Shown in pieces: positions 1 to 56,724 of a stretch of 56,724 nt of DNA. Position 1 is the first letter of the stretch. Each line of letters opens with the position of its first letter. The notes below the pieces were generated by a model. That model ran no database searches. It had not been told where the DNA came from and saw only the letters and a list, made by a program, of their open reading frames with translations. The translations under genes and the position numbers were made by a program. The DNA is from an uncultured Clostridia bacterium (GTDB taxonomy: Bacteria > Bacillota > Clostridia > UBA1381), in assembly GCA_944390955.1 (NCBI GenBank), contig CALXRY010000228.1, positions 1 to 56,724 on the forward strand, in the 5' to 3' direction.

Positions 1-447
1 TCTGAGCCGCCTGAAAAATTCTGTTAAAAGCTCCGCGCACTCCTCCTTGAGGATACCGCCCGTTATCTCGGGAAGATGATTAAAAACTCCCTTTTGGAAC
101 AGGTCGGCCGCCGAGCCGCAGCAGCCCGCTTTTTTGTCATACGCCCCGAAAAAGACCTTTTCTATCCTCGAATTTATTATCGCGCCACTGCACATCGGGC
201 ACGGCTCAAGTGTCACGTACAGCTCGCATTCGGTCAGCCGCCAGCTGCCGAGCTTCCTGCATGCCTTGTCTATAGCGATGATCTCCGCATGGCACAGCGC
301 GTTGTTTTTTGTTTCGCGCTTGTTATAGCCTCTGGCTATTATCCTGCCGTCACGCACGATGACCGCGCCGACCGGCGTTTCGTCTATCGTCTCCGCCTTC
401 TTTGCCTGGCGGATAGCCTCTCTCATAAATTTTTCTGTATTGTCCAT
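1..447 (-). CDS. tadA: tRNA-specific adenosine deaminase TadA (3' end beyond window)
   Basis: Deaminates adenosine to inosine at the wobble position (A34) of tRNA-Arg in the cytoplasm. The 149 residues visible begin MDNTEKFMREAIRQ and contain both zinc and catalytic motifs of the cytidine/deoxycytidylate deaminase fold: CHAEI (His and catalytic Glu, residues 52-56) and EPCPMCSGAI (81-90, the two zinc Cys). The reading frame is open through base 1, so the C-terminal end lies outside the window; TadA is usually about 150-160 residues, so only a few are missing. The start at 447 follows GGAAGAGGAG, and an in-frame TGA lies just upstream. A perfect sigma-A promoter sits 36 bases before the start, so the gene is probably expressed independently of the sigma/anti-sigma pair behind it. 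Confidence 0.93.
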   Translation of the reverse strand, partial: MDNTEKFMREAIRQAKKAETIDETPVGAVIVRDGRIIARGYNKRETKNNALCHAEIIAIDKACRKLGSWRLTECELYVTLEPCPMCSGAIINSRIEKVFFGAYDKKAGCCGSAADLFQKGVFNHLPEITGGILKEECAELLTEFFRRLR

Positions 448-482
448 AAACGCTCAAGCTCCTCTTCCGTAAAGTTTTTTAT

Positions 483-511
483 ATTATACCGTATCGGGCG
501 GCAGATGTCAA
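483..511 (-). promoter_or_regulatory. sigma-A promoter for tadA
   Basis: Read on the minus strand: TTGACA (511-506), a 17-base spacer, then TATAAT (488-483). Both hexamers match the consensus exactly. The expected transcription start is near 476, leaving a leader of about 28 bases before the tadA ATG. Confidence 0.85.
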
Positions 512-525
512 TAAAGACTATACTA

Positions 526-563
526 AAAAGCTTCCGAGCCGTTTATTCGGCCCGGAAGCTTTT
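526..563 (-). terminator. rho-independent terminator after the anti-sigma gene
   Basis: AAAAGCTTCCGAGCC and GGCCCGGAAGCTTTT form a 15-base stem around an 8-base loop, with one A/C (minus strand G-T wobble) position. A/T tracts on both sides make it usable in both directions; on the minus strand it closes the sigma/anti-sigma transcript 12 bases past the stop codon. Confidence 0.8.
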
Positions 564-575
564 ATTAGCTTGATT

Positions 576-2018
576 CTAATTTATTCCAACAGTTACCGCA
601 TTATCGTAATCGAGAGCTATATAAGAATTCTCGAATATACCGAGCGTTGTTAGGTTCTCCTTGAGCTTTTCCGCGCTCACGCTATCATCTGCCGGTATCT
701 TCTCGCCGTTTTCGTCATATGCATCATAAACATACCTTGCCGTATAGCTGTTTGTCTCATAATGCACATCGGTATACCGCACACAGCCGAGCTTTCCGCC
801 CGGCTCGGCAGTTTCGCCACTATCATTTTCGAGCACAAAGCCCGGGTCATACAAAACATAGCCGTCCTTGTAATAATCTATGGCTATCTCGCCGTCCTTA
901 AAGCGCACGCCGGTAACGACCACGCTGCCGTAATCGCTCACCTTATATGTAAGCGGATACGTTCCTGTCTTCTGCTTGATAACTTCTACGTCTCCATCAG
1001 GCTCAATATATCCGACCGGCACGAACGTCAGGCTTTTCGTGTCCTTATCCGCCTTCAGGAACTCAAAGGAATTTCTTGTATAATCTAGCGGCGTAGCCTG
1101 CATACCTGTATTCAGCACATCGAGGCATACTCCGTTTTCGTCGAACAATGCGAACGGATCCATAGAGGACAGCACCCTCTCAAGCTCTTCGTCCTCCATC
1201 TCTCTTGTATCGGCCTTCAGAACGAACTGATTCCCGAACGGTGAAAACACAAGCTTTTCCAGCTCAACGCCGTGCCAAAGCTCCTTATTTATATCCTTTG
1301 TCAGGCTGTTCACCTCGACTGCCGATTTGTCTATATCGGCGCTGATATAAAGCAGACTCTCCTTTTCGGTCTCTGTAAGCTCCGCATTTTCATCGCTGCC
1401 GTTCGCCGCATACAGCCTGTCGATGATGTCCATACTCTGGCTGTCATCCGCCATAAGCAGCTCAAGCTTAAAATCATCGGGGATATCGCGTGTCGATACA
1501 TTCAGCTTCATCACGCCCTTGTACGTCCTGTCGTCGGCAAAATAGCCTTCAACATTATTGTTGTTGCCGTATATGCCGATCACACCGTCTATAATACACT
1601 CCACCCATACTCCGCCGTCTTCCGTGTCAAACGGCTCGTCAAAGACGACTGTATAAAACACATGTACAAAATTATCATCGGCCGCAACATTGTCAAGCGT
1701 AAGAGTTACGCCGTCCCTCGATACAGAGCTGCCGACAGCCTCATTATAGCGGCTGAGCTCTTCAAGGCTCGTAATCTCACGCGCCTGCTCGCTCGCAAAA
1801 TAGTCTATAACTCCGCTTATCGCCTCACGTCCCGCGGGAGATGCTGCAAACGCCGTCGTAAGCCCGAGCGCTGCGGCGCATATGATGACTCCCGTTGCCT
1901 TTCTTGTTTTTCTTATAGTCCTCTTATCCATCTTTTCTATCCTTTCTCCTATTCTGTCCTTTAACTCCTCGTCAGCCTTGATTCTTGAAAAGGCGCTGTT
2001 CAGATCATGCTCATACAT
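576..2018 (-). CDS. Anti-sigma factor, DUF4179-type membrane protein
   Basis: Likely holds the ECF sigma factor encoded just upstream inactive at the membrane. The protein (480 residues from the ATG at 2018) has a short charged cytoplasmic N-terminus (about residues 1-45, DLNSAFSRIKADEEL...), one transmembrane segment (about 46-62, ATGVIICAAALGLTTAFA) and a large extracytoplasmic part with the FASEQAREI and DNVAADDNFVHVFYTVVFDEP pattern seen in the DUF4179/DUF5643 family of clostridial regulators. I chose 2018 because GGAGG lies 10 bases ahead; an in-frame upstream ATG at 2072 would sit deep inside the sigma gene. The start overlaps the sigma factor stop by 8 bases, which suggests translational coupling and fixed stoichiometry. 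The signal sensed cannot be read from the sequence. Confidence 0.8.
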   Translation of the reverse strand: MYEHDLNSAFSRIKADEELKDRIGERIEKMDKRTIRKTRKATGVIICAAALGLTTAFAASPAGREAISGVIDYFASEQAREITSLEELSRYNEAVGSSVSRDGVTLTLDNVAADDNFVHVFYTVVFDEPFDTEDGGVWVECIIDGVIGIYGNNNNVEGYFADDRTYKGVMKLNVSTRDIPDDFKLELLMADDSQSMDIIDRLYAANGSDENAELTETEKESLLYISADIDKSAVEVNSLTKDINKELWHGVELEKLVFSPFGNQFVLKADTREMEDEELERVLSSMDPFALFDENGVCLDVLNTGMQATPLDYTRNSFEFLKADKDTKSLTFVPVGYIEPDGDVEVIKQKTGTYPLTYKVSDYGSVVVTGVRFKDGEIAIDYYKDGYVLYDPGFVLENDSGETAEPGGKLGCVRYTDVHYETNSYTARYVYDAYDENGEKIPADDSVSAEKLKENLTTLGIFENSYIALDYDNAVTVGIN

Positions 2019-2499
2019 ATGAAAAGCCTCCTTCCGTGATAATATCCTTAAGCTTCTGCCTGCCTCTTGCAAGACGCGATAAGACAGCCGACGTGCTTAT
2101 TCCGGTCATTTCCGATATTTCCCGCGCCTTATAGCCGTGGTAGTAGTGAAGATATATTATCATCCTGTACTTGGGCGGAAGCGCCAGGACCTCCTCCATT
2201 ATCGAGACCTCCTCGGGGCAGGTCATATACTTCAGAACGTCCTCGTCGCTGACTACGTTTTTTGACCAGAAGGACTTATGCATATTTTTGCATATGTTTA
2301 CTGCGGTCTTCATAAGCCACGCCTTTTCATGACCTTCGTTTTCAAATTCCGGTCTTGCCTCCATCAGCCTTATAAACGATTCCGACACGGCCTCCTCAGC
2401 GTCGTATTTGTTTTTCATATATATCAGGCACAGCCTGTACAGATCGTCGGCATTCCTCTCGTAAACGGCCGAAAAGTATTCCGAATCTTCCTTTGTCAC
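2011..2499 (-). CDS. ECF-type RNA polymerase sigma factor
   Basis: A 162-residue extracytoplasmic-function sigma factor. Region 2 is seen in the first 80 residues (DDLYRLCLIYMKNKYDAEEAVSESF, then KAWLMKTAVNICKN), and region 4 in the last 60 (YRMIIYLHYYHGYKAREISEMTG, then STSAVLSRLARGRQKL, a helix-turn-helix for the -35 element). The start is GTG at 2499, preceded by AAAGGAG with 8 bases spacing. It is followed without a gap by the DUF4179-type anti-sigma gene, the usual arrangement for a sigma factor released by an envelope signal. A perfect 14-base palindrome lies 41 bases upstream. Its target promoters cannot be named from this window. Confidence 0.9.
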   Translation of the reverse strand: MTKEDSEYFSAVYERNADDLYRLCLIYMKNKYDAEEAVSESFIRLMEARPEFENEGHEKAWLMKTAVNICKNMHKSFWSKNVVSDEDVLKYMTCPEEVSIMEEVLALPPKYRMIIYLHYYHGYKAREISEMTGISTSAVLSRLARGRQKLKDIITEGGFSYV

Positions 2500-2539
2500 T
2501 CAAAACAGCTCCTTTCCGTTTGAGAGCGCTCACTATAGA

Positions 2540-2553
2540 GTATTTGCAAATAC
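2540..2553. promoter_or_regulatory. Perfect palindrome upstream of the sigma gene
   Basis: GTATTTGCAAATAC reads identically on both strands and lies 41 bases ahead of the sigma factor start, in an AT-rich region that should contain its promoter. It could be an operator for a dimeric regulator. No clean -35/-10 pair could be assigned around it. Confidence 0.35.
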
Positions 2554-2666
2554 ATATATAATACAATTCAGAAAGGTGTATTATTGCATAATGGATAAGA
2601 TTTTTTATATGAAACACATTTAATTTTTTTCGCAGAGCGAAACTACTTTGCTCCGAGTCATAACAT

Positions 2667-2950
2667 GCGCGGGGCTCCGCCCCATTTTAGCCTTAGCTCA
2701 TACCTATGTTCACTGTACCCCGCCAAAGGGTATCCTCGCCGATACCCTTTGGAATCCCGGGCGCAAGCTTTTAAAAGCTTGGCAAATCACAGCTCAAACA
2801 CCCGCCATACCGTCCGCGTCCTTCGCAAGTTTAAGGTTATCTCAAACCGGCGCGAACGGGTGACCTGACGGTGCTTCGCACACGCTACTACTCACTATAG
2901 GAAACTTTTGCTCTGTAAAAGTGATCTTATTCGAGGGAGCCCCTCGAGCT
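2667..2950. repeat. Structured intergenic repeat, copy A
   Basis: Shares order and sequence with copy B at 27853-28088. Common parts are a GC-rich block ending GCTCCGCCCC; a 12-bp hairpin (2723-2752, arms CCAAAGGGTATC / GATACCCTTTGG); a second hairpin (2765-2780, AAGCTTTT / AAAAGCTT); a 75-base core (2789-2863) that matches copy B without gaps at about 65 positions; and a last hairpin (2904-2922, ACTTTTGC-TCT-GTAAAAGT). Copy A has about 30 extra bases (2684-2716) after the first block. No open frame is conserved between copies. It lies between the glmU terminator and the sigma gene. Function unknown. Confidence 0.8.
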
Positions 2951-2994
2951 TCCGTGCGGCTCTGCTCCGTGCTTTTCGCTTTAAATACCACAAC

Positions 2995-3041
2995 AAAAAG
3001 CTGTGAATACCATCCAGTCGGGACAGCATCCACAGCTTTTT
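2995..3041 (-). terminator. Terminator of the rimP-glmU operon
   Basis: AAAAAGCTGTG (2995-3005) pairs with CACAGCTTTTT (3031-3041) around a 25-base loop; on the minus strand the stem ends in a T tract. It lies 30 bases past the glmU stop. Confidence 0.75.
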
Positions 3042-3071
3042 GTAATTTTTATCGCTATACGGCATATATTA

Positions 3072-4442
3072 TTATTTTCTTCTCTTTGCCAGCCATTCGT
3101 CGGAAACGTGCTTGTTTACCTGTCTCGCTCTTGCGATAGAGAGGTAATTTTCCGGAATGTCCTCCGTTATCGTAGAGCCGGCGGCGATATAAGCGCCGTC
3201 GCCGATATTCACAGGCGACACAAGGTTCGTATTGCAGCCGATAAATGCATGATCGCCTATCGTGGAGCGGTATTTCTTCTTTCCATCATAATTCACGGTC
3301 ACCGTTCCGCAGCCGAAATTAACGCCCTTCCCGACGTCCGTATCTCCTATATACGTGAGATGCGATATCTTTGTATCGTCGTCTATCGTAGAGTTCTTCA
3401 GCTCCACAAAATCCCCGACCTTAACATCCTTTCCGACACGGCAGTTGGGTCTTATATATGCAAACGGTCCGACGTGTGTATCACTGTCGACCTCAGACTC
3501 GAGTATCACCGAGCTGAGTATATCCACGTTGTCATGGATCACAGCTCTGTCAAGCACCGAGCCCGTTCCGACCACGCAGCCCTTCCCTATCCTTGTTCCG
3601 CTTTTAAGCGTTACGTTAGGGCATATCTCGGTATCACTGCCAATCTCCACACCGTCCTCAATATAGATGCTGTCGGGTATACGCATAGTAACGCCGTTTT
3701 TCATGTGGTATTCGTTTATCCTGCGGCGCATTATCGCCTCAGCCTCGCTGAGTTGGACCCTGTCGTTTATGCCGCGTATCTCATCGCTGTCACCTATGAT
3801 ATAAGCGCCGACCTTTTTTCCGGCGGCAAGGAGTATCTCAAGCGTATCGGTCAGGTAATACTCGCCCTGCGCATTGTTCGGCTTGAGCTCGCCGAGCGCA
3901 TATAAAAGCGACTCCGCATCGAAAACATACATTCCGGAGTTGACCTCCTTAATAAGCTTTTCCTCATCGTTCGCGTCCTTCTGCTCAACTATCTTCATAA
4001 CGCTTCCGCTGCTGTCTCTCACGATCCTGCCGTAGCCCGATGCATCCGGCAGAACGGCCGTCAGCACCGTCGCGTGATTTCCATTCTCCTTATGATATTC
4101 GACTGCGCTCCTTATCGTTTCCGCTGTTATGAGCGGCGTATCGCCGTTCAATACAACAACATAGCCGCCGGCATTCTTTATGTATTCTCCGGCCTGCATA
4201 ACGGCATGTCCCGTGCCCTTCTGCTCCGCCTGAACGGCATAGCCACACGCATCGCCAAGCTCATCCTTGACAAGTTCCGCCTTGTGTCCTACAACGGCTG
4301 CGACCGTATCCGCGCCCGCCTTTTTCGATTCGTCTATGACCCATCTGCAGAGCGGCTTGCCGCATACGCGGTGCAGCACCTTCGGAATCTCCGACTTCAT
4401 TCTTGTGCCCATTCCGGCAGCCAGAATAATACTTGTAAACAT
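3072..4442 (-). CDS. glmU: Bifunctional UDP-GlcNAc pyrophosphorylase / GlcN-1-P acetyltransferase GlmU
   Basis: Makes UDP-N-acetylglucosamine for peptidoglycan and wall polymers: acetylation of glucosamine-1-phosphate, then uridylyl transfer. At 456 residues it has the normal family length. The N-terminal uridylyltransferase shows LAAGMGTRMKS (7-17), EQKGTGHA (73-80), NGDTP (99-103) and QGEYYLTD (192-199). From about residue 255 a left-handed beta-helix of hexapeptide repeats follows, with the acetyltransferase signatures AYIRPNCRVG, GCGTVTVNYDGKKK and HAFIGCNTNLV. The ATG at 4442 follows GGGGAGG. It is the last gene of the translation-factor operon, 22 bases after ribF, and is followed by a terminator. 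Coupling glmU to nusA/infB rather than to prs or spoVG, its neighbours in Bacillus, is a less common order. Confidence 0.97.
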   Translation of the reverse strand: MFTSIILAAGMGTRMKSEIPKVLHRVCGKPLCRWVIDESKKAGADTVAAVVGHKAELVKDELGDACGYAVQAEQKGTGHAVMQAGEYIKNAGGYVVVLNGDTPLITAETIRSAVEYHKENGNHATVLTAVLPDASGYGRIVRDSSGSVMKIVEQKDANDEEKLIKEVNSGMYVFDAESLLYALGELKPNNAQGEYYLTDTLEILLAAGKKVGAYIIGDSDEIRGINDRVQLSEAEAIMRRRINEYHMKNGVTMRIPDSIYIEDGVEIGSDTEICPNVTLKSGTRIGKGCVVGTGSVLDRAVIHDNVDILSSVILESEVDSDTHVGPFAYIRPNCRVGKDVKVGDFVELKNSTIDDDTKISHLTYIGDTDVGKGVNFGCGTVTVNYDGKKKYRSTIGDHAFIGCNTNLVSPVNIGDGAYIAAGSTITEDIPENYLSIARARQVNKHVSDEWLAKRRK

Positions 4443-4464
4443 AATTCTACCTCCCCGATACGAA

Positions 4465-5358
4465 TTACAGATCCATCGTTCTCACTTGTTTTATATCTTT
4501 TTCTATCTGAGCCTTAAGCTCATCTATGCCGTTGAATTTTATATCGTCCCTGAGCCTCAGTGCAAAAGAGACGCGTATATACTTTCCATATATGTCCTCG
4601 TTAAAATCAAGGATATGGCTCTCTATGGTTATCCTGTCGGCATTAAAAGTCGGATTATTCCCGACATTTATCACACACTTGAGCCGTTTCCCATCAACGT
4701 ATGTTATCCCCGCATATACCCCGTTTTTCGGCAGAGCCATCTTCGAATCGTAATTTACATTGGCGGTCGGAATACCCATTTTTGTGCCGTTCCTCAGACC
4801 GTTCAGAACTATGCCCTCAACGCAGAATCGCCTGCCGAGGAACCTGTTTGCCTCTTCAATGCTTCCAGCTTCTATGAGCTGCCGTATATACGTCGACGAA
4901 ATTATCTTCCCGTCCATGCTCATTGCGCCGGTAACGAGGACCTCAAAGCCGTATTCAGCGCCGAATTTTCTGAGCAGCTCAACGTCGCCCCCGGCCTTGT
5001 ATCCGAAGCTGTAGTCATAACCGACGCACACAGCCCTTATGTCCAAAGTTTTTATGAGCAGCCCGATAAATGCTCTCGGCGAAAGCCTCATAAAGTCCTT
5101 TGTGAATTTTCTCAGATAAACAAAATCCGGCTTTTCACGCTCGAGAAGCTCAAGCTTTGCTTCATTGGGAGTTATCAGCCGCGCTCCCTTCGTATTTTCC
5201 TCAAACAGCAGTATCCCGCTTTTAAGACCTCTGTCACGCGCATAATTTATGCCATTGCGGATTATTGTCATATGCGCTATATGCAGCCCGTCAAAATCGC
5301 CGAGTGCAACGACGCTCCCGCCGCTGACAAAGCCTTCTCCGGCATGAATGACTTCCAT
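4465..5358 (-). CDS. ribF: Bifunctional riboflavin kinase / FAD synthetase RibF
   Basis: Phosphorylates riboflavin to FMN and adenylylates FMN to FAD. The N-terminal FMN adenylyltransferase (about 1-180) carries GDFDGLHIAHM, the nucleotidyltransferase HxxH-like site, and SSTYIRQLIEAG. The C-terminal riboflavin kinase (about 180-297) carries GLRNGTKMGIPTANV, GVYAGITYV and IESHILDFNEDIYG. I take the ATG at 5358, because GGGGG stands 10 bases ahead of it; the GTG at 5367 is too close to that site. That gives 297 residues, normal for the family. It follows truB by 37 bases, the usual truB-ribF order in Firmicutes. Confidence 0.95.
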   Translation of the reverse strand: MEVIHAGEGFVSGGSVVALGDFDGLHIAHMTIIRNGINYARDRGLKSGILLFEENTKGARLITPNEAKLELLEREKPDFVYLRKFTKDFMRLSPRAFIGLLIKTLDIRAVCVGYDYSFGYKAGGDVELLRKFGAEYGFEVLVTGAMSMDGKIISSTYIRQLIEAGSIEEANRFLGRRFCVEGIVLNGLRNGTKMGIPTANVNYDSKMALPKNGVYAGITYVDGKRLKCVINVGNNPTFNADRITIESHILDFNEDIYGKYIRVSFALRLRDDIKFNGIDELKAQIEKDIKQVRTMDL

Positions 5359-5395
5359 TTTTGCCACACCCCCTTTGCAGAATTCCCGTCTCCGC

Positions 5396-6307
5396 TTATT
5401 TTGAGTGTCTTTCCGTTGTCCAGAACGACTGTACCATCACAAGCCGCTTGCTCCTGCATTCAGAAATGCACAGAAAATGATGATTTGGCGAATAGAGCCT
5501 GTAACGCAGTCCCTCCACGCCGTCCGGCCATGTTATCGGGCAGCCGTTGCGCACGCTTGCCGTCTGCTTCATATTAAGATAAAGCTTCGGATATCCCACA
5601 AAGAGATTTTCTACATTTATGAGCTTTGCCTGAAGCTTACGCTCCTTTTGGAGCTCGCGCGCCTCCTGCATAGTACAAGCTTGATCGAGTGTAAAGTTGT
5701 AGGATTTGACCCTTTCGAGCCTGTTCATATACGCCCCTACCTTAAGCTTCTTTCCTATATCGTCGCACAGGGTTCTTATGTATGTCCCCTTTGAGCATTC
5801 AACCTCAATATTTACTATATGGTTTTCCATATCGACATTAAGCACGGAAATTGCGGAGATCTTTATTTTCCTTGGTTTTCTTTCTACCTCAACACCCTTG
5901 CGGGCAAGCTCATAGAGTTTCTTTCCACCCTGCTTTATTGCCGAATACATCGGCGGTATCTGTTCCTGCTCACCAAGAAAGCTCAGTATCGTATCTATTA
6001 TCTCTTTTTCAGTACAGGTCACGGCACACTCAGTAAGCACCTCTCCCTCGCAGTCGTAGGTATCTGTCGTCATTCCGAGGACTATCTCGGCCCTGTATAC
6101 TTTGTCTGCGTCCTGAAGCATACCGGTAACTTTTGTAGCCGCTCCGATGCATATCGGAAGTACGCCGGTTGCTATCGGGTCGAGCGTTCCGGCGTGACCT
6201 ACCTTTGTAAGTCCCGTAATACGGCGTATATAATTTACAACATCGTGCGAGGTCAATCCCACAGGCTTGTTTATTATCAGTATTCCGTTCAGATTAGATA
6301 CCCGCAT
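5396..6307 (-). CDS. truB: tRNA pseudouridine-55 synthase TruB
   Basis: Converts U55 of the T-loop of tRNAs to pseudouridine. The 303-residue protein shows the family start (LNGILIINKPVGLTSHDVV), the catalytic aspartate motif GHAGTLDPIATGVLP, and YMNRLERVKSYNF; a short PUA-like C-terminal part follows (YRLYSPNHHFLCISE). The ATG at 6307 lies 19 bases inside the end of nrnA, with GGAGG 13 bases ahead, so translation is probably coupled to the gene before it. No other start preserves the N-terminus. Confidence 0.96.
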   Translation of the reverse strand: MRVSNLNGILIINKPVGLTSHDVVNYIRRITGLTKVGHAGTLDPIATGVLPICIGAATKVTGMLQDADKVYRAEIVLGMTTDTYDCEGEVLTECAVTCTEKEIIDTILSFLGEQEQIPPMYSAIKQGGKKLYELARKGVEVERKPRKIKISAISVLNVDMENHIVNIEVECSKGTYIRTLCDDIGKKLKVGAYMNRLERVKSYNFTLDQACTMQEARELQKERKLQAKLINVENLFVGYPKLYLNMKQTASVRNGCPITWPDGVEGLRYRLYSPNHHFLCISECRSKRLVMVQSFWTTERHSK

Positions 6308-7236
6308 TCTTTTATTATTTCCTCCTTTACACCGTCTGCCGAAGCATTTTTCACAGTACAGCCGGCAGCCTTCTTATGGCCGCCTCCTCCAAGCTTTGCA
6401 GCTATAATGGATACGTCCGCCTCTCCGTTTGAACGCAAATTTACACGTACCTCATCTTCAAGCTCCTTTATGCAGACGGCTATTTCCGTACCTACTATCG
6501 TCCTCGGTATATCCACCAGATTGGGAGCGTCCTCAACGGCTATGCCGTAGCGTCCGCACATGCCCTCTGGCATCGTGACTATCCTCAGCTTACCGCCGTA
6601 AAAGCTCTCCATTTTTTCTGTTGCCTCAGCCTTGAGCTTTGCCGCCTCGAGCGTTTCGCAGTCGAACAGCAGCCGCGCGATCTCCGCATGGTCTATGCCA
6701 GTTTCAATAAGCTCCGCGGCTGCACGCATCGTCTCAGGGGAAACTGACGAATATTTAAAGCAGCCCGTATCCGAGCATATCGCCGTATAGAGCCGGCGCG
6801 CCGTTTCTTTTGTTATCTCTATACCTGCATTTTTCAGCAGACGGTACAGTATCTCGCCCGTGGACGAGGCTGAGCCGTCAACATAATTTTCATCGGCAAA
6901 ATTGGTATTCGTATAGTGATGATCTATATTCACCGAATTGCCTATCGCGTCAAAAAGCTCTCTGCGCCCGCCTATTCGTCCGAGATCACCGCAGTCGAGG
7001 CACACGCACAGATCATGCTCGTATTTCTTTCCCGGAACATACTCCTCGTATTCGCTGCCCATGAAGCTCAGCCGTCCTTCAACGGTCCCATTCACATAGA
7101 CAACGGCCTTCTTCCCCATGCTGCGCATTACCCCTGCAAGCGCAAAGCATGAGCCAAGGGCGTCTGCGTCCTCGTTCACATGCGGAAGTATCGCCGCCGA
7201 CCGTGCGGACATTATTTTTTCAATAACCTTTTCCAT
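6289..7236 (-). CDS. nrnA: DHH/DHHA1 oligoribonuclease / 3'-phosphoadenosine phosphatase NrnA
   Basis: Degrades very short RNA (nanoRNA) and, in characterised members, pAp to AMP. The 315-residue protein has the DHH phosphoesterase metal motifs in order: HVNEDADALGS (about 19-29), CLDCGDLGRIGG (about 92-103), the DHH triad in NIDHHYTNTNFAD (about 113-125), and the DHHA1 substrate motif GGGGHKKAAGCTV near the C-terminus. In motif I the common DGD is DAD, which keeps both aspartates. It stands between rbfA and truB, the usual clostridial order. It starts 2 bases after rbfA ends. Confidence 0.94.
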   Translation of the reverse strand: MEKVIEKIMSARSAAILPHVNEDADALGSCFALAGVMRSMGKKAVVYVNGTVEGRLSFMGSEYEEYVPGKKYEHDLCVCLDCGDLGRIGGRRELFDAIGNSVNIDHHYTNTNFADENYVDGSASSTGEILYRLLKNAGIEITKETARRLYTAICSDTGCFKYSSVSPETMRAAAELIETGIDHAEIARLLFDCETLEAAKLKAEATEKMESFYGGKLRIVTMPEGMCGRYGIAVEDAPNLVDIPRTIVGTEIAVCIKELEDEVRVNLRSNGEADVSIIAAKLGGGGHKKAAGCTVKNASADGVKEEIIKECGYLI

Positions 7237-7238
7237 AT

Positions 7239-7577
7239 TTATTCTATTCCGCTTTTCTTGAGCAGCTCGTCGATCCGCGCACCGTGCTCTATTGAATGGT
7301 CAAGCTCGAAAACAAATTCCGGCGTGTATCTTAGATCCACGCGCCTGCCCATCTCGCGGCGTACAAAGCCCGCCGCGCTCTTTAAGCCCTCAAGCGCCTT
7401 TTTCTGAGTCTGCTCGTCGCCCATAACGGAGATGTACGCCTTTGCATAGCGCAGGTCGCTCGTAACCTTTACCGCGACGACGCTAGTCATCATCGGTATG
7501 CGCGAATCCTTGAGTTCGCGTATAACCGCCGCCAGCTCACGGCGCACCTCCTCATTTATCTTATCTATTCTTGCCAT
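7239..7577 (-). CDS. rbfA: Ribosome-binding factor A
   Basis: Assists late maturation of the 30S subunit and processing of the 16S rRNA 5' end. The 112-residue sequence has the KH-like fold signatures INEEVRRELAAVIREL, the MMTSVVAVKVTSDLRYAKAYISV strands and a terminal RYTPEFVFELDHSIEHGARI. It follows infB by 4 bases and precedes nrnA by 2 bases in the operon. Confidence 0.96.
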   Translation of the reverse strand: MARIDKINEEVRRELAAVIRELKDSRIPMMTSVVAVKVTSDLRYAKAYISVMGDEQTQKKALEGLKSAAGFVRREMGRRVDLRYTPEFVFELDHSIEHGARIDELLKKSGIE

Positions 7578-7581
7578 ATAC

Positions 7582-10194
7582 TTACCTTTCGACTTCCTCC
7601 ATTATGAAGCACTCTATCGTATCGCCTTCCTTAATGTCGTTGAAGTTCTCTATCCCTATTCCGCACTCAAAGTTCTCAGCCACTTCCTTTACGTCGTCCT
7701 TAAAACGTCTGAGTGAGTCTATCTTGCCCTCGTGGATAACGATGCCATCGCGGACAAGGCGTATCTCGGCGCTCCTCTGTATCTTGCCCTGAGTTACATA
7801 GCAGCCCGCAATAGTTCCGACTCCCGATACCTTGAATGTCTGGCGCACCTCGGCATAGCCGAGCATAGTTTCCTTGAATTCAGGATCGAGCATGCCTTTC
7901 ATTGCGGCTTCCATTTCCTCTATCGCCTGATAGATTACCCTATAAAGACGTATATCGACATCGTGCTGCTCAGCCGCACTTAACGCTCCGGCATCAGGTC
8001 TTACGTTAAAGCCTATAATGATAGCATTTGATGCATCGGCAAGCATTACGTCCGATTCGTTTATAGCACCGACTCCGCCGTGGATCGCCTTTACTCTTAC
8101 CTCGTCGTTTGACAACTTCTCTATCGACTGCTTCACGGCCTCGACGCTTCCCTGAACGTCGGCCTTTATGATAACCGAGAGCTCCTTCATGTTGCCCTCG
8201 TCGATCTGGCTGAACAAGTTATCGAGCGAAACCTTTACCACCTGATTGAACTTGTTCTCCTGTATCTCCTGCTTGCGCTGCTCGGCAACATCTCTTGCGA
8301 GCTTTTCATTCGAAACTACCATGAACCTGTCACCGCCTGACGGAGCCTCGTTAAGACCGAGTATCTCGACGGGCGTTGACGGCAGAGCCTGCTTTACGCG
8401 CCTGCCTTTATCGTTTACCATAGCTCTTATACGTCCTACCGACGTTCCGGCAATAACAAAATCCCCGACATTCAGAGTACCGTTCTGAACGAGTATCGTT
8501 GCGATAGGTCCTCTGCTCTTGTCTATCCGCGCCTCGATAACCGTACCCTCGGCTGTCCTGTTCGGATTCGCCTTGAGCTCCTCCATGTCAGCAACGAGCA
8601 GGACCATCTCAAGCAGGCCGTCAATATTGATCTTCTGCTTTGCGCTGACCTCAACGCATACGGTGTCACCGCCCCACTCCTCGGGAACAAGGTCGTATTC
8701 AACGAGCGCCTGCTTTACGCGTTCTGGATTTGCACCTTCTTTATCTATCTTGTTTATTGCCACAATTATCTGGACTCCCGCAGCCTTGGCGTGGTTTATC
8801 GCTTCTACGGTCTGCGGCATGATGCCGTCGTCCGCGGCAACAACGAGTATAGCTATATCCGTTACCTGAGCACCGCGGGCACGCATGGTCGTGAACGCCT
8901 CATGTCCAGGCGTATCGAGGAAGGTTATGTCACGGTCATTGAGACGCACGCTGTATGCGCCTATATGCTGTGTTATTCCTCCCGCCTCGGAGGTGGTTAC
9001 GTTAGTATGTCTTATCGCATCGAGCAGCGACGTCTTTCCGTGGTCAACGTGACCCATAACGACTACGACAGGCGGTCTTTCAACAAGGTCCTCGGGCTTA
9101 TCCGCCTCTGGCATCTCCTGCATAAGGAGATCCTCCTTTGTGAGCACTACTTCCTTGTTTACGGTTATGCCGTAATCTGAGCCTATGAGCTCCGCAGTGT
9201 CGAAATCTATGCTCTGGTTCATCGTCGCCATAACTCCGAGCATCATAAGCTTTTTTACGATCTCCGCGCCGGTCTTGCCTATTTTTGAAGCAAATTCACC
9301 AACGGTTATCGTTTCGGGTATCTCCACCTCGGTTATTACCTTTGCAGGTATTACCTTTTTCTGGCGTGTCGCCTTCTTTGATTCCTTCGTATTTTCCTGG
9401 CGGTTCTTTTTGCGCTTGTTCCTGCTTCTTCCGCCCTCAAGCTTAATATTCTCCGGAACATAATCTTCTATTCTTTCGCGCTCGTTTATTTTGTCAAGCT
9501 CTACAGTAGACGTACGCGTATCAACGTATCTCTTTCTGTCCTCTGTCTTGATAACGATCTCCTCGCCGCTCTTCTTCATGCTGTTGATATCGATCTTGGT
9601 TCCGCCTTGCTTCTTTGCAGCGTTATGGCGCTTCTTGCTCTGGTCATGCTTTTTCTTCTCGGCAGCCTTCTTTTCTTCTTCAGCTTTCTTGGCTGCCTTC
9701 TTTGCAGCTTCCTCAGCGGCCTTCTTTTCAGCCTCGGCTTCCTCGGCGGCCTTTCTTTCGGCTTCTGCCTTCCTTGCGGCCTCCTCCGCCGCTTTTTTCT
9801 CTGCCGCTGCCTTCTTTGCAGCTTCCTCAGCGGCCTTCTTTTCAGCCTCGGCCTTCTTGGCGGCTTCTTCGGCAGCCTTCTTTTCAGCCTCAGCCTTCTT
9901 AGCGGCTTCCTCGGCGGCCTTTTTCTCTTCTTCGGCCTTTCTTGCGGCTTCGACCTTCTTGGCCTCATCCTTTGCCTTCTTGGCACGTGCCTCGTTTACC
10001 TTTTCGTCAAGCTCCTCCTCAGAGATCATATGCTCCTTCGTATAAATGTCTATTACGGCGCCCGCCTCCTCGTCACTTAATAGGCTCGCGGGTCTCGGAG
10101 CGTTGATCCCAAACTCACCGAGCTTGGCAGAGAGCTCCTTGCTCGTTACGCTTATATCCTTAGCTACATCCTTAAGCTGTATTGTTGACGCCAT
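7582..10194 (-). CDS. infB: Translation initiation factor IF-2
   Basis: GTPase that places initiator fMet-tRNA on the 30S subunit and promotes subunit joining. The 870-residue protein opens with a small IF2_N module (about 1-50), followed by a low-complexity Ala/Glu/Lys region (about 55-195) built from near-identical units such as [14 protein letters not shown], then a second IF2_N-like module (about 290-345). The G domain begins near residue 375 with [14 protein letters not shown], then [22 protein letters not shown] and NKIDK. Domains II-IV complete it. The A/E/K region makes this protein longer than the 716 residues of Bacillus subtilis IF-2; its DNA (about 9640-9980) is an imperfect tandem repeat and may vary in length between strains. 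Confidence 0.97.
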
Positions 10195-10200
10195 TTAACA

Positions 10201-10482
10201 TCACCCTTTCTTCATTTCTGGCAGACCCTGCGTTTCGGATATGTTCATGCATGCTTCATACAGAGCATCCGCTGCGGAACATTTAAGATGCCGTTCCACG
10301 ATCCGCTTTTTCCGGGCCTTTCTTATACAATCAGGGTTTGTGCAGATATACGCCCCTCGTCCGAAGCGTTTTTTCTCCATATCCAAAACCGCTGTTCCGT
10401 TTTCGTTTACTATTCTTATCAAGTCGCTCTGAGCGCGCATCGTTCTGCACGCCACGCACATCCTCTGCGGTATATGCTTCAT
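10201..10482 (-). CDS. ylxR: YlxR / RnpM family RNA-binding protein
   Basis: A 93-residue member of the YlxR (DUF448) family; a Bacillus subtilis member has been reported to modulate RNase P and was named RnpM. Family signature is seen in RMCVACRTMRAQSDLIRIV (8-26) and GRGAYICTNPDCIRKA (about 42-57), with four Cys in CxxC/CxxxxC arrangement. It lies between nusA (1 base away) and infB (6 bases away). The ylxQ gene (L7Ae-like), which usually follows ylxR in Firmicutes, is absent here: ylxR runs straight into infB. Confidence 0.93.
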   Translation of the reverse strand: MKHIPQRMCVACRTMRAQSDLIRIVNENGTAVLDMEKKRFGRGAYICTNPDCIRKARKKRIVERHLKCSAADALYEACMNISETQGLPEMKKG

Positions 10483-10483
10483 A

Positions 10484-11506
10484 TCACACCGCCGATATGT
10501 CTATCTTCCAGCCAGTCAGCTTTGCCGCAAGCCTTACGTTCTGTCCCGATTTTCCTATCGCAAGCGAAAGCTGGTATTCCGGAACCTTGACCTTGGCGCT
10601 GTGCTCGTTCTCATCTATCTCTATCGACTCGACCTTCGCCGGACTCAGGGCCGACGCGATATATTCCTTCGGATCCTCGCTCCATCTGACAATGTCTATC
10701 TTCTCGTCCTTGAGCTCCTCGCCTATGTTCTGTACTCTTATACCTCTCGGTCCTATGCAGGCGCCCTGGGCATCTATGTCAGGATTATTTGAATATACGG
10801 CGATCTTTGTTCTTGATCCGCCCTCTCTTGCTATACCTTTTATCTCAACGGTGCCGTCCTCTATCTCGGGGACCTCCATTTCAAACAATCTTCTTACAAG
10901 TCCGGGATGAGTTCTTGAAAGCAGTATCTGCGTTCCCTTTGTTCCCTGCCTTACGCCGCTGACATAGCATTTTACCATCTGACCGACCTCGTACGTTTCG
11001 CCCTTGGGCTGCTCGTTCATGGGGAGCATTCCCTCGGTCTTGCCGATATCAACGAACACAGTCCCGCGTTCTATCCTTTCGATCTCCCCAACAACGACCT
11101 CATTCGTTTTCTCGTTGTATTCACTGTATATTATGCCTCTCTCGGCCTCTCTGATCCTCTGTGTTATCACCTGTTTTGCGGTCATTGCGCTGACGCGTCC
11201 GAAATCTTTCGGCGTGACCTCTATATTTACTATATCGCCTTCGTTATAATTCGGATCGATCTTCCTTGCGTCCTCGATATCTATCTCTTCGCTGTCCTCA
11301 AATACAAGATCGACGACCTTCTTCTGAGCCATGACCTGAACATTCCCCGTTTCGCGGTCTATAAAGACCTCAACGTTCTGCGACGAATTGAAATTTCGTT
11401 TATATGCCGCAACGAGAGCCGCCTCCAGCGCGTCGAATATTATATCGGGGCTCATGCCCTTCTCCTCGCACAGCGCAGTCAGTGCTTCCATTAATTCCTT
11501 ATTCAT
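10484..11506 (-). CDS. nusA: Transcription termination/antitermination factor NusA
   Basis: Binds RNA polymerase and nascent RNA and modulates pausing, termination and antitermination. The 340-residue Gram-positive form has an N-terminal polymerase-binding domain (about 1-125), an S1 domain (VVVGEIERIERGTVFVDIG, about 140-205), and two KH domains (GACIGPRGIRVQNIGEEL, about 245-262; LAIGKSGQNVRLAAKLTGW, about 315-333). I use the ATG at 11506 because the in-frame TTG at 11518 abuts the AAAGGA ribosome site. It is second in the operon after rimP. Confidence 0.96.
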   Translation of the reverse strand: MNKELMEALTALCEEKGMSPDIIFDALEAALVAAYKRNFNSSQNVEVFIDRETGNVQVMAQKKVVDLVFEDSEEIDIEDARKIDPNYNEGDIVNIEVTPKDFGRVSAMTAKQVITQRIREAERGIIYSEYNEKTNEVVVGEIERIERGTVFVDIGKTEGMLPMNEQPKGETYEVGQMVKCYVSGVRQGTKGTQILLSRTHPGLVRRLFEMEVPEIEDGTVEIKGIAREGGSRTKIAVYSNNPDIDAQGACIGPRGIRVQNIGEELKDEKIDIVRWSEDPKEYIASALSPAKVESIEIDENEHSAKVKVPEYQLSLAIGKSGQNVRLAAKLTGWKIDISAV

Positions 11507-11532
11507 TTTGCCAACCAATCCTTTCCGATGAT

Positions 11533-11994
11533 TTAAAATTCAAACGATAATTTTATATACGAAGCTTCCTTTACCGGAATGCTTATTATATTGCCGTCAA
11601 CGTCTATCTCAGCCGTTTTGTCAGAGAAGCCCGCCAAAACGCCGGAAAATTCCTTGTCTCCGTTCTCAAGCGGCTTAAAAAGCTTAACGTCCACTTTTCG
11701 TCCCGTATAATACAGAAATTCACGTTCCTTCGTGAGCTTCCTGTCTGCTCCCGGCGACGAGACCTCAAGCGTATAATTCCCGTCTACGGGGTCCTCTGCG
11801 TCAAGTATCGGATCGAGTGCCCTCGAAAAGTTCTCGCAATCGTCTATCCCGACGCCGCCGTCCTTGTCAATATAATAGCGCAGGATATAGTCGCCGCCCT
11901 CTTTTTTATAGGACACGTCAACTATATATACGCCCTGCTCCTCTGCGGTCTTTTCCGCCAAGGCCAGAGCCGCAGCTTCCGTCTTGTTTGCCAT
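11533..11994 (-). CDS. rimP: Ribosome maturation factor RimP
   Basis: Needed for 30S subunit maturation. The 153-residue protein has the family hallmarks GVYIVDVSYKKEGGDYILRYYID, DDCENFSRALDPILD and YTLEVSSPGADRKL, with the C-terminal SH3-like half rich in beta strands. It is the first gene of the operon, read from the promoter at 12131-12103, and starts at ATG 11994 with GGAAG 9 bases ahead. The order rimP-nusA-ylxR-infB-rbfA is standard. Confidence 0.95.
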   Translation of the reverse strand: MANKTEAAALALAEKTAEEQGVYIVDVSYKKEGGDYILRYYIDKDGGVGIDDCENFSRALDPILDAEDPVDGNYTLEVSSPGADRKLTKEREFLYYTGRKVDVKLFKPLENGDKEFSGVLAGFSDKTAEIDVDGNIISIPVKEASYIKLSFEF

Positions 11995-12048
11995 GCTCAG
12001 CCACTTCCTTTCCCGTGCGTTACTTTGTGTACTGTCCCTTTTAACGTT

Positions 12049-12093
12049 GAAAGAGTGGGCTTAGCCCACTCTTTCAGAATAAAATATTCTTTA
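12049..12093 (-). promoter_or_regulatory. Hairpin leader of the rimP-nusA-infB operon
   Basis: The transcript from the operon promoter starts with two hairpins: AGAATA-TTT-TATTCT, and then a perfect 12-bp stem GAAAGAGTGGGC-TAA-GCCCACTCTTTC (12075-12049). No T run follows on the minus strand, so it is not a simple terminator for that strand. It may protect the 5' end or act as a protein or attenuation site. About 54 bases separate it from the rimP start. Confidence 0.6.
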
Positions 12094-12102
12094 ACATATG
12101 CT

Positions 12103-12131
12103 ATTATAGCACACTTTTTCCGTTATTTCAA
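12103..12131 (-). promoter_or_regulatory. sigma-A promoter of the rimP-glmU operon
   Basis: On the minus strand TTGAAA (12131-12126), 17-base spacer, TATAAT (12108-12103). This lies between the P-type ATPase stop and rimP and probably drives all nine genes down to glmU. Confidence 0.85.
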
Positions 12132-12181
12132 TACCTTTTTCATATTTTTTACGATAATTTTAGAAAATATACAAATGGACA

Positions 12182-14782
12182 TCAATCCTTTGTTCTTCCA
12201 TATATTATCATCTTCAATATCTGTATTACCACGAAAGCTGCGACTGCAAGCCCGTATACAGACAACAGCTCCGTCAGCGTCAGCGGATCTACCGAGAATA
12301 TTCCCTGCAGGAACGGCAGCAGCAGTACTGCGTTGAGCAGTACAAATCCTATCAAGAACGCACCTATAAGGCTCCTGTTGTTCCACATTTCGCGTCTAAA
12401 CCATACAGCCTTGTCGCGCTTGCAGTTGAAGCCGTGGACAAGCCTTGTAAGGCAAAGCGTTGAGAACGCCATCGTACTTGCGGTCTCCGGGCTTCTCACA
12501 AGTCCTATATAGTAAGCGACCATAGTTACGATACCTATTATAAGTCCCTCTACGCCTATGTTCCTGAGTACCTTACCCGTCAGTATCGACTGGTTTTTCG
12601 GTCTCGGCTTTTCATTCATTATATCCGGCGAATGCGGTTCAACGCCGAGAGCGATCGCCGGAAGACTGTCGGTAAGAAGGTTTATAAACAGCAGATGCAC
12701 TGCCTGGAACGGTACCGGCAATCCAAGTATCGAAGCATAAAGCACCGCAAGTATACCGGCCGTATTTCCCGAAAGCAGGAACTGGATAGACTTCTGTATA
12801 TTCTTGTATATATTTCTTCCGTTTTCAACAGCCTTTACTATGGTTGCGAAATTATCGTCCGTAAGCACCATGGAGGCGGCGTCCTTTGCAACTTCACTTC
12901 CCGTTATACCCATAGCAACGCCGACGTCGGCCTGCTTAAGTGCCGGAGCGTCGTTTACGCCGTCGCCCGTCATCGAAACAATATAACCCTTTCTCTGCCA
13001 TGCGCTTACGATCCTTATCTTATGCTCCGGCGAAACTCTGGCATATACCGAAACGTCCGAAACAAACTCATCAAGCTCCTCGTCGGTAAGATTTTCGATC
13101 TCTTTCCCCTCGACTCCGCGTCCGTTTTCATCGAGTATGCCGATCTCTCTTGCAATAGCGCATGCCGTTATGAGGTGGTCGCCCGTTATCATAATAGGAC
13201 GTATTCCGGCCGACTTACATTTTGCAACGGCGCCCTTGGATTCATCTCTCGGAGGATCCTGCATTGCGATAAGACCAAGCAGGATATAATCCTTTTCATC
13301 CTCGACTGCAACATCGGGACTCAGAACATCCTTTTCACAGACTGCAAGGACTCTCAGTCCGCTCTCCGAAAACTGCATATTTACTTTCTTGAGCTCTTCT
13401 ATGTCGGCAGCCGTAAATTCGCGCTTGCCCTCCATCGTCTTTATCTCTTTTATCCTTGGGATGAGTACGTCGACTGCTCCCTTTGTGAGCATTTTGAAGC
13501 TGCCCGCTATTTCGTGAACTGTACTCATGAGTTTTCTGTCCGAATCAAACGGTATTTCTCCGACACGCGGATACTTTTCACGCATCGCCTCATAATTGAG
13601 CTTGTGCTTGTTTGAATATGTGATGAGTGCGATCTCTGTCGGGTCGCCTATCTCCTGTCCGTCCTTCTTTACAGAGTCATTGCAGAGCGCACCGTCGATA
13701 ACAAGCTGAGCCTGACGCTCATTCGGAGTTTCGTCCTTGTCTATGACCTGCCCGTCAAAGTATATCTTCTGGACGGTCATCTTGTTCTGCGTAAGCGTAC
13801 CGGTCTTATCCGAGCAGATGATGGACACGCTGCCCAGACCTTCAACGGCCTGCAGCTTTCTTATAATGGCATTTTCGTTTGCAAGCTTCTGCGTTCCGAC
13901 GCTCAATACTATCGTAACTATCGAACTCAGCGCCTCGGGTATTGCCGCAACAGCCAGTGCAACCGCAAAGATGAACGCATCGGCTATGCCATCGCCGCCT
14001 CTTACTACTTCAAGTATAAATACGAGTATACATATTGCGATTATCCCGAACGACAGCTTCTTTCCGAAGTTATCGAGCGATACCTGCAGCGGCGTTTTCT
14101 TCTCCTTTGTGTTCTTGAGGAGCGCCGCGATCTTGCCCATCTCCGTGTTCATTCCGACGCTTGTAACGATCATACGTGCTCGTCCGTATGTGGCAAAGCT
14201 TCCGGAATACATCATGTTTACTCTGTCGCCGAGAGGCATATCACCCTCAAGCACAGTATCTTCTTTTTCGACAGGCTCGCTCTCTCCTGTCAGAGCACTC
14301 TCGTCTACCTTCATGGCGGCATTTTCGATTATTCGTCCGTCGGCACAGACATAGTCTCCGGCTTCAACGACCACGATATCCCCGACGGTCACATCGCTGC
14401 CATTTACTACTTTCACGCTCCCGTCGCGTACTACCTTTGCCGTAGGAGCCGACATTGCCCTGAGCCCCGCAAGCGACGCCTCCGCCTTTATCTCCTGTAC
14501 CGTACCGAGAATGGCGTTTATCGTGATAACTATGAGTATTACGAGAGAACTTTCCACGTCGCCGAGCACCATCGAAATGATCGCCGCGGCGATAAGTATA
14601 AGCACAAGAAAATCCTTATACTGCCCAAGGAATATCATAAACGGACTTTTCTTGTTTTCCTCGGCAAGCTCATTCTTTCCGTACTTTTTCAGGCGGTTTG
14701 CCGCCTCGATTGAGGAAAGACCGTATTCCGTTGCCGACAGCTCCTTGTAAACGTCTTCCTTTGTGGCTTTGTACCAATCCAT
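12182..14782 (-). CDS. P-type cation ATPase (Ca2+/Mn2+ exporter type, P2)
   Basis: Pumps a divalent cation out of the cytoplasm using ATP. The 866-residue protein has ten predicted membrane helices in the usual 2+2+6 pattern, TGES (165-168) in the actuator domain, PEAL in M4 (282-285), the phosphorylated aspartate in CSDKTGTLTQNK (D325), and TGDGVNDAPALKQADVGVAMG in the hinge. M6 has NLLTDSLPAIALG. The PEAL and NxxTD sites resemble PMR1/LMCA1-like pumps, which carry Ca2+ and often Mn2+. The manganese riboswitch in its leader points to Mn2+ export as the physiological role. It starts at ATG 14782. No partner gene is nearby. Confidence 0.9.
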   Translation of the reverse strand: MDWYKATKEDVYKELSATEYGLSSIEAANRLKKYGKNELAEENKKSPFMIFLGQYKDFLVLILIAAAIISMVLGDVESSLVILIVITINAILGTVQEIKAEASLAGLRAMSAPTAKVVRDGSVKVVNGSDVTVGDIVVVEAGDYVCADGRIIENAAMKVDESALTGESEPVEKEDTVLEGDMPLGDRVNMMYSGSFATYGRARMIVTSVGMNTEMGKIAALLKNTKEKKTPLQVSLDNFGKKLSFGIIAICILVFILEVVRGGDGIADAFIFAVALAVAAIPEALSSIVTIVLSVGTQKLANENAIIRKLQAVEGLGSVSIICSDKTGTLTQNKMTVQKIYFDGQVIDKDETPNERQAQLVIDGALCNDSVKKDGQEIGDPTEIALITYSNKHKLNYEAMREKYPRVGEIPFDSDRKLMSTVHEIAGSFKMLTKGAVDVLIPRIKEIKTMEGKREFTAADIEELKKVNMQFSESGLRVLAVCEKDVLSPDVAVEDEKDYILLGLIAMQDPPRDESKGAVAKCKSAGIRPIMITGDHLITACAIAREIGILDENGRGVEGKEIENLTDEELDEFVSDVSVYARVSPEHKIRIVSAWQRKGYIVSMTGDGVNDAPALKQADVGVAMGITGSEVAKDAASMVLTDDNFATIVKAVENGRNIYKNIQKSIQFLLSGNTAGILAVLYASILGLPVPFQAVHLLFINLLTDSLPAIALGVEPHSPDIMNEKPRPKNQSILTGKVLRNIGVEGLIIGIVTMVAYYIGLVRSPETASTMAFSTLCLTRLVHGFNCKRDKAVWFRREMWNNRSLIGAFLIGFVLLNAVLLLPFLQGIFSVDPLTLTELLSVYGLAVAAFVVIQILKMIIYGRTKD

Positions 14783-14822
14783 AATTTTGCATCATCCTTT
14801 CTTTTATAGACCGCGGTGCAAT

Positions 14823-14870
14823 AAAAAAAACGAGCCTTTTTATTGCATCGACAATAAACTGCAATAAAAG
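14823..14870 (-). terminator. Riboswitch-controlled terminator of the ATPase gene
   Basis: On the minus strand CTTTTATTGCA (14870-14860) pairs with TGCAATAAAAAG (14847-14836), followed after GCTCG by eight T (14830-14823). The 5' arm of this stem includes CTTTTATT, the same bases that close helix P1 of the aptamer, so aptamer folding and termination exclude each other. This predicts an ON switch. Confidence 0.8.
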
Positions 14871-14961
14871 TCTCGCTACAGAGAATGCGGTACGGACCTT
14901 TGCCGGTCGTCCTGACGACACCGCATTACGCCGATAAAGGCGCAAGCTACTCCCTTTTATT
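14863..14961 (-). ncRNA. yybP-ykoY manganese riboswitch aptamer
   Basis: P1 is closed by AATAAAAG (14961-14954) and CTTTTATT (14870-14863), perfectly complementary. Inside are the conserved L1 segment GGGAGTAGC, GTCGTCAGGACGACCGGCAAAG in the middle helices, and the L3 segment GTAGCGAGAC next to the 3' side of P1. Order and bases match the yybP-ykoY family as I know it, which senses Mn2+ and often precedes cation exporters. The following terminator overlaps P1. Confidence 0.88.
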
Positions 14962-14975
14962 TTTTTCACAAGTAT

Positions 14976-15004
14976 AATATACCATATCGTTCCCAGCTTG
15001 TCAA
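14976..15004 (-). promoter_or_regulatory. sigma-A promoter of the ATPase gene
   Basis: TTGACA (15004-14999), 17-base spacer, TATATT (14981-14976) on the minus strand. Transcription should start about 10 bases before the riboswitch. Confidence 0.85.
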
Positions 15005-15131
15005 GAGTATATCCGCAAATTTTATTGATTTTCTTTTGTTTTATTTTATACCATCCGCCGCCGTGGCATCTTCTGCGATAACCGACAAAATACGACTGCT
15101 AACTCCGGCATAAAACTGCATATTTTGCTAC

Positions 15132-15160
15132 TTGACTTACGAGCAAAAAGACATTATAAT
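15132..15160 (+). promoter_or_regulatory. sigma-A promoter of the activase gene
   Basis: TTGACT (15132-15137), 17-base spacer, TATAAT (15155-15160). The transcript leader would be about 125 bases. I recognise no riboswitch in it. Confidence 0.8.
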
Positions 15161-15291
15161 ATGTATTGTACAATTGCGGACAAATTTCTACCTATTAATA
15201 ATATAATAATTATACCTGTATTTTTTATGAGCCTTCCGGCACATGGCAATCCGCCGCCCCGGAACGGCTCAGAATTTTAAGGAGGAACACT

Positions 15292-18200
15292 ATGACAGAA
15301 ACCGGAATATTACATATGGGGATAGACGTTGGTTCGACGACAGTCAAGGTGGTCGTTATTGACGAAGCCAAAAACATCCTATTTTCTGAATACAGGCGCC
15401 ATTTCTCCGATATTAAAAGCACCGTTGCGGAGCTTTTTAAAGAGGTTTATGACACCATAGGCGAACGGCGCTTTACCGTTGTTATAACAGGCTCGGGCGG
15501 TCTGCTGCTTTCAAATTCTCTCGGGCTGCCGTTTGTGCAGGAGGTCATAGCCAACAAGGCGGCGATAACAGAATTCCTGCCGGAAACTGACGTTGTTATC
15601 GAGCTTGGCGGAGAGGACGCAAAGATACTGTATCTCTCCGGAGGACTGGAGCAGCGCATGAACGGCACCTGCGCCGGCGGTACCGGCTCGTTTATCGACC
15701 AGATGTCGATACTTTTAAAAACAGATGCTGCAGGGCTAAATGCTCTCGCTGAAAAACACACAATAATTTATCCGATAGCGGCACGCTGCGGAGTATTTGC
15801 AAAATCGGACGTTCAGCCGCTCTTAAACGAGGGTGCGGCAAAGGAGGACGTTGCCGCATCGATACTCCAGGCAGTCGTTACCCAGACGATAAGCGGTCTT
15901 GCACAAGGTCGCCCAATAAAGGGGAACATCGTTTTCCTCGGCGGACCGCTGCACTTCCTGCCGCAGCTTCGCAGGCAGTTTGAGGAAACTCTGAAAGATA
16001 ATGCAAAATCATTCACTACTCCCGAAAACGCACAGCTTTTCGTTGCGATAGGCGCGGCGCTGATGTACGATAAGAAATCCGTAACTACGCTTCCCGAGCT
16101 TATCGAGAGCATGAAGCACGCAAAGGACGCGGACACGGAGATCACGCGAATCAGGAAGCTCTTCCTCAACGATGAGGAGCGCGAAGAATTTTTTGAACGC
16201 CATTCAAAGCATGTCGCAAAGCGCGGCGACATAAAAAAGGCGAAAGGTCCCGTATTCCTCGGTCTTGACGTAGGTTCAACGACGATAAAGGCGGCTTTGA
16301 TAGACGAGAATTCAAATATTTTATATACATATTACGGTAAAAACGAGGGCTCGCCGATAACGAGCGGAATAAATATCCTGCGCGATATGTATTCCCAGCT
16401 CCCGAAGGAGGCGTTTATCGCAAACGCCTGTACAACGGGCTACGGAGAGCTCCTGCTGAAAACAGCCTTCCGCATAAACGAGGGCGAGATAGAAACGATA
16501 GCGCACTATAAGGCTGCGAACCATTTCTCCCCCGGCGTTGACTTTATAATAGACATCGGCGGCCAGGACATGAAGTGCATGAAGATAAAAAACGGCGTTA
16601 TCGACAGCATCATGCTCAATGAGGCATGCTCATCAGGCTGCGGCTCGTTTATCCAAACGTTCGCCGAGGGGCTTGGCATGGACACTATAAGCTTCTCAAA
16701 GGAGGCGCTTACAGCCGACAACCCCGTGGACCTCGGAACGCGCTGTACGGTATTCATGAATTCGCGCGTAAAGCAGGCACAGAAAGAAGGCGCGACCGTC
16801 GGAGACATAAGCGCAGGGCTTTCGTACTCCGTTGTAAGGAACGCGCTTTATAAGGTAATAAAGCTGCGCGATCCAGATCTTATGGGCGACAATATAGTCG
16901 TTCAGGGCGGAACGTTCAACAATAACGCTATCCTGCGCTGCTTTGAGCTGCTTACGGGAAAGAACGTGGTAAGACCTGATATTGCCGGAATAATGGGAGC
17001 CTTCGGCTCGGCAATAATCGCGCATGAGCGCTGGGACGGCGGCGAATGCGATATACTCGCCGCGGATGAGCTTGACGAATTCAAGTTTAAGACGTCACTT
17101 ACGCGCTGCAAAAAGTGCTCCAACCACTGCCAGCTCACTATAACCGATTTCGGCGATGGTGGGCGGTTCGTTTCTGGCAACCGCTGCGAACGCGGTGCGG
17201 GGCTCGAGCGTCCAAAAAACAAGCTCCCGAACCTGTTCGATTACAAGTATAAGAGGGTATTCGATTATACTCCTCTCCCTCTTGAGAACGCACCGATGGG
17301 CGAGATAGGCTTACCGAGAGTGCTCAACATGTACGAAAACTACCCGCTGTGGTTCACGATATTTACGGAGCTCGGATTCAGGGTGCGTATATCAGGCAGA
17401 AGCTCGCACGACATGTACGAAAAGGGCATAGAATCTATCCCGTCCGAAAGCGCCTGCTATCCGGCAAAGCTCGTTCACGGACATATACAGGACCTGATCG
17501 ACAAGGGCATAAAGACAATATTCTACCCGTGCATACCGTATGAGCAGATAGAATACAGCGACGCGGGCAACCACTTCAACTGCCCGATGGTAACGTCGTA
17601 TCCCGAGGTCATATACAATAACATGGACTCCGTACGAGCGCCGGGAATGAAGTTTATTTATCCGTTTCTGAACCTTGCCGATAAGCCGTCGTTCAAGCGC
17701 CAGATGTTCAAGACGTTCGGCTCGTATGGCTTTACGAAGGAAGTTATCGACAAAGCATGCGACAAGGGCTTTGAGGAGCTGCAGAACTTCAAGCACGATA
17801 TCCGCACAAAGGGCGAAGAGACGCTGCAGTGGCTTGAGGACAATGACAAGCTAGGGATAGTGCTTGCCGGACGGCCGTATCATATAGACCCCGAGATACA
17901 TCACGGCATACCCGACATGGTAAATTCACTCGGCTTCGCCGTGCTGACAGAGGACAGCGTCGCGCATCTCGGACACCTGCAGCGGGACATTCGCGTGGTC
18001 GACCAGTGGGCATACCATACGCGCCTTTATGAGGCGGCCGCAGAGGTCATAAAGAACAACAGACTCGAGCTTATCCAGCTTAATTCCTTCGGCTGCGGTC
18101 TCGACGCCGTAACGACCGACCAGGTGCAGGAGATACTGCAGTCGAACGAAAAGATATATACGACGCTCAAGATCGACGAGGTATCGAATCTCGGAACGGC

Positions 18201-19602
18201 TCGTATAAGAGTGCGCTCGCTCAAGGCCGCGATCAAGGAGAGAGCAGACAATAATTTCGTTCCGCACAAGATAGAAGATTATACGCTCAACCGCGTGCAG
18301 TTTACCGAGGAGGAGCGCAAAAAGCATACGATGATATTCCCGCAGATGAGTCCGACGCATTTCCGATTGTTCGAGGCCGTGTTGCGCGTAAACGGCTATA
18401 ATGCCGTATGCCTTGAGAGCGTAACTCCCGAGGACGTCGAGGCAGGGCTTAAGAGCGTAAACAACGATGCATGCTATCCGTCGATAATCGTTGTCGGGCA
18501 GCTTGTGAACGCATTCATAAGCGGACGCTGCGACCCGGACAACACAACAGTTATGATAACTCAGACCGGCGGAGGCTGCCGTGCCACAAACTACATAGCC
18601 TTCCTCAGAAAGGCACTCAAGGAGGCCGGCTATCCGCAGGTACCGGTGCTGTCTCTGAACGTTTCCGGTCTTGAGGGCAATCCGGGTTTCAAGCTCACAC
18701 CTAAGCTGATGGACGGACTCGTTAAGGCGTGCACCTGGGGAGACCTGCTGCTGACCGTTACGCTGAGGATACGTCCATATGAGATAAACAGCGGCGAAAC
18801 TGACAGGATGTACGACAAATGGCAGCAAAGGCTTTATAACGATATAGTTTCAAACAACAGAAAAAATACGAAGCTAAAGAAAGTAATAGACGAGATTGTA
18901 GACGATTTTGACAGCATAGAAATAGACGAAAGCATAAAGAAGCCGAAGGTCGGAGTAGTCGGAGAGATACTTGTAAAATTCCATCCGGACGCAAACAACA
19001 ATATAATCGACGTTATAGAGCGCGAGGGCGGTGAAGCTGTAATGCCGGGGCTTGCAGACTTTATGCTGTACTGCCTGTACGGAGCCAACTTCAAGCGAGA
19101 TAATCTCGGCACCAAGTCGACGTCGGCAATGCTCTGCAATCTCGGTATATGGGCAATAGAAAGCTACAGAAAGCATATGGTGAAGGTGCTTTCGGAGCGT
19201 CCGAAATTTGCATCGCGCGCACCGAAACATATAAGAGATATAGCTCACGGAGCCGAAAGAGTGCTTCAGCTCGGTCACAGCACGGGTGAGGGATGGTTCC
19301 TTACGGGTGAGATGATAGAGCTTATCGAAAGCGGCGTTCCGAACATTGCGTGTGTTCAGCCGTTTGCATGTCTGCCGAACCACGTTACCGGAAAAGGCAT
19401 GATAAAGGAATTGAGACGCCAGTTCCCGCAGGCCAATATCGTGGCTGTCGACTACGACCCGGGAGCAAGCGAGGTCAACCAGCTTAACAGAATAAAGCTG
19501 ATGATTGCCGTAGCGTTTGAAAATCTTGAAAAGGAAACGGAAGAGGAAGAGCACAAAGAGACTGCGGTATATACGCCGCAGGCGTCTGCCGAAAGAGTAT
19601 AA
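15292..19602 (+). CDS. Large acyl-CoA dehydratase activase-like ATPase (two BcrAD/BadFG domains, DUF2229)
   Basis: Related to the ATP-hydrolysing [4Fe-4S] activators (HgdC/FldI, BadF/G) of 2-hydroxyacyl-CoA dehydratases and benzoyl-CoA reductases. At 1436 residues it is far larger than HgdC (about 260) and has two activase domains: the first from [14 protein letters not shown] (about 7-20) with cluster-type [11 protein letters not shown] (C127), the second from [15 protein letters not shown] (about 320) with [11 protein letters not shown] (C446, C450). A Cys motif [10 protein letters not shown] (606-615) follows, then a DUF2229-like part and a C-terminal dehydratase-subunit-like part ([28 protein letters not shown]). 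AAGGAGG precedes the ATG. Long multi-domain homologues are widespread in Clostridia, mostly without known substrate. No dehydratase, transferase or electron-transfer gene is adjacent, so its reaction is unknown. Confidence 0.85.
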
Positions 19603-19622
19603 GCTGTTAAGAGTATAAAAAT

Positions 19623-19656
19623 ATGGGGCTGCTTCGCTGAAATCAAGCAGCCCCAT
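19623..19656. terminator. Bidirectional terminator between activase and reductase genes
   Basis: ATGGGGCTGCTT pairs with AAGCAGCCCCAT around a 10-base loop. On the minus strand it is followed by ATTTTTAT, making it a good terminator for the reductase; it stands 20 bases past the activase stop and probably serves both convergent genes. Confidence 0.75.
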
Positions 19657-19699
19657 ACACATATGCAATTCTTAATATGGAATCTATTTTTATATAAGC

Positions 19700-21370
19700 C
19701 TATCTGCACTCCGTGCATATATATTCGGGAACGGTGCGTTCATTGACGACCGACTCGTAAAGCCTCCAGCCGCCTGCAAGGTTATAGCAGTCATAGCCGC
19801 TGCCCGTCAGTATGCGGCAGGCTATATAGCTGCGCAGACCGCTGTGGCAGTGCACATATATGGGCTTGTCCTTGGTAAGACTGTCAAGGTTTTCCCTGAG
19901 TGAATCGAGAGGGATATTCATAAAGCCGTCTATACTTCCGCGCGATACCTCAACAGGAGTGCGGACATCAAGCAGCGTAACACTTCCGTCACGCGGGAGC
20001 TTTTCCACATCATCCCAGAAGAACTGCTTGACCTTGCCGGTCACGATATTTTCGGCAACGAAGCCAAGCATATTAACAGGGTCCTTTGCACTTCCGAACG
20101 GCGGAGCATAGCAAAGTTCAAGCTCCGTCAGATCGGTCACCTTTGCGCCGAACCTTATCGCGGACGCTATTACGTCAAGACGCTTGTCCACGCCGTCAAA
20201 GCCGACTATCTGAGCGCCTATCAGCTTAAGCGTCTTCTTATCCCACAGCGCCTTTATCGACATATTGGCTCCTCCCGGATAATATGACGCATGGGACGCC
20301 GAATAAGTATAAATCTTGTCATATTCTATCCCTGCGGCAGCCGCACTCTTTTCGTTAAGGCCTGTCGTTGCGACAGTCATATCAAACACCTTAAGCACGG
20401 CGGAGCCCTGCGTTCCCGTATATTCGGAATCGAAGCCCGCAATATTGTCCGCCGCGATGCGCCCCTGCTTGTTTGCGGGTCCCGCAAGCGGTATGAACGC
20501 GGGCTTTCCGGTAATGAAATCAGAAACTTCGACCGCGTCGCCGACGGCATAGATTCCGTCGATATTTGTGCGCATATGAGCGTCTGTTATGATGCTCCCG
20601 CGGCTGTTCGTGCTTATGCCGCAGTTTCTTGCAAGCGATGTTTCGGGGCGAACGCCTACAGACATTATCACCATATCGGCAGGTATGCTGCCGTTCTGCA
20701 GGATAACGGTATTGCCGTCTATCGCGCTTATGCCGTTGTTCAGAGCGAGCTTTATGCCCTTATTCCTGATATATCTGTGAACATCTGCGGCCATATCAAA
20801 ATCGAGCGGAGCGATAAGATGGTCTGCAAGCTCGGCTATCGTAACGTCAAGCCCGGCATTCACGAGATTCTCGGCCATCTCAACGCCGATATAGCCTCCG
20901 CCCACAACAACGGCAGTCCTAGGCTTTTTCTCGTCGATATACGCCTTTATCGCGAACGTATCGGGGATATTGCGGAGAGTGAACACATTTTCTCCGTCCG
21001 CGCCGTCTATATTAGGTCTTATTGGCTCCGCGCCCGGTGAAAGAATAAGGCTGTCATAATTCTCCGTATACACCTCTCCAGTGGCGAGGTTTCTGACTGT
21101 TAGGGTCTTTGCCTCGGGGTCGATCTTTACGGCCTCGTTAAACACGCGCACGTCTATGCGAAACCGCGCCCTGAAGCTTTCCGGAGTCTGAAGCGTGAGA
21201 CTGCCCTTTTGCGTTATCACGCCGCCTATATAATACGGGAGCCCGCAGTTTGCAAACGATACGTATTCGCCGCGCTCAAGTATGATTATCTCGTCCTGTT
21301 CTTTTAGCCTGCGGAGCCTTGCGGCAGCCGACGCGCCGCCGGCAACTCCGCCTACGATAATAGTTTTCAT
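19700..21370 (-). CDS. CoA-disulfide reductase with C-terminal rhodanese domain
   Basis: FAD and NAD(P)H-dependent reductase of CoA-disulfide or per/polysulfides. The protein (556 residues from ATG 21370) starts with the dinucleotide fold TIIVGGVAGGASAAARLRR, has the single redox cysteine in SFANCGLPYYIGG (C42), a second nucleotide fold (AVVVGGGYIGVEMAENL), GIYAVGDAVE for FAD, and a C-terminal rhodanese domain with active-site Cys in HCHSGLRSYIA (C508). This architecture is the CoADR-RHD type, linked to sulfane sulfur or oxidative stress metabolism. It ends with an extra CTEC motif. In-frame upstream starts at 21403/21400 exist with a weak ribosome site; the ATG used here matches the family N-terminus. 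Divergent from a Crp/Fnr regulator. Confidence 0.9.
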   Translation of the reverse strand: MKTIIVGGVAGGASAAARLRRLKEQDEIIILERGEYVSFANCGLPYYIGGVITQKGSLTLQTPESFRARFRIDVRVFNEAVKIDPEAKTLTVRNLATGEVYTENYDSLILSPGAEPIRPNIDGADGENVFTLRNIPDTFAIKAYIDEKKPRTAVVVGGGYIGVEMAENLVNAGLDVTIAELADHLIAPLDFDMAADVHRYIRNKGIKLALNNGISAIDGNTVILQNGSIPADMVIMSVGVRPETSLARNCGISTNSRGSIITDAHMRTNIDGIYAVGDAVEVSDFITGKPAFIPLAGPANKQGRIAADNIAGFDSEYTGTQGSAVLKVFDMTVATTGLNEKSAAAAGIEYDKIYTYSASHASYYPGGANMSIKALWDKKTLKLIGAQIVGFDGVDKRLDVIASAIRFGAKVTDLTELELCYAPPFGSAKDPVNMLGFVAENIVTGKVKQFFWDDVEKLPRDGSVTLLDVRTPVEVSRGSIDGFMNIPLDSLRENLDSLTKDKPIYVHCHSGLRSYIACRILTGSGYDCYNLAGGWRLYESVVNERTVPEYICTECR

Positions 21371-21485
21371 GGTAACCACTGCCTTTCTGCCCGCAGACAT
21401 CACCTTGCGGCGCCGGGCCGCGGGCTGCCGGACGCCGGATTTTACCGGGGCATGATATGCCCCTTTGAAAGGAGATCACTTCACA

Positions 21486-22160
21486 ATGGAAAGAAATATG
21501 TTTGAACCTGTCTTTAAGGATATCTTCCCGTTCTGGGAAAATATCTCCGATGACGACAAGGAATATATCTGCTGTAATTCGCGTGCCTTTACATATCCCA
21601 AGGGCACAAGCGTCCATGACGGCGATGAATGCTCAGGCGTTATTTTTGTCCGTTCCGGCTGCCTTCGGGTGTATATAATGTCGGAGGAGGGAAAGGAAAT
21701 AACGCTTTACCGCCTATATGACGGGGATATGTGCATGCTTTCGGCCTCATGCGTTCTGAAATCCATCACATTCGATGTATTCGTCAGCGCAGAGGAAAAC
21801 AGCGAATGCTGCGTAATAAGCGGTCCGGCATTTGCCGCGGTATCCGAGCGCAATCCCAATATAAAGATATTCGCGCTTGAAACTGCCGTCTCACGTTTTT
21901 CGGATGTAATGTGGGTAATGCAGCAGATACTTTTTATGAGTATGGATAAAAGGCTCGCTATTTTCCTATCCGATGAGATATCAAGAACAGGCTCCGATAC
22001 AGTCGCGCTAACTCACGAGCAGATAGCCAAATATATAGGCTCCGCCCGTGAGGTAGTATCGCGCACGCTTAAATATTTTGCCGGAGAGGGGATCGTCGAG
22101 GTTACGCGCAGGGGCGTAAAAATTCTCGACAAAAAACGTCTCCGCGCCTTAACCCTCTAA
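21486..22160 (+). CDS. Crp/Fnr family transcriptional regulator
   Basis: A 224-residue protein with an N-terminal cyclic-nucleotide-binding-type beta-barrel (about 10-125, CSGVIFVRSGCLRVYIMSEEG), a long dimerisation helix (about 130-150), and a C-terminal winged helix (DTVALTHEQIAKYIGSAREV, then VSRTLKYFAGEGIVEVTRRG). The N-terminal half has scattered Cys but not the CxxCxxC pattern of FNR iron-sulfur sensors, so the effector is unclear. The ATG at 21486 has AAAGGAG 11 bases ahead. It is divergent from the CoA-disulfide reductase and convergent with thioredoxin (12-base overlap at the ends), so a role in redox control of its neighbours is a reasonable inference. Confidence 0.88.
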   Translation: MERNMFEPVFKDIFPFWENISDDDKEYICCNSRAFTYPKGTSVHDGDECSGVIFVRSGCLRVYIMSEEGKEITLYRLYDGDMCMLSASCVLKSITFDVFVSAEENSECCVISGPAFAAVSERNPNIKIFALETAVSRFSDVMWVMQQILFMSMDKRLAIFLSDEISRTGSDTVALTHEQIAKYIGSAREVVSRTLKYFAGEGIVEVTRRGVKILDKKRLRALTL

Positions 22161-22457
22161 CATATCGAGTATCTGATCCTTTGGTCTTGCTCCGACGGAT
22201 TTATTTGCAACTTTTCCGTCCTTCAGCACAACGAGCGTCGGTATGCTCATAACGCCGAACATCTGAGCAAGCTCCGTTTCGTTGTCGATGTTTATTTTTC
22301 CGACCGTGTACTGCGGATTTTCCTCGGCTATCTCATCAACGATAGGCGAGACCATGCGGCACGGTCCGCACCAATCTGCATAAAAGTCGAGCAGCACGGT
22401 CCTGCCGCTATTTTTTATTTCCTCAAAATTATTTTTATTCACTGTTATTACTGACAT
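22149..22457 (-). CDS. trxA: Thioredoxin
   Basis: A 102-residue thioredoxin with the canonical active site WCGPCRM (C30, C33), the cis-proline segment MSIPTLVVLKDG and the usual C-terminal helix. It reduces protein disulfides in the cytoplasm. GGAGG stands 8 bases ahead of the ATG. The last 12 bases overlap the end of the convergent Crp/Fnr gene, so no terminator separates them. The link to the adjacent reductase is by position only; a thioredoxin reductase gene is not in the window. Confidence 0.95.
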   Translation of the reverse strand: MSVITVNKNNFEEIKNSGRTVLLDFYADWCGPCRMVSPIVDEIAEENPQYTVGKINIDNETELAQMFGVMSIPTLVVLKDGKVANKSVGARPKDQILDMLEG

Positions 22458-22638
22458 GATTATTCCTCCCTTTCGGTTATTTTATGATTAAATTATACTC
22501 TTGTCCGCGATATTTTTCCGTGACAAAATCACATTTCCACATTTAAACGCAAAAACAGGGGGCAGACAACTTTCCGTACCTCATTATACCGCACAAAAAT
22601 ATATGTCCGCACCCCATCAGGCTTACTGTGATCATTTT

Positions 22639-23322
22639 TTATTCCGTTATAAGTCTGTAATATTCCTCCTTCATATACCCCCGCAGCTCCGAAAGGCGCA
22701 GCGGAAACTCTACAAATCCCCTTGCATAGTACGACAGCTCATACGGCTGGTAGTATATCACAAGATCGGTGTCCGTGATATAAAAATCCTGCTCCGGCTT
22801 TATGACAGGCTCCGCCCAAAGCTCCGAGTATTCCTCCGGATTCTTTTCCCTCAGCTCGCGTATCATTCTGTTGAGCGTTTCCTCATAGCCTTCCTCGGCA
22901 AACAGATCGCCAAGCTTGATTTCCTTTTGAGCAAGCGTATCGATATTGCGCGTTTTTCTGAGAGTCATGCCGTGTGCGCCGCCCGTATACGTATACTGCT
23001 CCTCAACGGCGCTTATAAAATCGTTTTTATTGTATTTTACGTCCTGAGTTGTCTGCAGCACGCTCTTCTGGCTTATCTCTCCGGCAACCTCCTTCGCCTC
23101 CGAGTCAAAGCCCGCAGCCGTATCCTCGGCCTCCTGCCTGAGCTCAGCGTTATACGCCTCCGAAAATTCCTTTGCCCCTGGAATATCTATCTCAAGTATC
23201 TGCATACTTACTTCCGAATAATCGGTCTCATACTCCTCCGAAACGATGTTTACCGCCGTCTGCGCAGCGCATGCCGAAATGATCAGCGCCGCAGCAGGAA
23301 CAAATATCCTCCGCCACCTCAT
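22639..23322 (-). CDS. DUF4163/DUF3298 (PdaC/RsiV-like) lipoprotein
   Basis: A 227-residue exported protein. The N-terminus has a charged start, a hydrophobic stretch and a lipobox-like IISAC (about residues 14-18), so it is probably membrane-anchored by lipid. The rest matches the DUF4163-DUF3298 pair known from PdaC and RsiV: a helical Asn-Ala-Glu-rich first half (FSEAYNAELRQEAED), then YTYTGGAHGMTLRKTRNID and KEIKLGDLFAEEGYE. RsiV members bind lysozyme; no sigma factor gene is adjacent here and there is no cytoplasmic anti-sigma domain, so that role is unlikely. It lies 28 bases after spoIVA on the same strand and may be co-transcribed in the mother cell. Exact function unknown. Confidence 0.75.
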   Translation of the reverse strand: MRWRRIFVPAAALIISACAAQTAVNIVSEEYETDYSEVSMQILEIDIPGAKEFSEAYNAELRQEAEDTAAGFDSEAKEVAGEISQKSVLQTTQDVKYNKNDFISAVEEQYTYTGGAHGMTLRKTRNIDTLAQKEIKLGDLFAEEGYEETLNRMIRELREKNPEEYSELWAEPVIKPEQDFYITDTDLVIYYQPYELSYYARGFVEFPLRLSELRGYMKEEYYRLITE

Positions 23323-23350
23323 CAGATTCCCCCATTCCGACGATCTTTAT

Positions 23351-24829
23351 TTATAAGATTATACAGATCAGACCTCCGCTTCCTTCATTGATGATCTTCT
23401 GCAGGGTATCACGTATTTTATTTCGTGCATCCTCCGGCATTTTTGAGAGCTTGTTGTTCAGTCCCTCGTTCACAAGCTCATAAAGCGATTTGCCGAAAAT
23501 ATTGCTTTCCCATATCTTTGACGGGTTAGTTTCAAATTCCGACAGCAGATAATGAACAAGCTCCTCCGACTGCTTCTCCGTTCCGACTATCGGGCTGACC
23601 TCTGTTTCTATGTCGGCGCGTATCATATGTATTGACGGAGCCGAGGCCTTTAGCTTTACGCCGTAGCGCCCACCCTGCTTTACTATCTTCGGCTCATCGA
23701 GCGTCAGCTCCTCTGTAGACGGCGATACTACGCCGTAGCCCTTTTCGCGTACCTCATGCAGCGCAAACGATATGCGGTCGTACTCCTTCTTCATTTCCGC
23801 CAGGCTGCACAGAAGCTCCATGAGCTCCTCCTCGCCGTCTATCTCAAAGCCCGTCATCTCTCCGAGAGTTTTGTAATACAGCGCAGACGGCACCTCTACA
23901 TTTATCTTTACGGTGCCCTCACCGAGGTCCATATATTCTATTTCCGAACGGCTTATGTATTCACATTCCGCAAGCGAATCGCAGAGCTGCCTTGCATGGC
24001 GCACCTTTGATACGTCTGCTATTCTTTCGATTATTTCGTTATACACCCCGCTTTTCAGCGGATGCTGCATATCGAGGCTCTCGAGCCAGTTCGGGATATG
24101 CAGGTCTATTTCCTTGAGCGGAAATTCAAAAAGGACCGTTTCTATTATCCCGTACACGTCCTTCTCGGTCAGCTCCGCACAGTTTACGGCGATTACAGGC
24201 ACCTTATGCGCCGCCTCAAGCTCGCTCCTCAGCTTCTGGGCATACTCGCTTTCGGGCTCCGCCGAATTAAGCAGCACCGCAAACGGCTTATTTATCGCCT
24301 TGAGCTCGTTTATAACGCGGTTTTCCGCGGGGATATAGTCGTCTCTCGAAATATCTGTAATGCTTCCGTCGGTCGTTACGACGAGCCCTATCGTCGAATG
24401 CTCCGTTATGACCTTTTTTGTGCCGAGCTCCGCCGCCTCGTTAAACGGTATCGGGTGGTCAAACCACGGCGTGTTCACCATCCGCGGCTCGTTCTCCTCA
24501 AAATAGCCGAGCGAGCTGTCGACTATGTAGCCTACGCAGTCTATCATTCTTACACGCAGATGAGCATTGTCGCCCATCGATATTTCCGCGGCCTCGTTCG
24601 GTATGAATTTCGGTTCGGTCGTCATTATCGTGCGCCCGGCCGCAGACTGCGGCAGCTCGTCGCGCGTCCTTTCCGCCTGATATACGTTATCCATATTCGG
24701 TATGACGAGCAGATCCATAAACTTCTTTATAAATGTGGACTTGCCCGTGCGCACAGGTCCCACCACGCCGATATAAACATCGCCGTGGTTGCGCTGCGCT
24801 ATATCTCTGTAAATATTGTACTCCTCCAA
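23351..24829 (-). CDS. spoIVA: Stage IV sporulation protein A, spore-coat ATPase
   Basis: Polymerises by ATP hydrolysis around the forespore to form the base layer of the spore coat; made in the mother cell under sigma E. The 492-residue protein has the family N-terminus (IYRDIAQRNHGDVYIGVVGP) with Walker A GPVRTGKST (24-32), the signature DCVGYIVDSSLGYFEE and MVNTPWFDHPIPFNEAAE, and the conserved C-terminal region ending GSGGLICIIL. Length equals the Bacillus protein. It begins with TTG at 24829 behind AGGAGG at 9 bases; no ATG is available. A sigma-E-like promoter lies upstream. Its presence shows the organism belongs to a spore-forming lineage. Confidence 0.97.
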   Translation of the reverse strand: MEEYNIYRDIAQRNHGDVYIGVVGPVRTGKSTFIKKFMDLLVIPNMDNVYQAERTRDELPQSAAGRTIMTTEPKFIPNEAAEISMGDNAHLRVRMIDCVGYIVDSSLGYFEENEPRMVNTPWFDHPIPFNEAAELGTKKVITEHSTIGLVVTTDGSITDISRDDYIPAENRVINELKAINKPFAVLLNSAEPESEYAQKLRSELEAAHKVPVIAVNCAELTEKDVYGIIETVLFEFPLKEIDLHIPNWLESLDMQHPLKSGVYNEIIERIADVSKVRHARQLCDSLAECEYISRSEIEYMDLGEGTVKINVEVPSALYYKTLGEMTGFEIDGEEELMELLCSLAEMKKEYDRISFALHEVREKGYGVVSPSTEELTLDEPKIVKQGGRYGVKLKASAPSIHMIRADIETEVSPIVGTEKQSEELVHYLLSEFETNPSKIWESNIFGKSLYELVNEGLNNKLSKMPEDARNKIRDTLQKIINEGSGGLICIIL

Positions 24830-24866
24830 TTCAAATTTCCTCCTTTTCGTTCGGACTTCTGTTATT

Positions 24867-24895
24867 ATGTATATGCCGGAAATTTATTTATATGT
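24867..24895 (-). promoter_or_regulatory. Candidate sigma-E promoter of spoIVA
   Basis: On the minus strand ACATATA (24895-24889), 13 bases, CATATACAT (24875-24867). This resembles the mother-cell sigma-E consensus (kmATATT / CATACAmT) with mismatches. Placement about 40 bases ahead of spoIVA supports it. Confidence 0.4.
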
Positions 24896-24905
24896 TAAAA
24901 AAATA

Positions 24906-24952
24906 AAAAAGCTGCAGGCATCATTTTGATTACATGATGCCTGCAGCTTTTT
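24906..24952 (-). terminator. Terminator of the two-component operon
   Basis: GCTGCAGGCATCAT (24911-24924) pairs perfectly with ATGATGCCTGCAGC (24934-24947), with T tracts (TTTTTTATTTTTTT) after it on the minus strand. It lies right after the histidine kinase stop and before the spoIVA promoter. Confidence 0.9.
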
Positions 24953-24957
24953 ATGCA

Positions 24958-26943
24958 TTATTCTACAGCCTTAAACTCAAGGATCACCTTGAACAGATCG
25001 CCGTCTGTCTTTACCCTGAAGTTTCCGCCGCAGGCCTCCGTATAGCTCTTCGCTATAGCAAGCCCGAGGCCGTTGCCCTCCTCGCTCCTTGACTTGTCGC
25101 CTCTTACGAACCTCTCGGTTATCTCGCCGTCGTCAAAGTCCATCTTATAGGAAGCGATATTCTTTAGCTCGATCACCGCTTTATCGCCATGCTTTTCGGC
25201 GTTTATATAGACCCTCGTTCCGCGAAGCGCATACTTGACGATATTATTCACAAGATTATTCATGACTCTCGACATCTTCCTGCCGTCCGCTGTTATGAAT
25301 ATATCGTCGTCCGTTTTAACGATAAAATCAAGGCACGATTCCTTTATCTCCCTGTCCTGCTCGCCGAGCGTCTGGCTTATCAGAAGCCCCGCGTCAAGGC
25401 GCTCAAGCTTTATCTCCTCGTTGCCGCTCTGTATCTTTGATATATCGAACAGGTCGGCGGTAAGATTCTTTAGCCTGTTGCTCTTCTTTTCGATTATCTT
25501 CACATAGTCGGCAGCCTCCTCGGGCTTTAGGTCCATTTCTGTCAGGAGCTTCGTATAATTGATTATCGACGTGAGCGGTGTTTTGAGGTCATGAGAAACG
25601 TTCGTTATAAGCTCCGTCTTCATTCGCTCCGCCCTGACCTTTTCCTCTACCGAAGCTGCCAGACCGACGCCTATCTCGTTTATGTCGTTTGCCAAATCCG
25701 CATAGTCGGGGCTTTTCAGGGTATCTATCTTATATGAAAGATTTCCGCCCTTTATCTCGCCAACGCCTTTCTTTATCGCGTCGAGGTCGCCGAATCTCAC
25801 AGCAAGCACAACACACGCCGCAAGGAATGCGATAAGCGCACCTACAGGTCCAAATATCAGCACTATAACAGTATATACTATAAGCGCTGCGGCTGCGGCC
25901 ATGCTCATTCTTTCGGAGGTGAGCCTCTTTATCGAGTCTTTTACCCTAACGGCGAGCCTCTTTATCCATCTCCATACGGCCTTGACGCCTCTCCACACGA
26001 AAAGCACCGCCCTGCATATTATGCTGCGCTTGAGGAACGTTCTGTTCTTCATATTGCGGACAGCGGACAGCGAAAGTGCGATCACCGCCGCAGCTGCGCA
26101 CGTTTCAACGCATGCCGCCGCAAATATCATTCCCGTTCCGGTACTCGGCACCGTATCCAATATCATCACCGCCGCAAGCAGCGTAAAGCCTATCGTTATA
26201 CCGGCTATAAGCAGCAGCGTTATCTCGACAAACATCCTGTCGATAAGAGCCATGTGTATTTCCGTATCATTGTATTTCCTGCCGCAGACGAACAGCAGAT
26301 ACACAAACGCCGCAAGCCCCGTCATAAACAGGAATACTATATTTCCGATTATATCATTAAATGATGTCCGCCATTCCGTGACAGCCGACTCGATACTCTC
26401 GGCATATTCGTCGCTGACCGCTATATATACCTTCATATTTTCGTCAGTCGGAATAACGCCGCAGTTTATCGGATTATCCAGATACACTTCACTCGGTGTG
26501 CTGTAATAGATATAGCGGTATTTCGAGTTCTTGTAATCATCTAATTCTTTGCCGGTATCGAGCTTGACATCGCCTATCTCGATATAATAGTCGACCGCTC
26601 CTTCCGGATAATACGACTCTGTAAAGCCGATATTTTGTCTGAGCTGTGCCTCCCTGTCCTCGGGGCTCTCCGCCGTCTCGGAGTCGGACGAATCCTCATA
26701 ATAATCGTCAGCAGTGTTTTCGCTGTCAAACGTATCGTAGCAATACGAATTGACCGAAGCGAATATGTCTATCGCAGGCATAGCCGCTTCGCGCTCCGGA
26801 TCATTCAGATAAGCGATATTTTCATAATTATCCATATGGTCCGCAGCAAATTCTCCGACCACGCAGACCGCCGTAAACACCGCCGCAAGGCATATCAGAA
26901 ACGCCACGGCTTTTGTTATATTTGAATATACTACCCTTTTCAT
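24958..26943 (-). CDS. Membrane sensor histidine kinase
   Basis: A 661-residue kinase pairing with the OmpR-type regulator just upstream. It has one N-terminal membrane helix (about 11-33), an extracytoplasmic region of about 170 residues rich in Asp/Glu and Tyr, then a group of membrane helices (about 205-295 and 345-385), a HisKA domain with the phosphorylated His in TNVSHDLKTPLTS, and an HATPase domain (NNLVNNIVKYAL, then GNGLGLAIAKSYTEACGG). The multi-helix middle is unusual compared with two-helix kinases and resembles the YbdK/VanS-neighbour kinases of Clostridia. ATG 26943 follows AAGGGAG at 9 bases. Starts 15 bases after the regulator. Confidence 0.93.
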   Translation of the reverse strand: MKRVVYSNITKAVAFLICLAAVFTAVCVVGEFAADHMDNYENIAYLNDPEREAAMPAIDIFASVNSYCYDTFDSENTADDYYEDSSDSETAESPEDREAQLRQNIGFTESYYPEGAVDYYIEIGDVKLDTGKELDDYKNSKYRYIYYSTPSEVYLDNPINCGVIPTDENMKVYIAVSDEYAESIESAVTEWRTSFNDIIGNIVFLFMTGLAAFVYLLFVCGRKYNDTEIHMALIDRMFVEITLLLIAGITIGFTLLAAVMILDTVPSTGTGMIFAAACVETCAAAAVIALSLSAVRNMKNRTFLKRSIICRAVLFVWRGVKAVWRWIKRLAVRVKDSIKRLTSERMSMAAAAALIVYTVIVLIFGPVGALIAFLAACVVLAVRFGDLDAIKKGVGEIKGGNLSYKIDTLKSPDYADLANDINEIGVGLAASVEEKVRAERMKTELITNVSHDLKTPLTSIINYTKLLTEMDLKPEEAADYVKIIEKKSNRLKNLTADLFDISKIQSGNEEIKLERLDAGLLISQTLGEQDREIKESCLDFIVKTDDDIFITADGRKMSRVMNNLVNNIVKYALRGTRVYINAEKHGDKAVIELKNIASYKMDFDDGEITERFVRGDKSRSEEGNGLGLAIAKSYTEACGGNFRVKTDGDLFKVILEFKAVE

Positions 26944-26958
26944 AGCCAAATCTCCCTT

Positions 26959-27639
26959 CTACACTATCTTATACCCTATTCCCCATACTACCTTCAGATA
27001 CCGCGGCTCCTTAGGGTTTATCTCTATCTTTTCCCGTATGTGCCGCACATGCACCGCTATCGTGCTGTCGCCGACCGCGCTCTCCTCGTTCCAGACGTTC
27101 CGATAAATATCCTCCGACGAGAACACTCTGCCGCGGTTCCTGCACAGCAGCTCGAGTATCTTATACTCTATCGGCGTGAGCCTTACCGGCTCTCCGTCGA
27201 CCGTGACCGTCTTTGCTTCGGTATCTATCTCGAGACCCTCTATCGTTATCTTTCCGGCTTTTTTCTCCATCGCGCCGAGCTGCGTATAGCGCCTGAGCTG
27301 CGATTTTACTCTTGCGACGAGCTCCGACGGATTAAACGGCTTTGTTATATAGTCGTCCGCGCCCGCCGTCAGCCCGAATATCTTGTCGGCGTCCTCCGAT
27401 TTTGCCGAGATCAGGATCACCGGTATGTTTTTTGTCTCGCGCAGCTTCATCAGTGTCTTTATACCGTCGAGCTTCGGCATCATTATATCAAGAAGCATCA
27501 GATGTATCTCATTCTCCGTCAGAAGCTCGAGCGCGTCTATGCCGTTATACGCCTTAAATACGCCGTAGCCCTCAGCCTCCAAAAAGATCGCGATACTGTC
27601 GACTATCTCCCTGTCGTCGTCAACTATCATAACGTTCAT
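26959..27639 (-). CDS. OmpR/PhoB-family response regulator
   Basis: A 226-residue DNA-binding regulator. Receiver domain: acidic pocket VDDDRE (7-12), phosphorylated Asp in LLDIMMPKLDG (D51), and conserved Lys in LISAKSED. C-terminal winged helix: LTPIEYKILELLCRNRGRVF and VAVHVRHIREKIE-like segment, ending YLKVVWGIGYKIV. The ATG at 27639 is chosen by the AAAGG site and by the usual MNVMIVDDD start. The upstream region has 11-base-spaced TTAAG-like repeats typical of binding sites for this family, suggesting autoregulation. Confidence 0.95.
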   Translation of the reverse strand: MNVMIVDDDREIVDSIAIFLEAEGYGVFKAYNGIDALELLTENEIHLMLLDIMMPKLDGIKTLMKLRETKNIPVILISAKSEDADKIFGLTAGADDYITKPFNPSELVARVKSQLRRYTQLGAMEKKAGKITIEGLEIDTEAKTVTVDGEPVRLTPIEYKILELLCRNRGRVFSSEDIYRNVWNEESAVGDSTIAVHVRHIREKIEINPKEPRYLKVVWGIGYKIV

Positions 27640-27680
27640 ACGCCTTTCCCCCTTTCCATATCTATATAGTAGCATGGTAT

Positions 27681-27712
27681 TTTTAAGATTTGGCTTATAA
27701 ATTTCTTAAGAT
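27681..27712 (-). promoter_or_regulatory. Direct repeats upstream of the response regulator
   Basis: On the minus strand the segment reads CTTAAGAAATT, TATAAGCCAAAT, CTTAAAAATACC: three TAAG/TAAA-type half-sites at 11-12 base spacing, 42 bases ahead of the start. Such spacing is typical of OmpR/PhoB-family binding sites. Confidence 0.4.
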
Positions 27713-27784
27713 TTTATTAATATTATGAATATGGTTTTAAGCTGCTTTGCAGAGTCCCGATGCAATTACGTGATAATCATAATA

Positions 27785-27812
27785 CAAAAAAACCGCAGAC
27801 GTTATTGCGGTT
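27785..27812 (-). terminator. Terminator behind the sulfatase gene and repeat B
   Basis: On the minus strand AACCGCA (27812-27806), an 8-base loop, TGCGGTT (27797-27791) followed by TTTTTT. It is about 280 bases past the sulfatase stop. Confidence 0.65.
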
Positions 27813-27852
27813 GAGCGAAAAACATCCCGGCCTTTTTATTGCTTTTTATCGA

Positions 27853-28088
27853 AAGCGGGTGCTCCGCCCCGAACCCCGGTCAAAGGGCGTTAATGCGAAC
27901 GCCCTTTGAAAACCCGCGCATAAACTTTTTCAAAAAAGTTTAATCAAAAACTTACAGCTCAGACACCCGCCATACCGTTCGCGTTCTTTGCAAATTGCAG
28001 GTCATCTCAAACCGGCGCGAACGGGCGGCGGAACTCGCTTAATGAAACTTTCGCTCCGCGAAAGTGATTTTAAAAATCGGCAGCCCCG
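27853..28088. repeat. Structured intergenic repeat, copy B
   Basis: Second copy of the element at 2667-2950, same orientation. Hairpins: 27880-27909 (arms TCAAAGGGCGTT / AACGCCCTTTGA), 27922-27941 (AAACTTTTT / AAAAAAGTTT), and 28047-28065 (ACTTTCGC-TCC-GCGAAAGT). The 75-base core (27954-28028) includes CCGTTCGCG, complementary to CGCGAACGG at its end, so the core can close on itself. Arms differ from copy A yet remain paired. The element ends at the base before the sulfatase stop codon. Confidence 0.8.
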
Positions 28089-30026
28089 TCAGTCCTCCTT
28101 GCGAGACAGCAGATAATACTCAAGGTCCCTGTACTGCCTTAATATATCCGGCTCGAGCACATCGTTTTCAAGCCATTCGCCGTCCTTGTTGTAATGCCCG
28201 AACGCATTGATCACGGGCACCTCCTCCTCGACCTTGTCAATAAAATTATTCACGCTGTTCTTTGGCAGTCCGGCGGTATCAAGCAGCAGGTTCTGAAGAT
28301 AATTTACGCTTGTAAATATCCCGTCCCGCTCCTCTATATCATAATTTGCCCAGATGAGGAACGGTACCGTATAACGCTTTACCATTTCTTCCCCCGATAC
28401 CTCGTCAAGGCTCTTGCCGTAGAGCTCCTCATAGAAGCCCTGCTCTATGCCGGGCTGGTGGTCGCCGAACAGCAGTATTACCGTGGGCTCGTCCCACTGC
28501 TCAAACCAGTCTATCAGCTCGCCGAAGGCTATGTCGCTCTCTCTTATAAGCGAAAGATACTGCTCCGCCTCGGGATATTCGCCCTGCATATCAAGAATAT
28601 TTACCGTGTCCTCCCATGTCCCGAGATTATACTTATAGCCGCCATGGTTCTGCATCGTGATGTTGAAGATGAACATCGGCTGACCCTCTTTTTTCTCGGT
28701 AAACTGATTGATCGCCGCACTATACGACGTTCTGTCGCTCATATAGCAGCGGATATATTCAAACTGGTTTTCGTCCTGATACTCGCCCATATTGTCCATG
28801 CTTATGAACCTGTCAAAGCCCATCAGTCCGTACACCTTTTCGCGGTTCCAGCCGCGCGCATAATACGGGTGCAGCGCTATATTTTCATAGCCAAGGCTCT
28901 TCAGATGCCCACATATCGAATACGGCTGAGGCGTAGTAAGATACTGAAGGTACGGCGCGCTGCCCTGCGGCAGAAGCCCCATCGTCATTCCGGTGAGAAA
29001 CTCAAACTCCGAATTACACGTATAACCGCCGAACGGTGAAACTACAAGCTGCCCCCTTACGGTGTTCTCCTTAAGGTTCCTTATAAACGGCATATAATCA
29101 ACGTCAGTTTCAAAATCTCCCACAACGCTCAGATCTGCAAGGCTCTCGTTCATCACAACAAGAATATTCGGCTTGTCCTGTGCCGGCTCCGTCCGGTTGT
29201 TTTCTGTCAGCAGCGCTTCCATTTCGCTTTCATTATAGCCGTCGGGCCTTTGCAGAGACATCCTGCGTACGTTTACATAAAAGCTTACGGCTATGCCGTG
29301 GGTATTGTTTGCGTGATACTGGTCAAAGAAATCCATTTCTATATCATCGAAGTTCATCATTCCGAACGGAATAGTCACAGCAAGGAAGAACGCACCGCCC
29401 GCCGCCGGGCATATGATGTTCTTGCGCTTAAACGTCAGCTTATATGAAAATTTCCATACCATTACAATAAAAAATATAGTGAGTATGCTTGCAAGGATTA
29501 TCGGATACCTGAGCCTGAACGTATACTGCTCCGCTACGTTCACCGCTGTACCTATCGCAAGGAAATCGCTCGGTATCAGCGGCGTTCCGCGGAATATCTG
29601 CACCACATAGCTTGCCAGCGTAAACAGATACGTTATTACAACGGTTATTATCGGCGCCCAGCGGATACTGCGTGTTATCGCAAAGAACAGCGCCATTATA
29701 GTGGTGTAGACAAGTATATTAAGAAAATATATTCCTATTGAATACTCCGCTATCCCGGCAAAAATTATCGACACCTGCATGCAGAGAAACGGCGTGAGGA
29801 CCATAGATGCTATCCCGGCGCAGCGCTTCATGACCGGACTGAAATCCACCTTGAGCGATATGAGCCCCCAGATACCAAGCACCATAACATAGCACATTAT
29901 ATAATCAAATGTGCTGAACTCTCCGCCCTTGACAAACAGGTCGGTATTCACGCTTATAAATGTCCACAGCGCAAGCGTTATGACGCTCGCGACTGCCACC
30001 TTCCAAATTTTATTAAGTGAAATCAT
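28089..30026 (-). CDS. LTA synthase-like phosphoglycerol transferase (sulfatase fold)
   Basis: Membrane enzyme that likely transfers phosphoglycerol from phosphatidylglycerol to a cell-surface acceptor. The 645-residue protein has about six membrane helices in its first 225 residues and a large extracytoplasmic sulfatase-fold domain: PNILVVMNESLADLSVVGDF (metal-binding Glu), GGYTCNSEFEFLTGMT (Thr at the LtaS nucleophile position, near residue 345), HPYYARGWNREKVY and LLFGDHQPGIEQ (metal ligands). Family members include LtaS and opgB/mdoB-type transferases; which acceptor is used cannot be decided. It has its own promoter. It is neighboured by a two-component system, which may respond to envelope state. 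Confidence 0.9.
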   Translation of the reverse strand: MISLNKIWKVAVASVITLALWTFISVNTDLFVKGGEFSTFDYIMCYVMVLGIWGLISLKVDFSPVMKRCAGIASMVLTPFLCMQVSIIFAGIAEYSIGIYFLNILVYTTIMALFFAITRSIRWAPIITVVITYLFTLASYVVQIFRGTPLIPSDFLAIGTAVNVAEQYTFRLRYPIILASILTIFFIVMVWKFSYKLTFKRKNIICPAAGGAFFLAVTIPFGMMNFDDIEMDFFDQYHANNTHGIAVSFYVNVRRMSLQRPDGYNESEMEALLTENNRTEPAQDKPNILVVMNESLADLSVVGDFETDVDYMPFIRNLKENTVRGQLVVSPFGGYTCNSEFEFLTGMTMGLLPQGSAPYLQYLTTPQPYSICGHLKSLGYENIALHPYYARGWNREKVYGLMGFDRFISMDNMGEYQDENQFEYIRCYMSDRTSYSAAINQFTEKKEGQPMFIFNITMQNHGGYKYNLGTWEDTVNILDMQGEYPEAEQYLSLIRESDIAFGELIDWFEQWDEPTVILLFGDHQPGIEQGFYEELYGKSLDEVSGEEMVKRYTVPFLIWANYDIEERDGIFTSVNYLQNLLLDTAGLPKNSVNNFIDKVEEEVPVINAFGHYNKDGEWLENDVLEPDILRQYRDLEYYLLSRKED

Positions 30027-30055
30027 TTCCTACTCCAATACTGTCATAATAGATT

Positions 30056-30084
30056 ATTTTATCACATTTCTTTTACATATGCAA
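30056..30084 (-). promoter_or_regulatory. sigma-A promoter of the phosphoglycerol transferase gene
   Basis: TTGCAT (30084-30079), 17-base spacer, TAAAAT (30061-30056) on the minus strand; the start codon at 30026 is about 30 bases on. Confidence 0.75.
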
Positions 30085-30133
30085 GAGTAAATTTACATAA
30101 ATATTACGATGGCAAAAACAGGATACACCATTC

Positions 30134-30167
30134 AAAAAGCGTCTGCCGTGTATGACAGACGCTTTTT
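30134..30167 (-). terminator. Terminator after rhaM
   Basis: AAAAAGCGTCTG (30134-30145) and CAGACGCTTTTT (30156-30167) form a perfect 12-bp stem with a 10-base loop and a T run on the minus strand, 77 bases past the rhaM stop. Confidence 0.85.
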
Positions 30168-30243
30168 AAGCAATGCTTAATGTATTTTTGTGAGGTTATC
30201 AATATTATAACCCGATGTTTGCGGTTTTATTCCCAAAAACTTA

Positions 30244-30558
30244 TCAGTCAAGATGGAAAACCGGGTGCAGATCGATCGAAACAGGGCTGTTGTCGGGGTT
30301 CGTTTCCATAATGTCAGCCATAAAATCCCACCATTTGCGGTTTATCGCAGTATCCGAGCCCTTTGCCCAAAGCTCCTCGTCCTCGATCTCTATGTAGCCG
30401 TAGAGCACCATCGTTTCCTCGTCAAGGAATATCGAATAATTCCTGCCGCCGTGCTCATGGATCATGTCTTTCATTTCAGGCCACAGCTCGTTATGGCGCT
30501 TTTCGTACTCAGCCGCCATTCCGTCGTAAAGCTTCATCTTAAAACCTTTTCTTATCAT
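30244..30558 (-). CDS. rhaM: L-rhamnose mutarotase (RhaM/DUF718)
   Basis: Interconverts the alpha and beta anomers of L-rhamnose. The 104-residue protein shows the family pattern of a small ferredoxin-like barrel: KLYDGMAAEYEKRHNELWPEM with the catalytic-type His, NYSIFLDEETMVLYGYIEIE, and the C-terminal NRKWWDFMADIMETNPDNSP followed by LHPVFHLD. It follows fhs by 54 bases. No rhamnose isomerase or kinase is in the window, but a rhamnogalacturonan lyase lies 3.5 kb away. ATG 30558 is the family-like start, although ATG 30537 (MKLYDG) is also possible. Confidence 0.92.
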   Translation of the reverse strand: MIRKGFKMKLYDGMAAEYEKRHNELWPEMKDMIHEHGGRNYSIFLDEETMVLYGYIEIEDEELWAKGSDTAINRKWWDFMADIMETNPDNSPVSIDLHPVFHLD

Positions 30559-30612
30559 CTCTTTTTCTCTCCTTATTTATATTATTAACGGGGCGTCCCC
30601 GCTTTGCTCCTA

Positions 30613-32283
30613 TCAGAACAAGCCGTAAATAACTCCGTCGTTATCGACGTCTATCCGCTCTGCAGCTGGTGACTTCGGAAGTCCCGGCATCGTCATTATG
30701 TCTCCCGTTTCGGCGACTATAAACCCCGCGCCGTTAGATACTCTTACGGTGCTGACAGTGACCGTAAAGCCCTCGGGGCGTCCGAGAAGCGACGGATCGT
30801 CGGAAAGCGAATACTGAGTTTTCGCCATACAGACAGGCTTTTTGTCAAGCCCGAGCTGCTCGAGCCGCGCTATCTGCTTTTTTGCTCTTGCAGTGTATTC
30901 CACGCCGTCACCGCCGTATATTTTCTTTACTATAGCTTCTATTTTATTCTGTATCGTATCATCGACGTCATAAACCGGATGGTATTCCGCTTTGGTCGAG
31001 GCTATTGCGCTGAGCACCTTCTCCGCCAGCTCAAGACCGCCTTCGCCGCCCTTGGCAAAGACCTCCGACAGCGCGCATTCCGCTCCCCATTCGCGGCACA
31101 TGCTTATCACAGTATCGAGCTCCGCATCGGTATCGGTATCAAAGCGGTTCACGGCAACGACTACCGGTGCGCCGAACGCCTGCATATTTTCTATATGCTT
31201 CTGAAGATTGCCCATTCCGGCTTTGAGAGCCTCGACATTTTCCTCTTTCAGAGCATCCTTTTTCACTCCGCCGTTATATTTCAGCGCCCTTACGGTCGCA
31301 ACGATCACCACAGCGTTGGGGTGTATCCCGGCAAAGCGGCATTTTATGTCCATAAATTTTTCCGCGCCGAGATCGGCTCCGAAGCCCGCCTCTGTCACCG
31401 TATAGTCTGCAAGCTTCATCGCAAGCTTTGTCGCCTGTATGCTGTTGCAGCCGTGCGCGATATTCGCGAACGGTCCGCCGTGGATAAGGCACGGAGTATG
31501 CTCGAGCGTCTGCACAAGATTCGGCTTCATCGCATCCTTAAGGAGCACCGCCATTGCGCCCTCGGCCTTTAGCTCACGCGCATATACCGGCTCTCCGCTT
31601 CTGTTATAGCCTATGATTATATCACCGAGGCGCTTTTTCAGATCATCGATATCGAGTGCAAGGCACAGTATCGCCATTATCTCCGACGCCACGGTTATCA
31701 TAAAGCCGTCCTCGCGCGGAACGCCGTTTATCTTGCCGCCCATGCCGACAACGATCTTTCTCAATGCGCGGTCGTTCATATCGACGGCTCTTTTCCATAC
31801 TATATTCGATACGTCAAGGTCAAGCGCGTTTCCCTGATGGATATGGTTGTCTATCATAGCCGAAAGGAGATTGTTCGCCGCAGTTATGGCGTGCATATCG
31901 CCCGTAAAATGCAGATTTATGTCCTCCATCGGCACGACCTGTGCATATCCGCCGCCTGCAGCTCCGCCCTTCAGACCCATGACCGGTCCGAGCGACGGCT
32001 CACGCAGAGCAAGCATAACGCTCTTACCCATTTTTGAAAGAGCATCGCCCAGGCCTATCGTCGTAGTCGTCTTCCCCTCGCCTGCCGGAGTGGGATTTAT
32101 CGCCGTGACGAGCACGAGCTTGCCGTCCTTCCTGCCGCTGAATTCAGAATAGACCTCGCGCCCGAGCTTTGCCTTGTACTTGCCGTAATATTCAATATCC
32201 TCCTCGCGTATGCCGACCTTAGCGGCTATCTCGCGTATATGAAGCATTTTGGCCTGTCTTGCTATTTCAATATCTGTCATCAT
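30613..32283 (-). CDS. fhs: Formate-tetrahydrofolate ligase
   Basis: Joins formate and tetrahydrofolate at the cost of ATP to give 10-formyl-THF, feeding one-carbon metabolism and the methyl branch of the Wood-Ljungdahl route when present. The 556-residue protein has [20 protein letters not shown] (from residue 63), [56 protein letters not shown] and the C-terminal [19 protein letters not shown] use the first ATG of an ATGATG pair at 32283, behind AAAGGAGG. Other Wood-Ljungdahl genes are not in this window, so acetogenesis cannot be inferred. Confidence 0.97.
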
Positions 32284-32355
32284 AGCTATTCCTCCTTTTT
32301 TCTGCCGTACTCTCAAATGTATCGTCCGCCTGAAATTCCTTACCTAAACTCAAAT

Positions 32356-32381
32356 AGAGCTGAGCCGAGCAGCCCAACTCT
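32356..32381 (-). promoter_or_regulatory. Hairpin between coiled-coil gene and fhs
   Basis: On the minus strand AGAGTTGGGC (32381-32372) can pair with GCTCAGCTCT (32365-32356), including two G-T wobbles, with a 6-base loop. It is about 20 bases past the coiled-coil gene stop and about 75 ahead of fhs. It may be a weak terminator or leader element; it is not a tetrahydrofolate riboswitch that I can recognise. Confidence 0.35.
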
Positions 32382-32400
32382 GATTTTTGTTTTTCAGCTG

Positions 32401-32856
32401 TTAATTGTTCGAGAAATAGCCTCTGTCTTCTCTTACCTTTCTCAGGAGAAGGTCAAGACGGTGCTCAACATCGTTCAGTACATCGTCAACATACTGGTCG
32501 GTGTCGGTTTTGATTTCCATGGCCTTTTTCTGCGCCTCGTTTACCAGCTCATTTGCCTGCTCATATGCACACTTTGTAATCTCATGCTCATCTATGAGCT
32601 GCATCTGGGTCTCCTCGGCATTCTTCTGGATGGTCTCGGCTCTATTTTCCGCCTCGCTAAGAATCCGCTGTCTTTCTTCCTTTACCCACTTAGCTTCCTT
32701 CATTTCATCAGGGTATACCAAACGGATCTCCTGGATATAATCGAGCAGCTCATCCTTGTCAAGCATTACCTTTCCGGTCAGAGGAACAGCTGATGCTTTT
32801 TCGATAGTCTCCTCCATCATATCGATGATTTCCATGATATCCATATCCATGTCCAT
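32401..32856 (-). CDS. Conserved coiled-coil protein of unknown function
   Basis: 151 residues, starting with an odd MDMDMDIME run and followed by a helical segment (EIIDMMEETIEKASAVPLTG), the VMLDKDELLDYIQEIRLVYPDE motif, and a long coiled coil (about 50-145: EERQRILSEAENRAETIQK, NELVNEAQKKAMEIKTD). It resembles small clostridial proteins often annotated as ATPase or V-type ATPase subunit H because of the coiled coil alone; that label is not functional evidence. It lies 20 bases after coaD. The VMLDKDELLDYI start recalls DivIVA/SepF-neighbour cell-division accessory proteins, but this is weak. Function unknown. Confidence 0.75.
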   Translation of the reverse strand: MDMDMDIMEIIDMMEETIEKASAVPLTGKVMLDKDELLDYIQEIRLVYPDEMKEAKWVKEERQRILSEAENRAETIQKNAEETQMQLIDEHEITKCAYEQANELVNEAQKKAMEIKTDTDQYVDDVLNDVEHRLDLLLRKVREDRGYFSNN

Positions 32857-32876
32857 CTTTTTTCCTTCCTTTCAGC

Positions 32877-33356
32877 CTATTTATATTTTTCTTGTATTTT
32901 GTTTATTATGCTGCCCGGTACAAGTCCGGTCAGATCTCCCTTAAATCCCGCAAGCTCCTTTACCATGCTGGAACTTATGTACGAATACTTTGTGTCCGTC
33001 ATCATGAACATAGTTTCGTACTCGGGATTAAGCGCCTTGTTCAAAAGCGCCATCTGGAATTCATACTCAAAATCCGCTACGGTCCTCAGTCCCTTTATTA
33101 TAACAGTAGCGTCTTTGGCCTTGGCAAACTCCACCAAAAGCCCTGTGAAGCTCTCGACCTCAACGTTTCCTATACCGGCCGTTACCGATCTTATCATATC
33201 GACTCTTTCCTCCGGCGTGAAAACTGGGTTCTTTCCGCCGTTGCACAGAACTCCGACGATCACCTTATCATAAAGTCTGCTCGCACGGCAGATAACATCC
33301 AGATGACCGTTTGTGATCGGATCAAAGCTTCCCGGATAAATTGCTATTCTTTCCAT
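32877..33356 (-). CDS. coaD: Phosphopantetheine adenylyltransferase
   Basis: Catalyses the fourth step of coenzyme A synthesis: 4'-phosphopantetheine plus ATP gives dephospho-CoA. The 159-residue protein has the nucleotidyltransferase motif PGSFDPITNGHLD (8-20), IIKGLRTVADFEYEFQMA, and the YSYISSSMVKELAGF motif near the C-terminus. The ATG lies 35 bases inside the end of rsmD, with AAAGGA 8 bases ahead; the rsmD-coaD pair is a common Firmicutes arrangement. Confidence 0.97.
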   Translation of the reverse strand: MERIAIYPGSFDPITNGHLDVICRASRLYDKVIVGVLCNGGKNPVFTPEERVDMIRSVTAGIGNVEVESFTGLLVEFAKAKDATVIIKGLRTVADFEYEFQMALLNKALNPEYETMFMMTDTKYSYISSSMVKELAGFKGDLTGLVPGSIINKIQEKYK

Positions 33357-33903
33357 CAGTCCATTCCTTTTTTCTGTATACTGTGATATACGTTCTTCCG
33401 TATTTTCTCTGTTTTATAATCTCCAGGCCGTCGGCCTCTCCGAAAAAATCCGTATAGTCGCTCTCAAGCACAGCAATACCGTCCTCACTCAAAATGTCAT
33501 TTTCTGAAATCCCCCTGAGCGCGGGCTCTATAAAGCCCTTATTATACGGCGGGTCAAGAAAAACTATGTCAAAGCTGCGCCCGCACCTTCTGAGATATTC
33601 AAAGCTGTCGCCGTTCAGTATTTCGCATTTATCCGTATAATTAAGAGTCTGCGCATTTTTTCTTATAATATCCACCGCGTGCCTGTCCTTGTCGATACAC
33701 ACAGCATGCGCCGCGCCTCTCGAGAGCGCCTCAAACGAAAGAGCCCCGCTCCCGCCAAACATATCAAGCACCTCGGCACCTGAAATATATTCCTGAATGA
33801 GATTAAACACCGACTCCTTGACTCTGTCGGTCGTCGGGCGTATATCCATGCCCTTGAACTCCAAAAGCCTTCGTCCGCGGTGCTCCCCGGATATTATTCT
33901 CAT
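33322..33903 (-). CDS. rsmD: 16S rRNA m2G966 methyltransferase RsmD
   Basis: Methylates N2 of G966 in 16S rRNA. The 193-residue protein opens with MRIISGEHRGRRL and DIRPTTDRVKESVFN, has the SAM-binding loop LDMFGGSGALSFEALSRGA (46-64) and the catalytic DPPY (117-120) in FDIVFLDPPYNKGF. GGAGG stands 8 bases ahead of ATG 33903. It is the first gene after a good promoter and leads the coaD group. Confidence 0.95.
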   Translation of the reverse strand: MRIISGEHRGRRLLEFKGMDIRPTTDRVKESVFNLIQEYISGAEVLDMFGGSGALSFEALSRGAAHAVCIDKDRHAVDIIRKNAQTLNYTDKCEILNGDSFEYLRRCGRSFDIVFLDPPYNKGFIEPALRGISENDILSEDGIAVLESDYTDFFGEADGLEIIKQRKYGRTYITVYRKKEWTDGKNSNLSGKL

Positions 33904-33929
33904 GCGTATTCCTCCGCGTTATACACTAT

Positions 33930-33958
33930 ATTCTATCCTAAATTTTCAAAAAGGTCAA
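33930..33958 (-). promoter_or_regulatory. sigma-A promoter of the rsmD-coaD operon
   Basis: TTGACC (33958-33953), 17-base spacer, TAGAAT (33935-33930) on the minus strand, about 27 bases ahead of the rsmD start. Two copies of CAAAAGTATT lie further upstream. Confidence 0.75.
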
Positions 33959-34063
33959 CACCCTTTGCGATTTTTCTCTAAAAATCACAAAATGAAAATA
34001 CTTTTGTAATACTTTTGATACAATATTACAGAAATATTTCAAAAACGATTCAATATTATGGAA

Positions 34064-34091
34064 GCAAATCCGGTCTTTCGACCGGATCTGC
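34064..34091 (-). terminator. Hairpin after the rhamnogalacturonan lyase gene
   Basis: GCAAATCCGGTC (34064-34075) pairs with GACCGGATCTGC (34080-34091), one mismatch, four-base loop. On the minus strand the loop is GAAA. The T run after it is weak, so termination strength is uncertain. Confidence 0.5.
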
Positions 34092-34099
34092 CGGTAAAT

Positions 34100-36913
34100 T
34101 TACTCAATAGGTTCCGTAAAGTCCGGAAGCATTGCGCCCCTGACATACTCATTTTCCGGTACAGGAAGCTTTTCATCCATTTCCGGACCTATATAGAAGC
34201 TTGTCTGCGTGCACTGGTTATATGCCGTATTCTGGAATGCAACGCTCAAGCGGTAAACGTAATCGTGCATAAAAGTATAGAATTTATGATTTGTGAGATC
34301 TGTTGTTGTATATATCCTGAGCTCCGTATCGTCTGCATTTCTCCATACTGCCTCCTCACGCCAGTCGCCGATGATATCGGCCTGAATACAGGGAGTGCCC
34401 TTTTTCCAGTTATTTGACAGTGTTCCCGCGGGATCAAGTATCGTAACAAGCTTATTGTTCTCGTAATCCCATTTATATATTTTAGGATAACCTACGCCCT
34501 TTTCGTCGTCAAATTCATGGTCAAGCAGCTCTCTTATGAGGTCGCCGTCCCACCAAATAGCAAAATCTATCGATTCGGGGCCCTTTTCGTTTATGAGCTC
34601 GCCCTCCATCGTATAGATGCCGTCATCCATTGCCCAGCACTGATTGCCGACATATCTCGGGTCGATCTTAGCGCAAAGACCTCTTGTCGTGTCTCTGCCG
34701 GTATACTTGCCCCACTTTATCTCGCCGGTAGCGGGGTCTCTTACCTCGAAGCCGTACTCAACGCTCTCATGCTCATGTATCTGGAAGAAATCGAGATTCG
34801 GCGTTTTCGGCGTGAAATTTCCGAGGTTCATGCAGTCGCCGTGCTCAAGACCGGTGGAATATATACCCTTTCCGTCATGGTCTACAGCCATCGCACCATA
34901 TACTATTTCGTCAAGTCCGTCGCCGTCGATATCGCCGACGCCGAGGTTGTGGTTGCCCTGATTCGTGTATTCTATGTTCTGATGCTTATTGGCAAGGAAC
35001 TTCCAACGCTTTATAAGCTTATTGTCTATCATATCATACGCCACAAGAGCCGTCGGGCAGCCGTGGTCGTAATAGCCCCTGCACATAACAACGCTCGGGT
35101 TCTGTCCGTCAAGATACGCCACGCACGCAAGGAAACGGTCAACTCTGTTTCCCCAGCCGTCGCCCCATTCGCGCACGTCTCCGCGAGGCGGATCGTAATC
35201 TACAGTATCGATCACCGCGCCCGTAGCACCATCAAATACTGTCAAAAACTCGGGTCCTTCAAGTATAAATCCGTCCTTGTTGCGGTAATCGGCATTCGGA
35301 TCGCCTATCACGTTCCCTGCTCCGTCCACGGTGCCGTCAGCAGTCTTGCAGATGAGCTCCGCTTTTCCGTCGTTGTTGAAGTCATAGACCATGAACTGCG
35401 TATAATGCGAGCCTGCGCGGATATTCACGCCGAGGTCTATCCTCCAAAGCTTCGTTCCGTCAAGCTTATACGCATCGAGCAGAACGTTTCCCGTATAGCC
35501 CTTATGCGAGTTATCCTTGCCGTTTGCGTCCCATCTCAGGATTATCTCATATTCGCCGTCGCCGTCAAGGTCGCCGACAGAAGCGTCGTTTGCCGTATAC
35601 GAATACGTCTTTCCGTCGGGAAGTGTAATGTCCGCGGGCTTGTCGAGCGGCAGCGAGATATACGGAGCATCTACGACCTTCGCCGTGCTGCCCTTCTTTT
35701 CCGCCTTGCCGTTGAGCACTGCCTTGACAGTATAAACATCATCTGCCGTTCCGTCCTTATCAAGGTAATTAGTCGAATCGGTTATCGGCTCCTCTGTTAT
35801 AAGGTCGTCGTTTCTGTAAACGATAAAATCTATTCCCGCCGCATATTCGTAGGCGTTAAGTCTCCAGCTGAGGAATACTCCGTCGACCGTCTTCATCGCG
35901 ACGAGCCCTCTTCCGAGAGTCTCCATTCTGCGCTTCTTAGGCTCTGCCTCCATATCTATAGTGACCTCCGAACGTGGAGTCTTTCCGCTCGTTGTCACTG
36001 CCTCTACCGCATATATATAGGGAACATTCGTTACTACCTTATCTATATAATGAGTATCTGTGGTTTTTGCGATATATTTGTATATCCCATACGGAGCCTT
36101 CTGATATATGTTATACCACACAGCCTCCTCGTTTCCGTTCCATACGAGCGCGACAGAATTTGGCGTTTCTTTTGCGTCAAGGTTCTCTATGCGCCAGTCT
36201 ACGTCCTTTCCGTCTACTATCTCGGCACGGATCGTTTTTTTATCGTCAGTCTCGAATTTATGAGCGTACAGCCCGCATACCGTATACTCGTAGCTTCGGC
36301 AAAGCTCAACGTCCGTATCTATAAATTCCTCTGTTATCACATCCGATATTATGTCAACTTCGTTATTCCTGAGATTTTTTCTTGCGACTCTGTAGCCCAT
36401 AATACCGTCAAGCTTATCCCATGTCAGTCTTACTGAGGCCTTGTCCCGCTTTGCTGTGATTTTGACATTCACATCGGGCATTGCGATATCGCGTTTTTCG
36501 GCGATATCTATTGCGTTTACGGTAGGATGCTTTCCGTTATTCACATCGAATGTCATATAGCCGTCCGTGACTTCTACATCCGCGATTTTTTCAGCAACGC
36601 AGCCGTCCTTTACCCATGCGCCGATTTTTACGCCGTTTACCGTCATAGAGGTAACAACGTCGCCCTCATCGACATAGTCGCCCATGGCCACACGCACCTT
36701 ATATGTTCCGTTATCGAGCTTTACCTTAAACGAATTTTCTCCCATATACAGAAAATCACGGTACAGTTCCTTATCTCCCATTTCACGAGCCTCGCCGTCC
36801 GTTTTATTTGCCAGACCATAGCCAAGCTCCTCGCTGTAAAGCGTATCTACATTCACCTTGACATACCCGTCCGCCGCGGACTTAATGCCGAAATCAAAGC
36901 TTGCTTCTTTCAT
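34100..36913 (-). CDS. Rhamnogalacturonan lyase, PL11-type, with N-terminal accessory domains
   Basis: Cleaves the rhamnose-galacturonate backbone of pectin (rhamnogalacturonan I) by beta-elimination. 937 residues from ATG 36913 (behind GGGAGGG). Domains: a galactose-binding-like module (about 1-135, FDFGIKSAADGYVKVN, then LYSEELGYGL), two fibronectin-III-like modules (about 145-230 and 240-335), and a PL11 catalytic eight-bladed propeller (about 340-937) with RGLVAMKTVDGVFLSWR, calcium-type DLDGDGEYE, DFNNDGKAE and DIDGDGLDE, and MCRGYYDHGCPTALVAYD. No signal peptide or membrane segment is visible at either possible start, so it looks cytoplasmic, like the exo-acting YesX of Bacillus subtilis and unlike secreted YesW. 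The N-terminal binding modules are odd for a cytoplasmic enzyme. Confidence 0.9.
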   Translation of the reverse strand: MKEASFDFGIKSAADGYVKVNVDTLYSEELGYGLANKTDGEAREMGDKELYRDFLYMGENSFKVKLDNGTYKVRVAMGDYVDEGDVVTSMTVNGVKIGAWVKDGCVAEKIADVEVTDGYMTFDVNNGKHPTVNAIDIAEKRDIAMPDVNVKITAKRDKASVRLTWDKLDGIMGYRVARKNLRNNEVDIISDVITEEFIDTDVELCRSYEYTVCGLYAHKFETDDKKTIRAEIVDGKDVDWRIENLDAKETPNSVALVWNGNEEAVWYNIYQKAPYGIYKYIAKTTDTHYIDKVVTNVPYIYAVEAVTTSGKTPRSEVTIDMEAEPKKRRMETLGRGLVAMKTVDGVFLSWRLNAYEYAAGIDFIVYRNDDLITEEPITDSTNYLDKDGTADDVYTVKAVLNGKAEKKGSTAKVVDAPYISLPLDKPADITLPDGKTYSYTANDASVGDLDGDGEYEIILRWDANGKDNSHKGYTGNVLLDAYKLDGTKLWRIDLGVNIRAGSHYTQFMVYDFNNDGKAELICKTADGTVDGAGNVIGDPNADYRNKDGFILEGPEFLTVFDGATGAVIDTVDYDPPRGDVREWGDGWGNRVDRFLACVAYLDGQNPSVVMCRGYYDHGCPTALVAYDMIDNKLIKRWKFLANKHQNIEYTNQGNHNLGVGDIDGDGLDEIVYGAMAVDHDGKGIYSTGLEHGDCMNLGNFTPKTPNLDFFQIHEHESVEYGFEVRDPATGEIKWGKYTGRDTTRGLCAKIDPRYVGNQCWAMDDGIYTMEGELINEKGPESIDFAIWWDGDLIRELLDHEFDDEKGVGYPKIYKWDYENNKLVTILDPAGTLSNNWKKGTPCIQADIIGDWREEAVWRNADDTELRIYTTTDLTNHKFYTFMHDYVYRLSVAFQNTAYNQCTQTSFYIGPEMDEKLPVPENEYVRGAMLPDFTEPIE

Positions 36914-37026
36914 TAAGATTCCCTCCCTCTTATATGCCCCGGATAAGTTTTTCATGTCAAACCCGTCCGAGCGTCATACTGTATAAACACATTGGAGCAG
37001 TCCTACCCCAACGGCAATATATTCTT

Positions 37027-37055
37027 ATTATACACTATTTCCCTCAATAATTAAA
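37027..37055 (-). promoter_or_regulatory. Promoter of the rhamnogalacturonan lyase gene
   Basis: TTTAAT (37055-37050), 17-base spacer, TATAAT (37032-37027) on the minus strand. The -35 is weak, consistent with a gene that needs an activator. Confidence 0.55.
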
Positions 37056-37172
37056 GTACTTTTTTATGAATTTTTAAATTTTTTATCCGCCTTTTGCAAG
37101 TGAGCCGCTTCGGCGGTCTGCTTTGCAACAATATGTCCAATGAAATAACTGAAAAAACAGCATTTTTATGGC

Positions 37173-37201
37173 TTTACAGTGTTTTTCATATATGGTATAC
37201 T
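37173..37201 (+). promoter_or_regulatory. sigma-A promoter of the RCC1-SLH gene
   Basis: TTTACA (37173-37178), 17-base spacer, TATACT (37196-37201), about 40 bases ahead of the start. Confidence 0.75.
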
Positions 37202-37241
37202 GTAAGTATGGATATTTAATGATTATTGGGGGAAAACAATT

Positions 37242-38945
37242 TTGAAAAAGAAAATCGTATGTATATTATCGGCATTGTTTATAAGCATACCGGCAGCTTC
37301 GGCGCTTGCAGCGGCCGAAATTGAGGTGCACAGCACAACGATAAGCGCCGGAGGCTACCATTGCATGGCCGTGACCGAGGACGGCAGCCTTTATACCTGG
37401 GGCAATAACCGCCAGGGGCAGCTCGGCGTCGGCACCACTGAGGATGCGTATACTCCCCAGAAGATCATGGACAATGTGATCTCTGTTCACGCGGCTAATA
37501 ATAACAGCATGGCGATAACTGCCGACGGAAGCCTTTATATATGGGGTGAAAATTATTCCGGCTGCATCAGCGATACTGCGCCGGAGCTTATCACATCACC
37601 CCTGAAAGTAATGGATAATGTCGTTTCGGCAGGAATAGGCAACAGTCATGTCGCGGTACTGACAGCCGACGGCAGTCTCTATACATGGGGCAGCAACCTC
37701 TGCGGACAGCTCGGCAATGGTACCACCGAGGATGCGTATACACCGCAGAAGATCATGGACAATATTGTTTCCGTAGGAGCAGGCTTCTCCCACACCATGG
37801 CAACAACAGCCGGCGGCGATATGTACATATGGGGCAGCAATTCTTTCGGGCAGCTCGGCAACGGCTCGTATGATTATGATCTTTATTCTAATCAACCGAC
37901 TCCCATAAAGCTGATGGATAATATCGACTCTGTATGCGCAAACGGCGATACAAGCATGGCAGTGACAAAAGGCGGCGAGCTTTATGCTTGGGGATATAAT
38001 GAGTTCGGTAAGCTTGGTGCCGGTACATTTAAATATATTGTAGGCAGCCCTCAGAAAGTAATGGACGATGTCGTCTCCGTATCTACCGGCAATACAACGA
38101 CGATGATAATCACAAAAGACGAAAGTCTTTATGCCTGCGGCTATAATTATTGCGGCCAAATAGGAGACGGCACAACTGCCAGTGTCTATACTCCGAAAAA
38201 AATAATGGATGATGTTGCCGCCGCATGCGGAGGCTGGACACAAAGCATGGCTTTAACAGCCGACGGCAGTCTTTATACCTGGGGCGGCAACGGCTATGGT
38301 GAGATGGGTATAGGAACACACAGTCATGAAGATAAATACACCGCTCCGCAAAAACTCATGGACAATATCATGCTGCCGAAAATAATAAAAATAGGGCCCT
38401 CGGAATGGGCCGAAGACGGTATAGATTCAGCAGGTGAGCTTGGGCTTATTCCCAGTGAACTTGACGGCGCATGGTTAACGCCCGTCACGCGGCTTGACTT
38501 TTGCAGACTCATATACAGCCTATGTAATAATCTTAATAGATCCGAACTCGGCGATGCTTCCACCGCAACATTCAATGACACGGACGCACTGACCGAAAGC
38601 GACAAGGAGCTTATAGCCTGCGCCGCAGGTCTCGATATCGTCAACGGCTATGAGGACGGTTCTTTCAGACCGAATAATCTTATCAGCAGAGAAGAAGCGG
38701 CTGTCATGCTGGCACGGACAGCACGCCGCATCGATACAGATGAAGCTGAAATCACTCCTCATATCTTTGCCGACCATAATGAAATATCGGATTGGGCAAA
38801 GGAAGATACGGCTTTCGTCTCTTCTTTGGATATAATGAACGGGATATTAGCTGATGACGGCTCCTTGAAATTCGATCCGCATGGCTCCTACACAAGAGAG
38901 CAAGCAGTGCTGACATTTTTAAGGCTTTACAATACAGTATCATAA
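37242..38945 (+). CDS. Secreted RCC1-repeat protein with SLH domains
   Basis: A 567-residue surface protein. It has a signal peptide (about 1-24, KKKIVCILSALFISIPAASALA), then about seven RCC1-type repeats (30-385), each reading close to AVTADGSLYTWGxNxxGQLGxGT followed by a PQKIMDNVVSV strand, which should fold as a beta-propeller. The C-terminal 180 residues hold three S-layer homology modules (about 395-440, 450-505 with GYEDGSFRPNNLISREEAAVML, 510-565) that bind wall polysaccharide. The start is TTG at 37242 behind GGGGG. RCC1 propellers in bacteria are common in clostridial surface proteins but ligands are unknown. It is a single-gene unit with its own promoter and terminator. Confidence 0.88.
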   Translation: MKKKIVCILSALFISIPAASALAAAEIEVHSTTISAGGYHCMAVTEDGSLYTWGNNRQGQLGVGTTEDAYTPQKIMDNVISVHAANNNSMAITADGSLYIWGENYSGCISDTAPELITSPLKVMDNVVSAGIGNSHVAVLTADGSLYTWGSNLCGQLGNGTTEDAYTPQKIMDNIVSVGAGFSHTMATTAGGDMYIWGSNSFGQLGNGSYDYDLYSNQPTPIKLMDNIDSVCANGDTSMAVTKGGELYAWGYNEFGKLGAGTFKYIVGSPQKVMDDVVSVSTGNTTTMIITKDESLYACGYNYCGQIGDGTTASVYTPKKIMDDVAAACGGWTQSMALTADGSLYTWGGNGYGEMGIGTHSHEDKYTAPQKLMDNIMLPKIIKIGPSEWAEDGIDSAGELGLIPSELDGAWLTPVTRLDFCRLIYSLCNNLNRSELGDASTATFNDTDALTESDKELIACAAGLDIVNGYEDGSFRPNNLISREEAAVMLARTARRIDTDEAEITPHIFADHNEISDWAKEDTAFVSSLDIMNGILADDGSLKFDPHGSYTREQAVLTFLRLYNTVS

Positions 38946-38950
38946 ACTAT

Positions 38951-38981
38951 AAAAAGCGTGCCGAATAATGGCACGCTTTTT
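38951..38981. terminator. Bidirectional terminator
   Basis: AAAAAGCGTGCC and GGCACGCTTTTT form a perfect 12-bp stem with a 7-base loop; T tracts on both strands. It serves the RCC1-SLH gene (plus) and the convergent coiled-coil gene (minus). Confidence 0.9.
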
Positions 38982-38990
38982 ATATATCCG

Positions 38991-39605
38991 TCAATTTACC
39001 GGTGTTATCGTCACATCACCCTCGGTGATGAGCTTTGTTTCGGCTTCAATGTTCAGAGTATATGAATTGCCGTCGAGGCTTCCCAAATTCTGCGAATCGG
39101 ATACTCTGTTTGAAGCATTTATAACGACCCTGAACGATCCCGTACCTGTAAGCCTGTACCTGCCGGCTGTTATATCCGCCGGACATTGATACGTTCCCGC
39201 TTCAAGAGCCCTCGACTCGCCGGAGGCTTCGTTTGATACTGCGCCCATGGCCGACGCATATGCAGACAGGCTGTCTATTTCCGCCTGTGCAGCCTGAATA
39301 TCGCTGTCAAGCTGCTGATTTTGCTGCTCGTAATCTGTTATTTGATCATAATACGACTTTAGCTCCTCACTTTCGTCCTCATTATCGGAAAGCGCAGAGG
39401 TACTCTCGTCTATAGAATCCATGTACTGTGTTTTCTGACGCTCGAGCGCTCTGTTGTCGTCAAGGATATCGTCCGTTTCCGCATCGAGGGTATCCGCTGC
39501 ATATTTGTAAACACCGCTTTCGGCTCCCTGTGAATAAACAAAATACCCACCAGCAAGACACACTACTACAAGCATCGATACAAACCATATTTTATTAGCT
39601 TCCAT
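38991..39605 (-). CDS. Membrane-anchored coiled-coil protein, unknown (paralogue 1)
   Basis: 204 residues. One N-terminal membrane helix (about 6-25, IWFVSMLVVVCLAGGYFVY) puts the rest outside. Residues about 35-120 are a charged coiled coil (DDNRALERQKTQYMDSIDE, DQITDYEQQNQQLDSDI). The last 75 residues form a small beta-rich module beginning LEAGTYQCPADITAGRYRL and TGTGSFRVVIN. The same order of parts, with the matching phrase GVYSVGKNIPAGTYEVSGVG, is found in the gene 23 bases upstream. The module resembles short domains with xGxDIPAGxY found in many Gram-positive surface proteins of unknown role. I recognise no enzyme motif. Confidence 0.7.
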   Translation of the reverse strand: MEANKIWFVSMLVVVCLAGGYFVYSQGAESGVYKYAADTLDAETDDILDDNRALERQKTQYMDSIDESTSALSDNEDESEELKSYYDQITDYEQQNQQLDSDIQAAQAEIDSLSAYASAMGAVSNEASGESRALEAGTYQCPADITAGRYRLTGTGSFRVVINASNRVSDSQNLGSLDGNSYTLNIEAETKLITEGDVTITPVN

Positions 39606-39628
39606 TTTCCTGACACCTCCACATTATA

Positions 39629-40498
39629 TCATTCCGCATTCTCCGCCGCCGCGGAAAGCACGAAATCAGTTGTGCGGTTTATCTTCACGGTATAGCCGTC
39701 TCTTAGCTCCACGCTACTTGGAGAATCCGGAGAAAGCTGCATGTTTATCCTTGTTTCGCCGGCAGCCGTAGCCGCAATTATGCTCCCCACACCAGAGACC
39801 TCATACGTCCCTGCAGGAATGTTTTTTCCGACACTGTATACTCCAGGCGTAAGAGTTACCGAATATGTGTCCTGCTGCGCCCTGAGTGCGCTCAGTTCCT
39901 GATTAAGATTGTACAGCTCGTCGTTCTTCGACTGGAAATCGGCTTTTGCCTCCTCAAGCCGTGTTTCAAGCGTCTGCTTCATATCCTCATAATCGCCTAG
40001 CGCACCGGTAAGCTCCTGCGCCTCAAGAGACTGCCGCGTAAGCACCTTTATTTCCTCGGTAAGCTGTTCATTTTCGGCAATTGCAGCGGCATAGCCGCTG
40101 TCAGACGTGCGCATACTGTCAAGCGCGATCGCTACCTCCTCGTCACTTGCCGAGCCGTTTGTGCCCACATAAAACGCAGTACACAAAAACGCCGCCGCGA
40201 CAAAAACACAGGCCGAGTAGAACAACAGATCATTCTTATGCTGAGCCGGGAACTCGTAAATTTCTTCTATAAGGCTGTCATCTATATTAAAATCAAATTT
40301 CAGCAGTCCACGCTCCTGTTCAGGCTCCTCTTTCCGATTGTCATCGGGCTGCTTTTCCGGTTCCTCCTTATGTTTTTCCTCAAGCTCCTTATAATACTCC
40401 GCAGCCTCTTCTATCGCTGCAGCCTCATCGATCTCGAATATTTCCTCAGGCTCGTATATATCCGTCCCAAAATCCGTATTCTTTTCATCGTTAGCCAT
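39629..40498 (-). CDS. Membrane-anchored coiled-coil protein, unknown (paralogue 2)
   Basis: 289 residues. An acidic, disordered-looking cytoplasmic N-terminus (about 1-90, rich in Glu, Lys and Pro) is followed by one membrane helix (about 92-112, LLFYSACVFVAAAFLCTAFYV), a coiled coil (about 140-215, NEQLTEEIKVLTRQSLEAQ, ETRLEEAKADFQSKNDEL) and a C-terminal beta module (about 220-285, GVYSVGKNIPAGTYEVSGVG). Same plan as the gene downstream, apart from the longer cytoplasmic part. The two genes are 23 bases apart and probably form an operon. It lies 47 bases after ispE but on the same strand, so it could be read with the ispE-tlyA-dxs group. Function unknown. Confidence 0.7.
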   Translation of the reverse strand: MANDEKNTDFGTDIYEPEEIFEIDEAAAIEEAAEYYKELEEKHKEEPEKQPDDNRKEEPEQERGLLKFDFNIDDSLIEEIYEFPAQHKNDLLFYSACVFVAAAFLCTAFYVGTNGSASDEEVAIALDSMRTSDSGYAAAIAENEQLTEEIKVLTRQSLEAQELTGALGDYEDMKQTLETRLEEAKADFQSKNDELYNLNQELSALRAQQDTYSVTLTPGVYSVGKNIPAGTYEVSGVGSIIAATAAGETRINMQLSPDSPSSVELRDGYTVKINRTTDFVLSAAAENAE

Positions 40499-40545
40499 GT
40501 GACCACACTCCTGACCAAACAGCCGCGTACAGATACAGCGGCCGA

Positions 40546-41427
40546 TTAATTATATGTCCTTGCGATAAAGGTATCCTTAAACTGATACGAAAAGCTTTCG
40601 GCCGATTTATACGCCTTAGCATAATCATCGAATATCCCGAACACAGTCGGTCCCGAGCCGCTCATAAGAGCGCCGAGAGCACCGTCCTTGAGCATTTTCG
40701 TTTTTATTCCGCCTATTATCGGGTACATCTTTTCCGTTACGCTCTCCATTACGTTGCAGAGATTTCCTGCGATCGCACGAATATCGTTTTTCCTTATCGC
40801 ATCGATCATTGCACCGGTATCGGGGCGGCGCGTTATTTCAGCGCTGTCTATCTCTCTATAGACGTCCGCGGTCGAAACGCTGAGAAACGGCTTTACAAGC
40901 AGTATCAGCATAGGCTCCGGAGATGGCAGCGGAGTAAGCAGCTCACCTATGCCTTTCGACAGTTGCGTCCCGCCCATAATGCAATAAGGCACGTCCGCGC
41001 CGAGTCTCGCTCCCATGCGGCATAGCCCCTCAGCCGACAATCCCGCATTGAACAGCATATTCATCGCCGCCAGCACCGCAGCTCCGTTTCCGCTGCCTCC
41101 GGCCAGTCCTGCCGCGACCGGTATATTCTTATGTATCATTATCTTAACGCCGCCGCATATTCCCGTTTCTTCAAAGAACAGCTTTGCAGCCTTATATGCT
41201 ATATTCCTGTCGTTTGAGGGGAGGTATCTTAAATTGGTGGAAAGAGATATCCCATATTTTGTCCTGTCCACAAGCACAAGATCAAACAGATTGAGCGTCT
41301 GCATTATCATCTCTACATCATGATAGCCGTCGCTGCGCTTACCGAGCACGTCGAGAGTCATATTTATTTTTGCATATGAACGCGCTATCGCACGGCCGCC
41401 TGTGATTATTATATCATCACTTATCAT
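40546..41427 (-). CDS. ispE: 4-diphosphocytidyl-2-C-methyl-D-erythritol kinase
   Basis: Fourth-stage kinase of the MEP isoprenoid pathway. The 293-residue GHMP kinase has SYAKINMTLDVLGKRSDGYH (about 17-36), the ATP loop PVAAGLAGGSGNGAAVLAA (about 98-116) and a C-terminal MSGSGPTVFGIFDD. The N-terminus (MISDDIIITGGRAIAR) is about 12 residues longer than usual, but GGAGG ahead of ATG 41427 supports it. It shares strand and short gaps with tlyA and dxs; dxs supplies the first step of the same pathway. Confidence 0.95.
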   Translation of the reverse strand: MISDDIIITGGRAIARSYAKINMTLDVLGKRSDGYHDVEMIMQTLNLFDLVLVDRTKYGISLSTNLRYLPSNDRNIAYKAAKLFFEETGICGGVKIMIHKNIPVAAGLAGGSGNGAAVLAAMNMLFNAGLSAEGLCRMGARLGADVPYCIMGGTQLSKGIGELLTPLPSPEPMLILLVKPFLSVSTADVYREIDSAEITRRPDTGAMIDAIRKNDIRAIAGNLCNVMESVTEKMYPIIGGIKTKMLKDGALGALMSGSGPTVFGIFDDYAKAYKSAESFSYQFKDTFIARTYN

Positions 41428-41451
41428 TTCCGATACGTCCTCCTCCTCTGA

Positions 41452-42258
41452 TTATTTTGACAGCATCTCGTGAGACTTGTCAACAACCTTTTTTATATAT
41501 CCGTCATCAAAGCTGCTTCCGGCTCCGTCCTTTTTTAAGTACGCAAGATACTCTATATTCCCTTCCGGGCCCTTGACTGGCGAAAATGACAGCCCGAGCA
41601 CGCTGAAATTTATGCTCACCGCAAAATTAAGAACCTCCTCGACAACCGAATAATGGACATTTATATCCTTCACCACACCCTTTTTCCCTACCTGCTCGCG
41701 TCCCGCCTCAAACTGCGGCTTTATCAGGGCCACTACCTCGCCGCCGTTTTTAAGCAGCTCATACGCCACCGGCAGCACGAGCCTCAGAGATATGAAAGAA
41801 ACATCTATAGATGCAAAATCAAGCTCACAGTCTATGTCGTCTCTCGTGACGTAGCGGATATTTGTGCGTTCCATGTTGACGACTCTTTCATCACCGCGAA
41901 GCTTCCATGCAAACTGACCGTAGCCAACGTCTACAGCAAAGACTCTTGCCGCCCCGTTCTGGAGCATACAGTCCGTAAAGCCGCCCGTGGACGCTCCTAT
42001 ATCCATCGCAGTCTTCCCTTCGAGCGTTATCGGAAATTCTTTCATCGCCTTTTCAAGCTTGAGCCCGCCCCTCGAAACGTATTTCAGCTTTTCGCCGCGT
42101 ATTTCGGGAACAACGCTTTCATCGACCATCATGCCCGCCTTGTCGCATTTCTGATTGTCCACAAAGACCTGTCCCGCCATTATGAGCGCCTTTGCGCGCT
42201 CGCGGCTTTCGGTCATTCCCTTATTTGTCAGAAGAACATCTAACCGTATTTTTGACAT
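41452..42258 (-). CDS. tlyA: TlyA-type 16S/23S rRNA 2'-O-methyltransferase
   Basis: 268 residues. N-terminal S4 RNA-binding domain (about 4-62, IRLDVLLTNKGMTESRERAK, AGMMVDES) and FtsJ-like methyltransferase (about 65-250) with DIGASTGGFTDCMLQNGAA and VFAVDVGYGQFAWKLR. TlyA methylates ribose of 16S C1409 and 23S C1920 in mycobacteria; some Firmicutes homologues (YqxC) only act on one site. The start overlaps the end of dxs by 38 bases, the common dxs-tlyA (yqxC) pairing of Firmicutes. Confidence 0.94.
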   Translation of the reverse strand: MSKIRLDVLLTNKGMTESRERAKALIMAGQVFVDNQKCDKAGMMVDESVVPEIRGEKLKYVSRGGLKLEKAMKEFPITLEGKTAMDIGASTGGFTDCMLQNGAARVFAVDVGYGQFAWKLRGDERVVNMERTNIRYVTRDDIDCELDFASIDVSFISLRLVLPVAYELLKNGGEVVALIKPQFEAGREQVGKKGVVKDINVHYSVVEEVLNFAVSINFSVLGLSFSPVKGPEGNIEYLAYLKKDGAGSSFDDGYIKKVVDKSHEMLSK

Positions 42259-44089
42259 AATCTATTATTTCTCCATTCCCAAGTCCGTAGGTCTCGTCAA
42301 GCTCGGCCACGCTCCCCTGCGGTATTATTTTATCCGGGAATGCAAATATCCTTAAGCTGCATTCAATACCGCCTTCCGAGGCCGCCGTGGCTATCATCGA
42401 GCCCATTCCTCCGATCTTTACGTTATCCTCTATTGTTATCACTTTGTGTGTCTTTTGCGCGCTTTTAATTATCGCTGCCGTATCCAGCGGCTTTATCGTC
42501 GGTACCGCTATGAGCTCGCAGGAAATACCGTCCTTCTCAAGCCCTGCGCATATCTCATCGGCCTTTTTGACCATACGCCCCGTTGCCACAACCGTAACAT
42601 CAGTACCCTCGCGCAGTATAAGCGCCTTGCCGTAGGCAAAATACGGCAGCATCCCGCCGTATTCCTCCGAACCCCTCGGATATCGTATCGCGATCGGTCC
42701 GTTATGAACATTTACGGCATAATCGAGCATCTGCTCGAATTCCGTCAAGCGACACGGTGATAATATACTCATATTGGGCATATGCGAAAGATACGAGATA
42801 TCGTATATCCCTTGATGCGTTTCGCCGTCCGCGCCGACAACCCCGGCTCTGTCAACCGGGAATACGACATGCAGATTCTGAAGACATACATCGTGCAGCG
42901 TCTGGTCATACGCCCTCTGCAGAAACGACGAATAAAGCGGTATCACCGGAATATAGCCTGCGGCGGCAAGCCCTGCTGCAAGCGTAACGCCGTGCTGCTC
43001 GGCTATCCCTACATCAAAGAACCTGTCCTTAAACTGCGATGCGAACCAGTCGAGCCCCGTACCGTTTGGCATTGCTCCTGTTATCGCCACTACCCTATCG
43101 TTAAAATCGGCTATCCTGCAAAGCGCGGCGCCAAAGCGCTCGCTGTACGTTTCCGAATGCTTTTCCGTTCTTCCCGTTTCTTTGTCAAATGCGCCGATGC
43201 CGTGGAATTTCTGAGGATTTGCCTCCGCATGGGCATAGCCCTTTCCCTTTTTAGTCATGACATGCAGGATTATCGGCTTTTTCTCGTCCTTTGCGTATTC
43301 AAGGCACGATATGAGAGAACGGAGGTCATGACCGTTTATCGGTCCCATATAAGTAAAGCCGAGATCGTCAAAAAGAGTTGTCGGTATCACCATCCGCCTT
43401 ACCCAGCGCTTTATATTCTTGAGAAGGTTTGCGGTCGCTTTGCCGCCTATAGGCACCTTTCTGAGGAATTCCTCAACCGCATGCTTTGAGCGGAAATAAA
43501 ACGGCGATATCCTCAGATTCCTGAGATGCTTTGAAACGGCGCCGACGTTTTTTGAAATAGACATCGCGTTGTCGTTAAGTATAAGGATAAGCGGTGTTTT
43601 TGCGTTTCCCGCGTCGTTCATCGCCTCATACATCATGCCGCCCGTAAGCGCACCGTCACCGAAAAGGGCTATTATATTATAATTTTCTTTATTTAAATCC
43701 CTTGCACGGGAAAAGCCGAGTGCCGCCGAGACAGACGTTGAGCTGTGTCCCGTATTGAAGCAGTCATATTCGCTTTCCGCGCGCTTCGGAAAGCCCGAAA
43801 GCCCGCAGAATTTTCTCAGCTCAGAAAAGCCGCCCTTCCTGCCTGTGAGTATCTTGTGCACATACGACTGATGTCCTACGTCAAAGACCAGCTTATCGGT
43901 CGGAAAATCGAAAACACGGTGCAGTGCGACCGTAAGCTCCACAACTCCAAGGTTTGAAGCAAGATGCCCTCCCGTTTTTGAAACATTGTCAATCAAAAAT
44001 TCCCTCAGCTCGGCGCAAAGCGGCTCCAACTCGTTAAAAGAAAGCGCCTTAAGGTCTGCCGGGGAATTTATTTTATCCAGAATACTCAT
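42221..44089 (-). CDS. dxs: 1-deoxy-D-xylulose-5-phosphate synthase
   Basis: Thiamine-diphosphate enzyme joining pyruvate and glyceraldehyde-3-phosphate; entry to the MEP pathway and to thiamine and pyridoxal synthesis. The 622-residue protein has DVGHQSYVHKILTGR, the ThDP motif GDGALTGGMMYEAMNDAGN, the transketolase-type GIAEQHGVTLAAGLA with catalytic Glu, and RYPRGS. The C-terminal domain ends GNGEIIDYVKNT. It starts at ATG 44089, with GAGG ahead, after a promoter and a GC-rich leader hairpin. Confidence 0.97.
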   Translation of the reverse strand: MSILDKINSPADLKALSFNELEPLCAELREFLIDNVSKTGGHLASNLGVVELTVALHRVFDFPTDKLVFDVGHQSYVHKILTGRKGGFSELRKFCGLSGFPKRAESEYDCFNTGHSSTSVSAALGFSRARDLNKENYNIIALFGDGALTGGMMYEAMNDAGNAKTPLILILNDNAMSISKNVGAVSKHLRNLRISPFYFRSKHAVEEFLRKVPIGGKATANLLKNIKRWVRRMVIPTTLFDDLGFTYMGPINGHDLRSLISCLEYAKDEKKPIILHVMTKKGKGYAHAEANPQKFHGIGAFDKETGRTEKHSETYSERFGAALCRIADFNDRVVAITGAMPNGTGLDWFASQFKDRFFDVGIAEQHGVTLAAGLAAAGYIPVIPLYSSFLQRAYDQTLHDVCLQNLHVVFPVDRAGVVGADGETHQGIYDISYLSHMPNMSILSPCRLTEFEQMLDYAVNVHNGPIAIRYPRGSEEYGGMLPYFAYGKALILREGTDVTVVATGRMVKKADEICAGLEKDGISCELIAVPTIKPLDTAAIIKSAQKTHKVITIEDNVKIGGMGSMIATAASEGGIECSLRIFAFPDKIIPQGSVAELDETYGLGNGEIIDYVKNTVRCSSDK

Positions 44090-44118
44090 TAAATTATAAA
44101 TCCTCTTTTCATACGTCC

Positions 44119-44142
44119 GCCGCCGCTCCTATGTGCGGCGGC
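44119..44142 (-). promoter_or_regulatory. Leader hairpin of dxs
   Basis: GCCGCCGC and GCGGCGGC form a perfect 8-bp GC-only stem with an 8-base loop in the dxs leader, about 30 bases ahead of the start. No T run follows on the minus strand. Confidence 0.5.
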
Positions 44143-44176
44143 CCTTCCAAAAATCGTATACCGCTATTTTAGGAGA

Positions 44177-44205
44177 ATTATATCATAATGCCGCCTAAAA
44201 GTCAA
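44177..44205 (-). promoter_or_regulatory. sigma-A promoter of the dxs operon
   Basis: TTGACT (44205-44200), 17-base spacer, TATAAT (44182-44177), minus strand. Leader of about 80 bases. Confidence 0.8.
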
Positions 44206-44279
44206 TTAAATAAGTATAAATAAAATATAAACAAACCACATCATAAGCCACGGAAAAGCCTGATTTAATCATATTTAGG

Positions 44280-44308
44280 TTGACTTATTATTTTAACTGT
44301 GATAAAAT
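44280..44308 (+). promoter_or_regulatory. sigma-A promoter of the lipoprotein / exporter operon
   Basis: TTGACT (44280-44285), 17-base spacer, TAAAAT (44303-44308). It lies 50 bases ahead of the lipoprotein start and may drive the genes up to lepA. Confidence 0.75.
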
Positions 44309-44358
44309 TTACTTATCGGACAAAAACGGCTCTGCATTAAAGGAAGGAGCAGACGAAA

Positions 44359-45138
44359 ATGAAAAAAAGGATCATAACGGCGGCTGTGCTTGCGCTTGCG
44401 CTCTGCGGCTGCATGAACAGCACCGCAAAAAAGGCGATGGAGGAGGCAAAGCTCTCCGCTGCCGCAGGGGATTATACAGCGGCGCTCAATTACGGAAATC
44501 TCTCTCTGCGTGAGGGCTGTAACAACCCGGAATTCATAGCGCTCGTAAACTGCCTTACAGCGTATGACAATGCAAAAAAGGCGCTTGAATCGGGTGATGT
44601 TGACTCTGCCGCTTCGGAGCATTCCGCCGCATCCGGGAACGACGACGGAACAATGACCGCCGCAATTTCGGAGCTCAGCCAATCGGTCGAGGAACGCAGA
44701 GCGGAGATAGACGAGGACAACACGGCTCTTGACAGCGTCGAGGAAAGGATATCGAAGGGATATTTGGCAACTGCACGGTCTGATCTCAGAGAAATAGACA
44801 GCTCGCGGCTTACGGAAACACAGAAGCAGCGCTTTGACGAGCTTGAAGCGCAGTCCGCCGAACCGGAGGAGTCCAAGACTACGCCGACCCCACGGCCATC
44901 CTCCGGCTCTGAAAACCGCAGCTATAAAGCGTATATAAGCGCCGAGGATGCCGAAAAAGCGGTGCGTCAAGAAATGAGCATCGACAATGACGCCGAATTT
45001 GAGATAATCGACAAGGGTGAATATTACCAGGTGAACGTCACTCAGTATTTTACCGATACCGACGGCAGCACCATAGTTGACGGCGTAGCCTGCAAGGTAG
45101 ACAAAAAAACCGGCGAAATATATGACCAGGCGGGCTGA
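44359..45138 (+). CDS. Lipoprotein with helical repeats and PepSY-like C-terminus, unknown
   Basis: 259 residues with a lipoprotein signal (KKRIITAAVLALALCGC, cleaved before a Cys at about 18). The mature part begins with short alpha-helical, TPR-like stretches (AMEEAKLSAAAGDYTAALNY, then NAKKALESGDVDSAASEHSA), continues with a charged helical region (about 110-165), a Pro/Ser/Thr linker (about 170-190, TTPTPRPSSGSEN) and a C-terminal domain (about 193-259, ISAEDAEKAVRQEMSIDND) resembling PepSY-type folds. AAGGAG precedes the ATG. First gene of a plus-strand run with the next protein and a polysaccharide exporter; the link to export is positional only. Confidence 0.7.
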   Translation: MKKRIITAAVLALALCGCMNSTAKKAMEEAKLSAAAGDYTAALNYGNLSLREGCNNPEFIALVNCLTAYDNAKKALESGDVDSAASEHSAASGNDDGTMTAAISELSQSVEERRAEIDEDNTALDSVEERISKGYLATARSDLREIDSSRLTETQKQRFDELEAQSAEPEESKTTPTPRPSSGSENRSYKAYISAEDAEKAVRQEMSIDNDAEFEIIDKGEYYQVNVTQYFTDTDGSTIVDGVACKVDKKTGEIYDQAG

Positions 45139-45161
45139 CCCCGCGGAACGGAGACTGATCT

Positions 45162-46514
45162 ATGACAAAACTTAAAAAGCCGCTAATAATCGCTGCGGCA
45201 ATAATAGCCGTATGCGGCGCTGTTGTCGCCGCGGCGGCGTTTAACATCGACAAAATACTTATGCGTATATCGCCGGAGCTCTATCTTGGCTATATAGCGG
45301 TCAACACAATGAACGAGCTCGACAGTGAGCTTGCCATGATAGACGAGGCTATGCCTGACATTCCGAAGCTTTCCGAGAGTCACTCGCTGGGGTTTACGCT
45401 CGATACTGAGGACACACAGCTGTCACTCACGGAGGACTACAACAAGGATGCACCGTCAGTCGTTTTTACCGGCATATACAACGATATAAATTTCGACGGG
45501 TATATAAACAATACCGAGACGGCACTCTGTCTGCCGTCGTTGCTTGACGTGTACTTCACGTTTTCAACGCAGGATTTCGGCAATGAATTTGTTGACGGCG
45601 GCGGAAATAATCTGCTGCCTATAGGCGTACCGCGCGGACTTGATCTGACACTTCCTTCCGGAAACGACAGTGGAGAGATACTCTCCCGCGGACAGCTAAT
45701 AAATTTTGCACGCACGATATCGGAAGACGCGGAGATACGTCACGATTCCGGCGATGATTATTTTTTGATATTACGAGGCGAGAACGTCAAAACGGCGCTC
45801 CGCGATCTTGTAACGGCGATGCTTTCAAGCGACATCCTCAAGCAGCGCCTTGAGCGTATAGACAATATACTTAATATAGGGCTCGATAGCTACGGAGAAT
45901 ATCTCCTGTCGCTCATAGACAGCATGGAGCCCGGTGAAACGCTTGCAGTAAAATATACGCAGACGAAAAATTACGTTTCCCGGATAGAGGCCGAGCTACC
46001 GTTCCCCGACAGCACTCTGACGCTGCTTGCGGACAGCCGCGGGGCAAGGCTGCTTGATGATTATACGATAAGCGTGATAAGCGAGAGCGGCGGTTCACAG
46101 GTCGGCATTGAATACAGCCGAAACGGAAACAGGATGTTTGCTGACGAAGAAAAAACAGACGCTGTTGAGTGCAGAGTTATTTTCGGAGGCGAGGAGCTCC
46201 TGCGTTTAGGCTATGAAACGGTATTCGACAAAAACAATACAGGCTTCTCCGGGAGCTTTGAGCTGCTTACGAATTTTCTCGGTACATCCGAAATATCGGG
46301 TGATCTCAGCGGCGCTCCGGCAGTCGACAGAGACTGGGCAAGCGGAATGTATATAGACATAACGAATATAGTTGATTCCGGCGGCAGTCCCGGGACGTGC
46401 TCTGTGCAGCTCATGCAGCCGATGAATTTACAGACTGCCGAAAGAGACAAATATCCGTTCAGCGAGCTGAATCTTGACGATATATCATCGCTGCTCGAGC
46501 TGATGCAAAGATAA
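45162..46514 (+). CDS. Membrane-anchored exported protein of unknown function
   Basis: 450 residues with one N-terminal membrane helix (about 7-28, LIIAAAIIAVCGAVVAAAAF) and a long extracytoplasmic part without recognisable catalytic motif. The body alternates beta-rich segments (VVFTGIYNDINFDGYINNTE, LTLLADSRGARLLDDYTIS, FGGEELLRLGYETVFD) with helices (VKTALRDLVTAMLSSDILKQ), a layout similar to clostridial proteins that resemble lipoprotein carriers, but similarity is not strong enough to name. It begins 23 bases after the lipoprotein and ends 22 before the ABC permease, so all four may act at the cell surface. Confidence 0.65.
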   Translation: MTKLKKPLIIAAAIIAVCGAVVAAAAFNIDKILMRISPELYLGYIAVNTMNELDSELAMIDEAMPDIPKLSESHSLGFTLDTEDTQLSLTEDYNKDAPSVVFTGIYNDINFDGYINNTETALCLPSLLDVYFTFSTQDFGNEFVDGGGNNLLPIGVPRGLDLTLPSGNDSGEILSRGQLINFARTISEDAEIRHDSGDDYFLILRGENVKTALRDLVTAMLSSDILKQRLERIDNILNIGLDSYGEYLLSLIDSMEPGETLAVKYTQTKNYVSRIEAELPFPDSTLTLLADSRGARLLDDYTISVISESGGSQVGIEYSRNGNRMFADEEKTDAVECRVIFGGEELLRLGYETVFDKNNTGFSGSFELLTNFLGTSEISGDLSGAPAVDRDWASGMYIDITNIVDSGGSPGTCSVQLMQPMNLQTAERDKYPFSELNLDDISSLLELMQR

Positions 46515-46536
46515 CAAACAGGAAGGAGATATCGCT

Positions 46537-47382
46537 TTGCAGGATGAATGGACAACGGTCATAAAGCCCAAAACGGGCTGGTTTGACATTAATCTAAAGG
46601 AAATATGGTACTACCGCGACCTGATATATATGTTCCTCAAACGGAACTTTACAAGCTCATACAAGCAGACGATACTCGGACCGCTGTGGTTTCTGATCAC
46701 TCCGCTCATGACGTCGTCGATGTTCACGGTCGTATTCGGTCAGATCGCGCAGATCTCGACCGACGGCGTACCGCAGTTTTTATTCTATATGGCGGGAAAT
46801 ACTGCGTGGTCGTATTTTTCAACGTGCCTCACCTCGACCTCGGCGACGTTTACCGGCAATGCGGGACTGTTTGGCAAAGTATACTTCCCGAGGCTCGTCA
46901 CTCCTATCACGACGGTCATTTATGCGCTGCTGTCGTTTTTTATACAGCTTGTGCTGATGCTGATACTGATGGCGTTTTTTGTATTCGTCCGCGGAGAGGC
47001 GATACGGCCGAATATATGGCTGCTGCTTGTGCCGCTTATGGTTATTCAGATGGCGATGCTCGGGCTCGGAGTGGGTATAATAATCTCGTCGCTCACGACT
47101 AAATACCGCGATCTTTCGATACTCGTGGGCTTCGGCGTGAGCCTCTGGATGTACGCGACCCCGATAGTATACCCGATGTCTCAGGTACCGGAGTTTTTGC
47201 AGGGTATAATAAAGCTCAACCCGATGGCGCCTATCGTAAACAATTTCAGATACGCCTTTCTCGGGAGCGGCACGCCCGAGATCGGCTCGTGGCTTCTGAG
47301 CATGGCGGTGACGGCCGTATTTTTATTCTTTGGAGTTATACTGTTTTCAAGAGTAGAAAAGACCTTTATGGACACAGTGTAA
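46537..47382 (+). CDS. ABC-2 type polysaccharide export permease (Wzm/TagG-like)
   Basis: 281 residues, six membrane helices. Signatures: KEIWYYRDLIYMFLKRNF near the start, YKQTILGPLWFLITPLMTSS (about 42-62), VVFGQIAQISTDGVPQFLFY, and a C-terminal LWMYATPIVYPMSQVPEFL followed by LNPMAPIVNNFRYAFLG. It forms the channel with the next gene and exports lipid-linked polysaccharide across the membrane. It begins with TTG at 46537, with GGAAGGAG 8 bases ahead; the ATG at about 46543 is out of frame. Usually such pairs sit in glycosyltransferase clusters; none is seen here. Confidence 0.93.
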   Translation: MQDEWTTVIKPKTGWFDINLKEIWYYRDLIYMFLKRNFTSSYKQTILGPLWFLITPLMTSSMFTVVFGQIAQISTDGVPQFLFYMAGNTAWSYFSTCLTSTSATFTGNAGLFGKVYFPRLVTPITTVIYALLSFFIQLVLMLILMAFFVFVRGEAIRPNIWLLLVPLMVIQMAMLGLGVGIIISSLTTKYRDLSILVGFGVSLWMYATPIVYPMSQVPEFLQGIIKLNPMAPIVNNFRYAFLGSGTPEIGSWLLSMAVTAVFLFFGVILFSRVEKTFMDTV

Positions 47383-47409
47383 CAGCAGCATCAAAACGGA
47401 GAATCGATA

Positions 47410-48678
47410 ATGAGCGAAACTGTAATAAAGATAGATCATGTGACAAAGCAGTACCGCCTCGGCACCATCGGCGGTGGAACGCTGCAGGGGGATCTCCAGA
47501 GCTGGTGGGCACGTATCCGCCACAAAGAGGACCCAAACCTTAAAATAGGGCAAAAGGCCTACAAGAAAAACGAAAAGTTCCTCGCCCTCGACGACATATC
47601 GCTCGAGGTGCACAAGGGCGAAACGCTCGGGCTTATCGGACGCAACGGCGCAGGGAAATCAACAACGCTAAAGCTCCTTTCGAGAGTGACCGCGCCCACC
47701 GAGGGGAACATATACATAAAAGGGAAAATATCGAGCATGCTTGAAGTAGGCACGGGCTTTCATCCGGAGCTTACCGGGCGCGAAAATATATATCTTAACG
47801 GCGCGATACTCGGCATGAAGCGCGCCGAGGTAACAAAAAAAATAGACGATATAATAGAATTCAGCGAATGCGAGCAGTTTATAGACACGCCTGTAAAGCG
47901 CTATTCCTCGGGAATGTTCGTGAAGCTTGCGTTTGCGGTGGCTGCGCATCTTGACAGCGACATACTCATAATGGACGAGGTGCTTGCCGTAGGCGATATG
48001 AAATTCCAGAAAAAATGCATCGACAAGATGCTAAGCATCGCAAAAAATTCGGGACGCACGATAATCTATGTGAGCCATAACATGAACACAGTACGCCAGC
48101 TTTGCAGCCGCTGCGCCGTGATGAGCAAGGGAAAGATAATATTTGACGGAGATACCGAAAAGGCTATAGACCTGTATCTTTCCTCTGCAGACGACGAGCT
48201 GCTGCTCTATAATGACTATTCCAAGACCTACCGCCCGAATTTCCTTACCGCTAAGGTCAGGATGCTTGACCTCGAAATCCTAAACAGAGACAGCCTGCTC
48301 GTAAAGGACGGCGAGAGGATAGATTTCAGGATACACTTCAGGGCCGAGGAGGACATAGACGGACTGTGTCTCAGGATGATGGTGCACAACGCCGACCAGA
48401 GCCCTATCGCAACGGCCTGCGCAACTAAATTTGCGTCATGCCGCAAGGGCGAGATATTCTCAAAGGAATTTTCGATGGATGTTTCATGGCTTTCGGGCGG
48501 CAGATATAAAATACTTATGGCCGCATACGAAACGGACGAGCTCGGCAGCGTCTTTGACGCGGACGCGGTATGGCCGGCGTTTATTTTTGACCGTGAAAAG
48601 CGGTCGAAGCTCGACTGGAAATCACGCTATTACGGTGATTTTGAGCTGCCCGAGCTAAAAATTATCAAACGAGGATGA
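47410..48678 (+). CDS. ABC transporter ATP-binding protein, polysaccharide export (Wzt-like)
   Basis: 422 residues, partner of the permease. The N-terminal 255 residues form the ATPase: Walker A GRNGAGKST (77-85), signature YSSGMFVKLAFAVAAH (165-180), Walker B ILIMDEVLAVGD (185-196) and the switch His in VSHNMNTVRQ. A C-terminal domain (about 265-420, FRIHFRAEEDIDGLCLRMMV, FSMDVSWLSGGRYKILMAAY) matches the Wzt carbohydrate-binding domain that recognises the finished polymer end, so the cargo is likely a capped O-antigen-like polymer. ATG 47410, spaced 27 bases from the permease. Confidence 0.94.
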   Translation: MSETVIKIDHVTKQYRLGTIGGGTLQGDLQSWWARIRHKEDPNLKIGQKAYKKNEKFLALDDISLEVHKGETLGLIGRNGAGKSTTLKLLSRVTAPTEGNIYIKGKISSMLEVGTGFHPELTGRENIYLNGAILGMKRAEVTKKIDDIIEFSECEQFIDTPVKRYSSGMFVKLAFAVAAHLDSDILIMDEVLAVGDMKFQKKCIDKMLSIAKNSGRTIIYVSHNMNTVRQLCSRCAVMSKGKIIFDGDTEKAIDLYLSSADDELLLYNDYSKTYRPNFLTAKVRMLDLEILNRDSLLVKDGERIDFRIHFRAEEDIDGLCLRMMVHNADQSPIATACATKFASCRKGEIFSKEFSMDVSWLSGGRYKILMAAYETDELGSVFDADAVWPAFIFDREKRSKLDWKSRYYGDFELPELKIIKRG

Positions 48679-48684
48679 CAGCAG

Positions 48685-49698
48685 ATGGCATATAAAAAAA
48701 AGAATTCTGAGCTGCCCGAGCTTAAGCGGCAGATAAAGGAAAACAAATTGAAGCCACTGTATCTTTTTTACGGGACTGAAACGTTCCTAAAGGAAACGTA
48801 TATAAAGGCGATACGCGATGCAGTCCCCGACAACGGCTTTGAGGAATTTAACCATATAACGCTTAAGGGCCCCGACGTAACGCTGTCCGAATACGACGAC
48901 GCATGGGAGAGCTTCCCGATGATGGCGGAAAAAAAGCTACTCTATATAAGCGGCAGCGGGATATTCAAGTCCGCAACAGAGGAAAAAAAGGAATTTTGGA
49001 AGGAGAAGCTTTCGCGCTGTCCCGATGATATGGTGGTTATCTTTGACGAGGTATCTGTAGACAAGCGCAGCGTTTTGTACAAGGCTCTTGTACAAAATGG
49101 TATGGCGATAGAGTTTGAGACGCCCGACGACAACGACCTTGTCACATTCGTAACCGGACGGTGTCTGAGAGCGCACAAAAAAATACGCCGTGAAAATGCC
49201 CAGCATATCGTCATGATGTGCGGCGACAGCCTGCAAAGCCTTGTGAATGAGCTTGATAAGCTGTTCGATTACTGCAGCGGCGAGATCACACGGAGCGACA
49301 TTGACAGCGTCGTTTCAAAAAGCCTCAGCATAAGGATATTTGATCTTACGGACGGTATCATGGACCACGACGCAAAAAAGGCCATGAATGTGCTGACCGA
49401 GTTCCGGAACGGCAATGAAAGCGCGTTCGGAGTGATGTACCTTATATACTCTAACGTAAAAAAAATATTGCAGACGAAGCTGACAGGCAGCACCGACCCG
49501 AAGGCCGTAGCCGCCGCTATAGGCGGTAGCTCGTTCATAGCGAAAAAATATATAGCCGGTGCGTCGGGCTTCAGCGAGGGCGCACTGACGCGCATGGTCA
49601 TGCGCATTCCCGAAATAGATTACGAGATAAAGCAGGGAAAGACAGACGAATGGACGGCGCTGGAGCAATATGTCGCCGAAGCACTTTATTACAATTAA
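48685..49698 (+). CDS. holA: DNA polymerase III delta subunit HolA
   Basis: 337 residues. Opens the beta clamp as part of the clamp loader. Typical features: [20 protein letters not shown] (about 23-42), an AAA+-like N-terminal domain with [19 protein letters not shown], the sensor-like [19 protein letters not shown] helix, and [21 protein letters not shown]-terminal helical collar follows. GAGG lies 7 bases ahead of ATG 48685. It follows the ABC gene by 6 bases and precedes lepA, so it is transcribed with both. Confidence 0.93.
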
Positions 49699-49729
49699 TA
49701 TAAATATTTATTCAACAGGAGAATGTAAA

Positions 49730-51538
49730 ATGCCAAATCCCAGACAGGAGAAAATACGTAATTTCTGTATAATAGCACATATAGACCACGGAAAGTCAAC
49801 GCTTGCCGACAGGCTGCTCGAGCTTACCGGAGAAGTCACGGAGCGCGACATGGAGGAGCAGCTGCTCGATAATATGGACCTTGAGCGCGAGCGCGGCATA
49901 ACGATAAAGGCGCATGCCGTGCGTCTCAAATACAAGCGCGCCGACGGCGAAATATACACGCTGAATCTTATCGACACACCCGGGCACGTCGACTTCAATT
50001 ATGAGGTCTCAAGAAGCCTCGCCGCCTGCGAGGGAGCGATACTCATAGTCGACGCATCGCAGGGAATAGAGGCTCAGACGCTTGCAAACACATACCTTGC
50101 AATAGACCACGACCTTGAGGTGGTTCCGGTAATAAACAAGATAGACCTGCCGTCGGCTCAGCCGGAGGTGGCTATCCGAGAAATAGAGGACGTTATCGGC
50201 ATACCCGCCGAGGGCGCGCCGTGCGTAAGTGCAAAAACGGGGCTTAATGTAGAGTTGGTGCTTGACGAGATAGTAGAAAAAATACCGGCTCCCGAGGGCG
50301 ATGAAAACGCGCCGCTGCAGGCCCTTATATTCGACTCTTATTACGACAGCTACAGGGGCGTTATAGTTTACGTAAGGGTCAAGGAGGGCTCTTTAAAGCC
50401 CGGTCAGAGGATAAAGATGATGGCTACAGGCGCGGAATTTGACGTTGTCGAGGTAGGCGCGATGCATCCCTCGGGGCTTATCCCGACGGACGGGCTGTAT
50501 GCCGGCGATGTCGGATATATCGCGGCAAGCATCAAAAATATACAAGATACGCGCGTCGGAGATACGGTCACAACCGTAAAAAATCCAGCGGCAGAGCCGC
50601 TCCCGGGCTACAAAAAGGTAAATCCGATGGTATACTGCGGTATCTATCCGGCCGACGGAGCGCAGTATGAGGACCTGAAAGAGGCGCTTTTAAAGCTGCA
50701 GCTAAACGACGCCGCTCTGATGTTCGAGGCGGAGACCTCAGCGGCTCTCGGCTTCGGTTTCCGCTGCGGCTTTCTCGGACTGCTTCATCTTGAGATAATC
50801 CAGGAAAGGCTCGAGCGCGAATATAACCTTGACCTTGTTACGACTGCACCGAGCGTTATTTACAAGGTCCACAAGACGAATGGCGAGATGGTCTGGTGTG
50901 ACAATCCCACAAACCTTCCCGACCCTGCCGAGATAGATTATATGGAGGAGCCCATGGTAAAGGCGTCGATAATGGTCCCGAAGGATTACGTCGGCAACGT
51001 CATGGAGCTTTGTCAGGAGCGTCGCGGAATATACAAAGATATGACGTACATGGATGAAACGCGTGCTGAGATATTCTACGAGCTGCCGCTAAATGAGATA
51101 ATATACGATTTCTTCGACGCGCTGAAATCCCGCACAAAGGGCTACGCATCGTTTGACTATGAGCTGTGCGGCTACGCAAAAAGCGACCTTGTAAAGCTTG
51201 ATATCCTGCTCAACGGAGAGCTGGTCGACGCACTATCGTTCATAGTCCACAAGGACAGCGCCTATGCAAGAGGGCGCAGAATGGCAGAAAAACTAAAAGA
51301 GGTAATTCCCCGTCAGCTTTTCGAGGTGCCGATACAGGCAGCGATAGGCTCAACGATAATCGCCCGTGAAACTGTCTGTGCCATGCGCAAGGACGTGCTT
51401 GCAAAATGCTACGGCGGAGATATAACGAGAAAGAAAAAGCTGCTTGAAAAGCAGAAGGAAGGAAAGAAACGCATGCGTCAGGTAGGCAACGTGGAGGTTC
51501 CGCAGGAGGCGTTCATGTCGGTACTGAAGCTAGATTAA
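49730..51538 (+). CDS. lepA: Elongation factor 4 (LepA) GTPase
   Basis: 602 residues, the usual LepA length. Ribosome-dependent GTPase that back-translocates or assists ribosome function under stress. G domain: [15 protein letters not shown] (G1), [13 protein letters not shown] (G2), [20 protein letters not shown] (G3), [11 protein letters not shown] (G4), SAKTG (G5). The LepA-specific C-terminal domain ends with [19 protein letters not shown] and [13 protein letters not shown]. The ATG at 49730 is chosen because ACAGGAG precedes it and it gives the canonical N-terminus; an in-frame start at 49670 lies inside holA. Confidence 0.97.
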
Positions 51539-51564
51539 AAACGAACAAGATATGCCGCAGCAGC

Positions 51565-51597
51565 ACAAAGCACCCTGCAAAAAACAGGGTGCTTTGT
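51565..51597 (+). terminator. Terminator after lepA
   Basis: ACAAAGCACCCTG pairs perfectly with CAGGGTGCTTTGT around a 7-base loop, 27 bases past the lepA stop. It closes the run that began with the lipoprotein gene. Confidence 0.85.
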
Positions 51598-51771
51598 AGT
51601 ATATTAAGGTATCTATGATGATTGGCTTAGGATATGTGTTTGGTAAAATAATACTTGATAATGATATAAGAGCCTGTATATCTTATTATGCCTACAGCAC
51701 TTTTTTAATTTTTAATCCCATCCCATTACCATCCTTTTTTCATATGCCCCGGTTCTTCCTTCCACATGCCC

Positions 51772-53064
51772 CTATTCTGCCTCTTCAGCCGCCTCAAGGC
51801 ATACGCTGAAAAGCTCGTCGCTGCAATTAAAAGCTATCTCCATATTCTTCTTTTTCGCTATCACGCGGCTCACATAATACAGCCCCAAGCCGCTCTGGTT
51901 CTTTGTCGAATAATCCTTGCTCATGATGCGGCTCATATCCGGCTTGCTGCCGAAGCTGTTAGCTATAAGTAATCTCTGCCGTTCTCTGTCATCCTCAAGC
52001 TCCAGCGCCGCGTACTTTTCCTCAGATTCCTCTGCGGATTCTATGGCGTTATCAAGCAGAGCCCCAACAGCATTCAGTACATTCATGCTCTCAAATGCAC
52101 CGAAGCGTTCTCCGGATATTTTAAGCTCAAACGAAATTCCACGCCGCCGAGCCTCTAAAACCTTAAGCATGATAAGATTCCGCAGGCCTGCGTCGCTTAT
52201 ATTAAGTGCTTTGCCGAGCTGGCCGCTGCTGTATATATCGTCCATTTCGTTGTACAGTTCGTTTATCCGTTCGGCAAGCTTGTCATAATCGCCGTCATCG
52301 CAGTAGCCCTTTATCGCTATTATCGTATTCCTGTAATTATGGCGGAATACCCTTGTCCCGTCATGCATCTCCTCCAATATCCTCTGCTGTTCTGTTATGA
52401 TCTTGTTCTTGCGCTCCACGCTTGCACTCTTTATAAAGCCCATAGCAGCTATGGCAGCAGCAAGATACGTGACCGCCGTTATTGCCAGAAAAAGTCCATA
52501 GGTTTTCGGATTCATGTCCTCGCCTTTCAACAGGCTGTACTCAAACTCAAGCTGAATATACGTCGCAAGGAATATCACAGTTGCCGCCAGGATTGTCAGC
52601 ATTAGCGTTTCCCTTTCCTGCTTATCGGAATTCACAGCTTTTATAAGCTTCTTTTTTATTATGTATGCAACAAACGTAAATACTTGAATACTTATCGTGT
52701 TGATGATAAAGCAGGTTATCGGCGTATAATCAAAAATTGTATAGAGCAACACGATGTCTACGGCTTCCGCCGCCGACACTATCACTATATATACGCTGAA
52801 AATCATCACTGCCTTTTGCAGATTCCGTATGTTGATACATATCAGCATAAATATGTATGCCGTAATGACTGAGATTCGCTGCGCAACGTATCTGTCGTCG
52901 AGCAACATGAACATAATGGTAAACAGGAAGGTGATACTCAAAATATAAAACGCAGTCTTAGGCACGGAAAGCCTTACGGAAAAGATATACACGAGAATAA
53001 GCACCAAACTTACCGACCATGACATTCCCACAAGCGCAGACGAAACAGTATATGTGACATCCAT
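51772..53064 (-). CDS. GHKL-type sensor histidine kinase (AgrC/CitA-like)
   Basis: 430 residues. Six membrane helices in the first 200 residues, then a linker coiled coil (KNKIITEQQRILEEMHDG), the H-box FRHNYRNTIIAIKGYCDDG, and a GHKL ATPase with VGALLDNAIESAEESEEKYA and NQSGLGLYYVSRVIAKKKN. This class pairs with LytTR regulators, as for the AgrC receptor of cyclic peptides. No AgrB-like protease or AgrD-like peptide gene is visible. It starts at ATG 53064, 4 bases after the regulator ends, with GAGG ahead. Its signal is therefore unknown. Confidence 0.92.
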   Translation of the reverse strand: MDVTYTVSSALVGMSWSVSLVLILVYIFSVRLSVPKTAFYILSITFLFTIMFMLLDDRYVAQRISVITAYIFMLICINIRNLQKAVMIFSVYIVIVSAAEAVDIVLLYTIFDYTPITCFIINTISIQVFTFVAYIIKKKLIKAVNSDKQERETLMLTILAATVIFLATYIQLEFEYSLLKGEDMNPKTYGLFLAITAVTYLAAAIAAMGFIKSASVERKNKIITEQQRILEEMHDGTRVFRHNYRNTIIAIKGYCDDGDYDKLAERINELYNEMDDIYSSGQLGKALNISDAGLRNLIMLKVLEARRRGISFELKISGERFGAFESMNVLNAVGALLDNAIESAEESEEKYAALELEDDRERQRLLIANSFGSKPDMSRIMSKDYSTKNQSGLGLYYVSRVIAKKKNMEIAFNCSDELFSVCLEAAEEAE

Positions 53065-53068
53065 CTTA

Positions 53069-53773
53069 TCACCTCTTGCTAAGGCTGCCGAGTATATCAC
53101 GATACAGCCGAGCCTTATCTCTTGAGCAATATATCGCGGTATTGTTCTCCATGTATATCAGCCGCCGTTCCGAATCATACGACTGTGCACGATTAATATT
53201 TACTGCCGTTCCTTTATCTACAACAAGAAAGTTCTCATCAAGCATAGATACGATTGCCGAAATCGACTGTCTCACCTGAAAGAAAGCATTTTTAGTATAT
53301 ACCGAGGTCTTTCTGTCATCCCTGCGGAGATACAGTATATCATCAATGGCAACATCGAAATACTTAGCTCCGCTTTTCAGATTTATATTCTTGTTTTTTG
53401 AATTACTCAAATACCGCAGAAATTCATACAGCTTTTCCTTCTCAAATCCGCAAAGCGGTTTTATCAGAAATTCCGAAGGACGTATCAGCCCCGTAAGCGT
53501 CTCGCGCAGCTTATCGTTATATGAAGTCACAAAAACTATATGAGCTCGTTCTCTTATGCTGCGTATCCTGCGTGCAAGCCTTATTCCCGCATTCTCGTCC
53601 TTGCCGTCTGCAATGTCAAGAAAAAAGACATCGTTATCATCTACATCCACCGTTACAAGCTCGTTAAAGCTGTGCCGCTCTATTTCGACATCCTGCCAAC
53701 CCGGCGCACTACGAATCAGGCTCTCGACCTCCTCACGAAAATATCTATCGTCGTCAACAATAACAAATCTCAT
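53069..53773 (-). CDS. LytTR-family response regulator (AgrA-like)
   Basis: 234 residues. Receiver domain (about 1-125) with VIVDDDRYFREE (4-15), phosphorylated Asp in VFFLDIADGKDE (D53) and FLIKPLCG with the conserved Lys. The C-terminal LytTR DNA-binding domain (about 130-232) has YFDVAIDDILYLRRDD, FFQVRQSISAIVSMLDENF and VNINRAQSYDSERRLIYMEN. ATG 53773 follows GAGGG at 6 bases. The region ahead carries two good promoters and twin 13-base repeats placed just upstream of the nearer one. Confidence 0.92.
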   Translation of the reverse strand: MRFVIVDDDRYFREEVESLIRSAPGWQDVEIERHSFNELVTVDVDDNDVFFLDIADGKDENAGIRLARRIRSIRERAHIVFVTSYNDKLRETLTGLIRPSEFLIKPLCGFEKEKLYEFLRYLSNSKNKNINLKSGAKYFDVAIDDILYLRRDDRKTSVYTKNAFFQVRQSISAIVSMLDENFLVVDKGTAVNINRAQSYDSERRLIYMENNTAIYCSRDKARLYRDILGSLSKR

Positions 53774-53797
53774 TTTCAACCCTCATTTAATAAATTA

Positions 53798-53826
53798 ATT
53801 ATAACAAATCATGCGTAATTATTCAA
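53798..53826 (-). promoter_or_regulatory. Proximal promoter (P2) of the LytTR operon
   Basis: TTGAAT (53826-53821), 17-base spacer, TATAAT (53803-53798), minus strand; start about 20 bases upstream of the ATG. The twin repeats end 8 bases before its -35. Confidence 0.75.
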
Positions 53827-53834
53827 TCGTTTTT

Positions 53835-53867
53835 GCATAATCCGTAATTTTTGTGCATAATCCGTAA
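53835..53867. repeat. Twin 13-base direct repeats, probable LytTR binding site
   Basis: GCATAATCCGTAA at 53835-53847 and again at 53855-53867, identical, start to start 20 bases. On the minus strand they read TTACGGATTATGC. Direct repeats with about two helical turns of spacing just upstream of a -35 box are the form used by LytTR regulators. Confidence 0.65.
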
Positions 53868-53870
53868 ATA

Positions 53871-53899
53871 ATTATAGCATATACAACAGAAAAATGCAA
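53871..53899 (-). promoter_or_regulatory. Distal promoter (P1) of the LytTR operon
   Basis: TTGCAT (53899-53894), 17-base spacer, TATAAT (53876-53871). The twin repeats lie directly downstream of its -10, so a bound regulator would block this promoter. Confidence 0.7.
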
Positions 53900-53978
53900 T
53901 ATTATGAAAATAATTTTGGCAAAAATAACGCTTGCCATATTGCTCCGGCATAGAAATGAATTTTACAGCTCGTACAAC

Positions 53979-54016
53979 AAAAGGTCATGTACCACTTAAG
54001 AGAACATGACCTTTTT
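53979..54016 (-). terminator. Terminator after the secreted repeat protein gene
   Basis: AAGGTCATGT (53981-53990) pairs with ACATGACCTT (54004-54013) around a 13-base loop, with T tracts on both strands; about 55 bases past the stop codon of the minus-strand gene. Confidence 0.7.
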
Positions 54017-54069
54017 GTACTTTTTATATTATGCATTCATGAATTTGTCATGGACAAGCTATGACATCC

Positions 54070-55671
54070 TTATACCTGTCCTGAGCCTCCGCAGCTGTCG
54101 CACACTCTCCAGCCGGCACTGCCGCAATAGGTGCATCCCTGGGGCGTTTCGATACCCACTATATTCATCGGCAGTCCCTGACCGGTGCCGCCGCAGAAAT
54201 TGCACGTCACACGGCCTGTACCGCCGCAGACGCTGCAGGCGGAGGTCTGCGTTTGAGTCTGGGTATTGCTTCCGCTGTTTGACGGCGTTGACGGGCTGGA
54301 AACTGAAGAGTCGGTGATATTTACCGTCTTTGTTGCGCCGTCCCACTCGACCGTACATTGGAACGATTCAGCTATCGCCCTGACCGGAACGAGTGTTCTG
54401 TCGTTAACGACCATAGGAGCAACGTCAAGCTCAATTATTTCAACATTCATCCCATCGGTTATCTTTGTCATATTGTATCCGCCTATCTGCAATCCGATCT
54501 GGATATTATCGCGAACTGCTGAAGCGATAAGCAGTTCACTGTTCCAATCTACTGTCGCACCGAGCGCTTCGAATATGGCTCTCATCGGAACGAGTGTCCT
54601 GTCATTCGTTATTATCGGAGGCTGATCAAAGCTTACACGCGATCCGTTTACATTGACGGTTATCTCATCGCTCTGAGGAGCCGCTGTTGGAGCAGCAGGT
54701 GCCGCTGTTGGAGCAACAGGCGCTGCTGTAGGAGTGCTGGTCGGAGCGGCCGTAGGAGCCTTGGTTGGAGCAGGAGTCGCTGTGGCGGCGGGAAGAGCCT
54801 GACCATTAAAACGCCTGTCGCACTGTAAATATGGATAGCCGTCGTTCTTGCTGCTGTCTATCGCCCAGGTATTTGCAAAATCCCATCCCTCGTATGTCGC
54901 CTGTATCGTGAGTCCCGTGGGAGATTTTCCCGATGCTCCGCCGGAGCGCTTACTTACCGATGAGGTCTCGTCATTGTTATAATAGCAGCTTATCACTGAA
55001 ACAGAACCGCTGTCCTCATCATTATCTCCCACAAACGGGCTGACAAACTTGTCCAGCTTATTTCCATTTGTTGTTGTGCCCTGACAATATATATGACCTG
55101 TGTAAAGGCAGTTTTCTATAACTCCGTTGTTCATGCCGACAAAGCCGCCGACGCTCGAACTCTCATACATACCGCCGACGGTGAGCTGTGTCATTGAGAA
55201 GCAGTTGCTGATAGTTCCGTTGTTTGTGCGTGCGAACGTTCCAGCATTTCCGTTACGCGAATACACCTCGCCGTCTACGATACCGGTATTTTCTATAGTT
55301 CCGTTGTTTGTTGTGATAAACGGAGTGTTTATCTCGTCTATCTCAACGATAAGATTTTCTATCGTTCCCGTATTCGTGCTTATAATCCCCTGACCGTCAA
55401 GACCGCTAACAAGACAGCCGTTGCCGTCTATCGTTCCCGAAAACTGTGCCACAGCTGAAAAGCTGTCTTCAAGCACAATATCCTGTGCCAGTCTAAAATG
55501 CGCATCAGGGAAATCGGCTATAAGACCAAATTCATCCTCATTTGAAACTATATACGGGTCGGACGCCGTTCCGCTGCCGCTCACCGCAGAGGCAGGCAGG
55601 CTGAAAGCACCGCAGGCTCCGACGGACAACGCCGCAGTCAGCAGCAGTGCCGATATTTTTTTCATCTTCAT
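54070..55671 (-). CDS. Secreted protein: beta-helix, stalk domain and CxxCxGxG zinc-finger-like tail
   Basis: 533 residues. Signal peptide (about 1-28, KISALLLTAALSVGACGAFS). Residues about 40-260 hold GLUG-like beta-helix repeats (NNGTIENTGIVDGEV, NNGTISNCFSMTQL, NNGVIENCLYTGHI). A Pro/Ala/Thr linker (about 293-330) leads to a copper-amine-oxidase-N type stalk domain (about 335-445) with two DRTLVPMRAIFEALGA-like halves. After a Ser/Thr/Gln linker the tail (about 465-533) has four CxxCxGxG-like units: CSVCGGTG, CNFCGGTG, CTYCGSAG, CDSCGGSG. That tail is the pattern of the DnaJ zinc finger, unusual on a secreted protein. No SLH or LPxTG anchor is seen. GGGGG precedes ATG 55671 at 9 bases. Function unknown. 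Confidence 0.75.
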   Translation of the reverse strand: MKMKKISALLLTAALSVGACGAFSLPASAVSGSGTASDPYIVSNEDEFGLIADFPDAHFRLAQDIVLEDSFSAVAQFSGTIDGNGCLVSGLDGQGIISTNTGTIENLIVEIDEINTPFITTNNGTIENTGIVDGEVYSRNGNAGTFARTNNGTISNCFSMTQLTVGGMYESSSVGGFVGMNNGVIENCLYTGHIYCQGTTTNGNKLDKFVSPFVGDNDEDSGSVSVISCYYNNDETSSVSKRSGGASGKSPTGLTIQATYEGWDFANTWAIDSSKNDGYPYLQCDRRFNGQALPAATATPAPTKAPTAAPTSTPTAAPVAPTAAPAAPTAAPQSDEITVNVNGSRVSFDQPPIITNDRTLVPMRAIFEALGATVDWNSELLIASAVRDNIQIGLQIGGYNMTKITDGMNVEIIELDVAPMVVNDRTLVPVRAIAESFQCTVEWDGATKTVNITDSSVSSPSTPSNSGSNTQTQTQTSACSVCGGTGRVTCNFCGGTGQGLPMNIVGIETPQGCTYCGSAGWRVCDSCGGSGQV

Positions 55672-55828
55672 TTTAACATTCCCCCTTCTCAGTAGGTTTT
55701 AATATTTCAGTCACAAAAAAAATGTACGAACGATGGAGATAACATATTGATGAGCTTTGCCACAGCTGAGTAAAATTATGAACGAACCAAACGGCGTCAT
55801 TGCCTATTTCTGTTTTATGACTGTCTTA

Positions 55829-55857
55829 AGTATATCATAGCTGCCGTAAAAAATCAA
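55829..55857 (-). promoter_or_regulatory. sigma-A promoter of the secreted repeat protein gene
   Basis: TTGATT (55857-55852), 17-base spacer, TATACT (55834-55829), minus strand. The leader to the ATG would be about 150 bases. Confidence 0.7.
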
Positions 55858-56033
55858 TAGCCGTAATGTATTTTTCCGGTACCGCTCCTTTATGAAATCA
55901 GCTTTCTTTTATCTATCGAAAACCCGATATCTACAGTGTGTACATGCACAGGTACAGAACATCAGTAAGCATTTGGCAAAATTGCATCCCGCGTTTTGTA
56001 TAAACTCCAAAATGATAAAATCCACGGTGTTTT

Positions 56034-56070
56034 TGCGGGCTGAAAGCCGAAATTAGACTTTCAGCCCGCA
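56034..56070 (-). terminator. Hairpin after asparagine synthetase
   Basis: TGCGGGCTGAAAG (56034-56046) and CTTTCAGCCCGCA (56058-56070) form a perfect 13-bp stem with an 11-base loop. No T run follows on the minus strand, so termination is probable but not certain. Confidence 0.5.
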
Positions 56071-56122
56071 GCTACATAATAGCGCAAATCTGATTTATAT
56101 CAAAAGCACCGGACCTATATTT

Positions 56123-56724
56123 CTATACTATTCTCGGAGAATATTTTTCAAGCAAATAATTCACCTGCAAAATATATCCCACAAACTGCGGCATTGCCAT
56201 AAGCTGACCGAAAAACGGCTTTGAATAGTCAAATTTGCCCTTTAATACATCCTCAAACTTCGACTTGTCGCAAAGCGCAAGTATCGGCGCACTGTCATCG
56301 GCTATGACCTCGGAAAGCATAGCCTTTACCGCCGCCTCGTAATGCGGATTATGCGTTTTCGGGTACGGGCTTTTTCTTCTGAGTCTTACGTCCTCAGGCA
56401 GTATCCCCTTCGCCGCCTCACGCAGGACGTTCTTTGAAACATTATTTCTGTTCTTCATATCCCACGGTATATTCCAAACATACTCCACAAGCCTGTGATC
56501 GCAGAACGGAACTCTGACCTCGAGTCCGGAGGCCATTGACATTCTGTCCTTTCTGTCCAGAAGATTCGTCATAAACCAGTTTATATTGAGATATGAAATT
56601 TCCCTGCGCCGCTTTTCCTCAGGGCTGTCGTCCTCAAATGCAGGCGTCTCGGAGACGGACTCCTCATAGCGCTCCGACGAATATTCGTCGAGCCTCAGAG
56701 TTTCACGTACTTCAGGCTTTAATA
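56123..56724 (-). CDS. asnB: Asparagine synthetase B, glutamine-hydrolysing (C-terminal part)
   Basis: Makes asparagine from aspartate, glutamine and ATP. Only the last 200 residues are in the window; the frame is open through base 56724, so the start and the N-terminal glutaminase domain lie outside. The visible part is the end of the synthetase domain: NINWFMTNLLDRKDRMSMAS, LEVRVPFCDHRLVEYVWNIP, KNVLREAAKGILPEDVRLRR and KSPYPKTHNPHYE, all typical of AsnB. An inner ATG at 56572 is not the start, since the conserved sequence continues in frame ahead of it. A hairpin follows the stop at 56 bases. Confidence 0.93.
   Translation of the reverse strand, partial: LKPEVRETLRLDEYSSERYEESVSETPAFEDDSPEEKRRREISYLNINWFMTNLLDRKDRMSMASGLEVRVPFCDHRLVEYVWNIPWDMKNRNNVSKNVLREAAKGILPEDVRLRRKSPYPKTHNPHYEAAVKAMLSEVIADDSAPILALCDKSKFEDVLKGKFDYSKPFFGQLMAMPQFVGYILQVNYLLEKYSPRIV

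Follow-up and report, generated by a model that had tools for sequence, protein, structure and literature searches.

A LytTR-type repeat pair between two promoters of its own regulator-kinase operon in gut Clostridia: a candidate self-regulating switch

Why would two identical DNA repeats lie between two promoters that face the same way, directly ahead of the genes for a LytTR-type response regulator and its kinase, and could one operator serve to close the first promoter while opening the second? The arrangement occurs in a 56,724-nucleotide stretch from an uncultured Clostridia bacterium (contig CALXRY010000228.1), the whole of which we call the window. An earlier note on this DNA described a promoter P1, twin 13-base repeats, and a promoter P2, each promoter with an exact 17-base spacer, and proposed that a bound LytTR regulator represses P1 and activates P2. 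On the minus strand the layout and both spacers are borne out, with exact identity between the repeats extending over 14 bases, not 13. The proposed switch holds up in part: its architecture and its tie to the operon's own LytTR regulator are supported (by conservation in five operons, a fixed P2 spacing, and the presence of the repeats with P2, but without P1, elsewhere), and activation of P2 is well supported by analogy, whereas the case for repression of P1 is purely geometric, the predicted start lying inside the first repeat.

RESULTS

Regulator and kinase genes

The operon encodes a response regulator and an overlapping membrane histidine kinase of the AgrC/GHKL kind (Table 1). The C-terminal LytTR domain of the regulator scores 54.8 bits against a cutoff of 22.6 (PF04397), and its putative receiver matches PF00072 at an E value of 8e-06 and 26.4 bits, which is under the cutoff of 30.2; receiver residues D8-D10, D54, T84, and K106 are invariant in all five regulators. 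The kinase matches HATPase_c_5 with 34.5 bits against a cutoff of 22. Pheromone receptors of agr systems have hypervariable sensors; the sensor half of this kinase, unlike those, retains 50 to 85% identity between the window and three orthologues in bins of 40 residues, and its signal may therefore be one that the window and the orthologues share.

Two assignments of the operon were considered and rejected. It is not a LytTR Regulatory System (LRS), since the partner of the regulator is a GHKL histidine kinase and not a membrane inhibitor, and it is not an agr locus, the sole AgrB match of the genome being on another contig (C5); the regulator reaches 34.2 bits against the AgrA equivalog NF046049, for which the curated cutoff is 400. 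The operon is flanked by a LepA-like gene (identified by eye) and by a gene for a Cu_amine_oxidN1 protein (positions 54070 to 55671), which lies just upstream and encodes C-terminal CxxCxGxG-like cysteine motifs, also recognized by eye. A perfect hairpin between this upstream gene and P1 is probably the terminator of that gene.

Table 1. Features of the operon and its promoter region (window coordinates)
Feature	Position	Strand	Remark
Membrane histidine kinase, AgrC/GHKL kind	51772..53100	-	up to 442 aa; overlaps regulator gene
Response regulator, putative receiver and LytTR DNA-binding domain	53069..53773	-	234 aa from conserved ATG at 53773
P2 -10 hexamer TATAAT (TGtTATAAT)	53798..53803	-	31 nt past proximal repeat
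GCATGATTTG element in P2 spacer	53805..53814	-	adjoins -10; resembles inverted half-site
P2 -35 hexamer TTGAAT	53821..53826	-	8 nt past proximal repeat; TTG in register in 9/9 operators
Proximal LytTR-type repeat TTACGGATTATGC	53835..53847	-	
Distal LytTR-type repeat TTACGGATTATGC	53855..53867	-	predicted P1 start (~53864) inside
P1 -10 hexamer TATAAT, extended (TGcTATAAT)	53871..53876	-	
P1 -35 hexamer TTGCAT	53894..53899	-	TTG in register in 5/5 regulator operators, 0/4 others
12-bp perfect hairpin	53979..54015	-	between upstream gene and P1

Two promoters and a repeat pair

The repeats lie 20 bp apart from start to start, and both promoters have 17-nt spacers and a TG ahead of the -10. With the P1 start taken 7 nt past the -10 and the P2 start predicted at ~53791, the repeat pair is centered at about -60 relative to the latter. 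A simple promoter scan of the window lists P2 and not P1, because the -35 of P1 matches at just 3 of 6 positions. Given the 17-nt spacers and good -10 hexamers of both promoters, P2 is perhaps partly active even without the regulator. The operator repeat is unlike the textbook LytTR consensus. Divergence from that consensus is reported elsewhere, in the available part of PMC6193735.

Exact direct repeats of at least 13 nt at 13 to 25 bp are rare by chance: a single shuffle among 100 dinucleotide-preserving shuffles of the window has one, against two in the real window, namely, the operator pair and a coding repeat at 54680. The coding repeat is a 15-nt tandem repeat (54680 to 54715) within the Cu_amine_oxidN1 gene and encodes a Pro/Ala/Thr-rich linker. 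A structured leader RNA was rejected as the cause of the operator repeats, as the predicted folding of the 91-nt P1 leader is no more stable than that of shuffled sequences (z = -0.54), and an Rfam search gave two sub-threshold matches only, both outside the promoter region.

The genome (2.79 Mb, 88.8% complete) contains four exact copies of the 13-mer TTACGGATTATGC, arranged in two pairs with 20-bp spacing. One pair is that of the window, and the other precedes another copy of the regulator-kinase operon on contig C48 (4271 to 6299); this copy lies in a different neighborhood and has the tail of the upstream gene attached. Between the two copies, identity is 87% at the DNA level and 89% for the regulator, and the C48 kinase frame differs near its C terminus (403 aa versus 442), possibly through a frameshift or an assembly error. 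The genome scan for repeat pairs at 20-base spacing that the earlier note had suggested recovered, at up to three mismatches, only the pairs before these two operon copies and one 3-mismatch place on contig C23, which looks coding by eye. In the same genome, neither the agr locus (C5) nor the LytTR genes on C77, C126, and C193 has a repeat pair scoring near the known operators.

Conservation among relatives

At an E value of 1e-30 or better, the regulator is found in 4 of 70 family genomes: that of the window, with two copies, and G002, G082, and G076, whose three orthologues span two genera and are 68%, 59%, and 60% identical to the regulator of the window, respectively. The operon-carrying genomes are incomplete (84 to 89% complete), and their five operons, few in number, are related by descent and thus not independent. 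In an ungapped comparison of the 28 nt ahead of the P1 -35, C48 matches the window at 25 of 28 positions and G002 at 14 of 28; by this comparison, the presence of P1 in C48 and G002 is in part a matter of shared ancestry.

All five regulator operons (window, C48, G002, G082, and G076) carry CGGATTNTGC twice at 20 bp. As a strict pair, CGGATTNTGC-10-CGGATTNTGC occurs at six places in 95 genomes of the order and only in the four genomes where the regulator was detected; with up to two mismatches, these 95 genomes yield 36 places, versus 2 for the reversed pattern. Thirty of those places have one or two mismatches, and the two inspected are both on contig C60 of G082. Set at a 19-bp spacing, the pair pattern is found at two places in 70 genomes, with no known operator among them. 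A class-level scan of 391 genomes for the pair plus TTG, with up to two mismatches, returned five places in four genomes, exact in only two cases, both in the genome of the window. In the genome_contigs collection (described as covering 84,980 species), a search with a peptide pattern recovered three close relatives, the remainder being 12 proteins with at most 40% identity over the best segment, and a single-sequence scan found none.

A looser pattern made up of the proximal half and P2 occurs at 63 places in five genomes. Among the 30 inspected, a convincing distal repeat is present only at seven already known operators, and a place on contig C96 of G002 has a weak one (score of 3.5). This pattern is unspecific on its own, because 22 of the 63 places are in G001, a genome of the same genus without the regulator.

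Register of the promoters across nine operators

Nine operators were compared. Five belong to the regulator operons. G082 contributes three more, of which one precedes a small lipoprotein-like gene that immediately follows the kinase, another agrB, and the third a candidate agrD; the last of the nine precedes an agrB in G076 and has more divergent repeats with a pitch of 21 bp. The lipoprotein-like gene was named by eye, with no model matching it. In every one of the nine, a TTG starts 8 nt past the proximal repeat. An exact TATAAT follows at 31 nt in six (the five regulator operons and one target), the candidate agrD operator has TAAAAT at 31 nt, and the two agrB operators have TACAAT at 32 nt. 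Summed over six operators, the P2 hexamer matches in register number 58 of 72, against 31 for the next best offset.

P1 follows a different distribution. Its pattern (TTG, 17 nt, and a -10-like hexamer that ends 3 nt before the distal repeat) is present at all five regulator operators and at none of the four others. The -10 hexamers in register are TATAAT, TATAGT, TATAAT, TATAAT, and AAGAAT, with a TG ahead in four of the five; P1 of G076 is weak (TTGGGA-17-AAGAAT), with no TG in place. Summed hexamer matches for the five operators reach 44 of 60 in register, the next best offset giving 27. When in-register scores were compared with mononucleotide shuffles of each 60-nt flank (20,000 each), the P1 score was reached by 64, 433, 105, 5, and 219 shuffles at the regulator operators and by 14,616, 5,467, 2,116, and 4,717 at the four others.

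From these registers we infer that the repeats together with P2 form a portable activated module and that P1 is an additional, basal promoter confined to the regulator operon. Because other genes have the module but lack P1, its core function is probably activation, and P1 is probably an add-on that would maintain a basal supply of regulator.

One locus with such operators, on contig C60 of G082 (2375 to 5534), is agr-like, with the order agrB-regulator-kinase followed by a gene for an AgrD-like peptide of 50+ aa, and has a tandem operator of the same kind ahead of both agrB and the peptide gene. The candidate agrD was called by eye from position and sequence, no Pfam or NCBIfam model having matched, and the agr regulator of this genome is only 24% identical to that of the window.

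DISCUSSION

We favor, with somewhat better than even confidence, the reading that this is a self-regulating LytTR two-component operon in which a single operator lies between two promoters, such that P1 acts as the basal promoter and the bound regulator drives P2 and shuts P1. When no signal is present, RNA polymerase would start at P1, helped by its extended -10, and provide basal regulator and kinase. The kinase would then activate the regulator, which would bind both repeats as a dimer, and this dimer, centered ~60 bp upstream of the P2 start, would recruit polymerase to P2, with its weak -35, and so set up positive feedback. The same dimer would cover the predicted start region of P1, shutting this promoter off or blocking its polymerase. 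Binding by the regulator, activation of P2, and repression of P1 are all deductions from the DNA sequence, and repression by occlusion is deduced from geometry only.

If the regulator activated P2 while P1 was unaffected or merely weak, the operon would be positively autoregulated through two additive promoters and there would be no switch. Such a scheme sits well with the recurrence of the repeats and P2 without P1 at other genes, which points to activation as the core function, and with the weak P1 of G076; it sits badly with the geometry, common to all five operons, of a predicted P1 start within the first repeat and a -10 that ends 3 nt short of it, as a polymerase at P1 would need to displace the bound dimer. 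We regard it as unlikely, if deserving of consideration. Negative autoregulation, in which the regulator represses both P1 and P2 and the element in the P2 spacer is a third, inverted half-site, appears very improbable. The element, kept as GCATRATYTG only in the window, C48, and G002, does adjoin the P2 -10 there and scores 5.6, 10.8, and 5.9, respectively, as an inverted half-site, but it is not at the same place in the P2 spacers of G082 or G076, and the register of 8 and 31 nt, kept at other genes, points with LytTR precedent to activation.

It is similarly far-fetched that P1 is no promoter at all and that a conserved AT-rich stretch beside the distal repeat only aids regulator binding or DNA bending. 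The stretch is indeed AT-rich, and binding by AgrA may bend DNA (PMC4227749, in the part available); however, the four operators without P1 hexamers retain their repeats, and what is conserved at the other five is specifically a TTG and a TATAAT-like hexamer separated by precisely 17 nt, the hexamer being preceded by TG in four. Within the favored reading of a basal P1 and an activated P2, a stricter version is conceivable at somewhat less than even confidence: a hard promoter exchange, conserved in two genera from one family of gut Clostridia, in which a basal promoter found only at the regulator operon is occluded by the dimer that starts P2 and, in one genus, an inverted half-site acts as a brake within P2, yielding a bistable or self-limiting loop.

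If the favored reading is true, the operon would be a compact case of a two-component system that keeps itself primed at a basal level and then sustains its own expression through one site. The conserved register of 8 and 31 nt, together with CGGATTNTGC, provides a usable rule with which to search for a LytTR regulon in uncultured gut Clostridia.

Both activating and repressing roles are ascribed to another LytTR regulator, ComE of Streptococcus mutans, which reportedly activates mutacin genes and represses CSP synthesis, at divergent genes and not at promoters arranged in tandem ahead of its own operon. The agr P2 and P3 promoters of Staphylococcus aureus are divergent. There, each promoter has separate sites, whereas here one site serves two promoters of the same direction with 17-nt spacers, and neither agrB nor agrD was recognized beside the operon. 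AgrA resembles the present regulator in being a LytTR response regulator with tandem repeats near -60; according to the available part of PMC4227749, it activates when bound near -60 and represses bsaA when bound immediately downstream of the promoter, and the promoters that it activates have longer, suboptimal spacers (18 and 20 nt at agr P2 and P3). Since AgrA activates from about -60 and represses bsaA, and the gap at S. mutans hdrRM is 8 nt, both halves of the proposed action have LytTR precedent.

The hdrRM and brsRM operons of S. mutans share with this operon the LytTR regulator, the repeat pitch, and the extended -10. As described in the part of PMC6193735 at hand, each has two 9-bp direct repeats with 11 to 13 bp between them (a pitch of ~20 to 22 bp); LytTR repeats in S. 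mutans sit 4 to 11 bp upstream of the -35 and produce positive feedback, and those of hdrRM lie 8 nt upstream of the -35, the same gap as here, and bring about autoactivation through an extended -10 promoter. The partner there is a membrane inhibitor, unlike the GHKL histidine kinase here, whose regulator has a putative receiver, and an upstream promoter overlapped by the repeats, as in the window, is not mentioned for hdrRM or brsRM in that part of the report. Taking repeats 20 to 22 bp apart and 4 to 11 bp from the -35 as a yardstick, all five regulator operons fall within it (20 bp and 8 nt).

The two-promoter layout has a likeness in spo0A of Bacillus subtilis, although Spo0A is not known as a LytTR protein. 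That response regulator gene also has a vegetative and a downstream promoter (Pv and Ps) with the regulator's own 0A boxes between them; unlike the present operon, Ps uses sigma-H and the boxes are mainly repressive, as far as the available part of PMC12090719 goes. In the open-licence literature, covered mostly by title and abstract and so a weak guide, we recognized no LytTR operator flanked by a tandem pair of promoters that both serve its own operon. Every part of the arrangement is already known from other bacteria: its position, spacing, and predicted autoactivation match those of LytTR operons, and its two promoters recall spo0A.
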